The translations under genes were made by a program, and so were the position numbers. 64,000 bases of DNA from Oscillibacter sp. ER4 (GTDB lineage Bacteria > Bacillota > Clostridia > Oscillospirales > Oscillospiraceae), in NCBI RefSeq assembly GCF_000765235.1, contig NZ_JPJG01000014.1, forward strand, positions 1 through 64,000, in the 5' to 3' direction. Shown here piece by piece: positions 1-64,000 of the stretch; within the stretch, counting starts at the first letter, position 1; each line of letters opens with the position of its first letter. The notes beneath the pieces are model-generated. The model did not search any database. It had not been told where the DNA came from and saw only the letters and a list, made by a program, of their open reading frames with translations.

Positions 1-173
1 AGATCGTCTTTCCAAAGGCGGATCATCTCCGGTGTGACCGCCGCGCCGCTCAGGAATGCAGCAAAGCTCAGTAAAGCACGGCGGTACTTCTCAACCGTCG
101 CCGCGGCGCGCTCTTCATTTTCGAGGGCTTTCAAATACTCAGCAATTCTCTCGTCGGTCATATAGTATTCCAT
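1..173 (-). CDS. Tyrosine recombinase/integrase, N-terminal fragment cut by window edge
   Basis: About 57 residues are visible before the gene runs off the left edge. The start ATG is at 171-173, with AGGAG about 10 bases upstream. The peptide begins MEYYMTDERIAEYLKAL and continues through ATVEKYRRALLSFAAFL, which matches the SAM-like core-binding domain at the N-terminus of XerC/D and phage-type tyrosine recombinases. In the family this domain grips DNA and the catalytic R-H-R-Y domain follows; that part is outside the window. The gene lies next to low-GC, broken genes, which fits a mobile-element end. The family call rests on the helical pattern alone, so the exact type of recombinase is unknown. 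Confidence 0.6.
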   Translation of the reverse strand, partial: MEYYMTDERIAEYLKALENEERAAATVEKYRRALLSFAAFLSGAAVTPEMIRLWKDD

Positions 174-377
174 AATAAAAATACTCCTATCTCTCGTGAT
201 AGGGGTATTGTAACGTATCACAGAATAGTTTTCGAACACCTTTGCATCTTGTGTTGAATTCTTTTGTATATGTAGGTTATCTCTGCTAACAGTAACAGCT
301 GTCTTTCGGTCTCAGCTGATATGATGCAGCAATCACTGCGCAGGCGGCGTAATGCCAAAAAGCTTGGTGGGTACTAA

Positions 378-406
378 TTGCATAACAGCGAAATTGCTGA
401 TACAAT
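378..406 (+). promoter_or_regulatory. Predicted sigma-A promoter for the 442-714 gene
   Basis: TTGCAT at 378-383 and TACAAT at 401-406 are separated by 17 bases and lie about 35 bases before an AGGAGG ribosome site. Confidence 0.5.
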
Positions 407-441
407 AATAAAGTAGATTGCATCGACAGGAGGTAACTACA

Positions 442-714
442 ATGATGTATCCATTCCTCACCCTTGATGACAGTACGGAAATCGTTCATTCTCAGACTTT
501 GCAGGATGGGAATGTAAAGGTCTATATCGAAAAGCCCGATGAAAAAGACGGGTTCCACCATGCGACCTGCTTCCTGCCGGAATATCGGTGGATAGATATC
601 TTTGGATTCTCTGACACGGATATTCAGAAATATCAGAAGATTATTGAATCCACTGCGCACCTGATTATCCGCTTTGCCGCAGAAGGGGGCTTGGAAAATG
701 CCGCAGGTTTTTAA
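442..714 (+). CDS. Small acidic protein of unknown function, partner of a DUF4160 gene
   Basis: This encodes 90 residues starting MMYPFLTLDDSTEIVHSQ. The ATG at 442 is chosen because AGGAGG sits at 429-434, eight bases upstream. The protein is acidic with no membrane segment. Its last codons overlap the next open frame (698), which resembles DUF4160, so the two were probably translationally coupled. In many genomes DUF4160 genes occur as two-gene modules with a small partner (DUF2442 is the usual one) and behave like toxin-antitoxin-style accessory pairs. I do not recognise a named family in this sequence. Base composition here is more AT-rich than the rest of the window, which suggests transfer. 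Confidence 0.6.
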   Translation: MMYPFLTLDDSTEIVHSQTLQDGNVKVYIEKPDEKDGFHHATCFLPEYRWIDIFGFSDTDIQKYQKIIESTAHLIIRFAAEGGLENAAGF

Positions 715-976
715 GGTTGGTTCCTATTGGATCTTTTTCTGGGCGAATGAAAATGATTCCTTAGAGCCGGTTCATGTCCATGTATGCTAAGGCGCTCCCA
801 ACGGGAACGCTACAAAGATATGGATTACAAAGGCTGGCGGATGCATTCTCTGTAATAACAATTCAAGGATTCCTGCTCGCATTCTCCGTAATATCATGGA
901 TGTGATCGAAGCGAGAAGTTCAGAAGTTATAGCAAAATGGACCGACTTTTTTGGAGAAGCCCGGTTCTTCTGCTGA
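698..976 (+). pseudogene. DUF4160 family gene interrupted by an in-frame TAA
   Basis: The frame opens at ATG 698 with MPQVFKVGSYWIFFWANEN and reaches the typical DUF4160 motif PVHVHV. It then meets TAA at 788-790 (codon 31). The same frame continues without another stop to TGA at 974-976, with recognisable C-terminal text such as ATKIWITKAGG and a helical tail ending FFGEARFFC. An intact protein would be about 92 residues. A single nonsense change in an otherwise open frame is the simplest reading. It overlaps the upstream gene by 17 bases. DUF4160 function is not established. Confidence 0.65.
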
Positions 977-1095
977 AAATCATTTGTCAGAAAGGCATAG
1001 CACCACGACGGTGCTGTGCCTTTTAGCTTGATCTCTCATGATATGTGTGTTGTGTGGAATGAGCCCGATGGCTTGATGTCCTTCATCAACACCGC

Positions 1096-1713
1096 TCATT
1101 TTTTCATTGATCTCCTTCTTCCAACTGCTGCCAGCGCTTCCACGTCCCACTGGATCGGCTCCATGCCTATCGAGCGGATGGTGGAGATGACATGGTCGTC
1201 ATACTCGCCGAACGGGCAGCGGATGAGCGTCGGGCGGACGCCGGTCAACGCCTCGATCTTATCGTTGCAGGTGTTCACGTCTGCGATGATCTGGTCGGCG
1301 GTGAGGGAATTATAATGATCATGCGCGTTGGAGTGGTTCATGAGCTCATTGCCGCTGTCCACGATGGCCTTGGCCTGTTCGGGATACTGATCCGCCCAGT
1401 TGCCCACGACAAAAAAGGTACAGGTGACACCGTACTCCTTGAGCACGTCGAGGATCTTCTGTGTGTTGTCCGCCCCCCACGCCGCGTCGAACGAGATGGA
1501 GCACACCTTCTGGTCGCGCTGGACACAGTAGATTGGCAGTTGGCGCGTGGCGGCCGACGCGCTGACGGCGGCGGGATAATTGACGGCGGCAAAGATCGCC
1601 GCGGCGGCCAACACCGCCGCGCCCAGCGTCAGCCATTTGCGCCGGAGCACCAGAAAGTGCGGCGGCTTCTTCTCCTTTTCAGACTTCTTCCTGCGGTCAA
1701 AATGAAACAGCAT
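1096..1713 (-). pseudogene. PdaB-like polysaccharide deacetylase, C-terminally truncated
   Basis: The frame gives 205 residues from ATG 1713; GGGGAGG lies eight bases upstream, and the ATG six bases earlier is too close to it. One membrane segment (about residues 27-45) precedes a NodB-type domain. Visible motifs are SFDAAWG (74-80, metal or base Asp), HSNAHDH (127-133, metal-binding His pair) and RCPFGEY (165-171). After IQWDV the protein departs from the family and ends in an unrelated tail, AAVGRRRSMKK. The usual last 50 or so residues, including the closing hydrophobic-His motif, are absent. PdaB-like enzymes act on spore or cell-wall peptidoglycan. The break adjoins low-GC DNA with a broken gene and an integrase fragment, so I infer disruption by an insertion or rearrangement. 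The remnant is probably inactive. Confidence 0.7.
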
Positions 1714-1785
1714 CAGCATATCCTCCCCAATTCTCTTGGTAGAGGGTATGCTGGTGCTGTTCATATCATGCAAGGGGGACGGGCT

Positions 1786-2640
1786 TTACTCGATGCCCGC
1801 CAGCGTTTGGGCTTCGGCGACGTACTGGTCGATGAGGCCCTGCTCCTGCATTTCAGCGATCTTTTCGTTCAGGTAGGCGACAAAGTCCTCGTTGCCCTTC
1901 TGCACGCCGATGCACTGGCCCTCGCTGTCGCTTTCGATGCCGATGTCCTTGACCGTCAGGTCATCGTTCACCGCGGCGAATGCGAGAGCTGCGGTGTAGT
2001 CGATGTACACAACATCGAGCTTGCCGCTCTTGAGCTCCATGATGAGATCCTGCGCCTTGACGAGGCCGACGACGTTCTCTTCGCCCACCAGCTCGTTGGC
2101 GATGGGCACCTGAATGGTACCGTTCTGCACGCCGACCTTGTGACCACTCAGGTCTTCGGGCTTGTTGTAGAGCGCGTCATCCTCCGCGCGGATCAGAATG
2201 GCCTGCTGCTTAAAGTACGGGTCGGAGAAATCGACGGACTTCAAGCGCTCCTCGGTCGAAGCCATACCGGCGATGACAATGTCAAAATCACCCTTGGCGA
2301 GGTTGATGCACAGGTTGTCGAACGACATGTCGACGACCTTGAGTTCGACGCCGAGGTCATCGGCGATGTACTGCGCGATAGCAACGTCAAAACCGACGAT
2401 GGTGTCCTTGCCGTCCACTTCCGTGTGGAATTCGTTCGGGGGATAGTCGGCAGAGGTTCCCATCACGAGCACGCCCGCCTCCTTGATCTGCTCGATCTTG
2501 GACTTGGCGGTGTCATCGGACGACGCCTCGCCGTCCGAGCTGCCCTGCGCACTGTCGTCGCTCTTGCTGCCGCAGGCGGCAAGAGACAGGATCATCATAA
2601 GCGCTAAAAGCAGCGCCGCAAATTTCTTGAATGCGTTCAT
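1786..2640 (-). CDS. Amino acid ABC transporter substrate-binding lipoprotein
   Basis: The 284-residue protein begins with a lipoprotein signal and lipobox LAAC (Cys23), so it should be anchored outside the membrane. The mature part follows the family 3 solute-binding fold: GTSADYPPNEF near the start, then VGFDVAIAQYIADDLGVEL, and VIAGMASTEERLKSVDFSDPYF. These are hallmarks of polar or basic amino acid binding proteins (HisJ/GlnH/ArtJ group). It is the last gene of a minus-strand operon: permease, ATPase, ornithine cyclodeaminase-like enzyme, binding protein. Substrate cannot be fixed from sequence; the neighbouring enzyme hints at ornithine, arginine or another amino acid. Confidence 0.9.
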   Translation of the reverse strand: MNAFKKFAALLLALMMILSLAACGSKSDDSAQGSSDGEASSDDTAKSKIEQIKEAGVLVMGTSADYPPNEFHTEVDGKDTIVGFDVAIAQYIADDLGVELKVVDMSFDNLCINLAKGDFDIVIAGMASTEERLKSVDFSDPYFKQQAILIRAEDDALYNKPEDLSGHKVGVQNGTIQVPIANELVGEENVVGLVKAQDLIMELKSGKLDVVYIDYTAALAFAAVNDDLTVKDIGIESDSEGQCIGVQKGNEDFVAYLNEKIAEMQEQGLIDQYVAEAQTLAGIE

Positions 2641-2661
2641 CTTTGTTCCCTCCTGCGTGTC

Positions 2662-3693
2662 TTATTCCCACAGGGGCTTGTCCCAAAGGTTCACCTTGGT
2701 GCCGATGCCCATTTCCGTCGCGTTCAGGTAGAGCTGATAGGCGATCATGATGTCCAGCGCGCCGAGGCCCATGGACGCGGCGGCGACGAACTGATCGTCC
2801 GAGGTGCGCAGCTTCTTCGTGCCGAGCACCAACTCGCTCAGGTCCATGATCTGGCTCTCATCGAGCTTGCCCTCCTTCGTGAGCTTGGACAGCGGGTTCG
2901 TGTGCTGCTTGAGCTGTGTCCAGTAGTCGGCGACGATGCCGTCGGCCTTGAGGAAGACGTCCTCCATCACCTCGTTGGAGTGCATGGAGACGAGGCCGCA
3001 GCCGGGCGTGAGCCAAGAGGTGTCCATGAACGGCTTGGGTGCGGTGGTCTCGCCGACAATGAGCTGGGACTTGAGCGCCGCGGCCTTGCTGTCGCTCGTC
3101 GGGATGATCTCAACGCCGAGGCTGTCGCCGTACTCCTTCGTGATGCCCTCGGCCTTGGCGACATCAATGTCGCAGAGGTACATGGTCTTGATCTGGGGCA
3201 ACGCCTCGTGCACGGCGGAGATCATCGTGCGGCCGATAACGCCCGCGCCGACAAGGCACGCGGTGTCCGCATTGGAGGGGGCGGCATACTTGGCCATCAG
3301 GCCGCCGACGGCGGAGGTGCGCATCGCGGTGATGAGCGTGCCGTCCAGAATGCAGAACGGCAGCACCGTCTCGGGGTCACTCAGAATGGAAATGTCGATG
3401 CCGTAGGGGATGCCAGGGATCGCGGCGTTCTTCTTGGACTCCGCCGCCCACTTGATGCCGCCAATGTTGACGTCGCCGCCGATGTAGCAAGGCATGGCGT
3501 TGAAGAACGACTGCCAGTTTTCCTTGTCAGGGATGCTGGTGTTGGTCTTGGGCGGGTTCTTGATGAGGCCCTGACCGAGCATCGCGTAGGTCTTTTCCGT
3601 AACGGCCAAGATCTGTTTCATATCGAGAAGGCCGGCCTTGATGACATCTTCCTGCTTAAGGAACAGAATTTCGGGATTGATTGTGTGAAGCAT
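2662..3693 (-). CDS. Ornithine cyclodeaminase / mu-crystallin family enzyme
   Basis: There are 343 residues from ATG 3693, preceded by GGAGG at good spacing. The Rossmann motif GAGVIGR is at 149-155, after the conserved TAMRTSAVGG (122-131) that closes the active site in this family. Members use bound NAD(P) to deaminate or reduce amino acids: ornithine to proline, alanine dehydrogenation, or ketimine reduction. Some Clostridia relatives carry the database name tyramine oxidase subunit B, a label I cannot verify here. It sits between the ATPase (44 bases upstream) and the binding protein (21 bases downstream) of an amino acid transporter, so the substrate is probably what that transporter imports. 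Confidence 0.8.
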   Translation of the reverse strand: MLHTINPEILFLKQEDVIKAGLLDMKQILAVTEKTYAMLGQGLIKNPPKTNTSIPDKENWQSFFNAMPCYIGGDVNIGGIKWAAESKKNAAIPGIPYGIDISILSDPETVLPFCILDGTLITAMRTSAVGGLMAKYAAPSNADTACLVGAGVIGRTMISAVHEALPQIKTMYLCDIDVAKAEGITKEYGDSLGVEIIPTSDSKAAALKSQLIVGETTAPKPFMDTSWLTPGCGLVSMHSNEVMEDVFLKADGIVADYWTQLKQHTNPLSKLTKEGKLDESQIMDLSELVLGTKKLRTSDDQFVAAASMGLGALDIMIAYQLYLNATEMGIGTKVNLWDKPLWE

Positions 3694-3736
3694 TTTTGTT
3701 TCCTCCAATAATATCGTAAATTTTATTTTTTGTTTG

Positions 3737-4483
3737 TTAAATGACGTTGATGACTTTGGATAAGAACTCTTTGGTTCGCGCGTTCTGCGGGTGCTCGAAG
3801 ATCTCCTCGGGCGTGCCCTGCTCGGCGATCTGTCCGCCGTCCATGAAGAGCACGCGCGTGCCGACCTTTCGGGCAAAGCCCATCTCGTGCGTGACGACGA
3901 CCACCGTGATGCCGTCGTGGGCGAGGTCGGAGATGACCTGCAGCACCTCGCCGACCATCTCGGGGTCGAGCGCGGAGGTCGGCTCATCGAAGAGCAGCAC
4001 ATCGGGCTCCATCGCCAGCGCCCGCACGATGGCGATTCGCTGTTTCTGCCCGCCGGAGAGCTGGGAGGGATAGGCGTTCGCCTTGTCCTCAAGTCCCACG
4101 CGCTTTAGAAGCTTGAGAGCCTTTTCCTTGCTCTCCTCTTCCGACTGCTTTTTGACCTTCGTGAGCGAGATCGTGATGTTTTCAAGCACCGTCAGGTTGT
4201 TGAAGAGGTTGAACTGCTGGAACACCATGCCGACCTTCTGTCGGTGCCTGTTCACATCAAAGCCCTTGGCCGTGATCTCCTCGCCCTCGAAGTAAATTTT
4301 GCCGGCGGTGGGCTGCTCCAGAAGGTTCAGGCTTCGGATAAAGGTGGACTTACCGCCGCCCGAGGGACCGATGATGACGACCACGTCGCCCTTGCAGATG
4401 GTCTCGTTCAGCCCGTCGAAGACGGTCAGGCTGCCGAACTTTTTCTGTAAGTCCTTGATCTCGAACAATACGTTACCGTTCAC
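3737..4483 (-). CDS. Polar amino acid ABC transporter ATP-binding protein
   Basis: The 248-residue protein is a complete cytoplasmic ATPase: Walker [10 protein letters not shown] at 39-47, the signature LSGGQKQR, and Walker B plus D-loop [13 protein letters not shown], followed by the switch His in [10 protein letters not shown]. The EMGFA context and overall length are typical of GlnQ/HisP-type subunits. Its start overlaps the permease stop by 11 bases, indicating translational coupling. It powers import by the permease encoded just upstream on the same strand. Confidence 0.93.
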
Positions 4484-5153
4484 TCTTTCTCAGCCTCCCT
4501 TCAAAGATGTTCAGGCCCTTGCCGAGGATGATATTCAGCGCCAGATAGATGATGGCGGAGATGTAGTAGCAAGGAAGCGGGTTATAGGTAGAGGTGACCA
4601 CGATGCCGTTGTTGTACATCAGATCGCCGATGCCGAGGTACTGGATGATCGAGGTCTCCTTGACCATCGTGACAAATTCATTGCCGATGGCGGGGAGAAT
4701 ATTTTTGACCGCCTGCGGCATCACCACGTAGCGCATGGCCTGCGCATTCGTCATGCCGCACGAGCGCGCGCCTTCCATCTGGCCCTTGTCCACCGCCTGA
4801 ATGCCCGCGCGGATGATCTCGGCGACGTAGGCGGAGGAGTTGATCGAAAGCGCGATGATACACGGCAGCGCCCGCTCCAGATCGACGCCGAAGAGGGTTC
4901 CGGTGGGATAGCTGATAAAGTCGAGCTGGTAGTAAACGATGTAGAGCTGCACGAGCATCGGCGTACCGCGGATGACGGTGATATAGATGCTGGCGAACTT
5001 TTCCAGCGGCTTAAACTTGGATAGCCGCATGAAAGCGATCAGGCAGCCGAGGATCGAGCCGCAGAACACGGTGAGCAGAGAGATGAGGATGGTCGTTCGC
5101 GTCCCTCGCAGGAAGTATTGATAATAATTCGTTGCAATTTCCCAAATGTTCAT
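4473..5153 (-). CDS. Polar amino acid ABC transporter permease
   Basis: This encodes 226 residues from ATG 5153 ([15 protein letters not shown]). GGAGG lies 12 bases upstream, slightly far. The protein has about five membrane segments, the N-terminal signature [16 protein letters not shown] of the HisM/GlnP family, and the ATPase-contacting loop [20 protein letters not shown]. It is the first gene of the amino acid transport operon. A longer frame reaches back to 5402, but it has no ribosome site and poor composition, so I reject that extension. Confidence 0.9.
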
Positions 5154-5577
5154 GTGCTGTGGTTTCCTCCTTCGTAGGACTGACTGTGATGCCGATTGTA
5201 TATTTATGTTCGTAAAATGCCAATAACAAGAATAACAATTCATATCAAGATTGTAGCACTGAATAAAGAGGCGAAATAGAGTGGAAAACGATTTGGTAAC
5301 AATATACACAAAAGTCAGCATAACTATCACGGCCGAACATCCGCTGCGGCACAATACGGCGTGTTTATAAGCAAGCAAAAAGATTTTGCTGCATGAAAAC
5401 ACGCAAAAAAGAAAGGTACCGGGCTGAAACGTTCACTGTTTCAGTCCGACACCTTTTTCATAAAAGTGCAAAAGTGCGCAAATGACCCCTGCCATCCCCA
5501 AATGGCAGGAGCCGTCTGCGTGATCGTGTGGGGCGCGCACGCGCCCTGGTATCATAAAGCCGCGAGCGGCTCTATCA
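5154..5577. other. Intergenic region between transport operon and two-component operon
   Basis: No gene is supported in these 424 bases. The right part holds the terminator described separately and a second small hairpin (CTGCCAT-loop-ATGGCAG, about 5488-5508). The left part, AT-rich and next to the permease start, should hold the transport operon promoter; a TACAAT-like -10 on the minus strand at 5250-5255 is the best candidate but its -35 is weak. Confidence 0.5.
5404..5458 (-). terminator. Bidirectional rho-independent terminator
   Basis: A stem at 5415-5453 (GGTACCGGGCTGAAAC paired with GTTTCAGTCCGACACC) has A-rich sequence on the left and TTTTT on the right. It lies downstream of the response regulator on the minus strand. 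Confidence 0.7.
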
Positions 5578-6288
5578 TCATGCGTCGTTTTCGAGCATCC
5601 GGTAGCCCACGCCGATCTCGGTGAAGATATACTCGGGCGAGGCGGGATTCTTCTCGATCTTGCGGCGGATGTTCGCCATATTCACGCGCAAAATCTGATT
5701 GTCGGCCTTGGCCTTCGGCCCCCAGATCTGCTTGATGAGATAGTCATACGTCAGCACCTTGCCAGCGTACTTGCCGAGCAGCGCCACGATTTTGAACTCG
5801 TTGAGCGTCAGGTGCACATCCTGATCGCCGATGAGCACGTGGTGCTTGTCATAGTCGATGGTCAGGTTCTTGACGGTGAACTTGCCCGACTGCGCGATCT
5901 CGTTGTTGTCGAGCGGCGTGCGCGTGTGACGGATGGCCGTGCGGATGCGCGCGAGCAGCTCGCTCGTGCCGAACGGCTTTTCGATGTAGTCGTCCGCGCC
6001 GAGGTCGAGCGCCATGACCTTGTCATGCTCGTGCGTGCGCGCCGAAACGACGATGATCGGCAGGCTCGACCACGAACGAACCTCCTTGAGGATGTTTATC
6101 CCGTCCATGTCGGGAAGCCCCAGGTCGAGAATGATGAGATCGGGGCAGTGCGAGGTGATCATCGAGACCGCCTCGGCACCCGTCTGCGCCACCAGCACGT
6201 CGAAGTCGTTCGCGGTGAGAACCGTCGAAATAAAGTTGCTGATGTTCTGCTCGTCTTCCACCACGAGCACTTTATCCTTCAATTTCAC
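5578..6288 (-). CDS. kdpE: KdpE-like response regulator (OmpR/PhoB family)
   Basis: The 236-residue regulator has a receiver domain with acidic pocket E11-D12, phosphoacceptor Asp55 in LIILDLGLPD, and the conserved Lys in IEKPFG. A winged-helix DNA-binding domain follows, ending IFTEIGVGYRM, where KdpE proteins commonly have VGYRM. It overlaps its kinase by 17 bases. In other bacteria KdpDE senses potassium limitation and activates kdpFABC. No kdpFABC genes are in this window, so the target is unproven and the symbol is by similarity. Confidence 0.8.
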   Translation of the reverse strand: MKLKDKVLVVEDEQNISNFISTVLTANDFDVLVAQTGAEAVSMITSHCPDLIILDLGLPDMDGINILKEVRSWSSLPIIVVSARTHEHDKVMALDLGADDYIEKPFGTSELLARIRTAIRHTRTPLDNNEIAQSGKFTVKNLTIDYDKHHVLIGDQDVHLTLNEFKIVALLGKYAGKVLTYDYLIKQIWGPKAKADNQILRVNMANIRRKIEKNPASPEYIFTEIGVGYRMLENDA

Positions 6289-7354
6289 TGTTGATGCCCT
6301 CCTCCAGCGGCAGATAGAAGCGGAAGCACGCTCCGCCCGAATCTAAATTTTCTGCGGTCATCGTGCCGTCATGCGCCTTGACGATGGTGTAGCACACGGA
6401 AAGGCCGATGCCCATGTTTTTCTTCATATCAAAGTTGTTGTGCGACACGCCGGAAAGCCCGCCGTTAAAAATCGTCGAGAGCCTCTCCTTCGGGATGCCG
6501 ACGCCGTTGTCGCTGACGGAAAAGCAGGCGTTCGTCCCCTCGCGTGAGAGGCAGACACGGATCTGCGTGACGTTTCCGCCGTGGATGGCGGCGTTTTCCA
6601 GCAGATTCATAATGACCTGACGGATGAGCGTCGCGTCCATCGGCACCATCAGCACCTCGTCCGGTACCTCGATCGAAACCTTGATCGCGGGGAAGCGCTT
6701 GGTGAACTTGCTGACCGAGACGCCGACGATCTCCTCGGCCGCCTCACAGTCCTTTTCGATCTTTGCCTGTCCGCCGCTCATGCGCGTAATGGACAGGAGA
6801 TTTTCGACCATGCGGATGAGCCACTGCGCATCCTCATTCACGTCTTCCAAAAGGCGGCGCTTCTGCTCGGAAGAAAACGAATCCTCATTTTCGAGGATCG
6901 CGGCGGTGTTGCCGACGATGCTCGTCAGCGGCGTGCGGATATCGTGCGACATCGCGCGCAGGAGATTGGCGCGCACGGCTTCCTTTTCTGTTTCGATGCG
7001 CAGCCGCTCCTGCTTTTTGATCTGCGTGTTCATCGCGCTGATCATCATGGACACCGTCAGCATCGCAAGGAAGGTGAACGGGTAGCCGGTGATCGTGAAG
7101 TTGAATTCCCAGTAGGGATATGTAAACACATAGTTGACGAACAGCACACCGGAGACAGCGCTGAATATCCCCCAGAAATAGCCCTCCGTCCAGCGCGAGA
7201 TGGTCGCGACCGCCAGCACGAAGATGAGGTTCACGTAGCCACTGCCGTCGTCGATCCTTCGCAGCAGCGTGCAGAGCACCGTCGCCATAGCCAGGATCGC
7301 CGCCGTCAGCAAAAGGTCGTAGATCCAACGCATTTTTTCGGGGATTTTTGCCAT
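6272..7354 (-). CDS. KdpD-like sensor histidine kinase lacking the KdpD/USP N-terminus
   Basis: There are 360 residues. Four membrane segments of the DUF4118 type fill residues 10-105, with the loop WTEGYFWGIFSAVSGVLFVNYVF. The dimerisation helix has phosphoacceptor His137 in MSHDIRTPL. ATP-binding boxes follow: NLLENAAIHGG (N box), DNGVGIP (G1) and MGIGLSVCYTIV (G2). Full KdpD is about 900 residues, with cytoplasmic KdpD and USP domains ahead of these segments. Here those are absent and the ATG is well placed, so this is a short-form kinase. It is first in an operon with the response regulator. The signal sensed is unknown; potassium or turgor is plausible. Confidence 0.82.
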   Translation of the reverse strand: MAKIPEKMRWIYDLLLTAAILAMATVLCTLLRRIDDGSGYVNLIFVLAVATISRWTEGYFWGIFSAVSGVLFVNYVFTYPYWEFNFTITGYPFTFLAMLTVSMMISAMNTQIKKQERLRIETEKEAVRANLLRAMSHDIRTPLTSIVGNTAAILENEDSFSSEQKRRLLEDVNEDAQWLIRMVENLLSITRMSGGQAKIEKDCEAAEEIVGVSVSKFTKRFPAIKVSIEVPDEVLMVPMDATLIRQVIMNLLENAAIHGGNVTQIRVCLSREGTNACFSVSDNGVGIPKERLSTIFNGGLSGVSHNNFDMKKNMGIGLSVCYTIVKAHDGTMTAENLDSGGACFRFYLPLEEGINSEIEG

Positions 7355-7473
7355 GTCGCCGCCTTCTCTCGCTTGATCGTTGGCGCGGAGAAAGACTCCG
7401 CATGCTTTCCGTCCCCATTATAGCATACAGCCTGCTAATTTTGTGCTAAATCGAATATTTTTTTCATGGTAGC

Positions 7474-7497
7474 AAAAAGGACGGCGCGATGCCGTCC
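7474..7497 (-). terminator. Terminator after the OadG-like gene
   Basis: On the minus strand GGACGGC-ATCGC-GCCGTCC is followed by TTTTTG. Confidence 0.75.
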
Positions 7498-7531
7498 CTT
7501 TCGCTGATAAAGGAAGAAGTGGAATTCAAAA

Positions 7532-7804
7532 TTAAATCTTGCGGATGCTGACATTCGTCACATTCGCCATGTTGAAGCCGGGCTGCTGGGCGATCGCCGC
7601 CATGATGGCGACCTTGACCTCGTCGGTCAGACCGTCGGCAGGAACGGCGGGCGCTGCCGGCGCGGCAGCTGCTGCGGCGGGCTTGGGAGCCTCGGGCTTC
7701 GAGAGGATCTTGCCCATCAGGATCGTCAGGAAGATGATGCAGGTAAGGCCCACGAATGTGACGCCCATACCCATGATAACAACAAATGCGCTGGAAACTT
7801 GCAT
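7532..7804 (-). CDS. OadG-like sodium pump decarboxylase gamma subunit
   Basis: The 90-residue protein starts at ATG 7804, with AAAGGAG ten bases upstream. It has one N-terminal membrane helix (VIMGMGVTFVGLTCIIFLTILM, about residues 9-30), then an Ala/Pro-rich linker and a short C-terminal domain, LTDEVKVAIMAAIAQQPG. This is the layout of gamma subunits of sodium-pumping oxaloacetate or methylmalonyl-CoA decarboxylases, which anchor and assemble the alpha and beta subunits. No alpha, beta or biotin carrier gene is adjacent, and a terminator follows, so it is an orphan here. It presumably works with subunits encoded elsewhere. Confidence 0.75.
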   Translation of the reverse strand: MQVSSAFVVIMGMGVTFVGLTCIIFLTILMGKILSKPEAPKPAAAAAAPAAPAVPADGLTDEVKVAIMAAIAQQPGFNMANVTNVSIRKI

Positions 7805-7926
7805 CGGCGGATACGCTCCTTTTATGTATTCTGGCGCTATTATAGCGCGCAGAATTTGCATATCAACCGTTTGGAAGCCCTCTTAGCATTGGCTTAACGC
7901 GAAGAGTTTTTCCCTTAACAGCGTTT

Positions 7927-8616
7927 TTATTGATGTTCAGTTTCCGCTAAAGATAAAACAGTCAGCACGCCGTCCTTTACGCGGAACTTAACGTCCCAGC
8001 CGCCAAAGTTCATGCCGTACACGCGCTCGGGGTCGTTCTGGTACTGCGGGCGCGGGTCCTGCGCGAGCACGCCGAGCAGCGCCTCGCGCCGCCCCTCCGG
8101 CAGCTTTTGCAGGAGCTCCGGCGGGCTTTTGACTTCGATCGTCTCTTTCGGCGACGGGGCAAAGCCGCCCAGCGCCTCGGGATGCGCATCGGCATACGGA
8201 AGGTAGGGCTTGATGTCATAGATCGGCGTGCCGTCCATCAAATCTGCGCCCGAGACGATCAAAACGTCACCGAAGCCATCCTCATGCTGCACGCTTTCGA
8301 GCTTCACGCAGGAAAGTCCGATGGCGTTCGGCCGGAACGGCGAGCGCGTCGCAAAAACGCCCACGCGCTCGTTGCCGCCAAGGCGCGGCGGGCGCACCGT
8401 CGGCGACCATGTGTCGCGCACGGCGGCAGAGAACTGCCAGATGAGCCACAGGTGCGAAAAGCCCTCGATGCCGCGCAGCGCGTCGGGATTCCGGTACTCC
8501 GGTTCGAAGACGATCTTCGCACGAAGCGCGGGGACGAGCCCGCTCTGGCGCGGGATGCCGAATTTTTCCGGAAAGTCAGAGTGGATTCTGGCAATGACTT
8601 TCATTGTATGTTCCAT
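7927..8616 (-). CDS. trmO: tRNA m6t6A37 methyltransferase TrmO (TsaA/YaeB family)
   Basis: The 229-residue protein starts at ATG 8616, with AAGGAG seven bases upstream. It opens MKVIARIHSDFPEKFGIPRQ and contains EYRNPDALRGIEGFSHLWLIWQF, RPPRLGGNERVGVFATRSPFRPNAIGLSCVKL and DLMDGTPIYDIKPYLPYAD. These are the defining blocks of the beta-barrel TrmO family. The enzyme uses SAM to methylate threonylcarbamoyladenosine at position 37 of threonine tRNAs. The C-terminal part with SPPELLQKLPEGRREALLGVLAQDPRP is also standard. It appears to be a single-gene unit. Confidence 0.9.
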   Translation of the reverse strand: MEHTMKVIARIHSDFPEKFGIPRQSGLVPALRAKIVFEPEYRNPDALRGIEGFSHLWLIWQFSAAVRDTWSPTVRPPRLGGNERVGVFATRSPFRPNAIGLSCVKLESVQHEDGFGDVLIVSGADLMDGTPIYDIKPYLPYADAHPEALGGFAPSPKETIEVKSPPELLQKLPEGRREALLGVLAQDPRPQYQNDPERVYGMNFGGWDVKFRVKDGVLTVLSLAETEHQ

Positions 8617-8699
8617 AGAATGCTCCTTTTTTCGCACCTAACAGAGGTGCGTGAGTTTTGCAGCGCCGCGGGCGCTGTATGGGGGTCCCCACCTGCCGT

Positions 8700-9360
8700 G
8701 GGACGCGGGGCAAAGGGGGTATTCTCTTCTCGAAGAGAATACCCCCTTTAAATCCCCCAGAGAAGGACGAGGGGCGCCCCCCTCGTCCCCCTACATTGGC
8801 AGTCGGGCGCTTGAATGACTGCACGCGCTGCGCAGTGTGGATGCGGTGTACATGGCTTCGCCATGAATCCCTGCGAATCGTTACCACTATCAACCGCGCC
8901 TTACTGTCGTGAGGCGCGAGTGACGGTAGAACGGCGGCAGACTGCGTGCCGAATGCGGCATTGCTTCGCTCGCCGCATTGTGGAGACTGGCGGTAGACGG
9001 GAATTAGGCTGTACTTCTATAAGATGGGCAGAGCGGCACCCGCAAGGGGTGTGCCGCATCCGTAAGGCAGCAGAGCCGCCAACGGCTGCGCAACAGCGGA
9101 TGATAGGAGCACATCAAGTCGTATAGCAACGCCCAACGCGGCAACGCCGCGCGCAGGCACTCTCATTCCGGAGGCGCAAAAGTCATTCGAGCCCGAGACT
9201 GCCAATCAAAAGCCTTTCTCTTGGGGTTCCAAAGGGGCCATTCTCTTTTGCGAAAGAGAATGGTCCCTTTGCCCCCGCCGCCCGCAGGCAGCATACCCCC
9301 TCGCACTTGTGCGAAGAAAGGGAGCATTCTCTCACGTGAGAGAATGTTCCCCTTCCCGCG
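8700..9360. repeat. Structured intergenic repeat A (hairpins plus terminal inverted repeats)
   Basis: This 788-base gap between two minus-strand genes has no credible gene. A 412-base body is bounded by inverted repeats at 8795-8819 and 9182-9206 (21 of 25 positions match; both begin ATTGGCAGTC reading inward). Outside each end sits a long hairpin: 8712-8749 (GGGGGTATTCTCTTC stem) and 9230-9271 (GGGGCCATTCTCTTT stem). The sequence next to each hairpin is also mirrored (AATCCCCCAGAGAA on the left, TTCTCTTGGGGTT on the right). A third hairpin of the same kind lies at 9318-9353. The body aligns along most of its length with repeat E, except for an extra stretch of about 57 bases around 9040-9096 containing module M. 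Confidence 0.85.
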
Positions 9361-9404
9361 TTCCCCACGTCAGGTGGGGGAATTTTCTGAAAAAAATTCT
9401 GAAA

Positions 9405-11303
9405 TTACTTCAGCTTCATCGGCGTGAGCTGGAGATAATCGTCCAGCGTGCCGTCATGCAGGCAGCAATCGATGATCTCGCGGCCCAGCGGGTCGAGATC
9501 GTCGGAGATGAACTGCTGGAGCTGCTCTTTGAAGAAGTCGGTCAGGATCTTGGCGCCGGCGTCGTAGCCCGCGTTGCCGAGCTTGGACTGCGTCTCGGGG
9601 CGCAGGAACGTCTGACGGATGAACTGGCCGTCGAGCTTCATTTCATCGAGCGCGTAGCCGAACAGTGAGCAGCGCGCGGGGACCAGATGCTTTTCGCGCA
9701 CAAAACCGTTGTGGCGCGCGAGGTATTCGCGCGAGAGCCACTCGCCCATGAATCCAACATGATAAGCGCCGATGTGCTGGTTCGGGATCAGCACGTTCGT
9801 CGTCTTAGGCGCAGACATGATCTGCTCGAGCAGCAGATTCGCCTGCGTGACTTTGAGGCCCGTGGCGAACGGCCAGTAGGAGCCGACGCCCTCGGCCTTC
9901 AGGCCGCTGCCGGCGTTCGTATCGGCGATGGACGGGTTCTTGAAGCCGCGCGGGGAGACGAGTCTCCACAGCCAGGCAATGGACTGGGGGACGACCTGCA
10001 GCATGCCCATGACGCCGTAGTTCGGGTCCTTCGCAGTAGAGGGCGGCATGCGCACACCGAAGCTGCGCACGTCGACCTCGACGGGCTCGGTATCAGGCAC
10101 GATGTTGTCAACCATCTTGCGCGGCAAGATGACGCGCGGGTTGGAGCAGGGCTTGCCGTTCGACTCGATCACATGCTCCCAGATGAGGCAGGTCGCACCG
10201 GGCGTGCCGTCCATGTTGAAGAAGACCAGCGGCTCGCTCGGATGGATACAGATGCGCTCATAAAGCGGGCTGTTACCGTAGGCATTCATGCCGTCCATAC
10301 GCAGGAACCAGCCGTCCTCGGCATCGAGGATGCGCAGCTTGCCGCTCTCGGGATCCTGGAAGCTCTTGAGCGCGCAGGCCATATCATCGGCAATGGGGTG
10401 AATCTTGCAGCTCTCGCCAAGCGTCATGTAATATTTTTCGCCCGTGACCGTATGCGTACCGATGAGCAGGCGGTCGTCCTCTTCGCGGTGGAAGTCCTCG
10501 AGCATTTCGCTCTTGCCGCCGCCGGACGCACCCTCGTGCATGAACACGACCTCGCACTCATACGGCGTCTCGACCATGGCCGCGCTTGTGTGGCAGCAGA
10601 CCCAGCCCTCCTGCTCGCCGATGTCGAGCAGCAGCGAGAAAACGCCCTTCTTGGCGCTGGGGCCGGGATAGAGGTTGTAGGCCCAGACCTCGTGCATCTC
10701 CTTGGAGCGGTTGTGCACGACGACCTGCTTGCCGTCAAAGTGCGTGTGTCGGAACGGCGGCGCGACGAAGATGATGGCGCGGGGCTTATAGTGCTCAGGC
10801 ACATCGACAATGCTCGTAAAGCCCTGCATGTTCGCCAGCGACAGCGCGAAGAACGCGGCATTGAGCGGGCAGATCATCAGGCTCGGATAGCCGTGGCCGC
10901 GCGGACCGGCGGAAAACGGCAGCATGATGACCTGCTGCGTGGAGAGCCAGTCGAGCGTCTCCTGGCGGAGCGACGAAAACTCATAGCCGAAGCGGTCCTT
11001 GAAACGCGGCTTGTCGGAGGGCAGATCGTCGCCGATGGCCATGCTGTTCGGGTCGCGGCGGCGCATGTAGTCTTCCATGAAGTTGACGACGCAGCCGTTC
11101 TTGCAGCGCACGACCTCCGCTTCCTTGACCGTGCCCTTGCCCTCGATGGGGTAGACCACGTCATAGCGGGAGGTATGCGTGGGGCCGTAGGCCATCTCCT
11201 CGAGCTCCGCCTTCGTTTCGGCGTAGGCGATGCACTTGCACTTTTTGAGTGCCGCGGTGACCTCGGGGGCTAAATCAAATTTTTCAAAATACTGGTCAAA
11301 CAT
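9405..11303 (-). CDS. PEPCK-like P-loop protein, probably DUF4914 family
   Basis: There are 632 residues from ATG 11303, eight bases after GGAGGG. The centre carries a phosphate-binding loop, EGASGGGKSE (257-266), resembling the kinase loop of phosphoenolpyruvate carboxykinases, with downstream text such as FFNMDGTPGATCLIWEH and SNPRVILPRKM. Length and layout agree with what I recall of the DUF4914 family found in Bacteroides and Clostridia. Standard GTP- or ATP-dependent PEPCK signatures are not all present, so I do not call it a carboxykinase. No signal peptide or membrane segment is seen. It is transcribed alone, between repeat A and a terminator-bearing gap. The reaction is unknown. Confidence 0.65.
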   Translation of the reverse strand: MFDQYFEKFDLAPEVTAALKKCKCIAYAETKAELEEMAYGPTHTSRYDVVYPIEGKGTVKEAEVVRCKNGCVVNFMEDYMRRRDPNSMAIGDDLPSDKPRFKDRFGYEFSSLRQETLDWLSTQQVIMLPFSAGPRGHGYPSLMICPLNAAFFALSLANMQGFTSIVDVPEHYKPRAIIFVAPPFRHTHFDGKQVVVHNRSKEMHEVWAYNLYPGPSAKKGVFSLLLDIGEQEGWVCCHTSAAMVETPYECEVVFMHEGASGGGKSEMLEDFHREEDDRLLIGTHTVTGEKYYMTLGESCKIHPIADDMACALKSFQDPESGKLRILDAEDGWFLRMDGMNAYGNSPLYERICIHPSEPLVFFNMDGTPGATCLIWEHVIESNGKPCSNPRVILPRKMVDNIVPDTEPVEVDVRSFGVRMPPSTAKDPNYGVMGMLQVVPQSIAWLWRLVSPRGFKNPSIADTNAGSGLKAEGVGSYWPFATGLKVTQANLLLEQIMSAPKTTNVLIPNQHIGAYHVGFMGEWLSREYLARHNGFVREKHLVPARCSLFGYALDEMKLDGQFIRQTFLRPETQSKLGNAGYDAGAKILTDFFKEQLQQFISDDLDPLGREIIDCCLHDGTLDDYLQLTPMKLK

Positions 11304-11507
11304 GAAAAGATCCCTCCACATCTCATTGGGGTTTGATGATTGTTTATTCGCTGCGGGACTTTTTCATGCCGCATGTCTTCGGGGGAAGAACACTGCTGCG
11401 GCATAATAAAAGATTGAGGCAATGCTATCACGATTGATAGAAAAACGCAATAAAACATCCTTGAATGTTTTAGAAAACATGGATGATTTTTCAAAATAGT
11501 TAAATAA

Positions 11508-11543
11508 ACAAAAAGAAGACGCTCTGCTGCGCAAAGCGTCTTC
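11508..11543 (-). terminator. Terminator after the YitT family gene
   Basis: GAAGACGCT and AGCGTCTTC pair across an 11-base loop at 11515-11543, with an A-tract at 11508-11514 that reads as T on the minus strand. Confidence 0.75.
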
Positions 11544-11562
11544 GCGGGAAAACCGAAAGGAT

Positions 11563-12444
11563 TTACGAGATCTTTCTGAGAAAATTACCGCCGATGCGCA
11601 CGCCCTCCTGCACGATGAAAAAGGCGTGGGGATCGAGCTCACGCACAGTCTCCTGCAGCTCCGCGACCTCGAATTTCGAGACGCAGACGCACAGCACGCG
11701 CATGTCGCTCTCCGTATATGCGCCCTTGCCCTCCCAGTACGTCACGCCGCGACCAAGGCGCGACATGATGCTGCGCGGGAGCTCGGGGTCTGCGTCCCTT
11801 GTGAAGATGAGCACCTGCACATTGATGTTCTGCTGGTGCCCGCGGTCGATGAAGAGCGAGCAGAACACCGTGTAGATGACAGAGTAGATGGCCGTCTGGA
11901 TGTCGAAGAGCAGTGCGCAGGCGACATAGAGCACGATGTTGAAGCCCAGCGAAAAACGTCCGACGGTGAAGCGGCTGCCGCGCTTCGTGAGGCACAGGCC
12001 GACAACGTCGAGCCCGCCGGTCGAGCAGCCGCAGGTCAGAGCCAAGCCGAGGGCAAAGCCGCACAGAATGCCGCCGACGAGGCACGAGGCGAGAGGATCG
12101 TCCAAGATCGGCACAGCGGGAGATTGTATCACGCTCAAAAAGAGCGACGACGCGCCCACGCAAATCAGCGTGCGGATCAAAAACGCGCGCCCGAGGTCGC
12201 GCCACGCGAGATACAGCACCGGAATATTGATGAGAAAATACAAGATACCGGCGATGTCCACCCCTGCGGGCAGCTCGACAGCCTGCGCGAGCAGTGTTCG
12301 GATGATCTGGCTCAGTCCGACCACGCCGCCAGAATAGAGGCCCATCGGTACGACGAAAAGGTTCACGCCCAGCGCGTAGAGGAATGTTGCGAAAACCGCG
12401 ATCAGGACGCGCGCCCATTTGTTTTGCAGCGCTTTGTGCAGCAT
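11563..12444 (-). CDS. YitT family membrane protein (DUF161 plus DUF2179)
   Basis: The 293-residue protein starts at ATG 12444, eight bases after GAGGG; a GTG at 12471 lies before that site and is less likely. Five to six membrane segments span residues 10-190, with family blocks LYALGVNLFVVPMGLYSGGVVGLSQIIR and CGCSTGGLDVVGL. The C-terminal cytoplasmic DUF2179 domain includes RDADPELPRSIMSRLGRGVTYWEGKGAYTE. YitT-type proteins are common in Firmicutes in several paralogues and their transported substrate is not established. It is a monocistronic unit on this evidence. Confidence 0.88.
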   Translation of the reverse strand: MLHKALQNKWARVLIAVFATFLYALGVNLFVVPMGLYSGGVVGLSQIIRTLLAQAVELPAGVDIAGILYFLINIPVLYLAWRDLGRAFLIRTLICVGASSLFLSVIQSPAVPILDDPLASCLVGGILCGFALGLALTCGCSTGGLDVVGLCLTKRGSRFTVGRFSLGFNIVLYVACALLFDIQTAIYSVIYTVFCSLFIDRGHQQNINVQVLIFTRDADPELPRSIMSRLGRGVTYWEGKGAYTESDMRVLCVCVSKFEVAELQETVRELDPHAFFIVQEGVRIGGNFLRKIS

Positions 12445-12523
12445 AGCTCTTGCCCTCACTTTTCTCCGCACTGACCATTATTCTATGTACCCGTGCGGGT
12501 CTTATTCGCTTGTTACTTTTTAA

Positions 12524-12820
12524 TTATAGCCCATAGCGGAGGCACTTGTAAAGCCTTCTCCGCGCGCGGGAGAGCGTGCGCGACACCGTGGACTTGTCCC
12601 GCCCGATGGCCGCGGCGATCTCCGTGACGGTCATGTTTTCCTCGTACCGCAGGCGCAGCAGCTCGCGCTGGCGGGCGGTAAGCTCCTCCTCGCGGGCAAG
12701 GCGCAGATTGCGCTTGAGGCGCATGAGGTCGCTCTCGTTGTCGCCCGCGTGCGCGGCGATCCAGGCGGTCATATCGCCGTAAACTTCATTGTTGCGCATA
12801 CTATAAGGTGTACTTTTCAT
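12524..12820 (-). CDS. Sigma-70 region 4-like helix-turn-helix protein
   Basis: This 98-residue protein consists mainly of a sigma region 4 fold: LTARQRELLRLRYEENMTVTEIAAAIGRDKSTVSRTLSRARRRLYKCL (about residues 47-94). No region 2 is present, so it cannot act as a full sigma factor; it could be a regulator or an anti-sigma-like DNA-binding protein. The start at 12820 overlaps the upstream gene by 20 bases. It closes an operon of three small overlapping genes (13219 to 12524). The family occurs in prophages and in Clostridia chromosomes. Confidence 0.75.
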   Translation of the reverse strand: MKSTPYSMRNNEVYGDMTAWIAAHAGDNESDLMRLKRNLRLAREEELTARQRELLRLRYEENMTVTEIAAAIGRDKSTVSRTLSRARRRLYKCLRYGL

Positions 12821-13034
12821 TGCGGTAATAGCCCCTTTCGTAATAGTGCCGCGTCAGCTCGGCCAGCTCGCGCGACTGGCGCTGAAGCTGCTGGAGCTCC
12901 AAAATGCGCCGCTTGAGTCGCTCGCGCTCCTCCTTCGTCGGCGCGGCCTTGGCCTGCTCGCGCAGGACCGTGATGCGCATGCGGAAGCGCAGCGCGTCCT
13001 CGCGGTAGACAAACGACATCTGATACAGCGTCAT
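12801..13034 (-). CDS. Small coiled-coil protein of unknown function
   Basis: The 77-residue, highly charged protein begins MTLYQMSFVYREDALRF. It is predicted helical throughout, with heptad-like runs EERERLKRRILELQQLQRQSRELAELTRHYYERGYY. The ATG overlaps the preceding stop in an ATGA arrangement (13031-13034), and its end overlaps the sigma-like gene, so all three products are probably made together. I recognise no named domain. A role as partner or anchor of the sigma-like protein is possible but is inference. Confidence 0.6.
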   Translation of the reverse strand: MTLYQMSFVYREDALRFRMRITVLREQAKAAPTKEERERLKRRILELQQLQRQSRELAELTRHYYERGYYRNEKYTL

Positions 13035-13219
13035 AGCGTGCTCGCCTCCCCTAATATGTATTCAAACGACCGGAGCGCTTCGCGCGCAAAGCGCGGAAAG
13101 CAGTCCGCGCAGACGGTCACGCCGTTTCGGTACCACAGCGTTTCTCCCGCGTAAATGTCCTGCGCGCAGAGTGAGCAGACCGCGTGCACCGAATCATGGT
13201 GTCTTTTTCCTGCGTACAA
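13031..13219 (-). CDS. Small zinc-ribbon-like protein
   Basis: A TTG start at 13219, seven bases after AAGGAGG, gives 62 residues; upstream in-frame TTGs lie before the ribosome site. Two Cys pairs, C15-x2-C18 and C37-x2-C40, flank the segment AQDIYAGETLWYRNGVTV, as in compact zinc ribbons or treble clefs. The rest is helical. It is first of a three-gene overlapping operon ending with a sigma region 4-like protein. Function unknown; nucleic-acid or protein binding is likely for such a fold. Confidence 0.6.
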   Translation of the reverse strand: MYAGKRHHDSVHAVCSLCAQDIYAGETLWYRNGVTVCADCFPRFAREALRSFEYILGEASTL

Positions 13220-13248
13220 CAAAATTCCTCCTTTTTTCAAATTCCCTG

Positions 13249-13277
13249 TTGACAAACGAATCGAAGTCTGGTAATAT
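13249..13277 (+). promoter_or_regulatory. Promoter for the tRNA-Thr/tRNA-Tyr unit
   Basis: TTGACA (13249-13254) and TAATAT (13272-13277) are spaced by 17 bases, ending 22 bases before the first tRNA. It is divergent from the zinc-ribbon operon. Confidence 0.75.
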
Positions 13278-13299
13278 ACAACCTGTTCGTTGCTGAGAT

Positions 13300-13375
13300 G
13301 CTGGTATAGCTCAGCTGGTAGAGCAGCTGATTTGTAATCAGCAGGTCGGGGGTTCGAATCCGTCTACCAGCTCCA
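13300..13375 (+). tRNA. tRNA-Thr (anticodon TGT)
   Basis: The acceptor strands GCTGGTA and TACCAGC pair, the D arm AGCTCAGCTGGTAGAGC and T arm GGGGGTTCGAATCCG are standard, and the anticodon loop TTTGTAA gives TGT. CCA is encoded at 13373-13375. Confidence 0.96.
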
Positions 13376-13397
13376 CCGACAAGCAAACATTTCAGAT

Positions 13398-13482
13398 GGG
13401 GGAATTCCCGAGTGGCCAAAGGGGGCAGACTGTAAATCTGTTGTCAGTGACTTCGGTGGTTCGAATCCACCTTCCCCCACCA
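13398..13482 (+). tRNA. tRNA-Tyr (anticodon GTA)
   Basis: The acceptor GGGGGAA pairs with TTCCCCC. The anticodon loop CTGTAAA gives GTA, and a long variable arm and encoded CCA (13480-13482) are present, as expected for a bacterial tyrosine tRNA. Confidence 0.96.
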
Positions 13483-13520
13483 AGAACGAGTTGATGAAAG
13501 TCAGCTCGTTCTTTTTGTTT
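13482..13520 (+). terminator. Terminator of the tRNA unit
   Basis: AAGAACGAG pairs with CTCGTTCTT, followed by TTTTGTTTTG. Confidence 0.8.
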
Positions 13521-13823
13521 TGTAGTGGTTTGGAAAATGTAAGCGATACGCCAGTGGCGTATCAGAGCCGCTCTGCGGCCTGCGTCGAGATCACACTTTC
13601 GTCGTTTTACCACAAAAGCAAAAATATCGAGCTGCCCTTAGGCTGGCTCGATATTTTCTTTCTCTCTATTTTTTTCGCGTCCGTCCTTTTCAGGGCGGCG
13701 CGTTTTCTTTTTCTGCTGCGGGGATCAGCCGCCGTACCGGTATCGGCGGTGTGCGCCGCGGGCAAACTGAGGAGAACGCTCACCGCGGCAAGCCATCAAG
13801 TACAAAGAACTTGTTAGCAAAAT
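13521..13823. other. Intergenic stretch with hairpins, no gene seen
   Basis: No coding frame with a ribosome site is visible. The segment holds a small hairpin (GATACGCC-AGT-GGCGTATC, about 13543-13561) and a strong one at 13621-13657 (AAAATATCGAGC paired with GCTCGATATTTT) followed by TTTC, which could act as a second terminator in either direction. Confidence 0.5.
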
Positions 13824-13875
13824 CAAGATATCACAATAATCTTGCTATATCAAGAATAAATTTACAAGATTCTTG
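13824..13875. promoter_or_regulatory. Operator cluster for the downstream LexA/CI-type repressor
   Basis: The CAAGAT/ATCTTG half-site recurs as inverted pairs: CAAGAT-N9-ATCTTG at 13824-13844 and the compact palindrome CAAGATTCTTG at 13865-13875. More single CAAGAA/CTTG copies lie between and around them. They sit just upstream of the repressor promoter, so autoregulation is inferred. Confidence 0.6.
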
Positions 13876-13885
13876 TTATAATTGA

Positions 13886-13914
13886 TTGACAGATACAAGC
13901 TTCTGCGATAGAAT
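13886..13914 (+). promoter_or_regulatory. Promoter of the repressor gene
   Basis: TTGACA (13886-13891), 17-base spacer, TAGAAT (13909-13914), 45 bases before the ATG. Confidence 0.75.
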
Positions 13915-13958
13915 ACAATCAAATCTTGTCGCAGCCTGCGTTTTCTGGGGGAATTTTG

Positions 13959-14708
13959 ATGAGTTTTGGCAAACAAATGCGTCTGCGGCGTGAGGAGCTT
14001 CATCTCTCGCGCGCGGCGCTGGCGGAGGAGCTTGGCGTTTCGCCCTCTGCCATCAGCAACTATGAAAACGGCGTCAGCTCGCCGAAGGAGGAGGTGCTGC
14101 TCCGGCTGTTCGATGCGCTTGAGATCGACCCGAACTACCTTTACCGCGATTCGTTCCGCTCAGGCAGCTTCGTCTGCTCGCGCGCGGAGCAGGATTTGAT
14201 CGAAAAGTGCCGCTCGCTCTCGCCGCTCGAGCGCGAGACGGTGGGCAGCCTCGTCAGCGCCCTGTGCACGATGCACGCGAGACAAGACGGTGCGGGCGCG
14301 CCGCGCCGCATCCCGCTCTATCACTCGATCGAGGCGGCGGGCTACGCCGCCCCCGTGCCAGGCGAGGATTTTGACTACATCGTCGACCGCGGCGACGTGC
14401 CGCCGGGAGCGGAATTCGCCGTGCGCATCCGCGACGACAGTTTAGAACCCGTGCTGCACGGCGGCAGCGTCGCCTACCTCAATCACGACCCGCTGCATGC
14501 GGGCGACGTGGGCATCTTCTGCGTCGGGGGCGACATGCTCTGCAAGCAGTATTACCGCGACCCGCTCGGCGTTTCGTACCTCTTCTCTCTGGGGCGGGAC
14601 CGCAGCGGCGCGGACATCGTCTGCGGCCCTGAGAGCGGAAAGCGCTTTATCTGCTTCGGACACGTGATCTTAGATCATCGTGTGCCGCTGCCAGGCATAG
14701 GCCTATGA
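13959..14708 (+). CDS. XRE-family repressor with LexA/CI-like S24 peptidase domain
   Basis: The 249-residue protein starts at ATG 13959, after GGGGGA. Residues 3-60 form an XRE helix-turn-helix (MRLRREELHLSRAALAEELGVSPSAISNYENG). The C-terminal half is an S24 domain: the candidate nucleophile Ser lies in RIRDDSLEPVLHGG and the general-base Lys in DMLCKQYY, the dyad used by LexA and phage CI for self-cleavage. A clear Ala-Gly or Cys-Gly cleavage site is not certain; EAAGYAAPVPG is the best candidate. Such proteins usually silence prophages, mobile elements or stress genes until DNA damage. No phage genes adjoin it, so its regulon beyond its own operator cluster is unknown. Confidence 0.82.
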   Translation: MSFGKQMRLRREELHLSRAALAEELGVSPSAISNYENGVSSPKEEVLLRLFDALEIDPNYLYRDSFRSGSFVCSRAEQDLIEKCRSLSPLERETVGSLVSALCTMHARQDGAGAPRRIPLYHSIEAAGYAAPVPGEDFDYIVDRGDVPPGAEFAVRIRDDSLEPVLHGGSVAYLNHDPLHAGDVGIFCVGGDMLCKQYYRDPLGVSYLFSLGRDRSGADIVCGPESGKRFICFGHVILDHRVPLPGIGL

Positions 14709-14741
14709 GCGGGAAAAAGGCGCATTTTGCGTGGAAAAGAC

Positions 14742-14770
14742 TTGAATCGTTCACAAATTCTGCTTATAAT
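14742..14770 (+). promoter_or_regulatory. Promoter of the G3E GTPase pair
   Basis: TTGAAT (14742-14747), 17 bases, TATAAT (14765-14770), 42 bases before the ATG. Confidence 0.75.
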
Positions 14771-14812
14771 ATAGGTTTGGAAATCAATAAAAAAGAAGGA
14801 AGCGTATTTCTT

Positions 14813-15970
14813 ATGACGAAAATTGACATTTTCTCCGGCTTTCTGGGCGCCGGCAAGACCACGCTCATCAAAAAGCTGATCGCGGAAGCCTACAGCGGCG
14901 AAAAGCTCGTGCTGATCGAGAACGAATTCGGCGAGATCAACATCGACGGCGGCTTTCTCAAGGAGTCCGGCATCGAGATCTCCGAGATGTCCGCGGGCTG
15001 CATCTGCTGCTCCCTCGTCGGTGACTTCAACAAGGCGCTCAAAGAGGTCGTGGCGCAGTTCCACCCCGACCGCATCCTCATTGAGCCGAGCGGCGTCGGC
15101 AAGCTCTCTGACGTCATCGTCGCCGTCGAGCGCACCGTCGACGAGTGCCCGGGTGAGCTCAAGCTCAACAGCTATGTCACCGTGGCCGACGCCAGCAAGG
15201 TCAAGGTCTATATGAAGAACTTCGGCGAGTTCTACAACAACCAGATCGAGGCCGCCGGCACGATCATTCTTTCCCGCACGCAGAAGCTCTCGCAGGAAAA
15301 GCTCGAGGCTGCCGCCGCGATTCTGCGCGAAAAGAACCCCGACGCCGCCATCCTGACGACTCCGTGGGACGAGCTGGACGGCAAGACCATCCTCTCTGCC
15401 ATCGAAAGGGTGTCGCTCAGCGACGAGCTTCTTGAAAAGATGCGCCGCGAGCACGAGATCGAAGAGGCCGAGCACGAGCATGAGCATCACCATCATCACG
15501 ATGAGCATGACGAGCACGACCATGAACACGAGCACCATCATGACCACGATGAGGATGAGCATGACCACGAGCACGAGCATCATCACGACCATGACCATGA
15601 CGAGCACGACGAGCACGAGCATCATCACCACCATCACCACGACGGCGAGGAGTGCGACGATCCCGAGTGCGAGTGCCACCATCACCATCATCACCACGCC
15701 GACGACGTCTTCTCCTCCTGGGGCAAGGAGACGCCGAAGAAGTTCAGCAAGGAAGCTCTTGAGGACATGCTCCACAAGCTGGACAGCGGCGACTACGGCC
15801 ACATCCTGCGTGCCAAGGGCATCGTGAACGGCGAGGACGGCTGGCTCGAATTCGACTACGTGCCCGAAGAGCATGAGGTCCGCGCGGGCCATCCCGACTA
15901 CACGGGCCGTCTGTGCGTTATCGGCGCGGAGCTCAAGGAAGACGGCCTTGCAGAACTGTTTGGAGTGTAA
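14813..15970 (+). CDS. CobW/G3E GTPase with very long His-rich metal-binding stretch
   Basis: There are 385 residues from ATG 14813. Walker A is GFLGAGKTT (9-17), and the G3E metal motif CICC is at 63-66. The usual NKxD guanine motif is replaced by SRTQ. From about residue 215 to 297 the chain is almost entirely His, Asp and Glu, with a closing DGEECDDPECECHHHHHHH that adds Cys ligands. A short CobW C-terminal-like domain follows. Family members are GTP-driven metallochaperones, often for zinc, cobalt or nickel. The His stretch suggests metal buffering or loading. It is followed three bases later by a second GTPase, so the two are co-translated. Metal identity is not visible from sequence. 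Confidence 0.85.
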   Translation: MTKIDIFSGFLGAGKTTLIKKLIAEAYSGEKLVLIENEFGEINIDGGFLKESGIEISEMSAGCICCSLVGDFNKALKEVVAQFHPDRILIEPSGVGKLSDVIVAVERTVDECPGELKLNSYVTVADASKVKVYMKNFGEFYNNQIEAAGTIILSRTQKLSQEKLEAAAAILREKNPDAAILTTPWDELDGKTILSAIERVSLSDELLEKMRREHEIEEAEHEHEHHHHHDEHDEHDHEHEHHHDHDEDEHDHEHEHHHDHDHDEHDEHEHHHHHHHDGEECDDPECECHHHHHHHADDVFSSWGKETPKKFSKEALEDMLHKLDSGDYGHILRAKGIVNGEDGWLEFDYVPEEHEVRAGHPDYTGRLCVIGAELKEDGLAELFGV

Positions 15971-15973
15971 GGC

Positions 15974-16903
15974 ATGGATATTCCTGTTTATCTGGTCGCC
16001 GGATTTCTCGATTCCGGCAAAACGAGCTTTATCAACGGCATTTTGGAGGACGGCTTTGCCCGCGAGGACAAGACGCTTCTCATTTGCTGCGAAGAGGGCG
16101 ACGAAGAATACGAGAAGAAGGCACTCGACAACGTCACCGTCGTCACGGTGGACGACGAAGAGGAACTGACGCTCGCCTTCTGCAAGGAGCTCGAAAAGAA
16201 ACACCACCCCAAGCAGGTGCTCATCGAGTACAACGGCATGTGGCAGATGGAAAAGCTCTATCGCGAGGTGCTGCCCGCCAACTGGGTGCTCTATCAGATC
16301 ATGACGTTCGTGCAGGCGCCGACGTTCGAGCTGTTCGTCAAGAACATGGGGCAGCTCATGATGGAAAAGATCACGAACGCGGACATGATCGTCTTCAACC
16401 GCTGCGACGACAAGCTCAAAGAGAGCCTGCGCGCGCGCAATCTGCGCATGGTCAACCGCCGCGCGGACATCTACCTTGAGGACAACGACGGCAACAGCGA
16501 GGATTACCTGACCGGCGACGAGTGCCCGTTCGACATGACGCCCGACCTCATCGACATTCCCGACGACGACTACGGCGTGTGGTACGTCGACGCGATGGAC
16601 CATCCCGACCGCTGGGATGGCAAAAAGGTCCACATGAAGCTCATCATGTGCCACTCGAAGAAGTTCCCGGGCATCCACTGCCCCGGCCGCTTCGTGATGA
16701 CCTGCTGCGAAAACGACATCCAGTTCGTCGGCATCGTCGCCAAGGGCGACAGCCTGAAGGCCTACAAGAATCGCGACTGGGTCGATATCACTGCCACGGT
16801 CAAAAAGGAGCACCTCGACGCCTATGAGGGCGAGGGCCCCGTGCTGTACGTCGAGCGCATCACCACCACGTCGAAGCCCGCGCAGGAAGTCGTGTCGTTC
16901 TGA
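15974..16903 (+). CDS. G3E-like GTPase with a C-terminal CC-containing domain
   Basis: The 309-residue protein begins MDIPVYLVAGFLDSGKTSFINGIL, with a P-loop at 10-18 and an NRCD motif (ADMIVFNRCD) in the guanine-specificity position. It lacks the CxCC motif of its neighbour; a Cys pair LLICCEEGDEE follows strand 2. The last third (MKLIMCHSKKFPGIHCPGRFVMTCCENDIQFVGIVAKG, then DWVDITATV) resembles the DUF1980/TIGR03943 C-terminal domain, with its conserved MTCC-x-D motif, otherwise seen in proteins encoded beside permeases. A GTPase fused to this Cys-rich domain, coupled to a His-rich metallochaperone, points to metal trafficking. The specific partner is unknown. Confidence 0.7.
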   Translation: MDIPVYLVAGFLDSGKTSFINGILEDGFAREDKTLLICCEEGDEEYEKKALDNVTVVTVDDEEELTLAFCKELEKKHHPKQVLIEYNGMWQMEKLYREVLPANWVLYQIMTFVQAPTFELFVKNMGQLMMEKITNADMIVFNRCDDKLKESLRARNLRMVNRRADIYLEDNDGNSEDYLTGDECPFDMTPDLIDIPDDDYGVWYVDAMDHPDRWDGKKVHMKLIMCHSKKFPGIHCPGRFVMTCCENDIQFVGIVAKGDSLKAYKNRDWVDITATVKKEHLDAYEGEGPVLYVERITTTSKPAQEVVSF

Positions 16904-16984
16904 CGACGCGATTTGCGGAGGTAAGGTGAATCAGCAGCGCGCGCAGCGCTGCGGAGTTTTCTCCTGCTAACCCGCAGGCGGGAG

Positions 16985-17280
16985 CGAATAAAGGGGACAT
17001 TCTCTTCTCGAAGAGAATGTCCCCTTTTGAATCCCAAGGGAAGGATGAGGGGGGAACCCCCTCGCCCCCCGGCATTGCGGTTTTGAGGCTTGAAGAGCTG
17101 CTCAGCCTGCGGAATCGGGTACCTGCCGGGTGATGGTTCTAAACGATTTGACTTTTTTCTATCTTCGCTGTCGCTCCCTGATCTGAATGCAGTCTTGGTA
17201 GAATCCCCTGCCGTCGCTAGATTTTGCCAACCTTGCTGTCCCCCCAAAGCGGCATCGCTGCGCTCGCCGCACTTTTAAGT
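16985..17280. repeat. Structured intergenic repeat B (partial)
   Basis: The gap 16904-17310 holds a hairpin at 16990-17027 (AAAGGGGACATTCTCTTC stem), then GAATCCCAAGGGAAGG, and a left end ATTGCGGTTTTGAGGCTTGAA from 17074 that matches the end of repeat E. The following bases match the inverted body seen in repeat C, and the end (GCGGCATCGCTGCGCTCGCC) matches the interior of A and E. The right inverted end is missing, so the copy is truncated. No gene is supported. Confidence 0.75.
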
Positions 17281-17310
17281 TATCGTATATTTTTTACGAT
17301 AGCCATGTGG

Positions 17311-18159
17311 TCATATCCGCGGCGCGCCGCTCGTGCTGTGCACCTTACCGACGCCGAGCTTTGCGCGCAGCGGCGGTAAGTCGATGCCGAGCATCAGCTT
17401 GACGAGCCAGGCAAAAAACAGTAGCACTAAAATCGGAATCAGGCACGACGTGACGAGCATGACGGCGAGGGCCTCGATAAAGCGGTTCAGGACGGTTTTG
17501 AGCTGCCCGACCGCGGCGGTCGCCGCTCCGGTGATTCCCTCAGTCACCTTGGAAAAGAGGCCGGAAAGGCCGCTTTTTTCGCTCTCGTCCGCCTCGCCCG
17601 AGGTGGCGGACTGGATATCCTCGGTCGTCTGCTCGGCGTTTGCGATGGTCTCTTCGATTGAGGCGCGGTATGTGTCCTCGATCATGCTCGAAACCTTGAC
17701 GCCCGCCGGAATGGCAAACGCGATGGCGAGCGCGAATAGCAGCACGTGCCATGCGAGCTTCCCCAGCGCGGCACGCAGCTTTTTGGAAAAGAGCGCAGCG
17801 ATGCCAAGCGCGCAGGCTGCGGGGATCAGGATCGTGAACGACACGTAGGATGTGATCGTCAGCAGATACTTTTCCAAAAAGATGGCGCAGAGCACGATGA
17901 GGAAATAGCCGCTCAGGTCGGCGAGCTTTTCGGCGATGGGCGTCGCGGTGTCGCCCGGCAGGAGCGTGATGGCTGCGCTCGCGGCGGTGGACGCCGCTGT
18001 CAGCTCGAGCACCGTCTCCTGCTTTTCCGCGAGCGCGTCGATGGACGCTTGATGGTACGCGGGGTCGGACGCTCTCTTCCCTACCGCGAAGATGGAAAGG
18101 AGCGCCGCCAAAACGAGAAGCGCCGCGAGCGCGGCCTTCTTAGTTGTCACTGAATGCAT
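17311..18159 (-). CDS. Membrane protein of unknown function
   Basis: There are 282 residues from ATG 18159, with GGAGG six bases upstream. Membrane segments lie near residues 8-25, 85-105, 112-125, 135-155 and 235-260. Between the last two is a long hydrophilic helical region rich in Glu, Thr and Ser (SIEETIANAEQTTEDIQSATSGEADESEKSG), then FSKVTEGITGAATAAVGQLKTVLNRFIEA. I do not recognise a family. The gene stands alone between repeat B and the riboswitch leader, which points the other way. It could be an envelope or signalling protein, but nothing in the sequence decides this. Confidence 0.65.
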   Translation of the reverse strand: MHSVTTKKAALAALLVLAALLSIFAVGKRASDPAYHQASIDALAEKQETVLELTAASTAASAAITLLPGDTATPIAEKLADLSGYFLIVLCAIFLEKYLLTITSYVSFTILIPAACALGIAALFSKKLRAALGKLAWHVLLFALAIAFAIPAGVKVSSMIEDTYRASIEETIANAEQTTEDIQSATSGEADESEKSGLSGLFSKVTEGITGAATAAVGQLKTVLNRFIEALAVMLVTSCLIPILVLLFFAWLVKLMLGIDLPPLRAKLGVGKVHSTSGAPRI

Positions 18160-18374
18160 AGTCGCCTCCAAAAAACGGGATGGCTCTATCATACCGAAAC
18201 GGCGGAAGATGTCAAGAAAGCGCGGTTGCGGTCGCATCGCCGCGCGCGGTTTCAGTCCTCTCCATCACGTCGAAAACATAGAGAAGCGGTATGAAAATGC
18301 TAACATTCCGCTAATTTCTTTCGAATTTTTTCAAATTTTACATACCTTTTTCGAATTCTGTCTTGTCACCTGCC

Positions 18375-18403
18375 TTGTTTTTACGGAAAGTTCGTGATAG
18401 AAT
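18375..18403 (+). promoter_or_regulatory. Promoter of the riboswitch transcript
   Basis: TTGTTT (18375-18380), 17 bases, TAGAAT (18398-18403), about 110 bases before the aptamer. Confidence 0.6.
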
Positions 18404-18512
18404 ACAGATACGACAGGATCGGCGGATCTTTTTTCATTGATTCTGTCAAAACGGAAGTTTTTTCTTCCCCGTTTCCGGCGCGAAAGCGCCTGTACTGATC
18501 TGACAAGCAAAT

Positions 18513-18606
18513 CAAGCAATGTTTGGCAAACCTGCTGAAAAGCAGGGACGCAAAGCCAGAGGGGTCTAAGGCCGCCGTGTGTGGTTATGACAGCCGGTTG
18601 CAAATC
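18513..18606 (+). promoter_or_regulatory. Cyclic di-GMP-I (GEMM-I) riboswitch
   Basis: The conserved core is plain. GGCAAACC (18525-18532) is followed by the capped P2 stem CTGCTGAAAAGCAG with its GAAA-type tetraloop. Then come GGGACGCAAAGCC, the P3 arm, and the tetraloop-receptor side with GGTCTAAGG and TTATGACAGCCGGTTGC. The base before CAAACC corresponding to position 20 of the Vc2 aptamer is G (18526 preceding C), as in c-di-GMP rather than cGAMP binders. Between aptamer and gene lie a hairpin, GGAAGGGCAGCGCCCTTCC, and a second pairing region ending in TTTTTT (18675-18680), which would suit a transcription terminator platform. It controls the zinc-ribbon gene at 18703. Confidence 0.92.
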
Positions 18607-18682
18607 ATTCGGAAGGGCAGCGCCCTTCCTGCACCGCCCGGCCCTCTCTGAAAGCAAGGTACAGGCGGGAAACCTTTTTTGC
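18607..18682 (+). terminator. Likely riboswitch expression platform
   Basis: A strong hairpin (GGAAGGGC paired with GCCCTTCC) is followed by CCGCCC, later GGCGGG, and a T6 run at 18675-18680. Whether c-di-GMP turns it on or off cannot be read with confidence. Confidence 0.5.
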
Positions 18683-18702
18683 CGAAAAGAGGGGGAATGA
18701 AC

Positions 18703-19623
18703 ATGCGGCAAACATTTTATGAGTTCTGCATGCTGCACGAAAGGACAAACTTACTGAAAGAATGGGACGAATCGCGCAATTTTCCTCTCACGCCGGACAC
18801 CGTTTCCTACGGCAGCAAGAAAAAAGTCTGGTGGACGTGTGAAAACGGCCATTCGTGGCAGACGACGGTGCATGTGCGCTCCGAGGGGAGCGGCTGTCCG
18901 TACTGCACGGGGCGAAAGGTCCTGCCGGGTTTCAACGATCTTGGCACACTCTATCCCGACGTGGCCGCGCAGTGGGACCGCGAGAAAAACGGCTCGCTCT
19001 CGCCGCGCGACGTCTCCACGGGCTCGAAGATCCGCATCTGGTGACGCTGTCCAGAGGGGCACTCGTGGCAGTCGCCCGTCGCCTCGCGCACGGCGTGGGG
19101 GCACGGATGCCCCGTGTGCGCGGGCAAGACGATCGTCACGGGTGAAAATGACCTCGCCCACCTCCAGCCCGAGATTGCCGCACAGTGGGACAAGCGCAAA
19201 AACGGGCGATTGAAGCCCAGCGATGTCGCCGTCAGTTCCAACCGTCCCGCTTGGTGGCGCTGCGAGCTGGGGCATTCCTACCGCGCCACAGTCTCGTCGC
19301 GCACGCAGCGCAAGACCGGATGTCCCTACTGCGCGGGACGCAAGGTGCTCAAAGGCTTCAATGATCTCAAGACGCTCTGCCCCGACATTGCTTCGCAGTG
19401 GCATCCGTCGCTCAACGGCGCGCTGACGCCGGAGATGGTCACGCCCGGCAGCAACAAAAAGGTCTGGTGGCAGTGCTCCATGGGACACGTGTGGAAATCC
19501 GTCATCTATCCGCGCACCGGCGCGCAGCAGTGCGGCTGCCCCGTCTGCGCCGGAAAGGTGAGCACAACACACGCGCGGCGTTACGCCCAGCTCGACGAAA
19601 TTCGCACCTTTACCGAGCTGTGA
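18703..19623 (+). pseudogene. Treble-clef zinc-ribbon repeat protein with in-frame TGA
   Basis: From ATG 18703 (seven bases after GAGGGGG) the frame runs to TAG-free sequence ending TGA 19621-19623, but with TGA at codon 114 (19042-19044). The full frame would give 306 residues and four repeats of about 70 residues. Each repeat has a WW-x-C core, GHSWQ or a similar stretch, CPYC or CPVC, then a linker with ending AAQWD or ASQWH. This is the zinc-ribbon/treble-clef domain called DUF4379 (PF14311). Three repeats read VWWTC, AWWRC and VWWQC; the second reads IW-stop-RC, so TGA stands exactly where Trp (TGG) is expected. Either it is a one-base nonsense mutation or TGA-C is read through. TGA ends many genes here, so general recoding is excluded. 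It is under the c-di-GMP riboswitch. Confidence 0.8.
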
Positions 19624-19648
19624 CAGGACCAATTCTATAAAAACGATC

Positions 19649-19689
19649 AAGGCTGCGGAAAGCGATGTGCTTTCCGCGGCCTTACTTTT
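19649..19689 (+). terminator. Terminator after the zinc-ribbon gene
   Basis: AAGGCTGCGGAAAGC pairs with GCTTTCCGCGGCCTT (19649-19683), followed by ACTTTTTG. Confidence 0.8.
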
Positions 19690-19930
19690 TGCCTGATTTG
19701 GACGCACTGTCAGCACTATGTTTAGCGCTGACGCGTTTTCTTTCCCGCTTTCGCCAAAAAGCAGCGCCCCTCTCTATTGCGGCGAGGGACGGTACAATCT
19801 GTTCAATGAGTCAACTTGTTGCCGCAGGCAAAACAAATGATTGTTACATGTGGACACTTGCGCCTGATTTTTCCCTGTGCTATAATGCAGTTACTTTAAT
19901 CGGATAAATTACCTGTAAAGGAGAATCATC
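19690..19930 (+). promoter_or_regulatory. Leader of the aminotransferase gene with promoter at 19858-19886
   Basis: TTGCGC (19858-19863), 17 bases and TATAAT (19881-19886) lie upstream of AAGGAG. The remaining bases hold no visible gene or riboswitch. Confidence 0.6.
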
Positions 19931-21202
19931 ATGGATTATATGGCTCTTTCCGCTGCCGAGTGGCAGCAGGAATACGACAAGGTGTCCGCCGAATACGAGA
20001 GCTGGAAGGCCAAGGGCCTCAAGCTCAACATGGCACGCGGCAAGCCGAGCAAGCAGCAGCTCGACCTTGTCAGCGGCATCCTGACCGCGCTGACCAGCGC
20101 CGAGGAGTGCGTGGACAGCGGCGTGGACGCCCGCAACTACGGCGAGCTCAAGGGTCTTGAGAGCGCGCGTAAGCTGTTCGCCGATATCCTCGGCTGCAAG
20201 ACCTCTCAGGTCTTCGCCGGCGGCAATTCGAGCCTCCAGCTCATGTACGACACGGTCTCCAAGGCCTACACCCACGGCCTGCTGCACAGCGAAAAGCCGT
20301 GGTGCAAGGAAGAGAGCGTCAAATGGCTCTGCCCCGCGCCGGGCTATGACCGCCACTTCAAGGTGACCGAGAGCTTCGGCTTTGAGCTCATCACCATCCC
20401 GATGACCGAAAACGGCCCCGACATGGACATTGTCGAAAACCTCATCAAGGACCCGAGCGTCAAGGGCATGTGGAACGTGCCGAAGTACTCGAACCCCGAC
20501 GGCATCATCTACTCCGACGAGACCATCGAGCGCATTGCGAAGATGAAGCCCGCGGCTCCCGACTTCCTGCTCATGTGGGACAACGCCTACTGCATCCACG
20601 AGTTTGACGGCGAGTTCGTCCCGTTCAAGGATATTCTGAGCGAGTGCGAGAAGTACGGCAACGCCGACATGGTCTTCGAGTTCGCTTCCACGAGCAAGGT
20701 GACGCTCCCCGGCGCGGGCATTGCGTGCTTTGCGTGCAGCGAAGCCAACATGGAGTACATGACCAAGCTCATCGGCATTCAGGCCATCAGCTTCGACAAG
20801 ATGAACCAGCTGCGTCACGTCAAGTATCTCCAGAACAAAGAACACACCCTCGCGCTGATGAAAGAGCACGCCAAGATCATGAAGCCGAAGTTCGACATGG
20901 TCGTCGAAACGCTCGAGCGTGAGATCAAGCCGCTCGGCATTGCGAGCTGGCACACGCCCAAGGGCGGCTATTTCGTCTCCGTAAACACGGCCCCTGGCCT
21001 TGCCAAGCGCACGCTGGCGCTGGCCAAGGAGGCGGGCGTCGTGATGACGAGCGCGGGCGCGACCTATCCGTACGGACACGACCCTCTTGACAGCAACATC
21101 CGCGTCGCCCCATCGCTGCCCCCTGTCGAGGAGCTTGAACAGGCGATGGCCGTCTTCTGCTGCTGCCTCAAGCTTGCCGCGCTGGAGAAGAGCAAGAAGT
21201 AA
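19931..21202 (+). CDS. PLP aminotransferase of the aspartate aminotransferase-like type (PF12897 group)
   Basis: The 423-residue protein starts at ATG 19931 after AAAGGAG. It carries GLKLNMARGKPSKQQLDL, FAGGNSSLQLMYD, WNVPKYSNPDGIIYSDE and WDNAYCIHEF. The PLP lysine is Lys256 in FASTSKVTLPGAG. NVPKYSNPDG in place of NPxNPTG marks the diverged bacterial aspartate aminotransferase subgroup. Expected reaction: aspartate plus 2-oxoglutarate to oxaloacetate plus glutamate, in the cytosol. It stands as a single gene with its own promoter and terminator. Substrate assignment follows the family and is not proven here. Confidence 0.85.
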   Translation: MDYMALSAAEWQQEYDKVSAEYESWKAKGLKLNMARGKPSKQQLDLVSGILTALTSAEECVDSGVDARNYGELKGLESARKLFADILGCKTSQVFAGGNSSLQLMYDTVSKAYTHGLLHSEKPWCKEESVKWLCPAPGYDRHFKVTESFGFELITIPMTENGPDMDIVENLIKDPSVKGMWNVPKYSNPDGIIYSDETIERIAKMKPAAPDFLLMWDNAYCIHEFDGEFVPFKDILSECEKYGNADMVFEFASTSKVTLPGAGIACFACSEANMEYMTKLIGIQAISFDKMNQLRHVKYLQNKEHTLALMKEHAKIMKPKFDMVVETLEREIKPLGIASWHTPKGGYFVSVNTAPGLAKRTLALAKEAGVVMTSAGATYPYGHDPLDSNIRVAPSLPPVEELEQAMAVFCCCLKLAALEKSKK

Positions 21203-21216
21203 GTCATATCTGCATC

Positions 21217-21250
21217 AAAAAAGCGGACCGCAGTGCGGTCCGCTTTTTCT
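21217..21250 (+). terminator. Terminator after the aminotransferase
   Basis: AAGCGGACCGC-AGT-GCGGTCCGCTTTTT with a preceding A-tract, so it can also serve the opposing gene. Confidence 0.85.
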
Positions 21251-21259
21251 CATTTCGAT

Positions 21260-22150
21260 TCACTTTTCCGCTTTCTTCTCTTCCCGCTTCAAGCGCCATA
21301 CGGCGAGTGAACGCACCAGAAGAACATTGATGAGCGCAAGGCGCGCGTAGCTGTAGACGACATTCAGAAGGAAGTACGGCGAAATGTTGCTGTAATTGCC
21401 GAGATCGTCGAGCAGCAGCGGCATAACGCCGTAGCTCATCAGAAGCGGCAGCGCGACAAGCGCGGCAAGCCAGCCGGCAGCGAGCCATTTGAGTTCCTTT
21501 TTTGTCGCGGACAGCTTCATTTTTCGGTAAGCGAGCACCGTCCAGACGGTCATCAGGACCATGGCGGCGAACTGCACCCATGCGATCGCAAGGCGCATAT
21601 AGTTCATCTGCGGCGTCCAGAGGTGCGTCATGAAGATGGTCGTCCACGAGAGGCCGGTCGCAAAGCGGAGGTAGAGATCAATACAGAGATAGGCCGCCCA
21701 GCCGCACCACAGGCCCGTGCGATGCTTCACCGTAAAGCAGATGATGCCGCAGAGGAAAAACGGCAGTCCGTAAATCAGCCCCGCCAGCAGATCGCCGGCG
21801 AGTATCAGGCAGGTGAGCAGAAGAACCGCGCCGATACACATTAAAATCGTACCCGCAATGGTGTGACGCTTTTCCTGCTCGGACGAAGTCTGCGGCGTGA
21901 AAGAGGCTGGTACTGCCTGTGCCGCGGGCGCGGCTGTTTCCGCCTTCGGCGCGTCCTCGCCGCGCACCAGCTCGTCAAGCGTCACACCGAAGAGCTCGGA
22001 GAGCTTTAATAGCTTGTCAAGTTCGGGGATGGAGGCGTCGGTCTCCCATTTGGATACGCTCTGGCGCGAGATGTCCAGCGCGTCGGCAAGGTCGCCCTGC
22101 GACCAGTTTTTCTGTGTGCGCAGGCGCACGATGTTCTCTCCAAGTGTCAT
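21260..22150 (-). CDS. XRE helix-turn-helix regulator fused to a membrane domain
   Basis: There are 296 residues. Residues 1-65 form an XRE domain (MTLGENIVRLRTQKNWSQGDLADALDISRQSVSKWETDASIPELDKLLKLSELFGVTLDELV). An Ala/Pro-rich linker follows, and then about six membrane segments from residue 97 to the end. Many Clostridia carry such membrane-tethered XRE proteins; they are thought to respond to envelope signals, but targets are rarely known. The ribosome site GGAG lies 11 bases upstream. No neighbouring partner gene is evident. Confidence 0.8.
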   Translation of the reverse strand: MTLGENIVRLRTQKNWSQGDLADALDISRQSVSKWETDASIPELDKLLKLSELFGVTLDELVRGEDAPKAETAAPAAQAVPASFTPQTSSEQEKRHTIAGTILMCIGAVLLLTCLILAGDLLAGLIYGLPFFLCGIICFTVKHRTGLWCGWAAYLCIDLYLRFATGLSWTTIFMTHLWTPQMNYMRLAIAWVQFAAMVLMTVWTVLAYRKMKLSATKKELKWLAAGWLAALVALPLLMSYGVMPLLLDDLGNYSNISPYFLLNVVYSYARLALINVLLVRSLAVWRLKREEKKAEK

Positions 22151-22566
22151 GTGATGGGGTTCTCCTTTGCAGATTTTCTGCGTTCAGCTTACCAAAAGGC
22201 GCGCAAAAAGTCCACCAAGCGGGGTTGAAAAGTTAGCAACCAGCGGTTGCAGCTCAAAAAAGAGGCCATAAATGGCCTCTTTTTTGAAAAAGTTTCGCTG
22301 CGCTTTGTGCCTTGCCACCCGTAGGGAGGCTGTGACACACGCTTCGCGCAAAGTATTTTTTGTCACGCGCAGGTCGCGACAAAAAATAATCAAAACCATT
22401 TTGCGCCCGCGGGCGCGAAAAAATTGAGATCGTTTTTTCTGACGACATGCGCGTCAGAAAAAACTCCTCTCGCTCCGCAAACGTGCGCGCCTGCGGTGCG
22501 TGCGCTGCCGCGGAGCGCGATCCTTTTCAAAAACAAAGAGCGCCTTTCGGCGCTCTTTGTTTTTGA
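22151..22566. other. Hairpin-rich intergenic region with two terminators
   Basis: There are two strong terminators: AAAAAAGAGGCCAT-AA-ATGGCCTCTTTTTT at 22256-22285 and CAAAAACAAAGAGCGCC with its complement at 22528-22565 (for the minus-strand Dabb gene). Between them are short GC-rich inverted repeats such as CGCCCGCGGGCG and TTTTTTCTGACG with CGTCAGAAAAAA (about 22432-22462). No gene is supported. Confidence 0.6.
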
Positions 22567-22848
22567 TTAAAATTCGTAGTCTACGGCCACGCGGTCGGCG
22601 CGGATGGACTTGCAGATATCGCTCACGGCGACGTGGCGGGGATCGACCTTGTAGGCGTTCAGGTCATCCATCGTCTCAAACTCGGAAACGAGCACGGCGT
22701 CGTAGTTGTCCTTGCCGATATTCTTTGCGACTTCGCACTTTTTGAGCTGCGGGATCACGCCGTCGAGCGCGGCGAGCTTCGTCAGAAACTCGTTGGCCTT
22801 TTCCTCGGTGCCCTCGCGGAACTTCCACATTACGATATGACGGATCAT
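22567..22848 (-). CDS. Dabb (stress-responsive A/B barrel) domain protein
   Basis: The 93-residue protein starts at ATG 22848 after AAAGGAG. It begins MIRHIVMWKFREGTEEKANEFLTKL and contains CEVAKNIGKDNYDAVLVSEFETMDDLNAYKVDPRHVAV, which match the dimeric ferredoxin-like Dabb fold. The closing block around PRHVAVSDICKSI is also characteristic. Function of bacterial Dabb proteins is mostly unknown. It follows the aminotransferase gene by 16 bases on the same strand, so the two form an operon. Confidence 0.88.
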   Translation of the reverse strand: MIRHIVMWKFREGTEEKANEFLTKLAALDGVIPQLKKCEVAKNIGKDNYDAVLVSEFETMDDLNAYKVDPRHVAVSDICKSIRADRVAVDYEF

Positions 22849-22864
22849 AGGTATCTTCTCCTTT

Positions 22865-24058
22865 TTATCTTGCGTTGTAGACCTCGATGGCCTTTTTGAG
22901 GATATCCATGGCACGCTCGAGCTTGTCGCTTTCGATGACGTAAGCCATGCGGACCTCGTTTTTGCCCTTGCCGGGCGTTGCATACATCGATGCGCCGGGT
23001 GCAAACATCACCGTCTCGCCCGCGTCGTCAAACTCCTCGAGCAGCCACTGCTGGAACTTGTCGGCGTCGTCCACCGGCAGCGCCGCCATCACATAGAACG
23101 CGCCGCCCGGCACGTCGAACACCACGCCGGGGATCTCGCCGAGCTTGCGGCAGAGCGTGTCGCGGCGCTTCTTATACTCGTCGCGCACGGCGGCAAAATA
23201 CTCGGGGCCGACGGTGTAGAGCGCGGCAGACGCGATCTGGTCGAGCGTCGCGACCGAAAGTCTTGCTTGGCAGTATTTCATCGCGTGGTTCATGAACTCC
23301 TTATTCTTGGAGATCAGGCAGCCGATACGCGCGCCGCAGGCGGAAAAGCGCTTGGAGACCGTGTCGATGACGATGATGTTGTCACCCGCCCTGTCGGCAA
23401 ACTCGCCAAACGACTGGAGCTTCTCCCCGCCGTAGACGAATTCGCGGTACGCCTCGTCGCCGATGAGGAACAGATCATGCTTCTGTGCGACATCGACGAG
23501 CATCTCCATCTCCTCGTGGCTCAGCACAACGCCGGTCGGGTTGCCGGGGTTCGTGACCATGATGGCGCGCGTGCGCTCGTTGATGAGTGACTCAATCTTC
23601 TCGCGCTCAGCGTAGCGATACCCCTCCTCCGGGCAGGTCGGGATCGGGCGAATCGATGCACCGCAGGTGCGGGTCATCGTGTTGTAGTTGGGGTAGAACG
23701 GCTCGGGAATGAGAATTTCGTCGCCGTCGTCGAGAATGCACTGCAGCGCGATCTGAAGCGCTTCGCTGCCGCCGACGGTGACGTAGATCTCGCTCTTGTC
23801 GAAGTGCATGTCGAGCTTGTCGTAGTAGTTCTGGATCGCGTCGATCAGCTCGGGGATGCCGGGCGAGGGCGCGTAGGCCAGCACCGGCTGCTCGAAGTGA
23901 CGGACCGCCTCGAAAAACGCGGGAGGAGTCTGTACGTCGGGCTGGCCGATGTTGAGGTGATAGATGTTGATGCCGCGTGCCTTCGCCGCCACTGCGTACG
24001 GGTGGAACTTGCGCATCGGAGACAGGCCGCATTTTTCAACTTTGCTGGAAAATTTCAT
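22865..24058 (-). CDS. Pyridoxal phosphate aminotransferase class I/II (AspB-like)
   Basis: The 397-residue protein contains NIGQPDVQTP (36-45), YAPSPGIPELIDAI, GGSEALQIAL (96-105), NPGNPTG (170-176), DEAYREFVY (201-209) and the PLP lysine Lys236 in DTVSKRFSACGARIG, with the C-terminal substrate-binding Arg in KNEVRMAYV. These residues mark the fold I aspartate/aromatic aminotransferase group. Acidic or aromatic amino acids are likely substrates, with 2-oxoglutarate. It is first in a two-gene operon with the Dabb protein. Confidence 0.9.
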   Translation of the reverse strand: MKFSSKVEKCGLSPMRKFHPYAVAAKARGINIYHLNIGQPDVQTPPAFFEAVRHFEQPVLAYAPSPGIPELIDAIQNYYDKLDMHFDKSEIYVTVGGSEALQIALQCILDDGDEILIPEPFYPNYNTMTRTCGASIRPIPTCPEEGYRYAEREKIESLINERTRAIMVTNPGNPTGVVLSHEEMEMLVDVAQKHDLFLIGDEAYREFVYGGEKLQSFGEFADRAGDNIIVIDTVSKRFSACGARIGCLISKNKEFMNHAMKYCQARLSVATLDQIASAALYTVGPEYFAAVRDEYKKRRDTLCRKLGEIPGVVFDVPGGAFYVMAALPVDDADKFQQWLLEEFDDAGETVMFAPGASMYATPGKGKNEVRMAYVIESDKLERAMDILKKAIEVYNAR

Positions 24059-24232
24059 GTTGTGCTCCTCCTTTTTTATTATGATGACCGCCGGTCATCC
24101 GCCGGTCATATTCAATACACGTATGATATCAGTCCAATGCTGGTTATATAGTATAACGGCTGCACTTTTCAAAGACAACTGAAATTTTGCCGGTAAACTG
24201 CATAAAATATCACGGGCAGAAATTGTCAACAC

Positions 24233-24661
24233 TCACAGCTTTTCCGAGTCGCTCTCGCCATATATGGTGATACCGTGTGCCTTGAGCGCCTCCGCTGTCA
24301 CGCCGTCGCCCGCGATCAGGCGGCGGGAAAAAGTTCCGTCGTAAATCTGCCCGCAGCCGCAGCTCGGGCTCTTTTCCTTGAGCACGGCAGCCTCGCAGCC
24401 GTTTTGCTGGCACAGCGCGAGAGCTGCCTCCGCACCGCGGCGGTACGCTTCTGTCACATCGCGGCCACCCGCTGTGACGACACGCTCGCCCCGCCGTTCG
24501 CTGGGCACACGCGGCGTCGGGAGACCGCCGAGCTGTTCGGGGCAGACAGGAACAATTTCATATTTTCCCACCAACGCCTGCACGCGCGCGTCCGCTTTAC
24601 TTTTTCCGTCGTAGCGGCAGGGCGTGCCGAGAAGACAGGCCGACACGAGCAGCTTATCCAT
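24233..24661 (-). CDS. DUF523 family protein
   Basis: There are 142 residues from ATG 24661, overlapping the NUDIX gene stop by eight bases. It has the DUF523 signature: LLVSACLLGTPCRYDGKSK at the start, PVCPEQLGGLPTPRVPSE, and AVLKEKSPSCGCGQIYDGTFSR. The conserved cysteines (C9, C14 and the SPSCGCG pair) suggest a metal or cluster site. The biochemical role is unknown, though some homologues are fused to or encoded near DUF1722 proteins. Co-expression with a NUDIX hydrolase is indicated by the overlap. Confidence 0.88.
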   Translation of the reverse strand: MDKLLVSACLLGTPCRYDGKSKADARVQALVGKYEIVPVCPEQLGGLPTPRVPSERRGERVVTAGGRDVTEAYRRGAEAALALCQQNGCEAAVLKEKSPSCGCGQIYDGTFSRRLIAGDGVTAEALKAHGITIYGESDSEKL

Positions 24662-25154
24662 GCCGCACCTCCAACGCTTTCCCGTTGAGCTTCGCCTCCG
24701 CGAGCGTTTCGCCCTCGTAACGCAGCTTGAGCGAGAAAAACGGTACGTTTTCGTCGAGCAGGCGCAAAAAGATCTTGTCGCCCTCCCACGCGGGCAGCGC
24801 CAGCAGATCTTTCTTTTTGATCCACGCAAGCTCGCCCTCATCGCAGTCCTTGAGCGTTCCCTCAAAGCCGTCGGCAGTGAAAAGGTGCATGTACTCGCTC
24901 TCCCACTTGTCCGACACGAATGTCACGATGCCGCGATAGCGGTAAGAGGTCAGGGCGAGGCCGGTCTCCTCCTTCGTTTCGCGCAGAGCGCACTCCTCCG
25001 GGCTCTCGCCCTCTTCAAACTTGCCGCCGATGCCGATCCACTTGTCGCGATTGCAGTCGTTCTCCTTTTTCGTGCGGTGCAGCATCAGGTATTCGCCGCC
25101 GCATTCGATATAAATGAGCGTCGTGTTCACGGCGCGATAGATGCTACTGCTCAT
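24654..25154 (-). CDS. NUDIX hydrolase, MutT/8-oxo-dGTP diphosphatase-like
   Basis: This encodes 166 residues with a complete Nudix box at 44-66 (G-x5-E-x7-RE-x2-EE-x-G-L) following KWIGIGGKFEEGE. Such enzymes hydrolyse nucleoside diphosphates linked to another group; the MutT-like arrangement with HRTKKENDCNRDKWIGIGGK resembles Firmicutes 8-oxo-dGTP diphosphatases. It would clean oxidised nucleotides from the pool. It is first gene of a pair with DUF523. Confidence 0.87.
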   Translation of the reverse strand: MSSSIYRAVNTTLIYIECGGEYLMLHRTKKENDCNRDKWIGIGGKFEEGESPEECALRETKEETGLALTSYRYRGIVTFVSDKWESEYMHLFTADGFEGTLKDCDEGELAWIKKKDLLALPAWEGDKIFLRLLDENVPFFSLKLRYEGETLAEAKLNGKALEVRHG

Positions 25155-25257
25155 GATACTCCCTCCCCAAAGGGTCTTTTTGTCAGTATAAAAGATGGCG
25201 GCAAAAATTGCAAGTGAAGGCGCCGTTCAGAAAATCGCGCATTTTTCGAATTTGTGC

Positions 25258-25285
25258 TTGACTTTGCTGTGATTTTTGGTATAAT
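25258..25285 (+). promoter_or_regulatory. Promoter of tRNA-Ser
   Basis: TTGACT (25258-25263), 16 bases, TATAAT (25280-25285), 27 bases before the tRNA. Confidence 0.7.
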
Positions 25286-25312
25286 CATTTTTGCTGTTGA
25301 GCGCACCGATAC

Positions 25313-25404
25313 GCAGCAGTATCGAAGCGGTCATAACGAGCACGACTGGAAATCGTGTGTACGTCAAAAGCGTACCGAGAGTTCGAATCTCTCCTGCTGC
25401 GCCA
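25313..25404 (+). tRNA. tRNA-Ser (anticodon GGA)
   Basis: The acceptor GCAGCAG pairs with CTGCTGC; the anticodon stem-loop CACGA-CTGGAAA-TCGTG gives GGA. A long variable arm (GTACGTCAAAAGCGTAC) and T arm GAGAGTTCGAATCTCTC are present, and CCA is encoded at 25402-25404. Its last bases are repeated downstream at 25646-25668. Confidence 0.96.
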
Positions 25405-25406
25405 AA
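25384..25406 (+). repeat. tRNA-Ser 3' tail, first copy of a 23-base direct repeat (att-like)
   Basis: The stretch from the T loop through CCAAA (CGAATCTCTCCTGCTG, then CGCCAAA) recurs exactly at 25646-25668, 262 bases further on, without the rest of a tRNA. This is the footprint expected from integration into the 3' end of a tRNA gene. Confidence 0.75.
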
Positions 25407-25440
25407 AAGAACACCACCCAACAGGGTGGTGTTCTTTTTT
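25407..25440 (+). terminator. Terminator of tRNA-Ser
   Basis: AAGAACACCACCC-AACA-GGGTGGTGTTCTTTTTT. Confidence 0.85.
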
Positions 25441-25504
25441 GTATCCAGAGATTCGAACAGGGCATGAGCGAAGCGAAAAAACGCCCCAGTGGGGCGTTTA
25501 GTGC

Positions 25505-25640
25505 CCGCCTACACCGTCGTGGCATCACGATCGACGCGACTTGTCCAGTCCCGTCGATCGTGCCACTTCCTCGAAAGCGGCTCACTTTCTCTGCCACTGG
25601 CAGCGTTTCGCCGCTTTCCGTGTCGCGGTGTGGTAACACC
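25505..25640. repeat. Second repeat family, copy 1 (two-hairpin structured element)
   Basis: This aligns with 51514-51635. Hairpin 1 runs from GGCATCACGATCGACG to CGTCGATCGTGCC, with a three-base bulge. Hairpin 2 runs from CGAAAGCGG to CCGCTTTCCG around an inner stem CTGCCACTGGCAG. Paired positions differ between the two copies but stay complementary (inner stem CCGCCGCTGGCGG in the other copy). It lies between the two copies of the tRNA-Ser tail. No gene is present. Confidence 0.7.
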
Positions 25641-25645
25641 GCGAG

Positions 25646-25668
25646 CGAATCTCTCCTGCTGCGCCAAA
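25646..25668 (+). repeat. tRNA-Ser 3' tail, second copy (att-like)
   Basis: This is an exact 23-base copy of 25384-25406, followed by its own hairpin terminator at 25670-25699 (AAAACCACCATC-TTTC-GATGGTGGTTTT then ATTTTTT). Part of the T arm also occurs inverted near 25444-25456. Confidence 0.75.
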
Positions 25669-25669
25669 T

Positions 25670-25706
25670 AAAACCACCATCTTTCGATGGTGGTTTTATT
25701 TTTTAC
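25670..25706 (+). terminator. Terminator after the second tRNA-tail copy
   Basis: A perfect 12-base stem with TTTC loop followed by ATTTTTT; it also faces the convergent gene ending at 25740. Confidence 0.8.
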
Positions 25707-25739
25707 TCAGCGCTCTCAGTGAACTGGGCTTTTCTCCCT

Positions 25740-26129
25740 TTACTCCCCCAGCATCTCTCCTGCGGCGAGGACGGCGTTGCGGACGCACTGCGCGCATGGA
25801 CAGAGGGCCTTGCCGGTCTCCACGCCCTTTAAGTCCTTGCAGATCGTCGCGCCGCTCTTTTCCTGAAAGCTCGTAAGGATGCTGCGGGCCGTGCGCGGCG
25901 TGCCCTTGCCGTCCGTCACGCTGCCCGCGGCCATCACCGCGCCGATCAGCGCGCCGCAGGTGGCCTGCATGCAGCCCATGCCCGCGCCGTAACCCGCGCC
26001 GAGCTTCATCAACGTATCGTGGTTGACTGGAATTTTATCCTCCCACGCGCACAGCACCGACTGGGTGCAGTTGCCCTTTCCCGCGGCAAATGTTTCCACC
26101 GCCAGCTCGGCGCGCTCTTCAATCGTCAT
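25740..26129 (-). CDS. C_GCAxxG_C_C-type redox protein
   Basis: The 129-residue protein starts at ATG 26129 after AAAGGAG. It shows GNCTQSVLCAW near the start, YGAGMGCMQATCGALIGAVMA in the middle and CPCAQCVRNAV at the end, which is the cysteine pattern (C, GCMQATCGA, C-x-C-x2-C) of the C_GCAxxG_C_C family. Members are small cytoplasmic proteins, possibly cluster- or thiol-based redox carriers; their reaction is not settled. It is a single gene, divergent from the barnase-barstar pair. Confidence 0.88.
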   Translation of the reverse strand: MTIEERAELAVETFAAGKGNCTQSVLCAWEDKIPVNHDTLMKLGAGYGAGMGCMQATCGALIGAVMAAGSVTDGKGTPRTARSILTSFQEKSGATICKDLKGVETGKALCPCAQCVRNAVLAAGEMLGE

Positions 26130-26282
26130 TGTTTCTATCTCCTTTGCTTTTTGATCCATTCCGACTTGCCGGTCGTTCCCCCTATCGTACTCACAACGGC
26201 GCGCGAAGTCAACCGCCGCGCGTGCTGGATTTTTGCCCGCAGCCGTGCTATGATGGAGAAAATCACCACAGGAGGATTCCCA

Positions 26283-26813
26283 ATGAAGAAACAACTGACC
26301 GCATGGCTGCTCGCGCTCGTGATGCTCTTCTCGCTCGTCGGCTGCGGCGCGGGTGCGCCGGTGCAGGACGAAACCAACTTGCCGCAGCAGGAGCAGCAGG
26401 ATGCGCAGAACGCACCGTCCGAAGACGCCGATACGCTAAGCGACGACGATGCATCCGCCCCTCAGATCGACGAGGACGGTGCCTACACAACCAAGGACGA
26501 CGTCGCGCTCTATATCCACACCTACGGACATTTACCGGACAACTTCATCACCAAGAAAGATGCCCAGGCCCTCGGCTGGCCGGGCGGATCGCTCGAGCCC
26601 TACGCGCCGGGCAAGTGCATTGGCGGCAGCCGGTTCGGCAACTACGAAGGTCTCTTGCCCGAGGCGGACGGACGCACCTACACCGAATGCGACATCGACA
26701 CGCTGGGCGCGGATTCGCGCGGGGGCAAACGCATCGTCTTCTCAAACGACGGCCTCATTTACTACACCGAAGACCACTACGAGACCTTTGAACTGCTGTA
26801 CGGAGAGGAGTGA
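26283..26813 (+). CDS. Barnase-type ribonuclease as a lipoprotein
   Basis: The 176-residue protein starts at ATG 26283 after AGGAGG. It has a lipoprotein signal with Cys21 (FSLVGCGAG). An acidic, Gln/Asp-rich spacer (25-68) precedes a microbial guanyl-specific ribonuclease domain. Catalytic residues align with barnase: Glu135 in RTYTECDID, Arg150 in GGKRIVFSNDGLIYYT, and His165 in EDHYETF. The family cleaves RNA 3' of guanosine. Barnase is normally secreted free; here a lipobox should tether it to the outer face of the membrane. The barstar gene begins six bases after the stop. Confidence 0.9.
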   Translation: MKKQLTAWLLALVMLFSLVGCGAGAPVQDETNLPQQEQQDAQNAPSEDADTLSDDDASAPQIDEDGAYTTKDDVALYIHTYGHLPDNFITKKDAQALGWPGGSLEPYAPGKCIGGSRFGNYEGLLPEADGRTYTECDIDTLGADSRGGKRIVFSNDGLIYYTEDHYETFELLYGEE

Positions 26814-26818
26814 CGGCC

Positions 26819-27109
26819 ATGCGCTTTGTATTAGATGTCTCCGCCTGCGAGACCGCTGAAGACCTGCACCGCGCGCTCGCGGAGGGTCTTCACTTTCCCG
26901 CGTGGTACGGCGGCAATCTCGACGCCCTGCACGACTGCCTGACGGACCTGAATGAGCCGACGGAGCTGATCGTCCGCGGCACTTCGGCGCTTGACGAGCT
27001 GCTCGGTCGCCGCGCCAACGCCTTCCGCCGCGTGCTCAATGACAGCGCAGAGGAGAATCCGAATCTCACCATGCGGTTTGAAGAAGCGGTCCAGGACAGC
27101 ATAAACTGA
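26819..27109 (+). CDS. Barstar family ribonuclease inhibitor
   Basis: The 96-residue acidic protein starts at ATG 26819, after GGAGAGGAG lying in the end of the ribonuclease gene. It has the barstar core FHRALAEGLHFPAWYGGNLDALHDCLTDL-type stretch (here EDLHRALAEGLHFPAWYGGNLDALHDCL), whose Trp, Tyr and Asp residues fill the barnase active site. It would act in the cytoplasm as immunity against ribonuclease before export. It is tightly coupled to the upstream gene and ends in a terminator. Confidence 0.92.
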   Translation: MRFVLDVSACETAEDLHRALAEGLHFPAWYGGNLDALHDCLTDLNEPTELIVRGTSALDELLGRRANAFRRVLNDSAEENPNLTMRFEEAVQDSIN

Positions 27110-27113
27110 ATTG

Positions 27114-27143
27114 AAAAAGAGGACGATAAGCGTCCTCTTTTTT
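27114..27143 (+). terminator. Terminator of the barnase-barstar unit
   Basis: AAAAAGAGGACG-ATAAG-CGTCCTCTTTTTT. Confidence 0.85.
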
Positions 27144-27241
27144 GATTCAGTGGAGAATTTACAAAAACTTCTCCCATTTCCGCCGCTTTCCATGGTATGA
27201 TGAAAATAACCGATTATTCCTGATAGAAAGAGGAGACCGCC

Positions 27242-27805
27242 ATGTCACAGGTGACCAAACGCGCGCTCGAGGCGTCGCTCAAAAATCTGCTGCTGCAAAA
27301 GCCCCTGAGCAAGATCACCATCAGCGATATCACGGAGGACTGCGGCATCAACCGCATGACGTTTTACTACCACTTCAAGGACATTTACGACCTTGTCGAA
27401 TGGTCGTGTCAGGAGGACGCCAGCAAGGCGCTCGCAGGCAACAAGACCTATGAGACGTGGCAGCAGGGCTTTTTGCAGCTCTTTAAGGCCGTGCAGGACA
27501 ACAAGCCCTTCATTATGAATGTCTACCACTCCTTCAGCCGCGAGCAGGTGGAAAATTACCTCTACAAGGTCACCTACGATCTGCTCGAGGGCGTGGTCGA
27601 GGAGCAGGCGCAGGGCATGAGCGTGCGTGACGAGGACAAGGCCTTCATCGCGACGGTCTACAAGTACGCTTTCGTTGGTTTGATGCTCGACTGGATCAAA
27701 AACGACATGAAGGGCGACCCGCAGCAGCTTGTCGACCGGCTTGAGCTCGTCATCCACGGCAATGTCCGTGCCGCGCTCGAGCGGCTGCGCATCGATAAGG
27801 CGTGA
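27242..27805 (+). CDS. TetR/AcrR family regulator
   Basis: The 187-residue protein starts at ATG 27242 after GAGGAG. The N-terminal helix-turn-helix (LSKITISDITEDCGINRMTFYYHFKDIYDLV, 22-52) is typical of the DhaS-like TetR group in Firmicutes. The C-terminal helical domain (54-187) should bind a ligand. It precedes oleate hydratase on the same strand, with a near-perfect palindrome between them, so it probably represses that gene in response to fatty acids. This pairing is known for several oleate hydratases. Confidence 0.87.
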   Translation: MSQVTKRALEASLKNLLLQKPLSKITISDITEDCGINRMTFYYHFKDIYDLVEWSCQEDASKALAGNKTYETWQQGFLQLFKAVQDNKPFIMNVYHSFSREQVENYLYKVTYDLLEGVVEEQAQGMSVRDEDKAFIATVYKYAFVGLMLDWIKNDMKGDPQQLVDRLELVIHGNVRAALERLRIDKA

Positions 27806-27861
27806 CGGTTTCCCTGCTTTCATCAAAAGCGGCAGAATGATAAAAATTTTTACAGCTTTTC

Positions 27862-27890
27862 GGGCGGTGATAAGTTTCTTATCATCGCCC
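27862..27890. promoter_or_regulatory. Palindromic operator between tetR and oleate hydratase
   Basis: GGGCG-G-TGATAAG-TTT-CTTATCA-T-CGCCC is symmetric over 29 bases except for one central pair. It lies just ahead of a promoter (TTGTTC 27904-27909, TATGCT 27926-27931) and lacks a T-run, so it reads as an operator rather than a terminator. Confidence 0.6.
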
Positions 27891-28027
27891 GATTTCTGCT
27901 GATTGTTCTTTTCGCAAAACCGCGGTATGCTTTCACCATCGAAAGGAAAACATACCGTTGATTCCCAAGGTTGAATGTGTTTCGTGGATCAGCGGTTTCA
28001 CAGACAGTTTGAAAGGAGAAATGATTT

Positions 28028-29806
28028 ATGTATTATTCCAGCGGTAACTATGAAGCGTTCGCCCGTCCTAAGAAGCCCGAAGGCGTGGACAACAAGTCCG
28101 CCTATATCGTCGGCAGCGGCCTCGCCGCGCTGACTGCCGCCTGCTACCTCGTGCGTGACGGCCAGATGAAGGGTGAGCACGTGCACGTGCTCGAAAAGGG
28201 TGATCTGCCCGGCGGCGCGTGCGACGGCTACAAGTTCGAAAACCTCGGCTACGTGATGCGCGGTGGCCGCGAGATGGACAACCATTTCGAGGTCATGTGG
28301 GACCTGTTCCGCTCCATCCCCTCCATCGAGACGGAGGGCGTGAGCGTGCTCGACGAGTACTACTGGCTCAACAAGGAAGACCCCAACTATTCCCTCTGCC
28401 GCGCGACCGTCAACCGCGGTCAGGACGCGCACACCGACGGCAAGTTCGACATCTCCGACAAGGGCGCGATGGAGATCATGAAGCTCTTCTTCACCCCCAA
28501 CGAGCAGCTGCAGGACAAGAAGATCACCGACTTCTTCGATGACGAGGTCCTGAATTCCAATTTCTGGCTCTATTGGCGCACGATGTTCGCCTTTGAAAAC
28601 TGGCACAGCGCGCTCGAGATGAAGCTCTATATCCAGCGATATATCCACCACATCGGTGGCCTGCCCGACTTCACAGCGCTGCGCTTCACGAAGTATAACC
28701 AGTACGAGTCCATGATCCTCCCGATGGTCAAGTACCTTGAGAGCCACAACGTTCAGTTCCACTACGGCGTGCAGGTCGCAAATGTCGAATTCGACTGCTC
28801 TGACCCCAAGCACAAGCTGGCTAAGCGCATCGACGTGATCCGTGAGGGCAAGAAGGAGGCCATCGACCTCACCGAGAACGACCTCGTTTTCATCACCAAC
28901 GGCGGCTGCGTCGAGAATTCCTCCATGGGCAGCCAGAACACCCCCGCCCAGTTCAACACCGAGCTCAAAGAGGGCGGCGGCTGGGATATGTGGCGCAAGA
29001 TCGCCGCGCAGGACCCGTCCTTCGGTCATCCCGACAAGTTCTGCCATGACCCCGAGCAGACCAACTGGATGAGCGCGACCGTCGAGACCCTCGACCAGAA
29101 GATCATCCCCTATATCAAGAACATCTGCAAGCGCGACCCGTTCACCGGCCACGTCGTCACCGGCGGCATCGTCACCGTGAAGGATTCCTCCTGGCTGATG
29201 AGCTGGACCATCAACCGCCAGCCGCAGTTCCGCACGCAGCCCAAGGACCACTGCCTCGTCTGGGTCTACTCCCTCTTCACCGACAAGCCGGGCGATTATA
29301 TCAAAAAGCCCATGCGCGAGTGCACCGGCAAGGAGATCTGCATGGAGTGGCTGTACCACATCGGCGTGCCCGAGGACCAGATCGAAGAGCTCGCGACGAA
29401 CAGTGCCAACACCGTGCCCGTCATGATGCCGTATATCGACGCGTTCTTCATGCCGCGCGCCTATGGCGACCGCCCGAACGTCGTGCCCGAGGGCAGCGTC
29501 AACTTCGCCTTCCTCGGTCAGTTTGCCGAGACCCCGCGCGACACGATCTTCACCACCGAGTATTCCATGCGCACCGGCATGGAGGCCGTCTATACGCTGC
29601 TGAACGTCGACCGCGGCGTGCCTGAGGTCTGGGGCAGCGTGTATGATGTGCGCGATCTGCTCAACGCCACCGTCAAGCTGCGCGACGGCAAGAAGGCCAC
29701 CGACATGGACATGGGTTTCATGGAAAAGATGGCCGTCAAGAAGGCCCTCGGCAAGATCGAAGGCACCGACATCGAAAAGCTCCTCAAGGAGTACGGCGTC
29801 ATCTAA
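28028..29806 (+). CDS. ohyA: Oleate hydratase
   Basis: The 592-residue flavoprotein starts at ATG 28028, nine bases after AAAGGAG. The FAD-binding motif is IVGSGLAALTAACYLVRDG (27-45), with VHVLEKGDLPGGACDG next. It carries the family blocks NLGYVMRGGREMDNHFE, MFAFENWHSALEMKLYIQRYIHHIGGLPDFTALRFTKYNQYESMILP and VKDSSWLMSWTINRQPQF. The enzyme adds water to the cis-9 double bond of oleic or linoleic acid, giving 10-hydroxy acids, and is thought to detoxify unsaturated fatty acids at the membrane. It is probably controlled by the upstream TetR protein. Confidence 0.95.
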   Translation: MYYSSGNYEAFARPKKPEGVDNKSAYIVGSGLAALTAACYLVRDGQMKGEHVHVLEKGDLPGGACDGYKFENLGYVMRGGREMDNHFEVMWDLFRSIPSIETEGVSVLDEYYWLNKEDPNYSLCRATVNRGQDAHTDGKFDISDKGAMEIMKLFFTPNEQLQDKKITDFFDDEVLNSNFWLYWRTMFAFENWHSALEMKLYIQRYIHHIGGLPDFTALRFTKYNQYESMILPMVKYLESHNVQFHYGVQVANVEFDCSDPKHKLAKRIDVIREGKKEAIDLTENDLVFITNGGCVENSSMGSQNTPAQFNTELKEGGGWDMWRKIAAQDPSFGHPDKFCHDPEQTNWMSATVETLDQKIIPYIKNICKRDPFTGHVVTGGIVTVKDSSWLMSWTINRQPQFRTQPKDHCLVWVYSLFTDKPGDYIKKPMRECTGKEICMEWLYHIGVPEDQIEELATNSANTVPVMMPYIDAFFMPRAYGDRPNVVPEGSVNFAFLGQFAETPRDTIFTTEYSMRTGMEAVYTLLNVDRGVPEVWGSVYDVRDLLNATVKLRDGKKATDMDMGFMEKMAVKKALGKIEGTDIEKLLKEYGVI

Positions 29807-29841
29807 GGATAAAAACAAGCAGGATGGCAAGGAAATAATGA

Positions 29842-29876
29842 GAAAGGGCGGGAGCTAAAGCTCCCGCCCTTTCTTT
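29842..29876 (+). terminator. Terminator after oleate hydratase
   Basis: GAAAGGGCGGGAGC-TAAA-GCTCCCGCCCTTTC followed by TTTGC. Confidence 0.85.
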
Positions 29877-29893
29877 GCGCTCTCGCGTCTATT

Positions 29894-30064
29894 TCACCGG
29901 TGCATTAAGTCGCTCAGCGCGCCGTCCACGGCGGTACCCATCTGCTGCATGGTGCGGCCCACGCAGGTCTTCATGGCTTTGCGCTTTTCTGCGACGGTCA
30001 TGCCGATGATCGCGCCGGCGGCCATGCCGGCAGCCATACCGCGCCAGAATGCGGTATCACACAT
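29894..30064 (-). CDS. Small glycine-zipper-like protein
   Basis: The 56-residue protein starts at ATG 30064 after AAAGGAG (seven bases). It has FWRGMAAGMAAGAIIGMTVAEKRKAMKTCVGRTMQQMG, a short hydrophobic Gly/Ala segment followed by a basic amphipathic helix, as in YtxH-like or small envelope proteins of Clostridia. No named function is recognised. It is monocistronic and convergent with oleate hydratase. Confidence 0.65.
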   Translation of the reverse strand: MCDTAFWRGMAAGMAAGAIIGMTVAEKRKAMKTCVGRTMQQMGTAVDGALSDLMHR

Positions 30065-30145
30065 ATCGATCACTCCTTTGCTCACGCGCTTAGTCTGTCC
30101 ACACAAGATCGCGTCATACGCGGCAATTTTTGCCGCAAATCGCCC

Positions 30146-30174
30146 TTGCTGAATGCCTCTTTTCGGCCTATAAT
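30146..30174 (+). promoter_or_regulatory. Promoter of the phosphatase-YgiQ operon
   Basis: TTGCTG (30146-30151), 17 bases, TATAAT (30169-30174). Confidence 0.7.
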
Positions 30175-30209
30175 GAAAATGAGAAAAAGTAAGCATGAAG
30201 GAGAACCAT

Positions 30210-31253
30210 ATGACCACGATTTATCTCATCCGCCACGCCGAGGCAGAAGGCAACCTCTATCGCCGCGCGCACGGCTGGTACAACAGCATCATCACCGACC
30301 GCGGCTACCGCCAGATCGCCGCGCTCGCAAAGCGCTTTGCCGATACAAAATTCGACGCCGTTTACTCAAGCGACCGCTTCCGCACGATGATCACGGCGCT
30401 TGCCATCTATAAAACGCACGGCCTGCCGCTGCGCACTGTCCGTGCCCTGCGCGAGATCGACGTCGGCTATTGGGAGGATACGCCCTGGGCCGAGCTTGAG
30501 CGCACCGATCCCGAGCAGCTCGCCTATTTCAGCAACGATTCGCAGAAATGGCACGTCGACGGCTGCGAGAGCTTTGCCGAGGTCCGCGACCGCATGCGCA
30601 AGGTCCTCACCGATATCGCCAAGGCGCATCCCAACGAGACCGTCGCCGTTTTCTCCCACGGCATGGCAATGCGCATCATTGTCGGCACACTTCAGGGCAT
30701 GACGCTGCACGAGATCGACAGGACCGGCCACGCGGAAAATACTGCCGTCGCCAAGCTCGAATACGAAAACGGGAGTTTTAATGTCGTCTTCCGCGACGAC
30801 GCGTCCCACCTCGGCGATGACATCGCCACCATCCGCAAGCAGCCGTGGGTCAACGACCCGAAGGGCTTTGAGGGCGGCATCTACTACCGCTCCTCGGGCG
30901 AAAGCGGACACTTCGACGTGATGCACGGCGGCGATGTCATCGGCGCGGTCAGCGTTGTCTCCTGCCGCAGCGGTGTGGGCACGATCGGCGAATTCTGGCT
31001 CGAAGAGGACGCGCAGAAGCGCGACCTCGGCGAAAAGCTCGTCGGTCAGGCACTCTCTTACGCGCGCTCGCATGGCTGCTCCATCCTCTCGACCGGCCGC
31101 ATCGCTAAGAGCAATTTGGTCGGCCTCCACTGCGCGGAAAAGTGGGGCTTCCACCCCGTCTGCGAGGATGCGGAAAGCGTCACTTTTGAGAAGAATTATG
31201 AATACGATGAGGAATCCTGCTGGAAGAGATTGCAGGAAGTTATCGAACAATGA
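30210..31253 (+). CDS. Histidine phosphatase fused to a GNAT acetyltransferase-like domain
   Basis: The 347-residue protein starts at ATG 30210, six bases after AAGGAG. Residues 1-200 are a phosphoglycerate mutase-like domain with catalytic LIRHAEAEGN (His9), YSSDRFRTMITA, EIDVGYWEDTPW and the second His in VAVFSHGMAMRI. Residues about 220-347 form a GNAT-like acetyltransferase half: GTIGEFWLEEDAQKRDLGEKLVGQALSYARSHGCSILS and an ending KWGFHPVCEDAESVTFEKNY. The fusion links phosphate removal and acyl transfer in one chain; substrates are unknown. Its stop overlaps the next start (ATGA). Confidence 0.83.
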   Translation: MTTIYLIRHAEAEGNLYRRAHGWYNSIITDRGYRQIAALAKRFADTKFDAVYSSDRFRTMITALAIYKTHGLPLRTVRALREIDVGYWEDTPWAELERTDPEQLAYFSNDSQKWHVDGCESFAEVRDRMRKVLTDIAKAHPNETVAVFSHGMAMRIIVGTLQGMTLHEIDRTGHAENTAVAKLEYENGSFNVVFRDDASHLGDDIATIRKQPWVNDPKGFEGGIYYRSSGESGHFDVMHGGDVIGAVSVVSCRSGVGTIGEFWLEEDAQKRDLGEKLVGQALSYARSHGCSILSTGRIAKSNLVGLHCAEKWGFHPVCEDAESVTFEKNYEYDEESCWKRLQEVIEQ

Positions 31254-33229
31254 AGAAAAAAAAGATCGAAAAGGCTTTTCTGCCGGTCTCGAAGGACGAG
31301 ATGGTCGAGCGCGGCTGGTACTACTATGATTTCCTTGTTGTCACGGCGGACGCGTATATCGACCATCCGAGCTTCGGCACAGCGATCATCGCGCGTGTTC
31401 TGGAGGCCGAGGGCTACCGCGTGGCCGTGCTCGCCCAGCCGGACTGGCACAGCGCGGACGCTTTCCGCGCGATGGGCCGTCCGCGCTACGGCGTGATGAT
31501 CGGCGGCGGCAACATCGACTCGATGGTCGCGCACTACACGGCGGCGAAAAAGCGCCGCACGCAGGACCTCTACTCCCCCGGCAACCGGATGGGCCTGCGG
31601 CCCGACCGCCCGACCATCGTGTACGCCAACCGCTGCCGCGAGGCCTTCGGCAATATCCCCATCGTCGTCGGCGGACTGGAGGCAAGCCTGCGCCGCTTTG
31701 CGCACTACGACTACTGGGATGACAAGGTCCGCCGCGCGCTCATTTTCGACGCACAGGCAGACCTGCTCGTCTACGGCATGGGCGAATACGCCACACGCGA
31801 GATTGCGCGCCGGCTCTCCAAGGGCGAAAAGGCAGATGCCTTGACAGATATTCGCGGCACGGCGTTTGTGACGCGCACGCCCGAAGTCTGCGCCTTCGAC
31901 CATGTCGAGTGCCCGTCATATGAAGAGGTGTGCGGGGACAAGCACGCCTACGCGCTCGCGACAAAGCTCGAATACGAGGAGCACGACCCCATTCGCGGCA
32001 AAGCGCTCTGGCAGGCGCACGGGCGTGACACGCTCGTCGTCAATCCGCCCGCGATGCCGCTTTCGCGCGAAGAGCTCGACGAGGTCGCTGAGCTCCCCTA
32101 CATGCGCGAGGTGCACCCGATGTACGACGCTCTCGGCGGCGTCGCCGCCATCGAGGAGGTGCGCTTTTCCGTCGCGCACAACCGCGGGTGCTTCGGCGGA
32201 TGCAACTTCTGCTCGCTGGCGTTCCATCAGGGGCGCATGATCACCTCGCGCTCGATTGAATCCTGCGTGCGCGAGGTCGAGGGCTTTACCCGCGACCCGA
32301 AGTTCAAAGGATACGTCCACGACGTCGGCGGTCCGAGCGCCAACTTCCGCCATCCGTCGTGCAAGGATCAGCTGAAGCGCGGCATGTGCCGCAACAAAAA
32401 CTGCCTCGCCCCCTACCCCTGCAAAAATCTCGATCCCGACCACTCGGAATATGTCGAGCTGCTGCGTCGTCTTCGCGCGATCCCCGGCGTGAAGAAGGTC
32501 TTCGTCCGCTCGGGCATCCGGTATGACTATCTGCTTGAGGACAAGGGAAGTCCCTTTCTGTCCGAGCTCGTCAAGTACCACATCTCCGGCCAACTCAAGG
32601 TCGCGCCCGAGCACTGCGTGGCGGGCGTGCTCGACTACATGGGAAAGCCGCACTTCGACGTGTTTGAAAAATTCTGGGACAAGTACCGCTCCGTGAACGA
32701 AAAGAACGGGCGCGAGCAGTATCTCGTTCCCTACCTCATGTCGTCCCACCCCGGCTGCACGCTCGAGGACGCCGTGCAGCTCGCGGAATTCCTGCACTCC
32801 ACGGGGCATAAGCCCGAGCAGGTGCAGGACTTCTACCCCACGCCCGGTACGCTCTCGACCTGCATGTACTACACCGGCATCGACCCGCGCGATATGACAC
32901 CTGTCTTCGCCGAGACGACGCCGCACGGCAAGGAATTGCAGCGCGCGCTGCTCCAGTGGTTCCGCCCCGACAAGAAAAAGCTCGTCATCGAGGCGCTCAA
33001 AAAGGCCGGACGCGAGGATCTCATCGGCTACGGGCCGAAGTGCCTTGTCCGCCCGTACGGCGATGACCGCGCGATGCCGCACGGCAAATCCGGCGGCGGC
33101 AAAAAGCCCTCCGCCGCGCCCCGCGGCGGGCAGAGCCCGAAGAGCAGCGGCACTGACAAGCCGAAAAACTTTAAGCGCAAATCCGGCTGGGCCAAGCCAA
33201 AGCCCACGGCAAAGAGCAAAAAGAGATAA
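31250..33229 (+). CDS. YgiQ family radical SAM protein
   Basis: There are 659 residues. The N-terminal UPF0313 domain includes YDFLVVTADAYIDHPSFGTAIIARVLEAEGYRVAVLAQPDW. The radical SAM cluster is C314-x3-C318-x2-C321 in RGCFGGCNFCSLAFHQGR. The C-terminal part has VAPEHCVAGVLDYMGKP and FYPTPGTLSTCMYYTGIDP, and a Lys/Gly/Pro-rich basic tail from about residue 600 that may bind nucleic acid. The reaction of YgiQ proteins is unknown; the fold is related to methylthiotransferase-like radical SAM enzymes. It is translationally coupled to the phosphatase-GNAT gene. Confidence 0.93.
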   Translation: MKKKKIEKAFLPVSKDEMVERGWYYYDFLVVTADAYIDHPSFGTAIIARVLEAEGYRVAVLAQPDWHSADAFRAMGRPRYGVMIGGGNIDSMVAHYTAAKKRRTQDLYSPGNRMGLRPDRPTIVYANRCREAFGNIPIVVGGLEASLRRFAHYDYWDDKVRRALIFDAQADLLVYGMGEYATREIARRLSKGEKADALTDIRGTAFVTRTPEVCAFDHVECPSYEEVCGDKHAYALATKLEYEEHDPIRGKALWQAHGRDTLVVNPPAMPLSREELDEVAELPYMREVHPMYDALGGVAAIEEVRFSVAHNRGCFGGCNFCSLAFHQGRMITSRSIESCVREVEGFTRDPKFKGYVHDVGGPSANFRHPSCKDQLKRGMCRNKNCLAPYPCKNLDPDHSEYVELLRRLRAIPGVKKVFVRSGIRYDYLLEDKGSPFLSELVKYHISGQLKVAPEHCVAGVLDYMGKPHFDVFEKFWDKYRSVNEKNGREQYLVPYLMSSHPGCTLEDAVQLAEFLHSTGHKPEQVQDFYPTPGTLSTCMYYTGIDPRDMTPVFAETTPHGKELQRALLQWFRPDKKKLVIEALKKAGREDLIGYGPKCLVRPYGDDRAMPHGKSGGGKKPSAAPRGGQSPKSSGTDKPKNFKRKSGWAKPKPTAKSKKR

Positions 33230-33268
33230 AAAATGCTTGCAAAGCAATCACTTTGCAAGCATTTTTCT
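33229..33268 (+). terminator. Terminator after ygiQ
   Basis: AAAAATGCTTGCAAAG-CAATCA-CTTTGCAAGCATTTTT. Confidence 0.88.
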
Positions 33269-33302
33269 TTTACCGCTCTTATATTCACTTGCCAGGCGAC
33301 AG

Positions 33303-33343
33303 AAAAAAGCCCATGGGTTTGCAAAATCCACGGGCTTTTTGAC
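33303..33343 (-). terminator. Terminator of the 33363-34364 gene
   Basis: On the minus strand AAAGCCCGTGGATT and the complementary arm ending GGGCTTTTTT enclose a short loop. Confidence 0.7.
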
Positions 33344-33362
33344 GAAATGAATCGATATACGC

Positions 33363-34364
33363 TCACTGATAATCGCTCAGCAGGAACATCGACTTGATAG
33401 CGACGACCTCGTCGTATTCCTCCTGCGAGACCTGCACGTCGGCGTTGAGCGCCTTGAGGTCGGTCTTGAGCACCTCGAGCGCCTCATCTGCGCTCTGGGC
33501 GCGGCCCTCGCGCAGGATGCGGATCATGCGCGTGAGAACAACAGGGTGCGCATAGCGCGCCGGCAGCGGAAAATCGTCCGGCAGGACGTGGGCAAGGTTG
33601 GCCTGTGCCTCTTCCCAGGCGCGGGCGACGGCCTTTTTGTTGTTCTTCGCCGTGGGCAGCACGTGCGCGCCCGAGAAGAAAAAGATCGCAGCAAAGCCGA
33701 AGAGGGCAAAATACATGCCGAAATCTCCGCCGTTGCGCCATGAGATGATGCCGTACACCAGCGCCGCTGCGCCCGCCAGCACGATGGCCAGCGCGACCCA
33801 GCGGTAGGCGGGGTTCGTATGCTGGTTCACTCGCTTGGCTCTGGCCGCCTTGGAGAGCTGCCCTGTCAGCTCAGGGTAACCGGAGAGGAACTTCTGCGCC
33901 TTTTCCAGCTCTTCTTTCGCGCTCTGCGCGTCGCTCGTCAGCTCGGAAAGATAGCGCGCAGCCTCTTCCTTTGCCTTCTGCTCCAAGCGCTGCTCGCCGC
34001 CGACGCTCAGCGTCGGGATCTCGGGATGCACTTCCCCGATATAGGCGAGCATCGCGTCCACGTCTTCCTCGCGCTTGAAGGTACACTGCTTTTCCCTCCC
34101 GCCGTCATACTGCACCACAAGGTATGGGATCGCGCCGAACACGCCCTTGCCCGAAAAGCCGCCCTGGCTCATCGCCACGCGCTTGAAGACGCGGCGCACC
34201 GACGAAAAGGCGACATAGTAGCGCCGGTCGATAAAATAGCTATTCAAAAACAGCGCCTCTTTCCCCACGCCGCAGGGGCCGAAACGCTTGCAGGACTTCT
34301 TGTCCGCGGCGACAGCTTCGGCGTTGAGACTCGTTTCGCCAAGGCACACAGGTGCAAAAATCAT
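33363..34364 (-). CDS. Protein of unknown function with two membrane helices
   Basis: There are 333 residues from ATG 34364, seven bases after GGAGG. The N-terminal 110 residues resemble a PH-like or YcxB-type cytoplasmic domain (LFLNSYFIDRRYYVAFSSVRRVFKRVAMSQGGFSGKGVFGAIPYLVVQYDGGREKQCTFKREEDVDAMLAYI). A helical coiled segment (125-175) follows. Two membrane helices (about 187-205 and 215-235) come next, then a charged C-terminal region. Similar proteins occur in Oscillospiraceae, but I know no function. It is transcribed alone, downstream of cstA. Confidence 0.65.
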   Translation of the reverse strand: MIFAPVCLGETSLNAEAVAADKKSCKRFGPCGVGKEALFLNSYFIDRRYYVAFSSVRRVFKRVAMSQGGFSGKGVFGAIPYLVVQYDGGREKQCTFKREEDVDAMLAYIGEVHPEIPTLSVGGEQRLEQKAKEEAARYLSELTSDAQSAKEELEKAQKFLSGYPELTGQLSKAARAKRVNQHTNPAYRWVALAIVLAGAAALVYGIISWRNGGDFGMYFALFGFAAIFFFSGAHVLPTAKNNKKAVARAWEEAQANLAHVLPDDFPLPARYAHPVVLTRMIRILREGRAQSADEALEVLKTDLKALNADVQVSQEEYDEVVAIKSMFLLSDYQ

Positions 34365-34383
34365 AAAGCTCCTCCAAAATTTG

Positions 34384-34418
34384 AAAAAAGCGGTGGGAGA
34401 GCATTCTCCCACCGCTCT
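34384..34418 (-). terminator. Terminator after cstA
   Basis: On the minus strand AGCGGTGGGAGA-ATGC-TCTCCCACCGCT is followed by TTTTTTC. Confidence 0.85.
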
Positions 34419-34427
34419 ACGAATAGT

Positions 34428-35927
34428 TTACTTGTGCAGCGTCTCGTAGTGAGGCTGGGTGTGGCGCTTCTTGATGGTGTACAGGAAGATGCCAAGGAAC
34501 AAGATAGCGGCGATGATACCGACGGGGTAAGCGACCGCAGTGTTGTAAATGGTAGCGCCGTCAGCAGTCTTGGTATTCAGGAACTGGCCGAGGCACTCGT
34601 TGCCCAGCAGGAAGTACGTCACGGACACAGCGCTCATGAAGGTAGCGGGAACAGCGGTGATCCAGTAGTTTTTCTTATCATAGAAGAGGTACATGGAAGC
34701 GGCCCACAGAACGATCATGGCGAGGGTCTGGTTCGTCCAGCTGAAGTAACGCCAAATGATGGTGTAGTCGATCTTGCCGAGGGCGTTGCCGATGCCGAGG
34801 ATTGCGCCGACGCCGAGGACGGGCACGCAGAGGATCAGACGGTTCTTCCAACTCTTCTGCTCCATGTGGAACCAGTCGGCCAGAACAAGACGGGCAGAAC
34901 GGAACGCCGTATCACCGGAGGTGATGGGGCAGGCGATAACGCCGAGCATGGCGAGCGCGATGCCCACGCCGCCCATGGTCTTGGAGCAGACATCGTAAAC
35001 AGCGGTGGAACCGCCGCCGCCGAGAGCGAGGAGCTCTTCGCCGGTGTAGAGAGCGCAGCCGGCAGCAGCCCAGATCAGAGCGATGATACCCTCAGAGACC
35101 ATTGCGCCGTAGAAGACGAAGTGGCCCTGCTTCTCGCTCTTCATGCAGCGAGCCATCAGGGGGCTCTGCGTGGCATGGAAGCCGGAGATCGCGCCGCAGG
35201 CGACGGTGATGAACATGAAGCTCCAGATCGGAGTACCCTGCGGGTGGAGGTTGGCAAAGTTGTTCCAGATCTCGGGGATCTCATAGCCCTTGGTGAAGAT
35301 ACCCAGAGCCACGCCGAGCGCCATAATGATCAGGCAGATACCGAACAGGGGGTAAATCTTACCGATGATCTTGTCGATGGACAGGAACGTTGCGATGAAG
35401 TAATAGATCAGGATCAGGGCCAGCCAGAACAGCTTGCTGGCCACAATGCCGGTGCTGCCGCCGTTGGTGAACAGCAGCTGGATCAGACCGGCAGGGCCGA
35501 CCGCAAAGACCGTACCGACCATGACGAGCAGCACCACGCTGAACACACGCATGACGTTCTTCATCGCGCCGCCGAGGTAGATACCGGAGATCTCGGAGAT
35601 GGAAGCGCCTTCGTTACGCTCGCTCATCATACCGGAGAAATAGTCGTGAACCGCACCGGCAAAAATCGTACCGAAAGTGATCCACAGGAAAACCACAGGG
35701 CCCCACAGAGCGCCGCTCAAAGCGCCGAAGATAGGGCCGAGACCCGCGATGTTCAGAAGCTGGATCATAAACAGCTTCCACTGCGGCAGAACCATGTAGT
35801 CCACGCCATCGTTGATCTTGACAGCCGGCGTTTCACGGTCGTCAGGGCCGAAGGTCTTTTCGACGATGCCACCGTAAACGAAGTAGCCGCCGATCAGCAA
35901 TGCGAGGCAGATCAGAAAGCTAAACAT
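34428..35927 (-). CDS. cstA: CstA family peptide/pyruvate transporter
   Basis: The 499-residue protein is strongly hydrophobic with about 14 membrane segments. Family blocks are GVDYMVLPQWKLFMIQLLNIAGLGPIFGALSGALWGPVVFLWITFGTIFAGAVHDYFSGMMS and SGFHATQSPLMARCMKSEKQG, with FRSARLVLADW. E. coli CstA is about 700 residues; this is the shorter form usual in anaerobic Firmicutes, lacking the last C-terminal extension. CstA proteins take up peptides or pyruvate under starvation. It carries its own leader and terminator. Confidence 0.92.
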   Translation of the reverse strand: MFSFLICLALLIGGYFVYGGIVEKTFGPDDRETPAVKINDGVDYMVLPQWKLFMIQLLNIAGLGPIFGALSGALWGPVVFLWITFGTIFAGAVHDYFSGMMSERNEGASISEISGIYLGGAMKNVMRVFSVVLLVMVGTVFAVGPAGLIQLLFTNGGSTGIVASKLFWLALILIYYFIATFLSIDKIIGKIYPLFGICLIIMALGVALGIFTKGYEIPEIWNNFANLHPQGTPIWSFMFITVACGAISGFHATQSPLMARCMKSEKQGHFVFYGAMVSEGIIALIWAAAGCALYTGEELLALGGGGSTAVYDVCSKTMGGVGIALAMLGVIACPITSGDTAFRSARLVLADWFHMEQKSWKNRLILCVPVLGVGAILGIGNALGKIDYTIIWRYFSWTNQTLAMIVLWAASMYLFYDKKNYWITAVPATFMSAVSVTYFLLGNECLGQFLNTKTADGATIYNTAVAYPVGIIAAILFLGIFLYTIKKRHTQPHYETLHK

Positions 35928-36085
35928 TTTTCTCCTCCTATTTTATTACAAATGTTTGCCTTGCAGGAGAATTTCCCCTGCGTTTCGCCTGATTATAATA
36001 ATTTTTTGGAGAAAAAAGTCAATCGTCAAAATGAACAAATTTTGAATGAATGTTATTTCATTCGAGCTGGATATTTGTTTTTCCC
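35928..36085. other. cstA leader region
   Basis: AT-rich region with one hairpin (CTTGCAGGAGAATTTCCCCTGC region, about 35960-35983). The cstA promoter should lie here on the minus strand; TTATAATAA-like runs near 35990-36005 are candidates. No gene is seen. Confidence 0.4.
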
Positions 36086-36691
36086 TTATGCGCGGATGAC
36101 CTGCTCGATGGCCGCTAAAAGCTCGTCGTAGCCCTCAAAAGCGGGCAGATGCGGGTAGTCGTGCTTGATCTTTTCCGTCGTGCGGAACAGGAAGCCCGCC
36201 TTGGACGCTTCGATCATTTCGAGGTCGTTGTAGCTGTCGCCGCTGGCGATGGTCTCAAAGCCGATGGACTGAAGGCCGCGCACGGTCGTAAGCTTGGAAT
36301 GCTCGCATCTCATCTTGATGCCGCTGATGAATCCGTCGGTGTCCACCTCGAGAGAGTTGCAGAAAATGGTCGGCCAGCCGAGTTTTTTCATCAGCGGTTG
36401 TGCAAATTCCTCAAAGGTGTCGCTCAAAATGATGGCCTGCGTCTCAGATCTCAGCTTGTCGAGGAATTCTTTCGCCCCCGGCAGCGGGTCAATGCGCGCG
36501 ATAGTCTCCTGGATTTCCTTGAGTCCCAGGCCGTGCTCGCGGAGCGCACCCAGGCGCCATTTCATCAGCTTGTCGTAGTCCGGCTCGTCGCGCGTGGTGC
36601 GCGTCAGCTCGGGAATGCCGCTCTCGCGGGCAAATTCGATCCAAATTTCGGGGACGAGCACGCCCTCCATATCAAGGCAGGTAATATACAT
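36086..36691 (-). CDS. thrH: ThrH phosphoserine phosphatase / homoserine phosphotransferase
   Basis: The 201-residue HAD protein starts at ATG 36691 after AAAGGAG. It begins MYITCLDMEGVLVPEIWIEFARESGIPEL, the ThrH form of the HAD nucleophile motif (Asp7, with Glu at +2 in place of Asp). It continues PLPGAKEFLDKLRSETQAIILSDTF (motif II) and ends with ASGDSYNDLEMIEASKAGFLF (motifs III and IV). ThrH dephosphorylates phosphoserine and can transfer phosphate to homoserine. It sits 15 bases after threonine synthase, so it likely supplies O-phosphohomoserine in place of ThrB. Confidence 0.92.
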   Translation of the reverse strand: MYITCLDMEGVLVPEIWIEFARESGIPELTRTTRDEPDYDKLMKWRLGALREHGLGLKEIQETIARIDPLPGAKEFLDKLRSETQAIILSDTFEEFAQPLMKKLGWPTIFCNSLEVDTDGFISGIKMRCEHSKLTTVRGLQSIGFETIASGDSYNDLEMIEASKAGFLFRTTEKIKHDYPHLPAFEGYDELLAAIEQVIRA

Positions 36692-36706
36692 GTTTATTCT
36701 CCTTTA

Positions 36707-38191
36707 TCACTTTTCCGCCGCGGCCTTGCCGAGCACGTAGTCGAGCATCTCGCCGCGGTCGATCACGTCGCGGTGACGCACCGCGCGGGAGCGTAGGTCG
36801 GCAAGATTCTTCGGCACGGGCACGCCCGTGACCTTGTGGAGCTGCTCCATCACGTCGAACTCGTCGCCCTCGGCCTTTTCGCCGATGCCCTCGAGCACGG
36901 CGGCGGGGAATTTATAAGGAGAGGCAGTGGAGAGCACGACGACGGCGTTGTGCTCGGGGTTCGCCTGCTTGTACTGCTGCGCCACGTCCCAGGCGACCGC
37001 CGTGTGCGTGTCGCAGAGGTAATGGTCGTCCTTCCAGACCTTGCCGATGGCGGTTTTCGCACCCTCGTCGCCGCAGAAGCCTGCCCAGAAGAGCTCGTGC
37101 AGCTTTTCGAGCATGTCCGCGGGCACCTCGTACTCACCGTTTTCGCTGAGCTGCTTCATTAAATCCGCGATGAGCTTGTCGTCGCCGGAGAGGAGATAGA
37201 GCAGGCGCTCCAAGTTACTGGAGACGAGAATGTCCATCGAGGGGGACACGGTCTTGTAGAAGGGGCGGCGGCGGTCATAGCGGCCCGTGCGCAGGAAGTC
37301 GGTCAGCACATTGTTGGCGTTGGACGCGCACACGAGCTTGCCGACGGGGAGTCCCATCTCCTTGGCAAAGTAGCCTGCGAGGATATCGCCGAAGTTGCCG
37401 GTCGGCACGACGTAGTCGACCTTGTCGCCCGGCTGGATGCGGCCCGCCTGCACGAGGTCGGCGTACGCTCTATAATAATAGACGACCTGCGGGGCGAGGC
37501 GGCCAATGTTGATGGAGTTGGCCGAGGATAGGCGAACGCCCTTGCCCTCGAGCAGCTGATCCTTACTGACGGCGGAGAAAATTTTCTTCACGCCGGTCTG
37601 CGCATCGTCGAAGTTGCCGCGTACCGCGCACACGCAGACGTTTTCGCCCGCCTGCGTCGCCATCTGCGCCTGCTGCACGGCGCTCACGCCGCCGTGGGGG
37701 TAGAAGACGATGATCTTCGTGCCCGTCACATCGCAGAAGCCCTCCATCGCCGCCTTGCCGGTGTCGCCGGACGTGGCGGTCAGGATCAGGATCTCATCGT
37801 CCACGCCGAGCTTTTCCTTCGACGCGGTCATCAGGCGCGGCAGCATCGAGAGCGCCACATCCTTAAAAGCGCTCGTCGGCCCGCGGAAAAGCTCGAGGAT
37901 GAAGTTCTCACCGACGGGGACGGTCGGGGTCAGGTGGTCGGTCTCGAACTTGCCGGTATAGCCGTCGTGGACGAGCTTTGCCATCTCCGCTTCCGAAAAG
38001 TCGGGCAGGAGCTTGGATAAGATCTTCGTCGACATGGACATCGTGTCCATATTTAATACAGTAGTATAGTCGAACTTGACCTCGTCAAACGACGGCATCG
38101 TGTAGAGGCCGCCGTCGGGGGCAAGGCCGTTTAAGATGGCCTGCGCGCTGCTGGCCTTTAAATTTTTGTCACGGGTGCTCTGATACTGCAT
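36707..38191 (-). CDS. thrC: Threonine synthase
   Basis: The 494-residue protein starts at ATG 38191 after AGGAGG. It carries the N-terminal signature YQSTRDKNLKASSAQAILNGLAPDGGLY and the PLP lysine Lys110 in RGPTSAFKDVALSMLPRL, followed by ILTATSGDTGKAAMEGF. It converts O-phosphohomoserine to threonine. Length fits the long (type II, fungal/enterobacterial-like) threonine synthases. It forms an operon with thrH and is divergent from hom. Confidence 0.94.
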   Translation of the reverse strand: MQYQSTRDKNLKASSAQAILNGLAPDGGLYTMPSFDEVKFDYTTVLNMDTMSMSTKILSKLLPDFSEAEMAKLVHDGYTGKFETDHLTPTVPVGENFILELFRGPTSAFKDVALSMLPRLMTASKEKLGVDDEILILTATSGDTGKAAMEGFCDVTGTKIIVFYPHGGVSAVQQAQMATQAGENVCVCAVRGNFDDAQTGVKKIFSAVSKDQLLEGKGVRLSSANSINIGRLAPQVVYYYRAYADLVQAGRIQPGDKVDYVVPTGNFGDILAGYFAKEMGLPVGKLVCASNANNVLTDFLRTGRYDRRRPFYKTVSPSMDILVSSNLERLLYLLSGDDKLIADLMKQLSENGEYEVPADMLEKLHELFWAGFCGDEGAKTAIGKVWKDDHYLCDTHTAVAWDVAQQYKQANPEHNAVVVLSTASPYKFPAAVLEGIGEKAEGDEFDVMEQLHKVTGVPVPKNLADLRSRAVRHRDVIDRGEMLDYVLGKAAAEK

Positions 38192-38375
38192 GGATGTTTC
38201 CTCCTGTATCTCACGGGAAAAGTTTTTTGTTTTCCCTATTGTATTTTCACAAACGCTATGTTATATTGTTTCCATCAAAAAGTCAAGTGTTTTTCTTCGG
38301 CGGACAGTTTCGGCGTAAGTCACAAATTCGTCCGCACTTGACGGAGTATCCAAAAAAGAAAGAAGGTCATTCCCC
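38192..38375. promoter_or_regulatory. Divergent control region between thrC and hom
   Basis: 184 AT-rich bases hold both promoters. A TTCACA...TATGTTATATTG stretch at about 38243-38265 is a candidate. I see no T-box or other known riboswitch here. Confidence 0.4.
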
Positions 38376-39482
38376 GTGAATATTGCGCTACTGGGCTTCG
38401 GCACCGTCGGTTCCCATTTTTATAAGCTGTGCGAGGGGCGAACCGATCTGCATGTTGCAGCTGTTCTCTCCCGCCGTCCCCGCCCGGAGCTCACATGCAC
38501 CGTGACCGCCGATTACGACGAGATCGTGCGCGATCCCTCGATTGATATTGTGGTGGAAGTCATGGGCGGCATCGAGCCGGCGTACAGCTACCTCTGCGCG
38601 GCCATGCGTGCGGGCAAGCACGTCGTCACCGCGAACAAGCAGCTCATGTGCGCCCACTTCGAAGAGCTCACCTCCCTTGCTAGGGAAAAGGGCGTGGCGC
38701 TGCGCTGCACCGCCGCCGCGGGCGGCGGCATCCCCTGGCTCACCTCCCTCTCCCGCGCGTCCGAGCTCGATGAGATCAAGGCCGTCGAGGGCATTCTGAA
38801 CGGCACAACGAATTACATGCTTTCCGCCATGACGAATTCCGGCGCGGATTATGCGCCCGCGCTGCAAAAGGCGCAGGAGCTCGGCTACGCCGAGGCCGAC
38901 CCCACCGCAGATGTCGAGGGTCTGGACGCGCGCCGCAAGATCGTCCTCTCCGCTGACCTTGCCTTCGGCGTGAACATCAGGGAAGAGGACATCCCCTGTG
39001 TCGGTATCTCGTCCATCACCGCGGGCGACATCGCCAAGGCGAAGGACGAGGGCCTGACCTACAAGCTCATTGCCCGAGCGGAGAAAAACGGCCGTGCCGT
39101 GGCCGCGTTCGTCTGCCCGACGCTTTTCCCCTCCTCCGCGCCCGAGGCGCATACCGACGGCACCGGCAACCTCGTCACGCTGTTCGCATCGCGCTTTGGC
39201 AAGCAGAGCTTTTCCGGCGCGGGCGCAGGCGGCTACCCGACCGGCTCGAACGTGCTGCGCGACTGTCTCGACGTCGCCGACGGCTGCCGCAGCTTCTATG
39301 CTGACTCTTTCACCCCCTGCTCGGTGAACCTATCCGGCACGCAGTGCAAGTGGCTGTTCCGCTGCATGGGCGAATACTTTACCCGCGAGTGCAGCGCCCG
39401 CGAGGCGTTCGACGCCTATGAATCTTACCGAAAGGACGACCCGCACGCGCTGCTTGCGCGCTACGCGGCCGAAGAGGAATAA
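38376..39482 (+). CDS. hom: Homoserine dehydrogenase (short form without ACT domain)
   Basis: A GTG start at 38376 gives 368 residues. It has the nucleotide-binding loop LLGFGTVGSHFYKL (4-17), VTANKQLM, the core GGGIPWLTSLSRASELDEIKAVEGILNGTTNYML, and the substrate and catalytic residues in AEADPTADVEGLDARRKIVLSADLAFG. It reduces aspartate semialdehyde to homoserine. Many Firmicutes enzymes (about 430 residues) end in an ACT domain that binds threonine; here the chain stops before that, so direct feedback through ACT is not expected. First of three linked genes. Confidence 0.93.
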   Translation: MNIALLGFGTVGSHFYKLCEGRTDLHVAAVLSRRPRPELTCTVTADYDEIVRDPSIDIVVEVMGGIEPAYSYLCAAMRAGKHVVTANKQLMCAHFEELTSLAREKGVALRCTAAAGGGIPWLTSLSRASELDEIKAVEGILNGTTNYMLSAMTNSGADYAPALQKAQELGYAEADPTADVEGLDARRKIVLSADLAFGVNIREEDIPCVGISSITAGDIAKAKDEGLTYKLIARAEKNGRAVAAFVCPTLFPSSAPEAHTDGTGNLVTLFASRFGKQSFSGAGAGGYPTGSNVLRDCLDVADGCRSFYADSFTPCSVNLSGTQCKWLFRCMGEYFTRECSAREAFDAYESYRKDDPHALLARYAAEEE

Positions 39483-39487
39483 ACTCC

Positions 39488-40813
39488 ATGCTCAAAGTTT
39501 TGAAATTCGGCGGTTCGTCGCTCGCTGACGCCCGCCAGTTCGCCAAGGTCAAGTCCATCGTGGAAGCCGACCCCGCCCGCCGCGTGGTCATCGTCTCCGC
39601 GCCGGGTAAGCGCTTCTCCGGCGACCATAAGATCACCGATCTTCTCTATCTCTGCGCCGCGCACATCAAATACGGCGTTTCGTGCGAGGACATCTTCGCC
39701 ATGATTCGTGACCGCTACAACGAGATCATCGCCGAATGTGGCCTGCACATCAGCCTCGACAAAGAGTTCGACGCGCTGTGGGACAAGATGAAAAATGGCA
39801 TCAGCCAGGATGAGCTCGCCTCGCGCGGCGAATACTTCTCCGCACGGCTGATGGCCGAATACCTCGGCTATGAGTTCGTCGACGCGGCCCGCTGGATCAA
39901 GTTCAAGTTCGACGGCACCGTCGATCAGGATGCGTCCTACGAGGCGCTGCGTTCCCTCGCTGAGGACCGCAGGGTCGTCATCCCGGGCTTCTACGGCGTG
40001 ATGCCCGACGGGCACATCCGCACATTCTCCCGCGGCGGCAGTGACATCACCGGCGCGCTCGCGGCGGCGGCGCTCGGCGCGGACGTATATGAGAACTGGA
40101 CGGACGTCTCCGGCATCCTGATGGCCGACCCGCGCATCGTCGACGATCCCGAGCCCATCCGCCGCGTGACCTACAGCGAGCTGCGCGAGCTGAGCTACAT
40201 CGGCGCGCAGGTCCTGCACGAGGGCACGATCTTCCCCGTGCGCGAGAAGAACATCCCGCTCAACATCCGCAACACCAACGCGCCCGACCATCCCGGCACA
40301 ATGATTATGGAATCCATCGGCGACGAGATGGAGGAGGGCGGCTTCATCACCGGCATCGCCGGCAAGAAGGGCTTTTCCATCATCACCATCGCCAAGACCG
40401 GCATGTCGAGCGAACCGGGCTCTCTCCTGAAAATTCTCAACGTGCTCGCCAAGCATGAGGTCAACGTCGAGTATCTGCCGTCCGGCATCGACAACGTCTC
40501 GCTCGTCGTCTCGTCCGACAAGGTGTCCCGCTCACTCTACGAAATGCTGGGCGAGCTGCAAAAAGAGGTACAGCCGAATAAGATAACCGTAACGGAGCAC
40601 ATCGCCATTGTCGCCGCCGTTGGCCGCAAGATGGCGTACCGTCCCGGCGTTTCCGGTAAGATTTTCGCCAAGCTCGGCGAAAACGGCGTGAACATCCGCA
40701 TGATCACGCAGGGCCCTGAAGAGCTCAACATCATCGTGGGCGTGGAAGAAAAAGATTTCGAACAGGCCATCCGTGTCCTGTACAATAGTTTTGTGAAGGA
40801 GAATGTAGTATGA
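39488..40813 (+). CDS. lysC: Aspartate kinase
   Basis: The 441-residue protein starts at ATG 39488 with its ribosome site GAAGAGGA inside the end of hom. It has the kinase start VLKFGGSSLADARQF, the substrate region SRGEYFSARLMAEYLGYEFVDAARWIKF and TFSRGGSDITGALAAAALGADVYENWTDVSGILMADPRIVDDPEPI. Two C-terminal ACT domains follow (FSIITIAKTGMSSEPGSLLKILNVLAKHEVNVEYLPSG and IVAAVGRKMAYRPGVSGKIFAKLGENGVNIRMI), which should allow feedback control. It phosphorylates aspartate, the first step toward lysine, methionine and threonine. The gene symbol is the common bacterial name; which isozyme it is cannot be told. Confidence 0.94.
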   Translation: MLKVLKFGGSSLADARQFAKVKSIVEADPARRVVIVSAPGKRFSGDHKITDLLYLCAAHIKYGVSCEDIFAMIRDRYNEIIAECGLHISLDKEFDALWDKMKNGISQDELASRGEYFSARLMAEYLGYEFVDAARWIKFKFDGTVDQDASYEALRSLAEDRRVVIPGFYGVMPDGHIRTFSRGGSDITGALAAAALGADVYENWTDVSGILMADPRIVDDPEPIRRVTYSELRELSYIGAQVLHEGTIFPVREKNIPLNIRNTNAPDHPGTMIMESIGDEMEEGGFITGIAGKKGFSIITIAKTGMSSEPGSLLKILNVLAKHEVNVEYLPSGIDNVSLVVSSDKVSRSLYEMLGELQKEVQPNKITVTEHIAIVAAVGRKMAYRPGVSGKIFAKLGENGVNIRMITQGPEELNIIVGVEEKDFEQAIRVLYNSFVKENVV

Positions 40814-41811
40814 AACAGGTCAATGTCGGTATTCTCGGCGCCACCGGCGCCGTCGGTCAGGAAATGATCAAAATTCTCGAAGAGCGCAACTTCCCCGTTG
40901 CGTCCCTTCGTCCCATCGCAAGCGCCAGAAGCGCGGGCAGCAAAATCATGTTCCGCGGTCAGGAGTGCACCATCGTCGAGGCGTCTGACGACGCGTTTGA
41001 GGGCCTTGATATCGTCCTCGGCGCGGCCGAGAACGACATCGCCGAGCGTTTTGCCCCTTCGATCGTCAAGGCGGGCGCGGTGTTCGTCGACAATTCGAGC
41101 GCGTTCCGTCTCGACCCGAACGTCCCCCTTGTCATCCCCGAGATCAACCCCGAGGACGTGAAGTGGCACAAGGGCATCATCTCGAACCCCAACTGCACCA
41201 CCATCGTGACCCTCGTGGCCATTAACGCCCTCGCCAAGGAGAGCCCCATCGAGACGATCATCGCCTCTTCCTACCAGGCCGTCAGCGGCGCGGGCAAGGG
41301 CGGCATCGACGAGCTCAACAATGAGGTCAAGGCACTTTCCGAGGGCAAGCACCTTGAGCCCAAGGTCTTCCAGTATCAGATCGCGTACAACATCATCCCC
41401 CAGATCGGCGGCGAGGCCTTCGAGGGCTACACCAGCGAGGAGATGAAGATGCAGAACGAGGGCCGCAAGATCCTCCACCTGCCCGAGATGAAGGTCAGCT
41501 GTACCTGCGCGCGCGTGCCCGTCATCCGCAGCCACAGCGTTTCCGTCGTGCTGCGCACGAAGGAGAAGATCAGCGTCGAGCGTGCCAAGGAGCTCATCGC
41601 AAACGCCCCGGGCTGCAAGCTCGTCGACGACCTCAAGAACAAGGTCTACCCCATGCCGCTCGACACGTCCGATCAGGACATCGTCTATGTCGGCCGCATT
41701 CGTGAGGACCTGACCGACGAGCGCGGTCTGAACCTCTGGTGCTGCGGCGACCAGGTCCGCAAGGGCGCTGCCACCAACACCATCCAGATCGCGGAGCTGC
41801 TGCTCAAGTAA
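40810..41811 (+). CDS. asd: Aspartate-semialdehyde dehydrogenase
   Basis: The 333-residue protein overlaps the kinase stop (ATGA), with AAGGAGAA ahead of it. It has the NADP loop GILGATGAVGQEMIKIL (7-23), the active-site Cys129 in SNPNCTT, SSYQAVSGAGKGG, and the catalytic His in PVIRSHSVSV. It converts aspartyl phosphate to aspartate semialdehyde, the substrate of hom two genes upstream. Together the three enzymes take aspartate to homoserine. Confidence 0.95.
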   Translation: MKQVNVGILGATGAVGQEMIKILEERNFPVASLRPIASARSAGSKIMFRGQECTIVEASDDAFEGLDIVLGAAENDIAERFAPSIVKAGAVFVDNSSAFRLDPNVPLVIPEINPEDVKWHKGIISNPNCTTIVTLVAINALAKESPIETIIASSYQAVSGAGKGGIDELNNEVKALSEGKHLEPKVFQYQIAYNIIPQIGGEAFEGYTSEEMKMQNEGRKILHLPEMKVSCTCARVPVIRSHSVSVVLRTKEKISVERAKELIANAPGCKLVDDLKNKVYPMPLDTSDQDIVYVGRIREDLTDERGLNLWCCGDQVRKGAATNTIQIAELLLK

Positions 41812-41832
41812 GGCTTTTTTAACCACAGATCG

Positions 41833-41878
41833 TTTCCCGTTTTCTGCCGCATAGCGGCGGAAAACGGGAAATTTTTTC
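41833..41878 (+). terminator. Terminator of the hom-ask-asd operon
   Basis: TTTCCCGTTTTC-TGCCGC-ATAGC-GGCGG-AAAACGGGAAA followed by TTTTTT. Confidence 0.88.
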
Positions 41879-42061
41879 GTTTCTGCACAGAAACGCCGAT
41901 TTTGGCCCACATTTTGCTATAAGCCGCTCATAAAGCGGTACAGGCACGTCATAAGCTGAACGTTAAGAGAGCTATTCTCTGATCCTTTGGCTGTTTTGTC
42001 AATGATCGGTGCACATTTCTTGTGCGTTTCCCCCATTTTTACCACAAACAGCAAGTTTCAT

Positions 42062-42090
42062 TTGACTTTGTCCGCTGTGGGGGCTATGCT
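42062..42090 (+). promoter_or_regulatory. Promoter of the lacI-type regulator gene
   Basis: TTGACT (42062-42067), 17 bases, TATGCT (42085-42090). Confidence 0.75.
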
Positions 42091-42103
42091 GTAAGCATGG
42101 ATT

Positions 42104-42127
42104 GGAAACGTTACCGGTAAGGTTTCC
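42104..42127. promoter_or_regulatory. LacI-family operator
   Basis: GGAAACGTTACC and GGTAAGGTTTCC form a 24-base inverted repeat with one mismatch, centred on CCGG, and lie just after the expected transcription start. This position suits autorepression by the LacI-type protein encoded 27 bases downstream. Confidence 0.75.
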
Positions 42128-42153
42128 GGAATCATCGCAGGGGGCGCGTCGGC

Positions 42154-43170
42154 ATGACCATCAAGGATATTGCAAAGCTCGCAGACGTGAGCGTCAGCAC
42201 CGTCTCCCGTGTGCTCAACGACCGTCCGGACGTGAGTGAGGATTCCCGCAGACGGGTCCGCGCCGTCATCGAGGCGCACCGGTATGTGCCGAACAACAGC
42301 GCGCGCGACCTCGTCAAAATTCGTTCTGACGCGGTCGGCCTTGTGGTGCGCGGTGTGCAGAACCCCTTCTACACCGACATCATCCACGCCATCGAGCAGA
42401 AGCTCGACGCCTCGGGCTACACGATGGTCATGCGCCAGATCCCATCGGGCGACGACGAGATTCAGTGCGGTGCGGTGATGGAAAAGGAAAAGCGCCTGCG
42501 CGGCATTATCTTCCTCGGCGGGCGCAGCGATTATTCGCCCGAAGAGGTTTCGCTTCTCGGCGTGCCCTATGTCTGCTGCTCCTACACCAACTCCTACGGC
42601 ACGCTTCCGCCGGAATCGTACTCCTCCGTCTCCATCGCCGACGAGCAGGAGGCCTACCGCGCGGTCAGCGAGCTCTACAAAAACGGTCACCGCCGCATCG
42701 CCGTGCTGACCGCCGATCCCGACGACAGCTCTATCTCCCAGCTCCGTTACCTTGGCTATCAGCGCGCGCTGCGCGATTTTGGTCTCACGGAGCATCCGGA
42801 GGACCTGATCTGTGCCGAAGACTTCACCATTGCCAACGCCTATGCCGCCATGCAAAAGCGTCTGCGCTCCCCCGCCGATTTTACCGCCGTGTTCGCCATC
42901 GCGGACGACATGGCCATCGGCGCGATGCGCGCCCTGCGCGAAAGCGGCCGCTCCATCCCTGAGGACTGCTCCGTCATCGCCATCGACGGCATCAGCGTCT
43001 CGGAATACATTCATCCCATGCTCACCACCCTCTGCCAGCCCATGACCGCCATGGGAAAGGCGAGCGTCGAGATTCTGCTCGACATCATCGAGGGACGCGG
43101 CGTTCATCGCCACGTCACTCTGCCGACCGCGCTGCGCGAGGGCGCGTCCGTGCGGCAGCTCAAGCACTGA
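42154..43170 (+). CDS. LacI family transcriptional regulator
   Basis: The 338-residue protein starts at ATG 42154, after GGGGGC. The helix-turn-helix and hinge are MTIKDIAKLADVSVSTVSRVLNDRPDVSEDSRRRVRAVIEAHRYVPNNSARDL. The rest is a periplasmic-binding-like sugar domain (VGLVVRGVQNPFYTDIIHAIEQKL, FAIADDMAIGAMRALRESG, DGISVSEYIHPMLTTLCQP). It precedes an alpha-glucoside-type ABC transporter and MalQ on the same strand, so it probably controls them and itself, released by a maltodextrin or related sugar. Confidence 0.9.
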   Translation: MTIKDIAKLADVSVSTVSRVLNDRPDVSEDSRRRVRAVIEAHRYVPNNSARDLVKIRSDAVGLVVRGVQNPFYTDIIHAIEQKLDASGYTMVMRQIPSGDDEIQCGAVMEKEKRLRGIIFLGGRSDYSPEEVSLLGVPYVCCSYTNSYGTLPPESYSSVSIADEQEAYRAVSELYKNGHRRIAVLTADPDDSSISQLRYLGYQRALRDFGLTEHPEDLICAEDFTIANAYAAMQKRLRSPADFTAVFAIADDMAIGAMRALRESGRSIPEDCSVIAIDGISVSEYIHPMLTTLCQPMTAMGKASVEILLDIIEGRGVHRHVTLPTALREGASVRQLKH

Positions 43171-43221
43171 TTTTCCCGCGGGAACCGCGTGAAAATAAAT
43201 TTGAAAAGGAGTATTGATGAA

Positions 43222-44547
43222 ATGAAAAAGTATCTTGCAATGATCCTTGCTCTTGTCATGGCGCTTTCTCTCGTCGCCTGCGGCGATAAGAAGGATGACT
43301 CCGCTGACAACAGCGACGGCGATACCGCCTCCGGCCGCGTCTACTGGCTGAACTTCAAGCCCGAAGCCGACGAGACCCTGCAGAAGGTCGCCGCCATGTA
43401 CACCGAGAAGACCGGCGTGCCCGTCACCGTCGTGACCGCCGCTTCCGGCACCTACAACGAGACCCTGACTGCCGAGATGGACAAGTCCGCTCCCCCGACG
43501 CTGTTCGTCGTGGGCAACCAGGCCGCTGTCGGCACCTGGGGCGACTACTGCTATGACCTGAGCGGCACCGCCGTTGCCAACGAGCTCAACACCGACGCCT
43601 ACAACCTCTATGACGCCGACGGCAAGCTCTGCTCCATCGGCTACTGCTATGAGTGCTACGGCATCATCGTCAACGAAGATCTGCTCGAAAAGGCCGGCTA
43701 CACGCTTGGCGACATCACGAACTTTGAGACTCTCAAGGCCGTCGCTGAGGACATCCACGCTCGTGCTTCCGAGCTCGGCTTCGACGCCTTCACCTCCTCT
43801 TCCATGAGCGACGATTCCAGCTGGCGCTTCACCGGCCACCTCGCGAACCTCGAGTATTACTACGAGTCCGTGGACGATCCCGACGCCTGGAAGGAATGCC
43901 CGTCTTCCATCAAGGGTACCTACATGCAGAACTACAAGAACCTGTGGGATCTGTACATCAACAACAGCGCCGTGAATCCTGCTGATCTCGCTGCCGGCGG
44001 CTTTGACGCGGCGGATGAGTTCGGCAAGGAGCAGGCCGTGTTCTATCAGAACGGCTCCTGGGAGTGGGCCAAGCTCACCGGTACCGGCGACGGTCAGTAC
44101 GGTCTTGACAACCTGTCCATGATCCCGTTCTACTGCGGTGTTGCGGGCGAAGAGAACGCGGGTCTCAACTGCGGCACCGAGAACTGCTGGGCTGTCAACG
44201 CCAAGGCTTCCGAGGAAGACATTCAGGCCACGCTCGAATTCATGAACTGGATGGTCACCGATCCCGAGGTCTCCCGTATGCTGGTCGATGAATTCGCCGC
44301 CATGCCCTATAAGCAGGCTGCCGAATCCACCAACGGCTTCCTCGCCGACGCCAACGACTACACCACCAACGGCAACTACATCATGCCCTGGGTCACCAAC
44401 TTCCAGCCGAACGTTGATGCTTACCGCGCTGCGCTCGTCTCCGCGATGAACCAGTACGACGCCGACCAGAGCGATGCCAACTGGGAGCTCGTCAAGACCG
44501 CGTTTGTCGACGGCTGGGCCACGCAGTACGCTGCCGCCAACGGCTAA
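43222..44547 (+). CDS. Extracellular sugar-binding lipoprotein (family 1)
   Basis: There are 441 residues from ATG 43222, with AAAAGGAG upstream. The lipobox is SLVAC (Cys20). The mature chain follows the MalE-type fold: ETLQKVAAMYTEKTGVPVTVVTAASGTYNETLTAEM, GIIVNEDLLEKAGY, and a C-terminal DPEVSRMLVDEFAAMPYK. It is the first structural gene of a sugar importer (two permeases follow) next to malQ, which suggests maltose or maltodextrin. The substrate is inferred from that context only. Confidence 0.9.
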   Translation: MKKYLAMILALVMALSLVACGDKKDDSADNSDGDTASGRVYWLNFKPEADETLQKVAAMYTEKTGVPVTVVTAASGTYNETLTAEMDKSAPPTLFVVGNQAAVGTWGDYCYDLSGTAVANELNTDAYNLYDADGKLCSIGYCYECYGIIVNEDLLEKAGYTLGDITNFETLKAVAEDIHARASELGFDAFTSSSMSDDSSWRFTGHLANLEYYYESVDDPDAWKECPSSIKGTYMQNYKNLWDLYINNSAVNPADLAAGGFDAADEFGKEQAVFYQNGSWEWAKLTGTGDGQYGLDNLSMIPFYCGVAGEENAGLNCGTENCWAVNAKASEEDIQATLEFMNWMVTDPEVSRMLVDEFAAMPYKQAAESTNGFLADANDYTTNGNYIMPWVTNFQPNVDAYRAALVSAMNQYDADQSDANWELVKTAFVDGWATQYAAANG

Positions 44548-44703
44548 GCCGCTTTTAAAAAAGCAAGCGCATCTGAAAAGCACAAATGAGAGGGGCGGGC
44601 GATTTCGCCCGTCCCTCCCTGCATATCACGGCGAGCGCCGCATGAAGCGCCCGCCGTGCAGAAACAAAAGCAATATTCTATCTTTGGCTGGGAGTTGATC
44701 GAA

Positions 44704-45618
44704 TTGAAACATAAGCACAGCAACGCTGCGGTCAACAGCTCGATGATCCGCCGCCCGATCCGCCGCTGGTTCCCGCTCTTTATGGGGCCGATGGTCTGCG
44801 CGTTCATCATCGGCTTTGTCTATCCGTTCTGCAAGGGCATCTATCTCTCCTTCTGCAAATTCAAGGTCACGAGCGACGCGCATTTTGTCGGCCTTGAAAA
44901 CTACCGCCGCGCGTTCCAGGATGCGAGCTTTGTGCATTCGTTCTGGTTCACGGCGCTGTTTGCCGTCATATCGCTCGTGCTCATCAACGTGCTGGCCTTT
45001 GCGGTGGCCTACGCGCTCACGCAGGGCATCAAGGGCAGCAACCTGTACCGCACGGTGTTCTTCATGCCGAACCTCATCGGCGGCATTGTGCTCGGCTACA
45101 TTTGGTCGATGATCTTCGACGGCATCCTCTCGCGCTACGGCACGTCGATCCTGCTCAACACGAAGCTCGGCTTCTGGGGTCTCATCATCCTGATGTGCTG
45201 GCAGCAGATCGGCTACATGATGATCATTTACATCGCGGGCCTGCAGGCCGTGCCCGAGGACATGCTCGAGGCCGCGAAGATCGACGGCGCGAGCCGCTGG
45301 CAGACGCTTTGGAAAGTCACGATCCCGAATGTGATGCCCTCCATCACCATCTGCACGTTCCTCTCTCTTACGAATGGCTTCAAGCTCTTCGACCAGAACC
45401 TCGCCCTCACGGGCGGCCAGCCCTATACCATCCTGTCCGACGGCAGCTCGATCAAGACGACCGAAATGCTCGCGCTGAACATTCTCAACACGTTCTACGG
45501 GCAGAATGCCAACTCGCGCGGCACCGCGCAGGCCAAGGCCGTGCTGTTCTTCATCCTCGTCGCGACCATCGGTCTTCTCCAGCTCAGTGCCAACCGCAAA
45601 AAGGAGGTGCAGCAGTAA
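44704..45618 (+). CDS. Sugar ABC transporter permease (MalF/UgpA type)
   Basis: A TTG at 44704 with GGGAG nine bases upstream is my preferred start (304 residues); an in-frame GTG at 44656 would add 16 residues but has no clear ribosome site. Six membrane segments are seen, with the family loop EDMLEAAKIDGASRWQTLWKVTIPNVMPSI that contacts the ATPase. No ATPase gene is in this operon. Its stop shares a base with the next start. Confidence 0.88.
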   Translation: MKHKHSNAAVNSSMIRRPIRRWFPLFMGPMVCAFIIGFVYPFCKGIYLSFCKFKVTSDAHFVGLENYRRAFQDASFVHSFWFTALFAVISLVLINVLAFAVAYALTQGIKGSNLYRTVFFMPNLIGGIVLGYIWSMIFDGILSRYGTSILLNTKLGFWGLIILMCWQQIGYMMIIYIAGLQAVPEDMLEAAKIDGASRWQTLWKVTIPNVMPSITICTFLSLTNGFKLFDQNLALTGGQPYTILSDGSSIKTTEMLALNILNTFYGQNANSRGTAQAKAVLFFILVATIGLLQLSANRKKEVQQ

Positions 45619-46475
45619 TGAACAAGCACTCTCTTTCCGCAGAAGCCCGCCGCAAGACGATCCTCTCCATCGTGCTCGGCGTCATCTGCGTCATCTATGT
45701 GCTGCCGGTCCTCACGGTGGTCATCAACTCCTTCAAGCTCAACACCTATGTCAAGACCGACACGTTCGCCCTCCCGAACGCGGAGAGCTTTGCCGGCTGG
45801 GCGAACTTCATCAAGGGCCTGACGTTCGGCAACTACCCGTTCTTAAAATCCGCCGGCTACAGCTTATTTATCACCATCGTCTCGACCGCGCTGATTTTGC
45901 TCTGCACGTCGATGGCCGCGTGGTACATCGCGCGTGTGGACAGCAAATTCTGCCGCATGGTCTATTATCTCTGCGTCTTTTCGATGGTCGTGCCGTTCCA
46001 GATGGTGATGTTCACACTGTCGAAGACGGCCGATACCCTCAAGCTCAATACCCCCTGGACCATCCCCATCATCTACCTCGGCTTTGGCGCGGGGCTTGCG
46101 ATTTTCATGTTCGTCGGCTTTGTCAAATCCATCCCGCTTGAAATTGAGGAGGCGGCCGCCATCGACGGCTGCGGCCCGCTGCGCACGTACTTCTCCGTCG
46201 TGCTGCCGATGCTGCGGCCCACGATGATCTCTGTCGGCATTCTCGAGATTATGTGGGTGTGGAACGACTATCTGCTGCCCTATCTCGTGCTCGACCGCAC
46301 GAAGTACTTGACCATCCCCATCCACATCCAGTACCTCAAGGGCAGCTACGGCACCGTCGACCTCGGCGCGACGATGGCGCTGATCCTGCTGAGCATCATC
46401 CCTGTCATCGTGTTCTACCTGCTGTGCCAGAAGTACATCATCAAGGGCGTGGCCGCAGGCGCGGTAAAGGGTTAA
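45618..46475 (+). CDS. Sugar ABC transporter permease (MalG type)
   Basis: The 285-residue protein starts at ATG 45618, after AGGAGG located inside the previous gene. It has six membrane segments and the EAA loop EIEEAAAIDGCGPLRTYFSVVLPMLRPTM, plus the MalG-type ending NDYLLPYLVLDRTKYLTIPIHIQYLKGSYGTVDLGATMALILLSIIPVIVFYLLCQKYIIKGVAAGAVKG. It pairs with the upstream permease to form the membrane channel. Confidence 0.92.
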   Translation: MNKHSLSAEARRKTILSIVLGVICVIYVLPVLTVVINSFKLNTYVKTDTFALPNAESFAGWANFIKGLTFGNYPFLKSAGYSLFITIVSTALILLCTSMAAWYIARVDSKFCRMVYYLCVFSMVVPFQMVMFTLSKTADTLKLNTPWTIPIIYLGFGAGLAIFMFVGFVKSIPLEIEEAAAIDGCGPLRTYFSVVLPMLRPTMISVGILEIMWVWNDYLLPYLVLDRTKYLTIPIHIQYLKGSYGTVDLGATMALILLSIIPVIVFYLLCQKYIIKGVAAGAVKG

Positions 46476-46505
46476 CGCCTTTCATCCTTCATTTTCCAGA
46501 AAGAA

Positions 46506-48002
46506 GTGGTTCCATTGATCGAACGTTCCTCCGGCATTCTGATGCCGATCTCGTCCCTTCCCTCGCCCCACGGCATCGGCACGATGGGCAAGGCCGCCTA
46601 TGACTTTGCCGACTTTCTCGCCGCCGCGGGGCAGAAATACTGGCAGCTCTTGCCGCTCGGCCCGACGAGCTACGGCGACTCGCCGTATCAGAGCTTTTCG
46701 TCCTTTGCGGGTAACCCGTATTTCATCGACTTGGACTTGCTCGTCAAAGATAAGCTTCTGACGCGCGCGGAGGTCAACGCCTGCGACTGGGGCGACGATC
46801 CCCGCTATGTCGACTACGGCAAAATCTACGCGAGCCGCTTCACGCTGCTCGAAAAGGCCAAGACGCGCGGCTTTACGCGCGACCGCGAGGCCGTCGCGGC
46901 ATTTGAGCGCGAAAATGAGCGCTGGCTGCCGAACTACGCCCTCTTCATGGCGCTCAAGCGCCACTTCGGCATGAAGTCTTGGACGGAATGGGACGACGAG
47001 GACATCCGCTGCCGCACAAGCAGCGAGGTCATCGAGCGCTACCGCGCCGAGCTGCGCGAGGATGTGGAGCTTTTCACTTACATTCAGTTTCTCTTCTTCC
47101 GCCAGTGGGAGGCACTCAAGGCGTACATCCACTCGCTCGGCATCCGCATCATCGGCGACCTGCCCATCTATGTAGCGATGGACTCCGCCGACGTGTGGGC
47201 AGAACCCGAAATGTTCCAGCTCGACGAGCACAACGTGCCCACCGAGGTCTCCGGCGTCCCGCCTGACTGCTTCAGCGAGGACGGGCAGCTCTGGGGCAAC
47301 CCGCTCTACAACTACGAGGCCATGGCGAAGGACGGCTTCGGCTGGTGGATCCGCCGCATCGGCGGCGCGCAGAAGCTCTACGACGTCATCCGCATCGACC
47401 ATTTCCGCGGCTTCGAGAGCTACTGGGCCATTCCCTACGGCGAGACGACCGCCAAAAACGGCCGTTGGGTCAAGGGCCCCGGCATGTCGCTCGTCGGCGT
47501 GCTGACCGGCTGGTTCCGCGACCTCGATTTCATCGCCGAGGACCTCGGCTATCCCTCGCCCGAGGTCGTGCAGCTGCTCTCCGATTCCGGTCTTCCCGGC
47601 ATGAAGGTCCTCGAGTTTGCGTTCGACTCGCGCGACCCGAGCGACTACCTGCCGCATAGCTGCAACTTCAACAGCATTTGCTACACCGGCACGCACGACA
47701 ACGCGCCCCTCGCCCTCTGGCGCACGGAGGCGGATAAGGCGGACATCGCGTTCGCGAAGAAGTACCTCGGTCTCAATGACGAGGAGGGCTTCAACGCCGG
47801 CATCATCCGCGGCGGCATGAGCTGCCAGAGCAGGTTGTTTGTCGCACAGATGCAGGACTATCTGGGCCTTGGCAAGGGCTGCCGCATGAACACCCCCGGC
47901 ACGAGCAGCGGCAACTGGCAGTGGCGCATGCTGAGCGGCGAGGCGAGCAAAAAGCTCGCAAAGTCCATCCACGAGACGACCCGCATCTACGGGCGCCTGT
48001 AA
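46506..48002 (+). CDS. malQ: 4-alpha-glucanotransferase (amylomaltase, GH77)
   Basis: There are 498 residues from GTG 46506; a TTG at 46515 is equally possible because no strong ribosome site is seen. It has the GH77 landmarks SSLPSPHGIGTMGKAAYDFADFLAAAGQKYWQLLPLGPTSYGDSPYQSFSSFAGNPYFIDLDLL, IGDLPIYVAMDSADVWAEPEMF, nucleophile Asp298 in VIRIDHFRGFESYW, acid/base Glu in EDLGYPSPEV, and Asp in TGTHDN. It transfers maltosyl or longer units between alpha-1,4 glucans in the cytoplasm. Its place 30 bases after the transporter ties that system to maltodextrin use. Confidence 0.94.
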   Translation: MVPLIERSSGILMPISSLPSPHGIGTMGKAAYDFADFLAAAGQKYWQLLPLGPTSYGDSPYQSFSSFAGNPYFIDLDLLVKDKLLTRAEVNACDWGDDPRYVDYGKIYASRFTLLEKAKTRGFTRDREAVAAFERENERWLPNYALFMALKRHFGMKSWTEWDDEDIRCRTSSEVIERYRAELREDVELFTYIQFLFFRQWEALKAYIHSLGIRIIGDLPIYVAMDSADVWAEPEMFQLDEHNVPTEVSGVPPDCFSEDGQLWGNPLYNYEAMAKDGFGWWIRRIGGAQKLYDVIRIDHFRGFESYWAIPYGETTAKNGRWVKGPGMSLVGVLTGWFRDLDFIAEDLGYPSPEVVQLLSDSGLPGMKVLEFAFDSRDPSDYLPHSCNFNSICYTGTHDNAPLALWRTEADKADIAFAKKYLGLNDEEGFNAGIIRGGMSCQSRLFVAQMQDYLGLGKGCRMNTPGTSSGNWQWRMLSGEASKKLAKSIHETTRIYGRL

Positions 48003-48013
48003 TGAAAATATGG

Positions 48014-48055
48014 CACGGCGGTTTTGGGCATACGCCCAAAACCGCCGTGTTTCGT
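48014..48055 (+). terminator. Terminator after malQ
   Basis: CACGGCGGTTTTGGGC-ATAC-GCCCAAAACCGCCGTG followed by TTTCGTT. Confidence 0.85.
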
Positions 48056-48100
48056 TATATTTTGGCAGAATATTACGAATTGTATTTATATTTTGACAGA

Positions 48101-48137
48101 AAAAGAGAGCTGGGCATTGCCCTGCTCTCACTTTTTT
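48101..48137 (-). terminator. Terminator of the molybdate operon (bidirectional)
   Basis: GAGAGCTGGGC-ATT-GCCCTGCTCTC with an A-tract on the left (48101-48105) and TTTTTT on the right. Confidence 0.8.
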
Positions 48138-48140
48138 AAT

Positions 48141-49165
<1,025 letters not shown>

Positions 49166-49169
<4 letters not shown>

Positions 49170-49858
49170 TTTCTCGCCCTCCTCGCCTTGCTCGCATCCG
49201 TGAGGAAGTCACGCCGCTCGAGCATATTGACCGCCAGCAGCACGACGGCGGAGATCGCAATATTGACCAAGACCCACTTCATCGCGAGCGCGTCGTTGTT
49301 CGTCTGCCAGAGCTGATAGACCGTGGTGGAGATCGTCGCGGTCTTGCCGGGCGTATAGCCCGCGATCATGCTCGTCGCGCCGTATTCGCCGAGCGCGCGT
49401 GCAAAGGCCAGCACCGTGCCGGCCAGCACGCCCTGACGGCAGTACGGCATGCGGATCCGCCAGAAAATGTAGGTATTCGACAGGCCCAGCGTCTGCCCCG
49501 AATAGGCCAGCGTCTCGTCAAAAGACTCGAACGCGCCGCGCACCGTGCGGTACATCAGCGGGAAGATGACGACCACCGTGGCAAAGATGGCCGACCACCA
49601 GGTCATGACCATCTTGACGCCGAACGTTTCGAGCACCCACGCGCCGATGACGCGCTTGGGGCCGAACACGCGCAGCAGCAGATAGCCCACGACCGTCGGC
49701 GGCAGCACGAGCGGCAGCGTCAGAAGCACATCGAGCACACCTTTGACCAGGCGCGGAAGCTTTGCGATATAATAGGCGGCAAAAATGCCGACAAAGAAAA
49801 TAACGACCGTGGAGATCGCCGCAATGCGCAGCGAGTTCCATAAGGGGTACCAATCCAT
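49166..49858 (-). CDS. modB: Molybdate ABC transporter permease
   Basis: The 230-residue protein starts at ATG 49858, six bases after GGAGG. It has five membrane segments and the family loop FDETLAYSGQTLGLSNTYIFWRIRMPYCRQGVLAGTVLAFARALGEYGATSMIAGYTPGKTATI, where RALGEYGAT marks the molybdate/tungstate group. It follows modA on the same strand, but with repeat C in the 407-base gap. Confidence 0.92.
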
Positions 49859-49989
49859 AAGTGACCTCCGATTTTCTGGAGTTTGGGAGATTCAGGCGAT
49901 CTCCACGCCGCCGCAAATGCGGCGAAAAAAGTTTGCCACAAGACAAGCGGGTTTTCCGCCAGTGGCGGCGGAAAGTTCGTGCCGCATCC

Positions 49990-50250
49990 TGCGGCAGGAA
50001 ACGGGACAAAAGGGGATATCTCTTCCGAAAGAGATATCCCCTTTTGGAATCCCCAGAGAAGCGCAAGGGGCGCTGCCCCTTGACCTCTCGTACTGCAAGG
50101 GTCAAACTACATCGATGGAACGATATGTAAGCGTTTTACTTCTGAACGACTTGACGTTCTTCTATTTCCGTTGCGCAGCCGTTGGCAGCTTGCTGCCTTA
50201 CGGACGCGGCATACTCTCTACGAGTACTCGTCGCTCCTGCAATAGTGTTA
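49990..50250. repeat. Structured intergenic repeat C inside the mod operon
   Basis: The gap 49859-50265 holds a hairpin at 50011-50046 (AAAAGGGGATATCTCTTC stem), then GGAATCCCCAGAGAAG. About 70 bases near 50144-50212 match the interior of repeat A read on the opposite strand, including module M at 50171-50212. Terminal inverted repeats are weak here, so this copy is degraded. It separates modA from modB. No gene is supported. Confidence 0.75.
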
Positions 50251-50265
50251 CGAGACTATTTGCAA

Positions 50266-51117
50266 TTAGTTAGCGGCGCTGAAGCCGACGCTCTCGAACA
50301 CGGACATGGCGTCAGCGGCCTGGAGGTAGTCGAGGAAGGCCTGGGCGGCTTCTTCCTTCTCGCCCTTCAGGACGGCGGCGGGATAGATGACCTGGCCGCA
50401 CATCTCGGCGGTGGCGCTGTCGACGACCGTGAGGCTGGCGGAGTAAGCGTCGGTGGCGTAGATGATGCCGCAGTCAGCGCTGGCCTCGCTCACCTGAGTG
50501 GTAACTTCCTTGACGTTGTTGCCGTAGGTCAGAGAGTCGGCGAGAGCCGCTTCGTCAAGGCCATAGTAGGCGAAGATCTTCTGGGTGTACTGGCCGACGG
50601 GCACGTCGCTGTTGCCGATGGCGAGCATAACGTCGCCGCTCTTGAGGAGCTCAGCGAGCTGGTCGAAGCTCTCGATGTCCTTGGGGTTGCCCTCGGGAAC
50701 GGCGAGCGTGACCTTGTTCTCGAGCAGGTTGATGCGGCTGTCGGTCACGATGAGGTCAAGACCGTCGGGGTTCTTGTCATTGTCGTCAATGAGGCTGCCG
50801 TCCATGGCGTTCATCTGCTTGGGGGCGGCGGAGATGAACAGGTCGCAGTCAGCACCCTCGCTGATCTGGGTGAGGAGCTTGCCCGAGGAGTCAAAGTTGT
50901 AGGTGATGTTGACGTTGGGGGCAACTTCCTTGTACATCTCGGCGATCTCCGTCAGAGTTTCGGTCATGGAGGCGGCGGTGAAGACGACGAGATCAACGCT
51001 CTCGGCGTTCGCATCGCCTTGGGTGTCGTCGGTGGTTGTGTCGTCAGTCTTGCTGCCGCAGGCGGCCAGAGAGAACACGAGCGCAAGCGCAAGGAGCAGA
51101 GACAAAAGCTTTTTCAT
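50266..51117 (-). CDS. modA: Molybdate-binding lipoprotein
   Basis: The 283-residue protein starts at ATG 51117 and has a lipoprotein signal with Cys20 (FSLAAC). It has the ModA blocks VDLVVFTAASMTETLTEIAEMYKE, ITYNFDSSGKLLTQISEGADCDLFISAAPKQMNAM, DVPVGQYTQKIFAYYG and DCGIIYATDAYSA. It binds molybdate or tungstate outside the membrane. A ModE-like operator lies about 134 bases upstream. Confidence 0.93.
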   Translation of the reverse strand: MKKLLSLLLALALVFSLAACGSKTDDTTTDDTQGDANAESVDLVVFTAASMTETLTEIAEMYKEVAPNVNITYNFDSSGKLLTQISEGADCDLFISAAPKQMNAMDGSLIDDNDKNPDGLDLIVTDSRINLLENKVTLAVPEGNPKDIESFDQLAELLKSGDVMLAIGNSDVPVGQYTQKIFAYYGLDEAALADSLTYGNNVKEVTTQVSEASADCGIIYATDAYSASLTVVDSATAEMCGQVIYPAAVLKGEKEEAAQAFLDYLQAADAMSVFESVGFSAAN

Positions 51118-51250
51118 GTTTGGATACTTCCTTACAAATTTTTTCTTTTTCGCGCATTCATTGAAAAGCGCGGCGATACAGGAACGGGCAAGAACACGCC
51201 GCACGCAATTTATTTCCAATCCCCAGCGAGGAACTTGGACAAAATCACTT

Positions 51251-51273
51251 CGCTATCCTCAAAATAGATAACG
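51251..51273. promoter_or_regulatory. ModE-like operator upstream of modA
   Basis: CGCTAT-N11-ATAACG matches the inverted half-sites of the E. coli ModE box (CGCTAT...ATAACG). No modE gene is in the window. The match is by eye. Confidence 0.45.
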
Positions 51274-51359
51274 CACCCCCAACATTTCGCGCCCGCAGGC
51301 GCGAAGCGTTAAAGTTGTCAAAAAGTACCGACTCATTCGGTTCAAAAATCTATCAGTCC

Positions 51360-51480
51360 TGCCCCCCCTAACTCCGCGCTCCTTGGGCGCGAAACAAGCG
51401 TCGCAGACTTTTCCCCGCAAGGGGGATGCGGCATCCGTAAAGCGGCAAAGCCGCTAACGGCTGCCCAAGCCGTCCGCAGA
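51360..51480 (+). repeat. Repeat module D (module M copy and flank)
   Basis: About 42 bases at 51425-51466 (GCGGCATCCGTAAAGCGGCAA then GCCGCTAACGGCTG) match module M within repeat A (9051-9094) on the same strand and repeat C (50171-50212) on the other. No long hairpin of the A/B/C/E kind is adjacent, so the module stands alone. Confidence 0.6.
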
Positions 51481-51511
51481 CGGCAAATAATCTTGATCCG
51501 TTTTTTGCCGC

Positions 51512-51640
51512 GGTCACCGTCGCGGCATTACGATTCCTGCGCCCGTTGGACGTGCCAATCGTGCCGCTTCCTCGAAACTGGCTCACTTCATCCGCCGCTG
51601 GCGGCGCTTCGCCAATTTCCATGCGCGTGGCAAAAAACAC
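51512..51640. repeat. Second repeat family, copy 2
   Basis: This aligns with 25505-25640: shared CACCGTCG, GGCAT, ACGAT, ATCGTGCC, CTTCCTCGAAA, GGCTCACTT and GGC-GCTTCGCC blocks. Hairpin 1 is GGC-ATT-ACGATT paired with AATCGTGCC, again with a three-base bulge. The inner stem of hairpin 2 reads CCGCCGCTGGCGG. The rest of 51118-51729 contains no gene. Confidence 0.65.
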
Positions 51641-51729
51641 CTCTCAGCCTGCAAGTGTGCGAGCGCAAGCGAGTGCGCGCAGCAGGCTGTACCCCCTCAA
51701 AACGATGGCTCCGCCATCGTTTTAAAGTT

Positions 51730-52749
51730 TTATTTTCCAAACGGGCAGATCGGATAGTGGCACGGCTTGCACCCAAGGCACAGCCCGCCCTCACCGAGCG
51801 CCGCGATATCCGCGCGCGTCACGGGCACGTCCGCCGCGATCTTCGGCAGCATCAGATCAAAGACCGTCGCGCCCGCGTACATCACGCAGCCGGGCAGGCC
51901 CATGACGGGCATACCGTCGTCAAAATAGCCGAGCAGGAACATAGCCCCCGGCAGGACCGGCGCGCCGTAGGCGATGATATTCGCGCCCGCGGCCTTGATG
52001 CCGCCCGGCGTGTTGTCGTCGGGGTCGACGCTCATGCCGCCGGTACAGAGGATCATGTCGGGCTTCTTTTCGCGCATCGCGAGCACCGCGTCGCGCACAT
52101 TCTCCACCCCGTCGCCGGAGTAGACGACCTCGAGCGTTTCGATTCCGTAGGTCTTGAGCTTGTCGATGACGACCGGCGTGAACGTATCCTTGATGAGGCC
52201 CTTTTTGACCTCGCCGCCGGTGGCCACAATGCAGGCGGTCTTACGAACATAGGGCTTGAGAGACAGCAGCGGCTTATCGCCCGCGGCCTGCTCGGCCTTT
52301 TGGAGCTTTTCTTCCTCGATGATCAGCGGAATGACGCGCATGCCCGCAAGCTTGTCGCCCTCGCGCACGGCGGTGCCGCCCTTGCGCGTGGCGATCATCA
52401 CCTCGTCCTGGCTATTCACGGCGACAAGGCGCGCGGAATCGACCAGAAACACGCCGTCACAGGCGGCCTTGAGCTCGATCTTGCCCTCTTTCACGCCGCT
52501 GCGGATCATATTCTCCTGCCCGCAGAGGGCCAGAAGCCGCTCCGCCGCGTCGTTTTCGTGCACCATGCCGGGCGTCATCTCCCAGACGTAGAGGTGCTCC
52601 TTGCCCATGCTGAGCAGCACGGGGATGTCCTCCTCCGTCACGACATGGCCCTTGCGGAAGCGCGCGTCCTTATACTGGTCCTTGATGATCTGCGTCATGT
52701 CGTGGCAGAGCACATGGCCCACCGCGTCCTCGGTTTTGATAAGTCTCAT
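51730..52749 (-). CDS. MoeA-like molybdopterin-binding protein
   Basis: There are 339 residues; the ATG at 52749 overlaps the MOSC gene stop. The C-terminal half is a MoCF-binding domain: ACIVATGGEVKKGLIKDTFTPVVIDKLKTYGIETLEVVYSGDGVENVRDAV and MILCTGGMSVDPDDNTPGGIKAAGANIIAYGAPVLPGAMFLLGYFDDGMPVMGLPGCVMYAGATVFDLMLP. The end carries a Cys cluster, CLGCKPCHYPICPFGK, that could bind iron-sulphur or zinc. E. coli MoeA inserts molybdenum into adenylated molybdopterin; this variant may do so or bind the cofactor. Member of the moa-mod operon. Confidence 0.83.
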   Translation of the reverse strand: MRLIKTEDAVGHVLCHDMTQIIKDQYKDARFRKGHVVTEEDIPVLLSMGKEHLYVWEMTPGMVHENDAAERLLALCGQENMIRSGVKEGKIELKAACDGVFLVDSARLVAVNSQDEVMIATRKGGTAVREGDKLAGMRVIPLIIEEEKLQKAEQAAGDKPLLSLKPYVRKTACIVATGGEVKKGLIKDTFTPVVIDKLKTYGIETLEVVYSGDGVENVRDAVLAMREKKPDMILCTGGMSVDPDDNTPGGIKAAGANIIAYGAPVLPGAMFLLGYFDDGMPVMGLPGCVMYAGATVFDLMLPKIAADVPVTRADIAALGEGGLCLGCKPCHYPICPFGK

Positions 52750-53183
52750 TTCTTCAGCACCTCGATCTCGTCTCCAGCCTGAATGCGGCCCTCTTTGATC
52801 ACAATGGCAAAGATGCCTTCGGTCGGCATCACGCATTTGCCCGTCGTGCGCTTGATCTCGCAGTCGTTGTGGCACTGCTTGCCGATCTGCGTGACCTCAA
52901 GCTCCGTCTCGCCCACGCGCAGGCGCGTGCCGACGGGGAGCGTCTTGAGCTCGATGCCTCGGGTGTTGATGTTTTCGGCAAAGATGCCCGCATCCAGCTC
53001 AAGCGGGCAAATAGCGCGCATCGTGTCCACGCTCTCGTCGGCCAGCAGGCTGATCTGGCGGTGCCAGTCACCCGCGTGGGCGTCGCCCACAATGCCGTGG
53101 CGGTATTTTACGTCGATATAGGGCACCTCGTGCTTGCGCACGCCCTTTTTTTCGCTGATGTTCACAGCGGTCACCCGTGCCAT
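52746..53183 (-). CDS. MOSC domain protein
   Basis: The 145-residue protein starts at ATG 53183, nine bases after GGAGG. It contains HGIVGDAHAGDWHRQISLLADESVD, FAENINTRGIELKTLPVGTRLRVGETELEVTQIGKQCHNDCEI and MPTEGIFAIVIKEGRIQAGDEIEV, the standard stand-alone MOSC fold with its conserved Cys (KQCHNDCEI). MOSC domains handle sulphur on molybdenum cofactor. It lies between moaC and the MoeA-like gene. Confidence 0.92.
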   Translation of the reverse strand: MARVTAVNISEKKGVRKHEVPYIDVKYRHGIVGDAHAGDWHRQISLLADESVDTMRAICPLELDAGIFAENINTRGIELKTLPVGTRLRVGETELEVTQIGKQCHNDCEIKRTTGKCVMPTEGIFAIVIKEGRIQAGDEIEVLKK

Positions 53184-53187
53184 TTCT

Positions 53188-53658
53188 TCATTCCTCCGCT
53201 TCATAAACGCCGCTCTTGCCGCCCTCTTTATAGAGAAGGTGGATGCCGTCGATGCGCATATCGCGCTGCACGGCCTTGCACATATCGTACACCGTGAGCG
53301 CGGCGACGCTGACGGCTGTCAGCGCTTCCATTTCAACGCCCGTTTCGCCGTGGCAGCGGACCTCGCTGCGGATGTGCAGGGCGGTTTCTTCGATTTCAAA
53401 TGAGATGTCCACCTTCGTGAGCAGCAGCGGGTGGCACATCGGGATCAGTTCACTGTTTTTCTTCGCGGCCATGATGCCCGCGACCTGCGCGACCGCCAGC
53501 ACATCGCCCTTGCCGATGGAGCCCTCTTTGATCTTGTCCATCGTCGTTTTCGCCATGCAGACCGTCGCGGCGGCGCGCGCCACGCGATAGGTCTGCACCT
53601 TTTCGCTCACGTCCACCATGCGGGCGCGACCCTGTTCGTTAAAATGCGTCAGTTCCAT
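53188..53658 (-). CDS. moaC: Cyclic pyranopterin monophosphate synthase
   Basis: There are 156 residues with the MoaC signatures [60 protein letters not shown] and [36 protein letters not shown], which include the catalytic Lys and His region. It acts after MoaA in the first step of molybdenum cofactor synthesis, from GTP. It begins two bases after the moaA stop. Confidence 0.96.
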
Positions 53659-53660
53659 CC

Positions 53661-54602
53661 TCAGCCTCCGATCGCAAACATGCCGCGGTGCGTCTCCGTG
53701 ACGCCAGTCTCGTCCATGTGGTGGCGCTCCGGCTTCATCAGAATGCCGCGGCGGATGGCCTGCTCCAATTCCTCACCGGACAAGCCCCGCAGCGTGATCT
53801 CTGCGTCCGAATGCAGGCACGGCTTCAATTTCCCGTCCGCCGTGATGCGGATGCGGCTGCACTCTGCGCAGAACGCATGACTCATCGGCGCGATGAGGCC
53901 GACGGTCCCCTTTGCATCCGGCAGCCGGTAGCATGCGGCCACGCCGTCGTGCGAAACGGCCTCCAACTCCGGACAGCGGTCCAAAACCGCCTGCGAGGGG
54001 AGGTATGTACCGAAATTCTTTCCGCAGCCCATCGGCATGCGCTCAATGAAGCGCACCTGCCACGGATGTTCGCGCGTTAAGTCCACAAAATCGGCGATCT
54101 CGTCGTCGTTGACGCCGCCGAGCAGCACACAGTTGAGCTTGATCTTCGCAAAGCCCGCGCGCTCCGCCGCCTTGATGCCGTCCAAGGTATCCTGCAGCGT
54201 GCCAAGGCGCGTGATGGTGCGAAAGCGCTCCTCGTTCAGCGTGTCGAGGCTGATGTTGAGGTGCGTGACGCCCGCATCGCGCAGCGGCTGGGCAACCTCC
54301 TTGAGCAGGCTGCCATTCGTCGTGACGCAGAGCTCTTCAACGCCGGGAATTTCTGATAACATGCGGCAGAAGTCCACCGCACCGCGGCGCACGAGCGGCT
54401 CGCCACCGGTGACGCGGATCTTTTTGACGCCGCACCTGACCGCCGCTGCGGCCATGTCGCGCAGCTCTTCCAAAGAACAGATGTCCTCGTGCGCGCACTT
54501 TTCAATGCCACCGTCCGGCATGCAGTAGCGGCAGCGATAATTGCAGCGGTCCGTGATGCTGATGCGCAGGTATGTAATTGATCTTGCAAAGCCGTCCAGC
54601 AT
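53661..54602 (-). CDS. moaA: GTP 3',8-cyclase
   Basis: The 313-residue radical SAM enzyme starts at ATG 54602, after GAGG. The SAM cluster is C20-x3-C24-x2-C27 in [18 protein letters not shown]; the second cluster uses cysteines in [36 protein letters not shown] and [12 protein letters not shown] are further family blocks. It converts GTP to 3',8-cyclo-GTP for MoaC. First gene of the moa-mod cluster; divergent from the iclR gene. The canonical C-terminal GG ends the protein. Confidence 0.96.
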
Positions 54603-54713
54603 CTGAAACGCCTCTTTCTTCCATGGTACAGCATGATATTTTAGCAAATATCACGCTCTTACGCAACACAGTTGTCCGATAATGTCGAACTGTATTTTTA
54701 TATTATCGTAATC

Positions 54714-54742
54714 TTGACTTTTTCCGCAGTATTTTTTAGAAT
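54714..54742 (+). promoter_or_regulatory. Promoter of the iclR gene
   Basis: TTGACT (54714-54719), 17 bases, TAGAAT (54737-54742), 34 bases before the ATG. Confidence 0.75.
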
Positions 54743-54776
54743 ACAAGCAACGATTTTTGACCGGGAGGGCCGATTT

Positions 54777-55544
54777 ATGACTGACGGCAACACCATCCGC
54801 TCCGTGGCGAAGGCGATGGAGCTTTTGCAGTTCCTCAGCGACGCGGGCGAGGCGATGTCGCTCACGGCCATCAGCGAGCGCGCAGGGCTGCCCAAGAGCA
54901 CAGTGTTCGGCCTTTTGACCACCATGCGCGACTATGACGTCATCACACAGCACGCAGACGGCAAATACGCCCTTGGCCTGCGCCTTTTTGAATACGGCTG
55001 CCGCGCCAGCGCGTTCTGGAACATCTCGTCCCTCGCGCGGCCTTACCTCGAGCATCTGGCAGAAGCGACCGGCGCCTCCGCCATGCTCTCCACCTATGAA
55101 AACGGGCACATCGTCGCCCTCGACCAGGCCGAGGGGCGCGACAGCCTTCGCATCGTCTCCGCGCCGGGGGCGCGGCTGCCGCTGCACTGCACCTCGCAGG
55201 GCAAGATCGTCCTTGCCTGCATGAGTGAGAGCGAGGCGGCGACTCTCCTTGCCCGTGTGCCGCTCACGCCCTACACGCCCCACACGGAGACGGACGCAAA
55301 CGCGCTGCTCGCATCGCTCCCCGCCTGCCGCAAGGCGGGCTTCGCCGTGGAAAACGGTGAGTATAAGATCGGTCTTCGCTCCATCTCCGCGCCGGTGTTC
55401 ACCGGCGGCGGCGCGCTCAAGTACGTCGTCAGCGTACTGGGGATGTTCCGCTCCGTGCACTCGGACGAGTTCGCGCACGCCGAGCGCGCGGTCGTCGCCG
55501 CAGGGCAGATGCTTTCCGCCGCACTGGGCTATCCGGGAAAGTGA
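54777..55544 (+). CDS. IclR family transcriptional regulator
   Basis: The 255-residue protein starts at ATG 54777, after GGGAGG. The winged helix is RSVAKAMELLQFLSDAGEAMSLTAISERAGLPKSTVFGLLTTMRDYDVI. The effector domain has LHCTSQGKIVLACMSESEAATLL and GEYKIGLRSISAPVFTGGGALKYVVSVLGMF. Effector and target are not visible. It lies between moaA (divergent) and a MATE pump gene with its own MerR promoter, so control of the moa operon is possible but unproven. Confidence 0.88.
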   Translation: MTDGNTIRSVAKAMELLQFLSDAGEAMSLTAISERAGLPKSTVFGLLTTMRDYDVITQHADGKYALGLRLFEYGCRASAFWNISSLARPYLEHLAEATGASAMLSTYENGHIVALDQAEGRDSLRIVSAPGARLPLHCTSQGKIVLACMSESEAATLLARVPLTPYTPHTETDANALLASLPACRKAGFAVENGEYKIGLRSISAPVFTGGGALKYVVSVLGMFRSVHSDEFAHAERAVVAAGQMLSAALGYPGK

Positions 55545-55573
55545 GACTTTTTTCCGCGCGGAGAAATCTACGC

Positions 55574-55604
55574 TTGACTCTACAATTGTTATAGAGTTTA
55601 TGAT
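55574..55604 (+). promoter_or_regulatory. MerR-type promoter with 19-base spacer for the MATE-merR operon
   Basis: TTGACT (55574-55579) and TATGAT (55599-55604) are 19 bases apart. The spacer holds an inverted repeat, ACTCTACAA and TTATAGAGT. Long spacers with a central dyad are the hallmark of promoters that MerR proteins untwist, and a MerR gene lies in this operon. Confidence 0.8.
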
Positions 55605-55638
55605 GACTCCATGCTATACTGACAAGGAGTCCTTTCCG

Positions 55639-56982
55639 ATGCAAAACGATCTCACCACCGGCAGCGTCTTTCGCAACGTTGTGTCCTTTTCGCTGCCGTA
55701 TCTGCTCTCTTACTTTTTGCAGACGCTCTACGGCATGGCCGACCTCTTCATCATCAGCCAGTTTGAGGGCGTCGCCAGCACGACCGCCGTCTCCATCGGC
55801 TCGCAGGTGATGCACATGCTCACGGTCATGCTCGTCGGCCTTGCGATGGGCGCGACGGTCAGCATCGCGCAGGCCGCCGGCGGCGGCGACAAAAAGCGCA
55901 CCGCCTCTGCCATCGGCAACACAGTCACGCTCTTCATGCTGCTGTCTCTTGCGCTGACGGCACTGCTGCTCGCGCTGCGCGGGGGTATCGTCTCCATCAT
56001 GTCCACACCGGAGGAGGCCGTGCAGGGCACGCTCGCCTATCTCACGGTCTGCTTTATCGGTATTCCGTTCATCACGGCGTACAACATCATCGCCTCGATC
56101 TTCCGCGGCCTTGGTGACAGCAAGAGCCCCATGTACTTCATCGCCGTGGCCTGCGTCGTCAACATCGCGCTCGACTACTACTTCATGGGCACGCTGCACC
56201 TCGGCCCCGCGGGCGCGGCGCTCGGCACCACGCTCTCGCAGGCGGTGAGCGTCCTCGTCTCGCTCGCGGTCATCTTGAAGCGCAGGCTCATCTCCGTCCG
56301 CCGCGCGGACTTTCGCCCGCAGCGCACCGTCATGGGTAAGCTCCTTCAGATCGGCGTGCCCGTCGCTCTGCAGGACGGCTTTATTCAGGTCTCGTTCGTC
56401 ATCATCACGATCATCGCCAACCGCCGCGGTCTGACGGACGCGGCCGCCGTCGGCATCGTCGAAAAGATCATCGGCTTCCTCTTCCTCATCCCGTCGTCGA
56501 TGCTCTCGACCGTCTCGGCGCTCGGCGCGCAGAATATCGGCGCGGGCAAGCCCGAGCGCGCGCGTCTCACGCTGCGCTACGCCGCGATGATCGCCTGCTC
56601 GTTCGGCATCGCGGTCGTCATCCTCATCCAGTTTATCGCCGAGCCGCTCGTCGGCCTCTTCACGCCTGATGCCGCCGTCGCCGCCGCGGGCGGGCAATAT
56701 CTGCGCGGCTACATCTGGGACAGCTTCTTTGCCGGCGTGCAGTTCAGCTTCAGCGGCTATTTCTGCGCCTGCGGCAAGTCGGGCATCTCGTTTCTGCACA
56801 ATTCGCTCTCGATCCTGCTCGTGCGCGTGCCGGGGGCGTACCTTGCGTCCAAATACTTCCCGCAGACGTTGCTGCCCATGGGCCTTGCCAACGCCGCGGG
56901 GTCGCTTTTCTCCATCCTCGTCTGCGTGATCGCCTACGCCATCCTCACGCGGCGGGAAAAACGTGCGCAGGAGGCATCATAA
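55639..56982 (+). CDS. MATE family efflux transporter
   Basis: The 447-residue protein starts at ATG 55639, with AAGGAG upstream. It has 12 membrane segments, beginning TTGSVFRNVVSFSLPYLLSYFLQTLYGMADLFIISQF, and internal repeats typical of MATE proteins (NIIASIFRGLGDSKSPMYFIAVACVVNIALDYYFMG and SALGAQNIGAGKPERARL). It expels cationic drugs or metabolites using sodium or protons. The start is preceded by a MerR-type promoter, and the merR gene follows at once. Confidence 0.93.
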   Translation: MQNDLTTGSVFRNVVSFSLPYLLSYFLQTLYGMADLFIISQFEGVASTTAVSIGSQVMHMLTVMLVGLAMGATVSIAQAAGGGDKKRTASAIGNTVTLFMLLSLALTALLLALRGGIVSIMSTPEEAVQGTLAYLTVCFIGIPFITAYNIIASIFRGLGDSKSPMYFIAVACVVNIALDYYFMGTLHLGPAGAALGTTLSQAVSVLVSLAVILKRRLISVRRADFRPQRTVMGKLLQIGVPVALQDGFIQVSFVIITIIANRRGLTDAAAVGIVEKIIGFLFLIPSSMLSTVSALGAQNIGAGKPERARLTLRYAAMIACSFGIAVVILIQFIAEPLVGLFTPDAAVAAAGGQYLRGYIWDSFFAGVQFSFSGYFCACGKSGISFLHNSLSILLVRVPGAYLASKYFPQTLLPMGLANAAGSLFSILVCVIAYAILTRREKRAQEAS

Positions 56983-57810
56983 ATGGCTCTTCCCCAGCTT
57001 TTCTCCATCGGCGAAATGGCAAAAATTTTCCATCTCAGCGTGAGCAGCCTGCGCCACTACGAGGCGCTCGGCCTTGTTACGCCGGAATACGTCGACCCGT
57101 CGACGAATTACCGCTACTACAGCGTCCGCCAGTTTGAGCCGCTCAACACCATCCGGTATCTGCGCGCGATGGACATGCCGCTCACCGAGATCGCTGATTT
57201 TCTGCAAAACCGCGACGTGGAGACGATCGAAGAAAAGCTGCGCGCGCAGAAGGCCGCCGTCGTACAGAAGCAAAAGGAGCTCAAGCGCATCGAGCGCAAG
57301 CTCGACGCGCGCCTTAGCCAGCTCCAAGATGTGCGGCATGCGCCGCTCGGCGAGATCACGCTCATCCATTCGCCCGCGCTTCGCCTTTTCTGGATCGACA
57401 CGGCGCTGACCGCGCCGGACTACTCCGCGCTCGAGCTCTCCACGAGCCGTCTTGCCGCCGCGCAGGCCGAAGCGCTGGTCTTCCTCGGCAAGGTCGGCTT
57501 CAGCGTATCGCAGGAGCACTTGAACGATGGCAGCTTTGGGCAGTACGACGGCGAATTTCTCGTGCTTGACGAGGCCGACCGCTTTGCGGGCGACGTCATT
57601 GATCTGCCCGCTTCGCTCTGCGCATGCGTGCGCTTCCGCGGACACCACGCCGAGTCGCCCGCGCAGTACCGCCGCTTGATGCAGTTCATCCGCGAGGAAG
57701 GCTACACCGCCGCCGGATTTTCGCGCGAGATTACAGTCATCGACTACGGCTTCACGACCGACACGGAAAAGTTCGTCACTGAAATCATGATCCCCCTGCA
57801 AAAGGTATAA
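56983..57810 (+). CDS. MerR family regulator with GyrI-like effector domain (BmrR type)
   Basis: The 275-residue protein starts directly after the MATE stop. The winged helix is FSIGEMAKIFHLSVSSLRHYEALGLVTPEYVDPSTNYRYYSVRQFEPLNTIRYLRAMDMPL (7-67), followed by a dimerisation coiled coil (75-115) and a C-terminal GyrI-like domain (about 120-275) that in BmrR binds hydrophobic cations. It should activate its own operon at the 55574 promoter when a drug-like ligand binds. This closes a self-contained efflux circuit. Confidence 0.9.
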   Translation: MALPQLFSIGEMAKIFHLSVSSLRHYEALGLVTPEYVDPSTNYRYYSVRQFEPLNTIRYLRAMDMPLTEIADFLQNRDVETIEEKLRAQKAAVVQKQKELKRIERKLDARLSQLQDVRHAPLGEITLIHSPALRLFWIDTALTAPDYSALELSTSRLAAAQAEALVFLGKVGFSVSQEHLNDGSFGQYDGEFLVLDEADRFAGDVIDLPASLCACVRFRGHHAESPAQYRRLMQFIREEGYTAAGFSREITVIDYGFTTDTEKFVTEIMIPLQKV

Positions 57811-57850
57811 AAAAAGTTCCCGCGTATAAACGTGGGAACTTTTTTTATAC
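57811..57850. terminator. Bidirectional terminator between merR and mogA
   Basis: AAAAAGTTCCCGCG-TATAAA-CGTGGGAACTTTTTT. Confidence 0.85.
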
Positions 57851-57857
57851 TTTTTAC

Positions 57858-58337
57858 TCAATGCCCGCCGCCGGCGATCATCTTGAGGGCGTGGTCAAGC
57901 GCGCCGAGCACGGCGCTCAGGTTTTCGCGCGCAGCCTTTTCCGAGCCGGGGAGGTTCAGGATGAGGCTGTTTCTTCTCGTGCCGGCCACGGCGCGGGAAA
58001 GCATCGCGCGCGGCGTGATCTGCAAGCTGTAATAGATCATCGCCTGCGGGATCGCGGGAATTTCGCGCTCGAGCACGGCGCGCGTCGCCTCGGGCGTCAC
58101 GTCACGGGGAGATAAGCCCGTGCCGCCGCTCGTGATGACAAGGCCGCAGTGCTTTTCATCCACGCAGGAGATGAGCTCTTCGCTGATCTTCTCCTGTTCG
58201 TCCGGCACGATGGACGTGTACACAACCTCGTAGCCAGCCTCCTTCAGCATCGCGGCCACAGCGGGGCCGCTCTTGTCCTCGTACACGCCCGCGGACGCGC
58301 GGTCGCTCACGGTGATGACTGCCGCCTGATAGCTCAT
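57858..58337 (-). CDS. mogA: Molybdenum cofactor adenylyltransferase (MogA/MoaB family)
   Basis: The 159-residue protein starts at ATG 58337. It has AAVITVSDRASAGVYEDKSGPAV, VPDEQEKISEELI, LVITSGGTGLSPRDVTPEATRAVLEREIPAIPQAMIYYSLQITPRAMLSRAVAGTRRNSLILNLPGSEKAARENL, the full MogA/MoaB pattern. It adenylates molybdopterin before metal insertion. It lies 16 bases after a radical SAM gene, away from the main moa-mod operon. MogA versus MoaB naming is not decided by sequence alone. Confidence 0.92.
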   Translation of the reverse strand: MSYQAAVITVSDRASAGVYEDKSGPAVAAMLKEAGYEVVYTSIVPDEQEKISEELISCVDEKHCGLVITSGGTGLSPRDVTPEATRAVLEREIPAIPQAMIYYSLQITPRAMLSRAVAGTRRNSLILNLPGSEKAARENLSAVLGALDHALKMIAGGGH

Positions 58338-58353
58338 AGCATTGCCGCCTTTC

Positions 58354-59241
58354 TCAAAAGTCGATCGTGCCCTCGCGCACGCGCAGATCATAGGGCTCGT
58401 AGACCACCTTGCGGTACGCGTCCACATCGAGCTTCACACCCGTCCAGTCGGAATGGATCTCGCCGGTCTGCTTGATGAGGATATCATAGAGGATATCGTA
58501 GGTCACGCCGTCGTCACCCGTCTCCACGATGGTGGAATAGGGCAACGTCTTATGGTAGGTCATGTGCAGGCCCTTGTAGTCGAAGTGGTAGCCGTTGCGC
58601 ATGCGGCAGCCGTCGAGGCCCTTGTAGGTGAAGCGCTTTTTAAGGTCTGCCAAAATCTTGTCGCCCTCCTCCTGATAGAGGTTCTCGGGCGTCGTCTCGG
58701 TGTAGTCGTAGCGGAACTGCACGGGGATGTTGTACTTGCGCCAGCGCTCTGCGTAGTCCACAAGCTCGTCGGCGGGATAGTCCATGTACAGCACGCAGTT
58801 CACACGCTTGGGCGTTGCGATACGGGCGACGACCTCGTCGGGCGACTCCTCGACATACTTCGTCAGGTGGCGCGAGATGTTGATGCAGGTGATCTTGTCG
58901 CGATTGCGCTCGGTGAAGGCAATCATTTCCTCCGCGCTGCACCCGGGCTGCACGGGGAAGGTCGTGTTGATATAGACCTTGTGGGTCGTGGGGATGGCGT
59001 CGAGCATGCGCTGGAGCGCTTTTAAGTTGGCAAACGGCTCGCCGCCGGTGAAAACAAAGTCGCAGCGCGGCGTGATCTCGTCCATCACGGCGATGCTCTT
59101 GAGGATCGCCTCCACGCTGAAGCCCTCAGCATGGGCGTATTCCTGCTTGTTCACGCAAAACGGGCAGTGGTTCCGGCAATCGTAGGGTACAAAGATCGTT
59201 ACCGTCGCGCCGCCCTCGCGCGTCTTGTAGGGATGAGTCAT
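58354..59241 (-). CDS. Radical SAM protein of unknown specificity
   Basis: There are 295 residues with the SAM cluster C22-x3-C26-x2-C29 in VPYDCRNHCPFCVNKQEY and the motif DFVFTGGEPFANLKAL. The chain is short for the family and has no auxiliary cluster motif that I can see. It is co-transcribed with mogA, but its radical chemistry need not concern molybdenum. Its ribosome site is weak (GAGG about 14 bases upstream). The product may be an organic-radical activating or maturation enzyme. Function is not assigned. Confidence 0.8.
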   Translation of the reverse strand: MTHPYKTREGGATVTIFVPYDCRNHCPFCVNKQEYAHAEGFSVEAILKSIAVMDEITPRCDFVFTGGEPFANLKALQRMLDAIPTTHKVYINTTFPVQPGCSAEEMIAFTERNRDKITCINISRHLTKYVEESPDEVVARIATPKRVNCVLYMDYPADELVDYAERWRKYNIPVQFRYDYTETTPENLYQEEGDKILADLKKRFTYKGLDGCRMRNGYHFDYKGLHMTYHKTLPYSTIVETGDDGVTYDILYDILIKQTGEIHSDWTGVKLDVDAYRKVVYEPYDLRVREGTIDF

Positions 59242-59331
59242 TGGTTCTTGTCCGTCCTCTGTTAAAATTCTATAATGAAAATAGTTTACTCTGAAATATG
59301 CAGGATTGCAAGCGATCTTCTGACAGTTTTC

Positions 59332-59886
59332 TCATTTTGTCGGACATTGCTTTTCCTCGCGCAGAAGAGCGCGCACATAGTCGAACGCCGCGTCCTCGCC
59401 CTGCTCCTTGAGTACGAGCAGCATCTTGCCGATGAGCTCGCCGGTCTCGGGATGGATGAGGATATGGCCGCGCGACTTTTCGTAGTAGTCGTAGGCCGAG
59501 GCGTCGGTATATTTGTCGCCCTGATAGACCTTGCAGGCGGCAATGCGGTCGCAGAACATTTCGGCTACATATTTGAGCGGCATTTTGCACCCGCCCATGT
59601 AGACCTTGCCGTCGTCGGCAATACAGTAGTCGATCCAGTATTCAAAGTGGTGGCGGTTGCGCCCCTTGTGGTGGAGCCACGCAAGGCTCACGCCGTTTTC
59701 GCGCCGCTCGGCGTCGTTCGGGCTGCGGTAGCCCTGATAATACTTGACGCCGCGCCAGAATTCCGAGGGGCTGTATTTGCTCAGGTCATGCGTTAACCCC
59801 TGATAGTACAGGCCGAGGCGAAAACAGTATTGCCGCACCAGATGGCGATGATGCGTGATGGTTTTAAAGTGCTCGATGGCGCGCAT
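59332..59886 (-). CDS. DUF5662 family protein
   Basis: The 184-residue protein starts at ATG 59886, seven bases after GGAGG. It has HFKTITHHRHLVRQYCFRLGLYYQGLTHDLSKYSPSEFWRGVKYYQG, HHKGRNRHHFEYWIDY and MPLKYVAEMFCDRIAACKVYQG. The His and Asp residues (THDLSK, HHKGRNRHH) are arranged as in HD-type or related metal-bound folds. DUF5662 is common in gut Firmicutes; its function is unknown. It is transcribed alone. Confidence 0.82.
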   Translation of the reverse strand: MRAIEHFKTITHHRHLVRQYCFRLGLYYQGLTHDLSKYSPSEFWRGVKYYQGYRSPNDAERRENGVSLAWLHHKGRNRHHFEYWIDYCIADDGKVYMGGCKMPLKYVAEMFCDRIAACKVYQGDKYTDASAYDYYEKSRGHILIHPETGELIGKMLLVLKEQGEDAAFDYVRALLREEKQCPTK

Positions 59887-60234
59887 ACGGACACCTCCCT
59901 GCGTATTCCGGCAGGCCGCCCGCCGCGGTTCGCCGCTTTCCCGCGCGCGTATGTTTCCGTTTGAAGTAATACATGCACAGTTATTGAAATTTTATATCAA
60001 ATCAGCAGAAAATGCAATAAGGTATTTTTGCAAATAAATTGCGCAAAATGAGCACCAAGGGCGGCAAGTCCCCTGCCCTTTTGTCTCCTCCGCGCGGGAA
60101 TGGAAAATATTCCCGCGCGGAGCGAGCGTGCCGGAAGGCTTTGCAGAATATCTTCTGTCATTTCGTCCATCACAGCAAAAAGGGCACGGCCTGTTGGCCG
60201 CGCCCTTTGTCTGCGATTTGCGAAAGAGCCTTTT
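59887..60234. other. Intergenic region with hairpins
   Basis: No gene is seen in 348 bases. It contains a perfect-looking hairpin at 60088-60122 (CTCCGCGCGGGAAT paired with ATTCCCGCGCGGAG) and, at about 60177-60212, the terminator of the spore-protein gene (on the minus strand AGGGCGCGGCC-AACA-GGCCGTGCCCTTTTTG). Confidence 0.55.
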
Positions 60235-60432
60235 TTACAGGTTCTTCTCGTAGCTCTCGATCATCTTTTTAACCATCTGGCCGCCGACAGAGCCAGCCTC
60301 GCGGGAGGTCAGATCGCCGTTGTAGCCCTGCTTGAGGTTGACGCCGACCTCGCTGGCGGCTTCCATCTTGAACTTGTTCATAGCGGCCTTGGCCTCGGGG
60401 ATGTTGAGCTTGTTGCTGTTCTTGCTGGACAT
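60235..60432 (-). CDS. Alpha/beta-type small acid-soluble spore protein
   Basis: The 65-residue protein starts at ATG 60432 after AAGGAG. It has the family's germination-protease region KMEAASEVGV and the DNA-binding block GYNGDLTSREAGSVGGQMVKKMIESYE. These proteins coat DNA in the spore core and protect it. Its presence is direct evidence for endospore formation. It should be made in the forespore under sigma-G; I did not identify that promoter. Confidence 0.95.
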   Translation of the reverse strand: MSSKNSNKLNIPEAKAAMNKFKMEAASEVGVNLKQGYNGDLTSREAGSVGGQMVKKMIESYEKNL

Positions 60433-60591
60433 AATGATTTTCTCCTTTTCCTACAATTGTTTTTGGTTTCACCTGTTTGAAAGAGTTTTGCTGTTTGGGT
60501 ATCGCAAGGGTAGTTTGACTCATAAAAAATCGGATATGCAGTTTTTCTGCTGGTAAGTTTTATCAGCGCTTCTTCGCGCACGAACGCTGAT

Positions 60592-60620
60592 TTGACAATC
60601 GCTTTTCTTTCCTCTATAAT
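60592..60620 (+). promoter_or_regulatory. Promoter of the TIGR04255-type gene
   Basis: TTGACA (60592-60597), 17 bases, TATAAT (60615-60620). Confidence 0.8.
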
Positions 60621-60659
60621 TTATAATCAAAATTGCAACATGACGGAGGTATTTACGTT

Positions 60660-61448
60660 ATGATCTCTTCCGATAACCGCCGCTACGCCTACGGCAAATC
60701 TCAGCTCATCGAAGTCATCTGCCAGCTGCGCTTCCCCACCATTCTCTCGATCGACACGCGCGAGCCCGCCGACTTTCAGGAGACCGTGCGCGCGGCGTTC
60801 CCGCGCTACCAGTGCCAGGTGGAAAAGCTGCCCGGCGTGAACGGCGCGCCCGCGCGGACGGTCAATAACCACACGTTCATTTCCGAGGACGGCGGCTACA
60901 AGCTGAGCCTCACGAAGGACTTTATCGCCCTTTCTACCATGCGCTACACGCACTGGGAGGACTTTGCCGCCCGTCTCGACGAGCCGCTCGGCCAGTTTAT
61001 CAAGATTTACCGTCCCAACTGCTTTGACCGCGTGGGGCTTCGCTTTGTGAACGCCATTTCGCGCGAGCAGCTTGGCCTCACGGGCCGCCGCTGGAACGAT
61101 CTGCTCCAGCCGCCGTACCTCGGCATTCTCGACGAGGACGACGTGGACGAGGCAAGCGTCGCCAAGTGCTCGGTCGACGTCGAGCGCAAGCTCGATGCGC
61201 TCGCGGCGCTCAAGCTGCACGCGGGCCCAGGCTTTGTCCAGCGCAACATCCGCAGCGGCAATCAGGTTCAGCAGGTACAAGAAAAGGAAGTGCGCTTCAT
61301 CTTCGATCAGGATGTGTACTCCACCGGCAAAGTGAAGGTCGCCGCCGTGGCGGAAACGCTCAACGCCCTGCACGCACACTCCGACAGCGTCTTTTCCGAC
61401 GCGATCACCACCGTGCTCCACGACGCGATGGAGCCGGAATATCTGTAA
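60660..61448 (+). CDS. TIGR04255 family protein
   Basis: The 262-residue protein starts at ATG 60660, nine bases after GGAGG. It opens RYAYGKSQLIEVICQLRFPTILSIDTREPADFQETVRAAFPRYQ and has TNHTFISEDGGYKLSLTKDFIALSTMRYTHWEDFAARL-like and IYRPNCFDRVGLRFVNAI blocks. These match the sporadically distributed TIGR04255 family, whose function is unknown and which often occurs in accessory DNA. It has a strong promoter. Paired with the downstream membrane protein gene. Confidence 0.82.
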   Translation: MISSDNRRYAYGKSQLIEVICQLRFPTILSIDTREPADFQETVRAAFPRYQCQVEKLPGVNGAPARTVNNHTFISEDGGYKLSLTKDFIALSTMRYTHWEDFAARLDEPLGQFIKIYRPNCFDRVGLRFVNAISREQLGLTGRRWNDLLQPPYLGILDEDDVDEASVAKCSVDVERKLDALAALKLHAGPGFVQRNIRSGNQVQQVQEKEVRFIFDQDVYSTGKVKVAAVAETLNALHAHSDSVFSDAITTVLHDAMEPEYL

Positions 61449-61467
61449 AAGCGATGTGAAGTAAATT

Positions 61468-61992
61468 TTGGCAAAGAAAACACATGAACTGGCGCTGTGC
61501 GGCGTACTGTGCGCGCTCGCGGTCGCCTTCCTCTGGCTCAGCGGCGTCATTCCGCTCTCGACCTACGCCTGGCCGATCCTCGCATCGACTACGCTTTTGC
61601 CCGCGCGCGAGGAATGCCGCAAAAGCTACGCATGGAGCTGCTTTGCCGCGGCGGCGGTCTTGGGACTTCTTCTCTGCGCGGATAAGGAAGCGGCCCTCGT
61701 TTTTTGCTTTCTCGGCTATTATCCCCTCGTGAAGCCGAATCTTGACGCGATCTCGCCCAAAGCGCTGCGGCTTCTGGCGAAGCTCGGTCTCTGCGCCGTG
61801 AGCATGGGCGTCATGTACGCGCTCATCATCTTTGTCTTTAAGCTCCCCGCCGTGGTGCAGGAGTTTTCCGAGAGCGCAGCGTGGCTGCTGTGGGCGACGG
61901 CGGCGATGGGGCTGCTGCTCTTTTTCGTCTACGATCTGCTCATCGACCGGCTGGCGGTCGTCTATCGCCGCCGCCGTGGTAAAAAGGCATAA
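61468..61992 (+). CDS. Small membrane protein, five-segment
   Basis: A TTG start at 61468 gives 174 residues; the ribosome site is weak (GTGAAG). The opening KKTHELALCGVLCALAVAFLWLSGVIPLSTYAWPILAS and a further three to four hydrophobic segments resemble the S-component/ECF-like or CPBP-adjacent small integral proteins of Clostridia, but no family residue pattern is decisive. It lies 19 bases after the TIGR04255 gene and is likely co-transcribed. Function unknown. Confidence 0.6.
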   Translation: MAKKTHELALCGVLCALAVAFLWLSGVIPLSTYAWPILASTTLLPAREECRKSYAWSCFAAAAVLGLLLCADKEAALVFCFLGYYPLVKPNLDAISPKALRLLAKLGLCAVSMGVMYALIIFVFKLPAVVQEFSESAAWLLWATAAMGLLLFFVYDLLIDRLAVVYRRRRGKKA

Positions 61993-62282
61993 ATTTCGGC
62001 ACTTTTTGTTATTCATCTTACCAAAATACAGCATGAAAGCGCGGTTTTCCGTTGTGGAAAGCCGCGCTTTGCCGTATACTGAATTTGGGCAATTTTGCTC
62101 ACTTCCATTCCCTCCCGCCTGCGCTACTCCACCTTTTACGTACCGCTCGCGGGAAATACAAAAGGAGGAACGTTTTCCGCCGAACCGGCGGTGCGGCAGT
62201 GTGGAGACCTGCCGTAAAGCGGCGCGCTCAGGCGGCTGCGAGGTCCTGCATCGCGGAGGCGGCAGGACTGCGGTTCACGATT
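61993..62282. other. Leader of the MsmK-type ATPase gene
   Basis: There is a hairpin of AAGCGCGGTTTTCC with GGAAAGCCGCGCTT (about 62037-62069), then GC-rich sequence with several short inverted repeats before the ATG at 62283. No strong ribosome site is seen close to that ATG. No gene is supported. Confidence 0.45.
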
Positions 62283-63497
<1,215 letters not shown>

Positions 63498-63540
63498 TTT
63501 TTGGAAAATTTCCCTTTTAAGGGAAGAATATTGCAGCCCA

Positions 63541-64000
63541 AGGGCTGCGTGAATAAAGGGGGCCATTCTCTCACGTGAGAGAATGGCCCCCTTTGACCCC
63601 CAAGAGAACGCAAGGGGCGCTGCCCCTTGACCCCGACATTGCTGGTCTGGAGCTTGAAGAGCTGCACGCGCTGCGCAATCAGGTGCGGTGTACATGGCTT
63701 CGCCATGAATCCCTACGTTTCGACACATCCAGCAACCGCGCCTTACTATCGTGAGGCGCGTGTGACGTTACGTCGGCGGCAGACTGCCTGCGGAATGCGG
63801 CATTGCTGCGCTCGCCGCATTGATTAGCACTCCGGTAGGCGGAAATTAGTCTGCACTCCTACAAGATGAGCAGAGCGGCAGCGGATAGTAGGAGCAGGTC
63901 AAATCGTATAGCAATGCTAACGCGGCAAAGCCGCGCGCAGGCAGCTGCATTCCGGAGGCACAAAGATTGTTCAAGCTCCAAACTGCCAATCTAAACCTTT
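63541..64000. repeat. Structured intergenic repeat E (near complete, right side cut by window)
   Basis: A hairpin at about 63554-63595 (AAAGGGGGCCATTCTCTCACGTG palindrome) is followed by ACCCCCAAGAGAACG and a body from 63638 to 63990. The body is bounded by inverted ends ATTGCTGGTCTGGAGCTTGAA and, inverted, ATTGGCAGTTTGGAGCTTGAA (17 of 21 match). The body aligns with repeat A over almost its whole length, lacking only the 57-base segment with module M. The matching right-hand hairpin would lie past the window edge. Confidence 0.85.

Follow-up and report, generated by a model that had tools for sequence, protein, structure and literature searches.

Copies A and E in the window

The window, by which we mean the whole 64,000-nucleotide (nt) stretch analyzed from a 113,770-b contig of Oscillibacter sp. 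ER4, contains two copies, A and E, of a hairpin-bearing intergenic element. Judging from translations, the neighbors of copy A are presumably a PEP carboxykinase gene (pckG) and a TrmO/YaeB-like gene, and those of copy E what we take to be genes for a MalK-type ATPase and a prolyl-tRNA synthetase. Copy A as a whole occupies 8712–9271, and copy E runs from 63555 to ~64059 of the contig. The element parts and related pieces in the window are as follows.

8712–8749, + strand: H1, left terminal hairpin of copy A; 18-nt arms, 100% complementary; left edge of the conserved block
8750–8794, + strand: H0, second module of copy A, with a CCCC..AGAGAA motif and a hairpin at 8765–8788
8795–8820, + strand: left internal inverted repeat of copy A, CATTGGCAGT type; 26 nt, 85% pairing with 9181–9206
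8795–9206, + strand: body of copy A, without cargo genes; among 26 aligned full copies
9039–9093, + strand: optional 55-b hairpin module in copy A; missing from E and many copies, polymorphic among strains
9181–9206, + strand: right internal inverted repeat of copy A, partner of 8795–8820
9230–9271, + strand: H1', right terminal hairpin of copy A; 19-nt arms, 95%; right end of the element
9316–9355, + strand: third H1-type hairpin, adjoining copy A; 20-nt arms, 90%; not seen at the A site of the other strain
16990–17280, + strand: half-element of H1, H0 and a diverged arm; partial match, right hairpin not seen
50007–50215, + strand: half-element of H1, H0 and an arm resembling that of 16990; partial match
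51414–51468, + strand: dispersed copy of the 55-b module; 85% over 55 nt
63555–64000 within the window, + strand: copy E; right hairpin beyond the window, to ~64059 of the contig

The window also has a malK-I RNA (62109–62288, 5' of the presumed MalK-type ATPase gene) and a c-di-GMP-I riboswitch (18515–18605), both above the Rfam gathering score.

The earlier note on this DNA, made from the sequence alone, had described A and E as copies of one repeat. The repeat is real: the two align at 80.4% over 331 nt and 80.6% over 124 nt, so that the similarity spans the body and is not limited to the hairpins. Several details needed correction. The inverted ends are present, but they comprise 26 nt at 8795–8820 and 9181–9206 and are 85% complementary, rather than 25 bases at 8795–8819 and 9182–9206. 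The hairpins at 8712–8749 and 9230–9271 are also present, but they had been placed outside the ends, and both are in fact the termini of the element. Similarly, the interval given for E (63638–63990) does match A, but the copy is longer, passes the window edge, and lacks the 55-b module.

The hairpins are assigned to the element because they bound the conserved block. Of the 45 ends listed, nearly all have the block starting at the left hairpin (the exception is C114:7827), and a right hairpin closes it. From left to right, a copy consists of the left hairpin, the second module (AAGAGAA plus a small hairpin), CATTG(GCAGT), the body, a right-end motif of one of two types (ACTGCCAAT or GCTTGCAATG), CCTTTCTCTTGGGG or a variant of it, and the right hairpin. 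Both hairpins were recognized in 26 copies of 491–564 b (46 distinct left cores). At many sites an extra short palindrome, read by eye, lies outside the element. The 55-b module is also dispersed on its own (51414–51468 and 50146–50214 in the window), and similar pieces occur in two other genera (L032, L034).

Copy number, range, and genomic setting

A merged hand tally of several searches gave 74 element places in the 2.73-Mb, 130-contig ER4 genome (G000), each search having scored part of its candidates (the copy A query gave 116 matches, and 40 of 102 first-look candidates were scored). Twenty-five of the places are no more than 560 b from a contig end, and any two of these may be halves of one copy; the remaining 49 include two on contigs of unrecorded length (C57, C60). 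Of 42 copies, 29 could be placed relative to genes. They are 490–565 b long, all are intergenic, and most are ~150 b or less from genes. Their settings are tandem (19), divergent (five), and convergent (five), and thus the copies are not confined to the 3' ends of genes. The element is short, has inverted ends but no transposase, and occurs as many dispersed copies, as is typical of miniature inverted-repeat transposable elements (MITEs).

Target-site duplication, which the earlier note had proposed looking for, was not found at the hairpin edges of these 29 copies: the mean longest direct repeat was 2.2 b versus a mean of 1.85 b (maximum 2.52 b) for shuffled partners. Two single copies showed direct repeats of 6 and 7 b.

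Among 60 genomes (G000 and 59 relatives), five match at an E-value of 1e-5. The body is found in G000 only, the hairpin end also in G005 and G012, and just the 55-b module in G022 and G031. In the genome_contigs set, the hairpin pattern returned nine stretches, all from Oscillibacter sp. MSJ-31; one MSJ-31 element (contig 18; L036/L101) contains a 205-b tandem duplication of arm sequence with copies 95% identical. The core pattern had no match in genome_contigs or viral_contigs, sets that may not include the own or a very near genome. A viral or plasmid origin was rejected, given no core-pattern match in viral_contigs and no element found in a plasmid search, and because 11 of 12 fetched phage-collection matches align with G000 through gene flanks.

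Longer relatives enclose a divergent gene pair

In G000, MSJ-31, and some further congeners, the element has longer relatives that contain two small genes in divergent orientation. One encodes a DNA-binding protein, and the other a small protein that usually belongs to a single family. A full cassette is ~0.95–1.35 kb and consists of two inverted arms, each capped by a ~36–44-b DNA hairpin. In MSJ-31, genes lie between inverted arms in elements of several sizes. The 949-b element encodes a 57-aa protein resembling Arc together with one of 73 aa; the 1026-b element, an HTH_26 protein plus a 94-aa product; and the 1354-b element, a protein that looks HTH-like from its sequence and a 67-aa member of the small-protein family. 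A 418-b form with no cargo is also present. In G000, divergent pairs of this kind occur at C52:14169–15258 and C46:4207–5306, and metagenome scaffold MT837348.1 carries a cargo-bearing element too.

Pfam matches above the cut-off were obtained for regulators of the types HTH_26 (5.6e-15 and 2.6e-13), HTH_3 (1.2e-12), and Arc (8.2e-5), the HTH_3 protein being from an MSJ-31 locus at which one end was found and its partner end was not. The RHH-looking protein of MT837348.1 has a sub-threshold CopG match (0.043) and matches PHROG 949, which is function-unassigned (2.4e-9). The small proteins gave nothing convincing in Pfam or PHROGs; from their sequences, the second small protein is probably helical in most cassettes.

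In G000, arms or hairpins of this kind flank six of the seven copies of the small-protein gene (C52, C46, C87, C111, C47, C98), and no enclosing arms were found for the seventh (C2). A profile built from three sequences matches 16 of 18 genomes of the genus. An inverted pair of 27 to 297 nt encloses the gene in 11 of 30 fetched loci (L166, L167, L169, L176, L177, L178, L182, L184, L189, L192, L194), or seven of 26 outside G000 and G005, where the best pairs are 210 nt at 80% (G013) and 157 nt at 76% (G002). The other 19 loci showed no such arms, and some of these are cut by contig ends. Controls gave zero of seven pckG loci and zero of 21 window tiles, the tiles being held to 30 nt; in two of the 11 positive loci the only pairs, located at a contig start, measure 27 and 34 nt. 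A script assigned a divergent HTH or RHH-like partner to nine of the 30 loci (including L187 and L188, which have no enclosing arms), and one was read by eye in L184 and in L189. L176, L178, L184, and L188 share a terminal hairpin whose stem resembles TTTCTCTTT. The arms of other congeners follow the same design with no detectable DNA similarity; the second-type arm of G000 matched two of the 18 genomes (G000 and G005).

More widely, the small-protein family was found in 35 of 120 genomes sampled across the bacterial family, and among 27 small-protein loci in other genera a gene-enclosing inverted pair was found in one only (L251; 50 nt, 80%). In one of those genera, the genome G128 has a small-protein gene within a separate dispersed repeat of ~670 b (L267–L276; 19 matches in the genome, with ten fetched copies that align). 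At the other end of that repeat, inspection by eye showed what looks like a promoter as well as a conserved tail that is non-coding, and no Rfam match was obtained in L267 or L269.

A and E thus resemble an emptied version of this cassette design, which recurs across several species in the genus, and they are best read as cargo-less, MITE-like members.

Site occupancy and turnover between strains

Empty sites in relatives, another check proposed earlier, were found. From the pckG stop to the next gene, G000 has 767 b at the A site, whereas four congeners have 4–103 b: G005 94 b and G016 103 b (computed), and G012 58 b and G015 4 b (counted from sequence). G002 and G004 have another hairpin-bearing sequence there, and G009 has a different neighbor gene. 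A between-strain case, with flanks at 96–98%, is MT837348.1, which has a 1-kb cassette where contig C83 of G000, near position 5671, has one hairpin, the same as the right hairpin of the cassette. Either insertion beside a hairpin or, equally well, loss of the stretch separating two hairpins would produce this difference.

For comparing strains we relied on 12 unverified human fecal metagenome scaffolds, the top of 17 phage-collection matches labeled "Bacteriophage sp." Records L103–L113 and L208 of this collection (MT83xxxx) appear to be chromosomal fragments of the gut bacterium itself. Eleven of the 12 match G000 stretches at 94–99% through the gene flanks, and L102 does so over 388 b only. 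A further search of the collection with G000 stretches added one record, without an element site. At 11 orthologous sites the flanks are 94–99% identical and the elements are inverted, partly or wholly replaced, or 83–95% identical. Specifically, the element is inverted at two sites (L109/L007 and L106/L012), a different allele is present at the A site (L111), one half is kept in L110 and L112, and the element is largely replaced in L113. It is kept in L104a (87%), L104b (83%), L107 (89%), and L108 (95%). In L105 the difference is the 55-b module; because the module interrupts the alignment, the top single match of this allele is to another copy. One scaffold, MT836034.1, lacks a 1.6-kb insertion present on contig C102 of G000 (L161 6540–8135), with a transposase that we take to be IS110-like.

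Allele-specific words in these elements are shared with other copies. Of 3722 15-mers that the orthologous G000 copy lacks, 1963 (53%) were found elsewhere in the fetched G000 loci, versus 741 of 29,896 (2.5%) for random mutation at 13%, a null under which whole replacement and patchy conversion look alike. The scaffolds carry 118–119-b coding deletions and inverted ends, and with such faults single cases of turnover may be assembly faults. Losses of ~118 b relative to G000 were excluded as evidence, since they fall in coding sequence and look like such faults. No copy in the fetched part of G000 is more than 87% identical to the L111, L109, L106 (inverted site), or L113 allele, which argues against simple chimeras. 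Overall, related strains appear to swap, flip, and rebuild cassettes in place.

This behavior could also reflect site-specific cassette exchange. In Acinetobacter, recombination sites flank small dif modules, which undergo inversion and deletion and in some cases carry toxin-antitoxin genes (PMC13141974). By analogy, the terminal hairpin would be a recombination site at which a recombinase of the host or the element inverts, removes, and swaps cassettes, which would account for the inverted cassettes at two of 11 sites, the differing cassettes at one site, the leftover single hairpin, and the two-gene cargo between inverted sites. However, although some junctions are at hairpins, other breakpoints lie inside bodies and beyond hairpins, the hairpin sequences differ among copies, and the left hairpin of the cassette at the single-hairpin site is not a hybrid with the target hairpin. 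The element is also chromosomal, with variable end sequences, unlike dif modules. We thus regard exchange of this type as quite unlikely.

Folding as DNA or RNA

The region 8700–9380 folds far better than 20 dinucleotide shuffles per strand (z of −10.6 and −8.6). When helices were restricted to Watson-Crick pairs, 26 copies gave 74 pairs. Compensatory change was seen at eight of them, none of which lies outside the second module and the terminal hairpins. If a one-strand RNA were under selection, G-T should clearly exceed A-C on that strand. In helices chosen without G-U, G-T and A-C numbered 17 and 15, with no excess and no strand bias in a set of only 32 cells. An RNA reading of the first consensus fold (G-T 254 versus A-C 37) was dropped: that fold had allowed G-U, and with G-U forbidden the excess was gone. 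A looser count over 95 hairpins (G-T 37, A-C 23) was set aside because orientation was not fixed.

The very stable folds, and the position of most of the 29 placed copies near genes, would suit functional RNAs or two-way transcription terminators selected at gene ends. Against this, no element match was found in Rfam at the gathering score and none was convincing at E 1, G-T does not exceed A-C, tandem, divergent, and convergent contexts all occur without a kept orientation, and the unit is missing at the same site in congeners. We consider such a role highly improbable; the hairpins would act as DNA, not RNA. Template switching can make and repair stems, according to PMC8794818, and by analogy the perfect stems of the element may be kept in this way.

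Search for a mobilizing enzyme

The fetched stretches of the genome yielded neither a transposase nor a recombinase with matching ends, and none of the elements examined encodes its own transposase. A full-length relative with a transposase and the same ends, which the earlier note had suggested seeking, was likewise not found among those stretches; what the longer relatives carry is the gene pair. The Y1 transposase family PF01797 has no match in G000 (98% complete) and is present in five of 14 control genomes, and mobilization by RAYT/IS200 was rejected on this basis.

One candidate autonomous form, the transposase in the element on contig C111 of G000, was rejected. It has its own inverted ends (6314–6332 and 7830–7848 of L207) and an apparent 8-b duplication (by eye), and was therefore taken for a nested insertion sequence (IS). 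This IS is ~1.55 kb (L207 ~6306–7857), has its transposase frame, presumably of the DDE type, in two overlapping pieces, and lies within the divergent promoter region of a cargo-bearing element.

Comparison with known systems and best explanation

Palindromic units are known to form mosaics between genes in E. coli (BIMEs), and the element could likewise consist of passive mosaic palindromes without a dedicated enzyme, long palindromes being duplicated, made perfect, and shuffled through replication template switching and ordinary recombination, with gene pairs caught by chance. The mosaic alleles, covariation confined to hairpins and second module with no strand bias, the lack of duplication at the ends and of a Y1/RAYT transposase gene, and the capacity of template switching to make and repair stems (PMC8794818) fit such a passive origin. 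On the other hand, the same kind of gene pair lies between inverted arms in several species, whole units are present or absent at sites, and 74 places in one genome stand against a body in none of 59 relatives at E 1e-5. The element also differs from BIMEs in being larger, in having genes in some copies, and in being present or absent as whole units. On balance, a passive origin seems rather unlikely.

Among other systems, REPINs (REP sequences with RAYT) are inverted palindromes that replicate as an extragenic unit (PMC3116915), whereas the unit here is far longer, includes genes in some cases, and has no PF01797 match in G000. Bacterial MITEs (Correia/NEMIS, RUP, ERIC, RU-2) are short dispersed non-autonomous repeats (PMC2229807). 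The element is likewise short, dispersed, and non-autonomous, but has a length of ~490–565 b, hairpin caps, cargo-bearing forms, tracts common to copies, and no duplication seen. The non-autonomous, MITE-like reading first offered for A and E consequently stands in part: dispersed intergenic copies, inverted ends, and empty sites support it, whereas the terminal position of the hairpins, the failure to find target-site duplications, and the gene pair of the longer relatives do not.

The closest likeness is to mobile insertion cassettes (MIC231 of Bacillus cereus, mic-qnrD), which have inverted ends, a passenger gene in place of a transposase, and mobilization in trans (PMC3913671). The longer Oscillibacter relatives, but not A and E, have passenger genes replacing a transposase between inverted ends. 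Unlike these cassettes, they end in hairpins and have arms reaching ~300 b, their cargo is a divergent regulator pair, and most element copies seen are empty; neither a target duplication nor an IS with matching ends was found.

We favor a mobile insertion cassette for which no helper is known and whose copies later exchanged sequence. A and E are taken, with a probability of roughly 60%, to be cargo-less miniature members of the genus's small, putatively mobile cassettes, in which hairpin-capped inverted arms surround a divergent pair of regulator and small-protein genes, mobilized in trans and later subject to exchange between copies. Cassettes would be inserted and lost at or beside hairpins by a putative enzyme supplied in trans, cargo-less forms would come from loss of the gene pair, and copies would then diversify by recombining with each other. 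Counting against this explanation are the failure to find an enzyme with these ends in the fetched stretches, the lack of target-site duplication, the equally good reading of the single-hairpin site as a deletion, the faults of the scaffolds behind the strain comparison, the 19 of 30 small-protein loci of the genus without arms, the one enclosing pair among 27 loci of other genera, and the lack of detectable DNA similarity to the arms of the other congeners.

Another arrangement that we consider unlikely is a chromosomal cassette-exchange system of gut Oscillospiraceae. Hairpins would be genome-wide landing and exchange sites at which cassettes integrate, flip, leave a single hairpin, and swap sites, and the gene pair would be the system's own control or accessory factor, not a passenger.

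Implications

Among the listed titles of full-text literature searches, mostly outside subscription journals, none was on this element. Its parts are of known kinds, and we have not seen described the combination of hairpin-capped arms, a divergent regulator pair, emptied high-copy forms, and fast site turnover. Element places coincide with many draft contig ends (25 of 74). At the 11 sites compared, strain-to-strain divergence is far greater in the elements than in the flanks, and it comes from tract sharing and not from point mutation alone. If the cassettes move as the preferred reading proposes, they would be a carrier of small regulators in Oscillospiraceae without a known enzyme. Because the small-protein family is present in 35 of 120 genomes and also within a separate high-copy repeat of another genus, a role for it in DNA mobility is directly testable.
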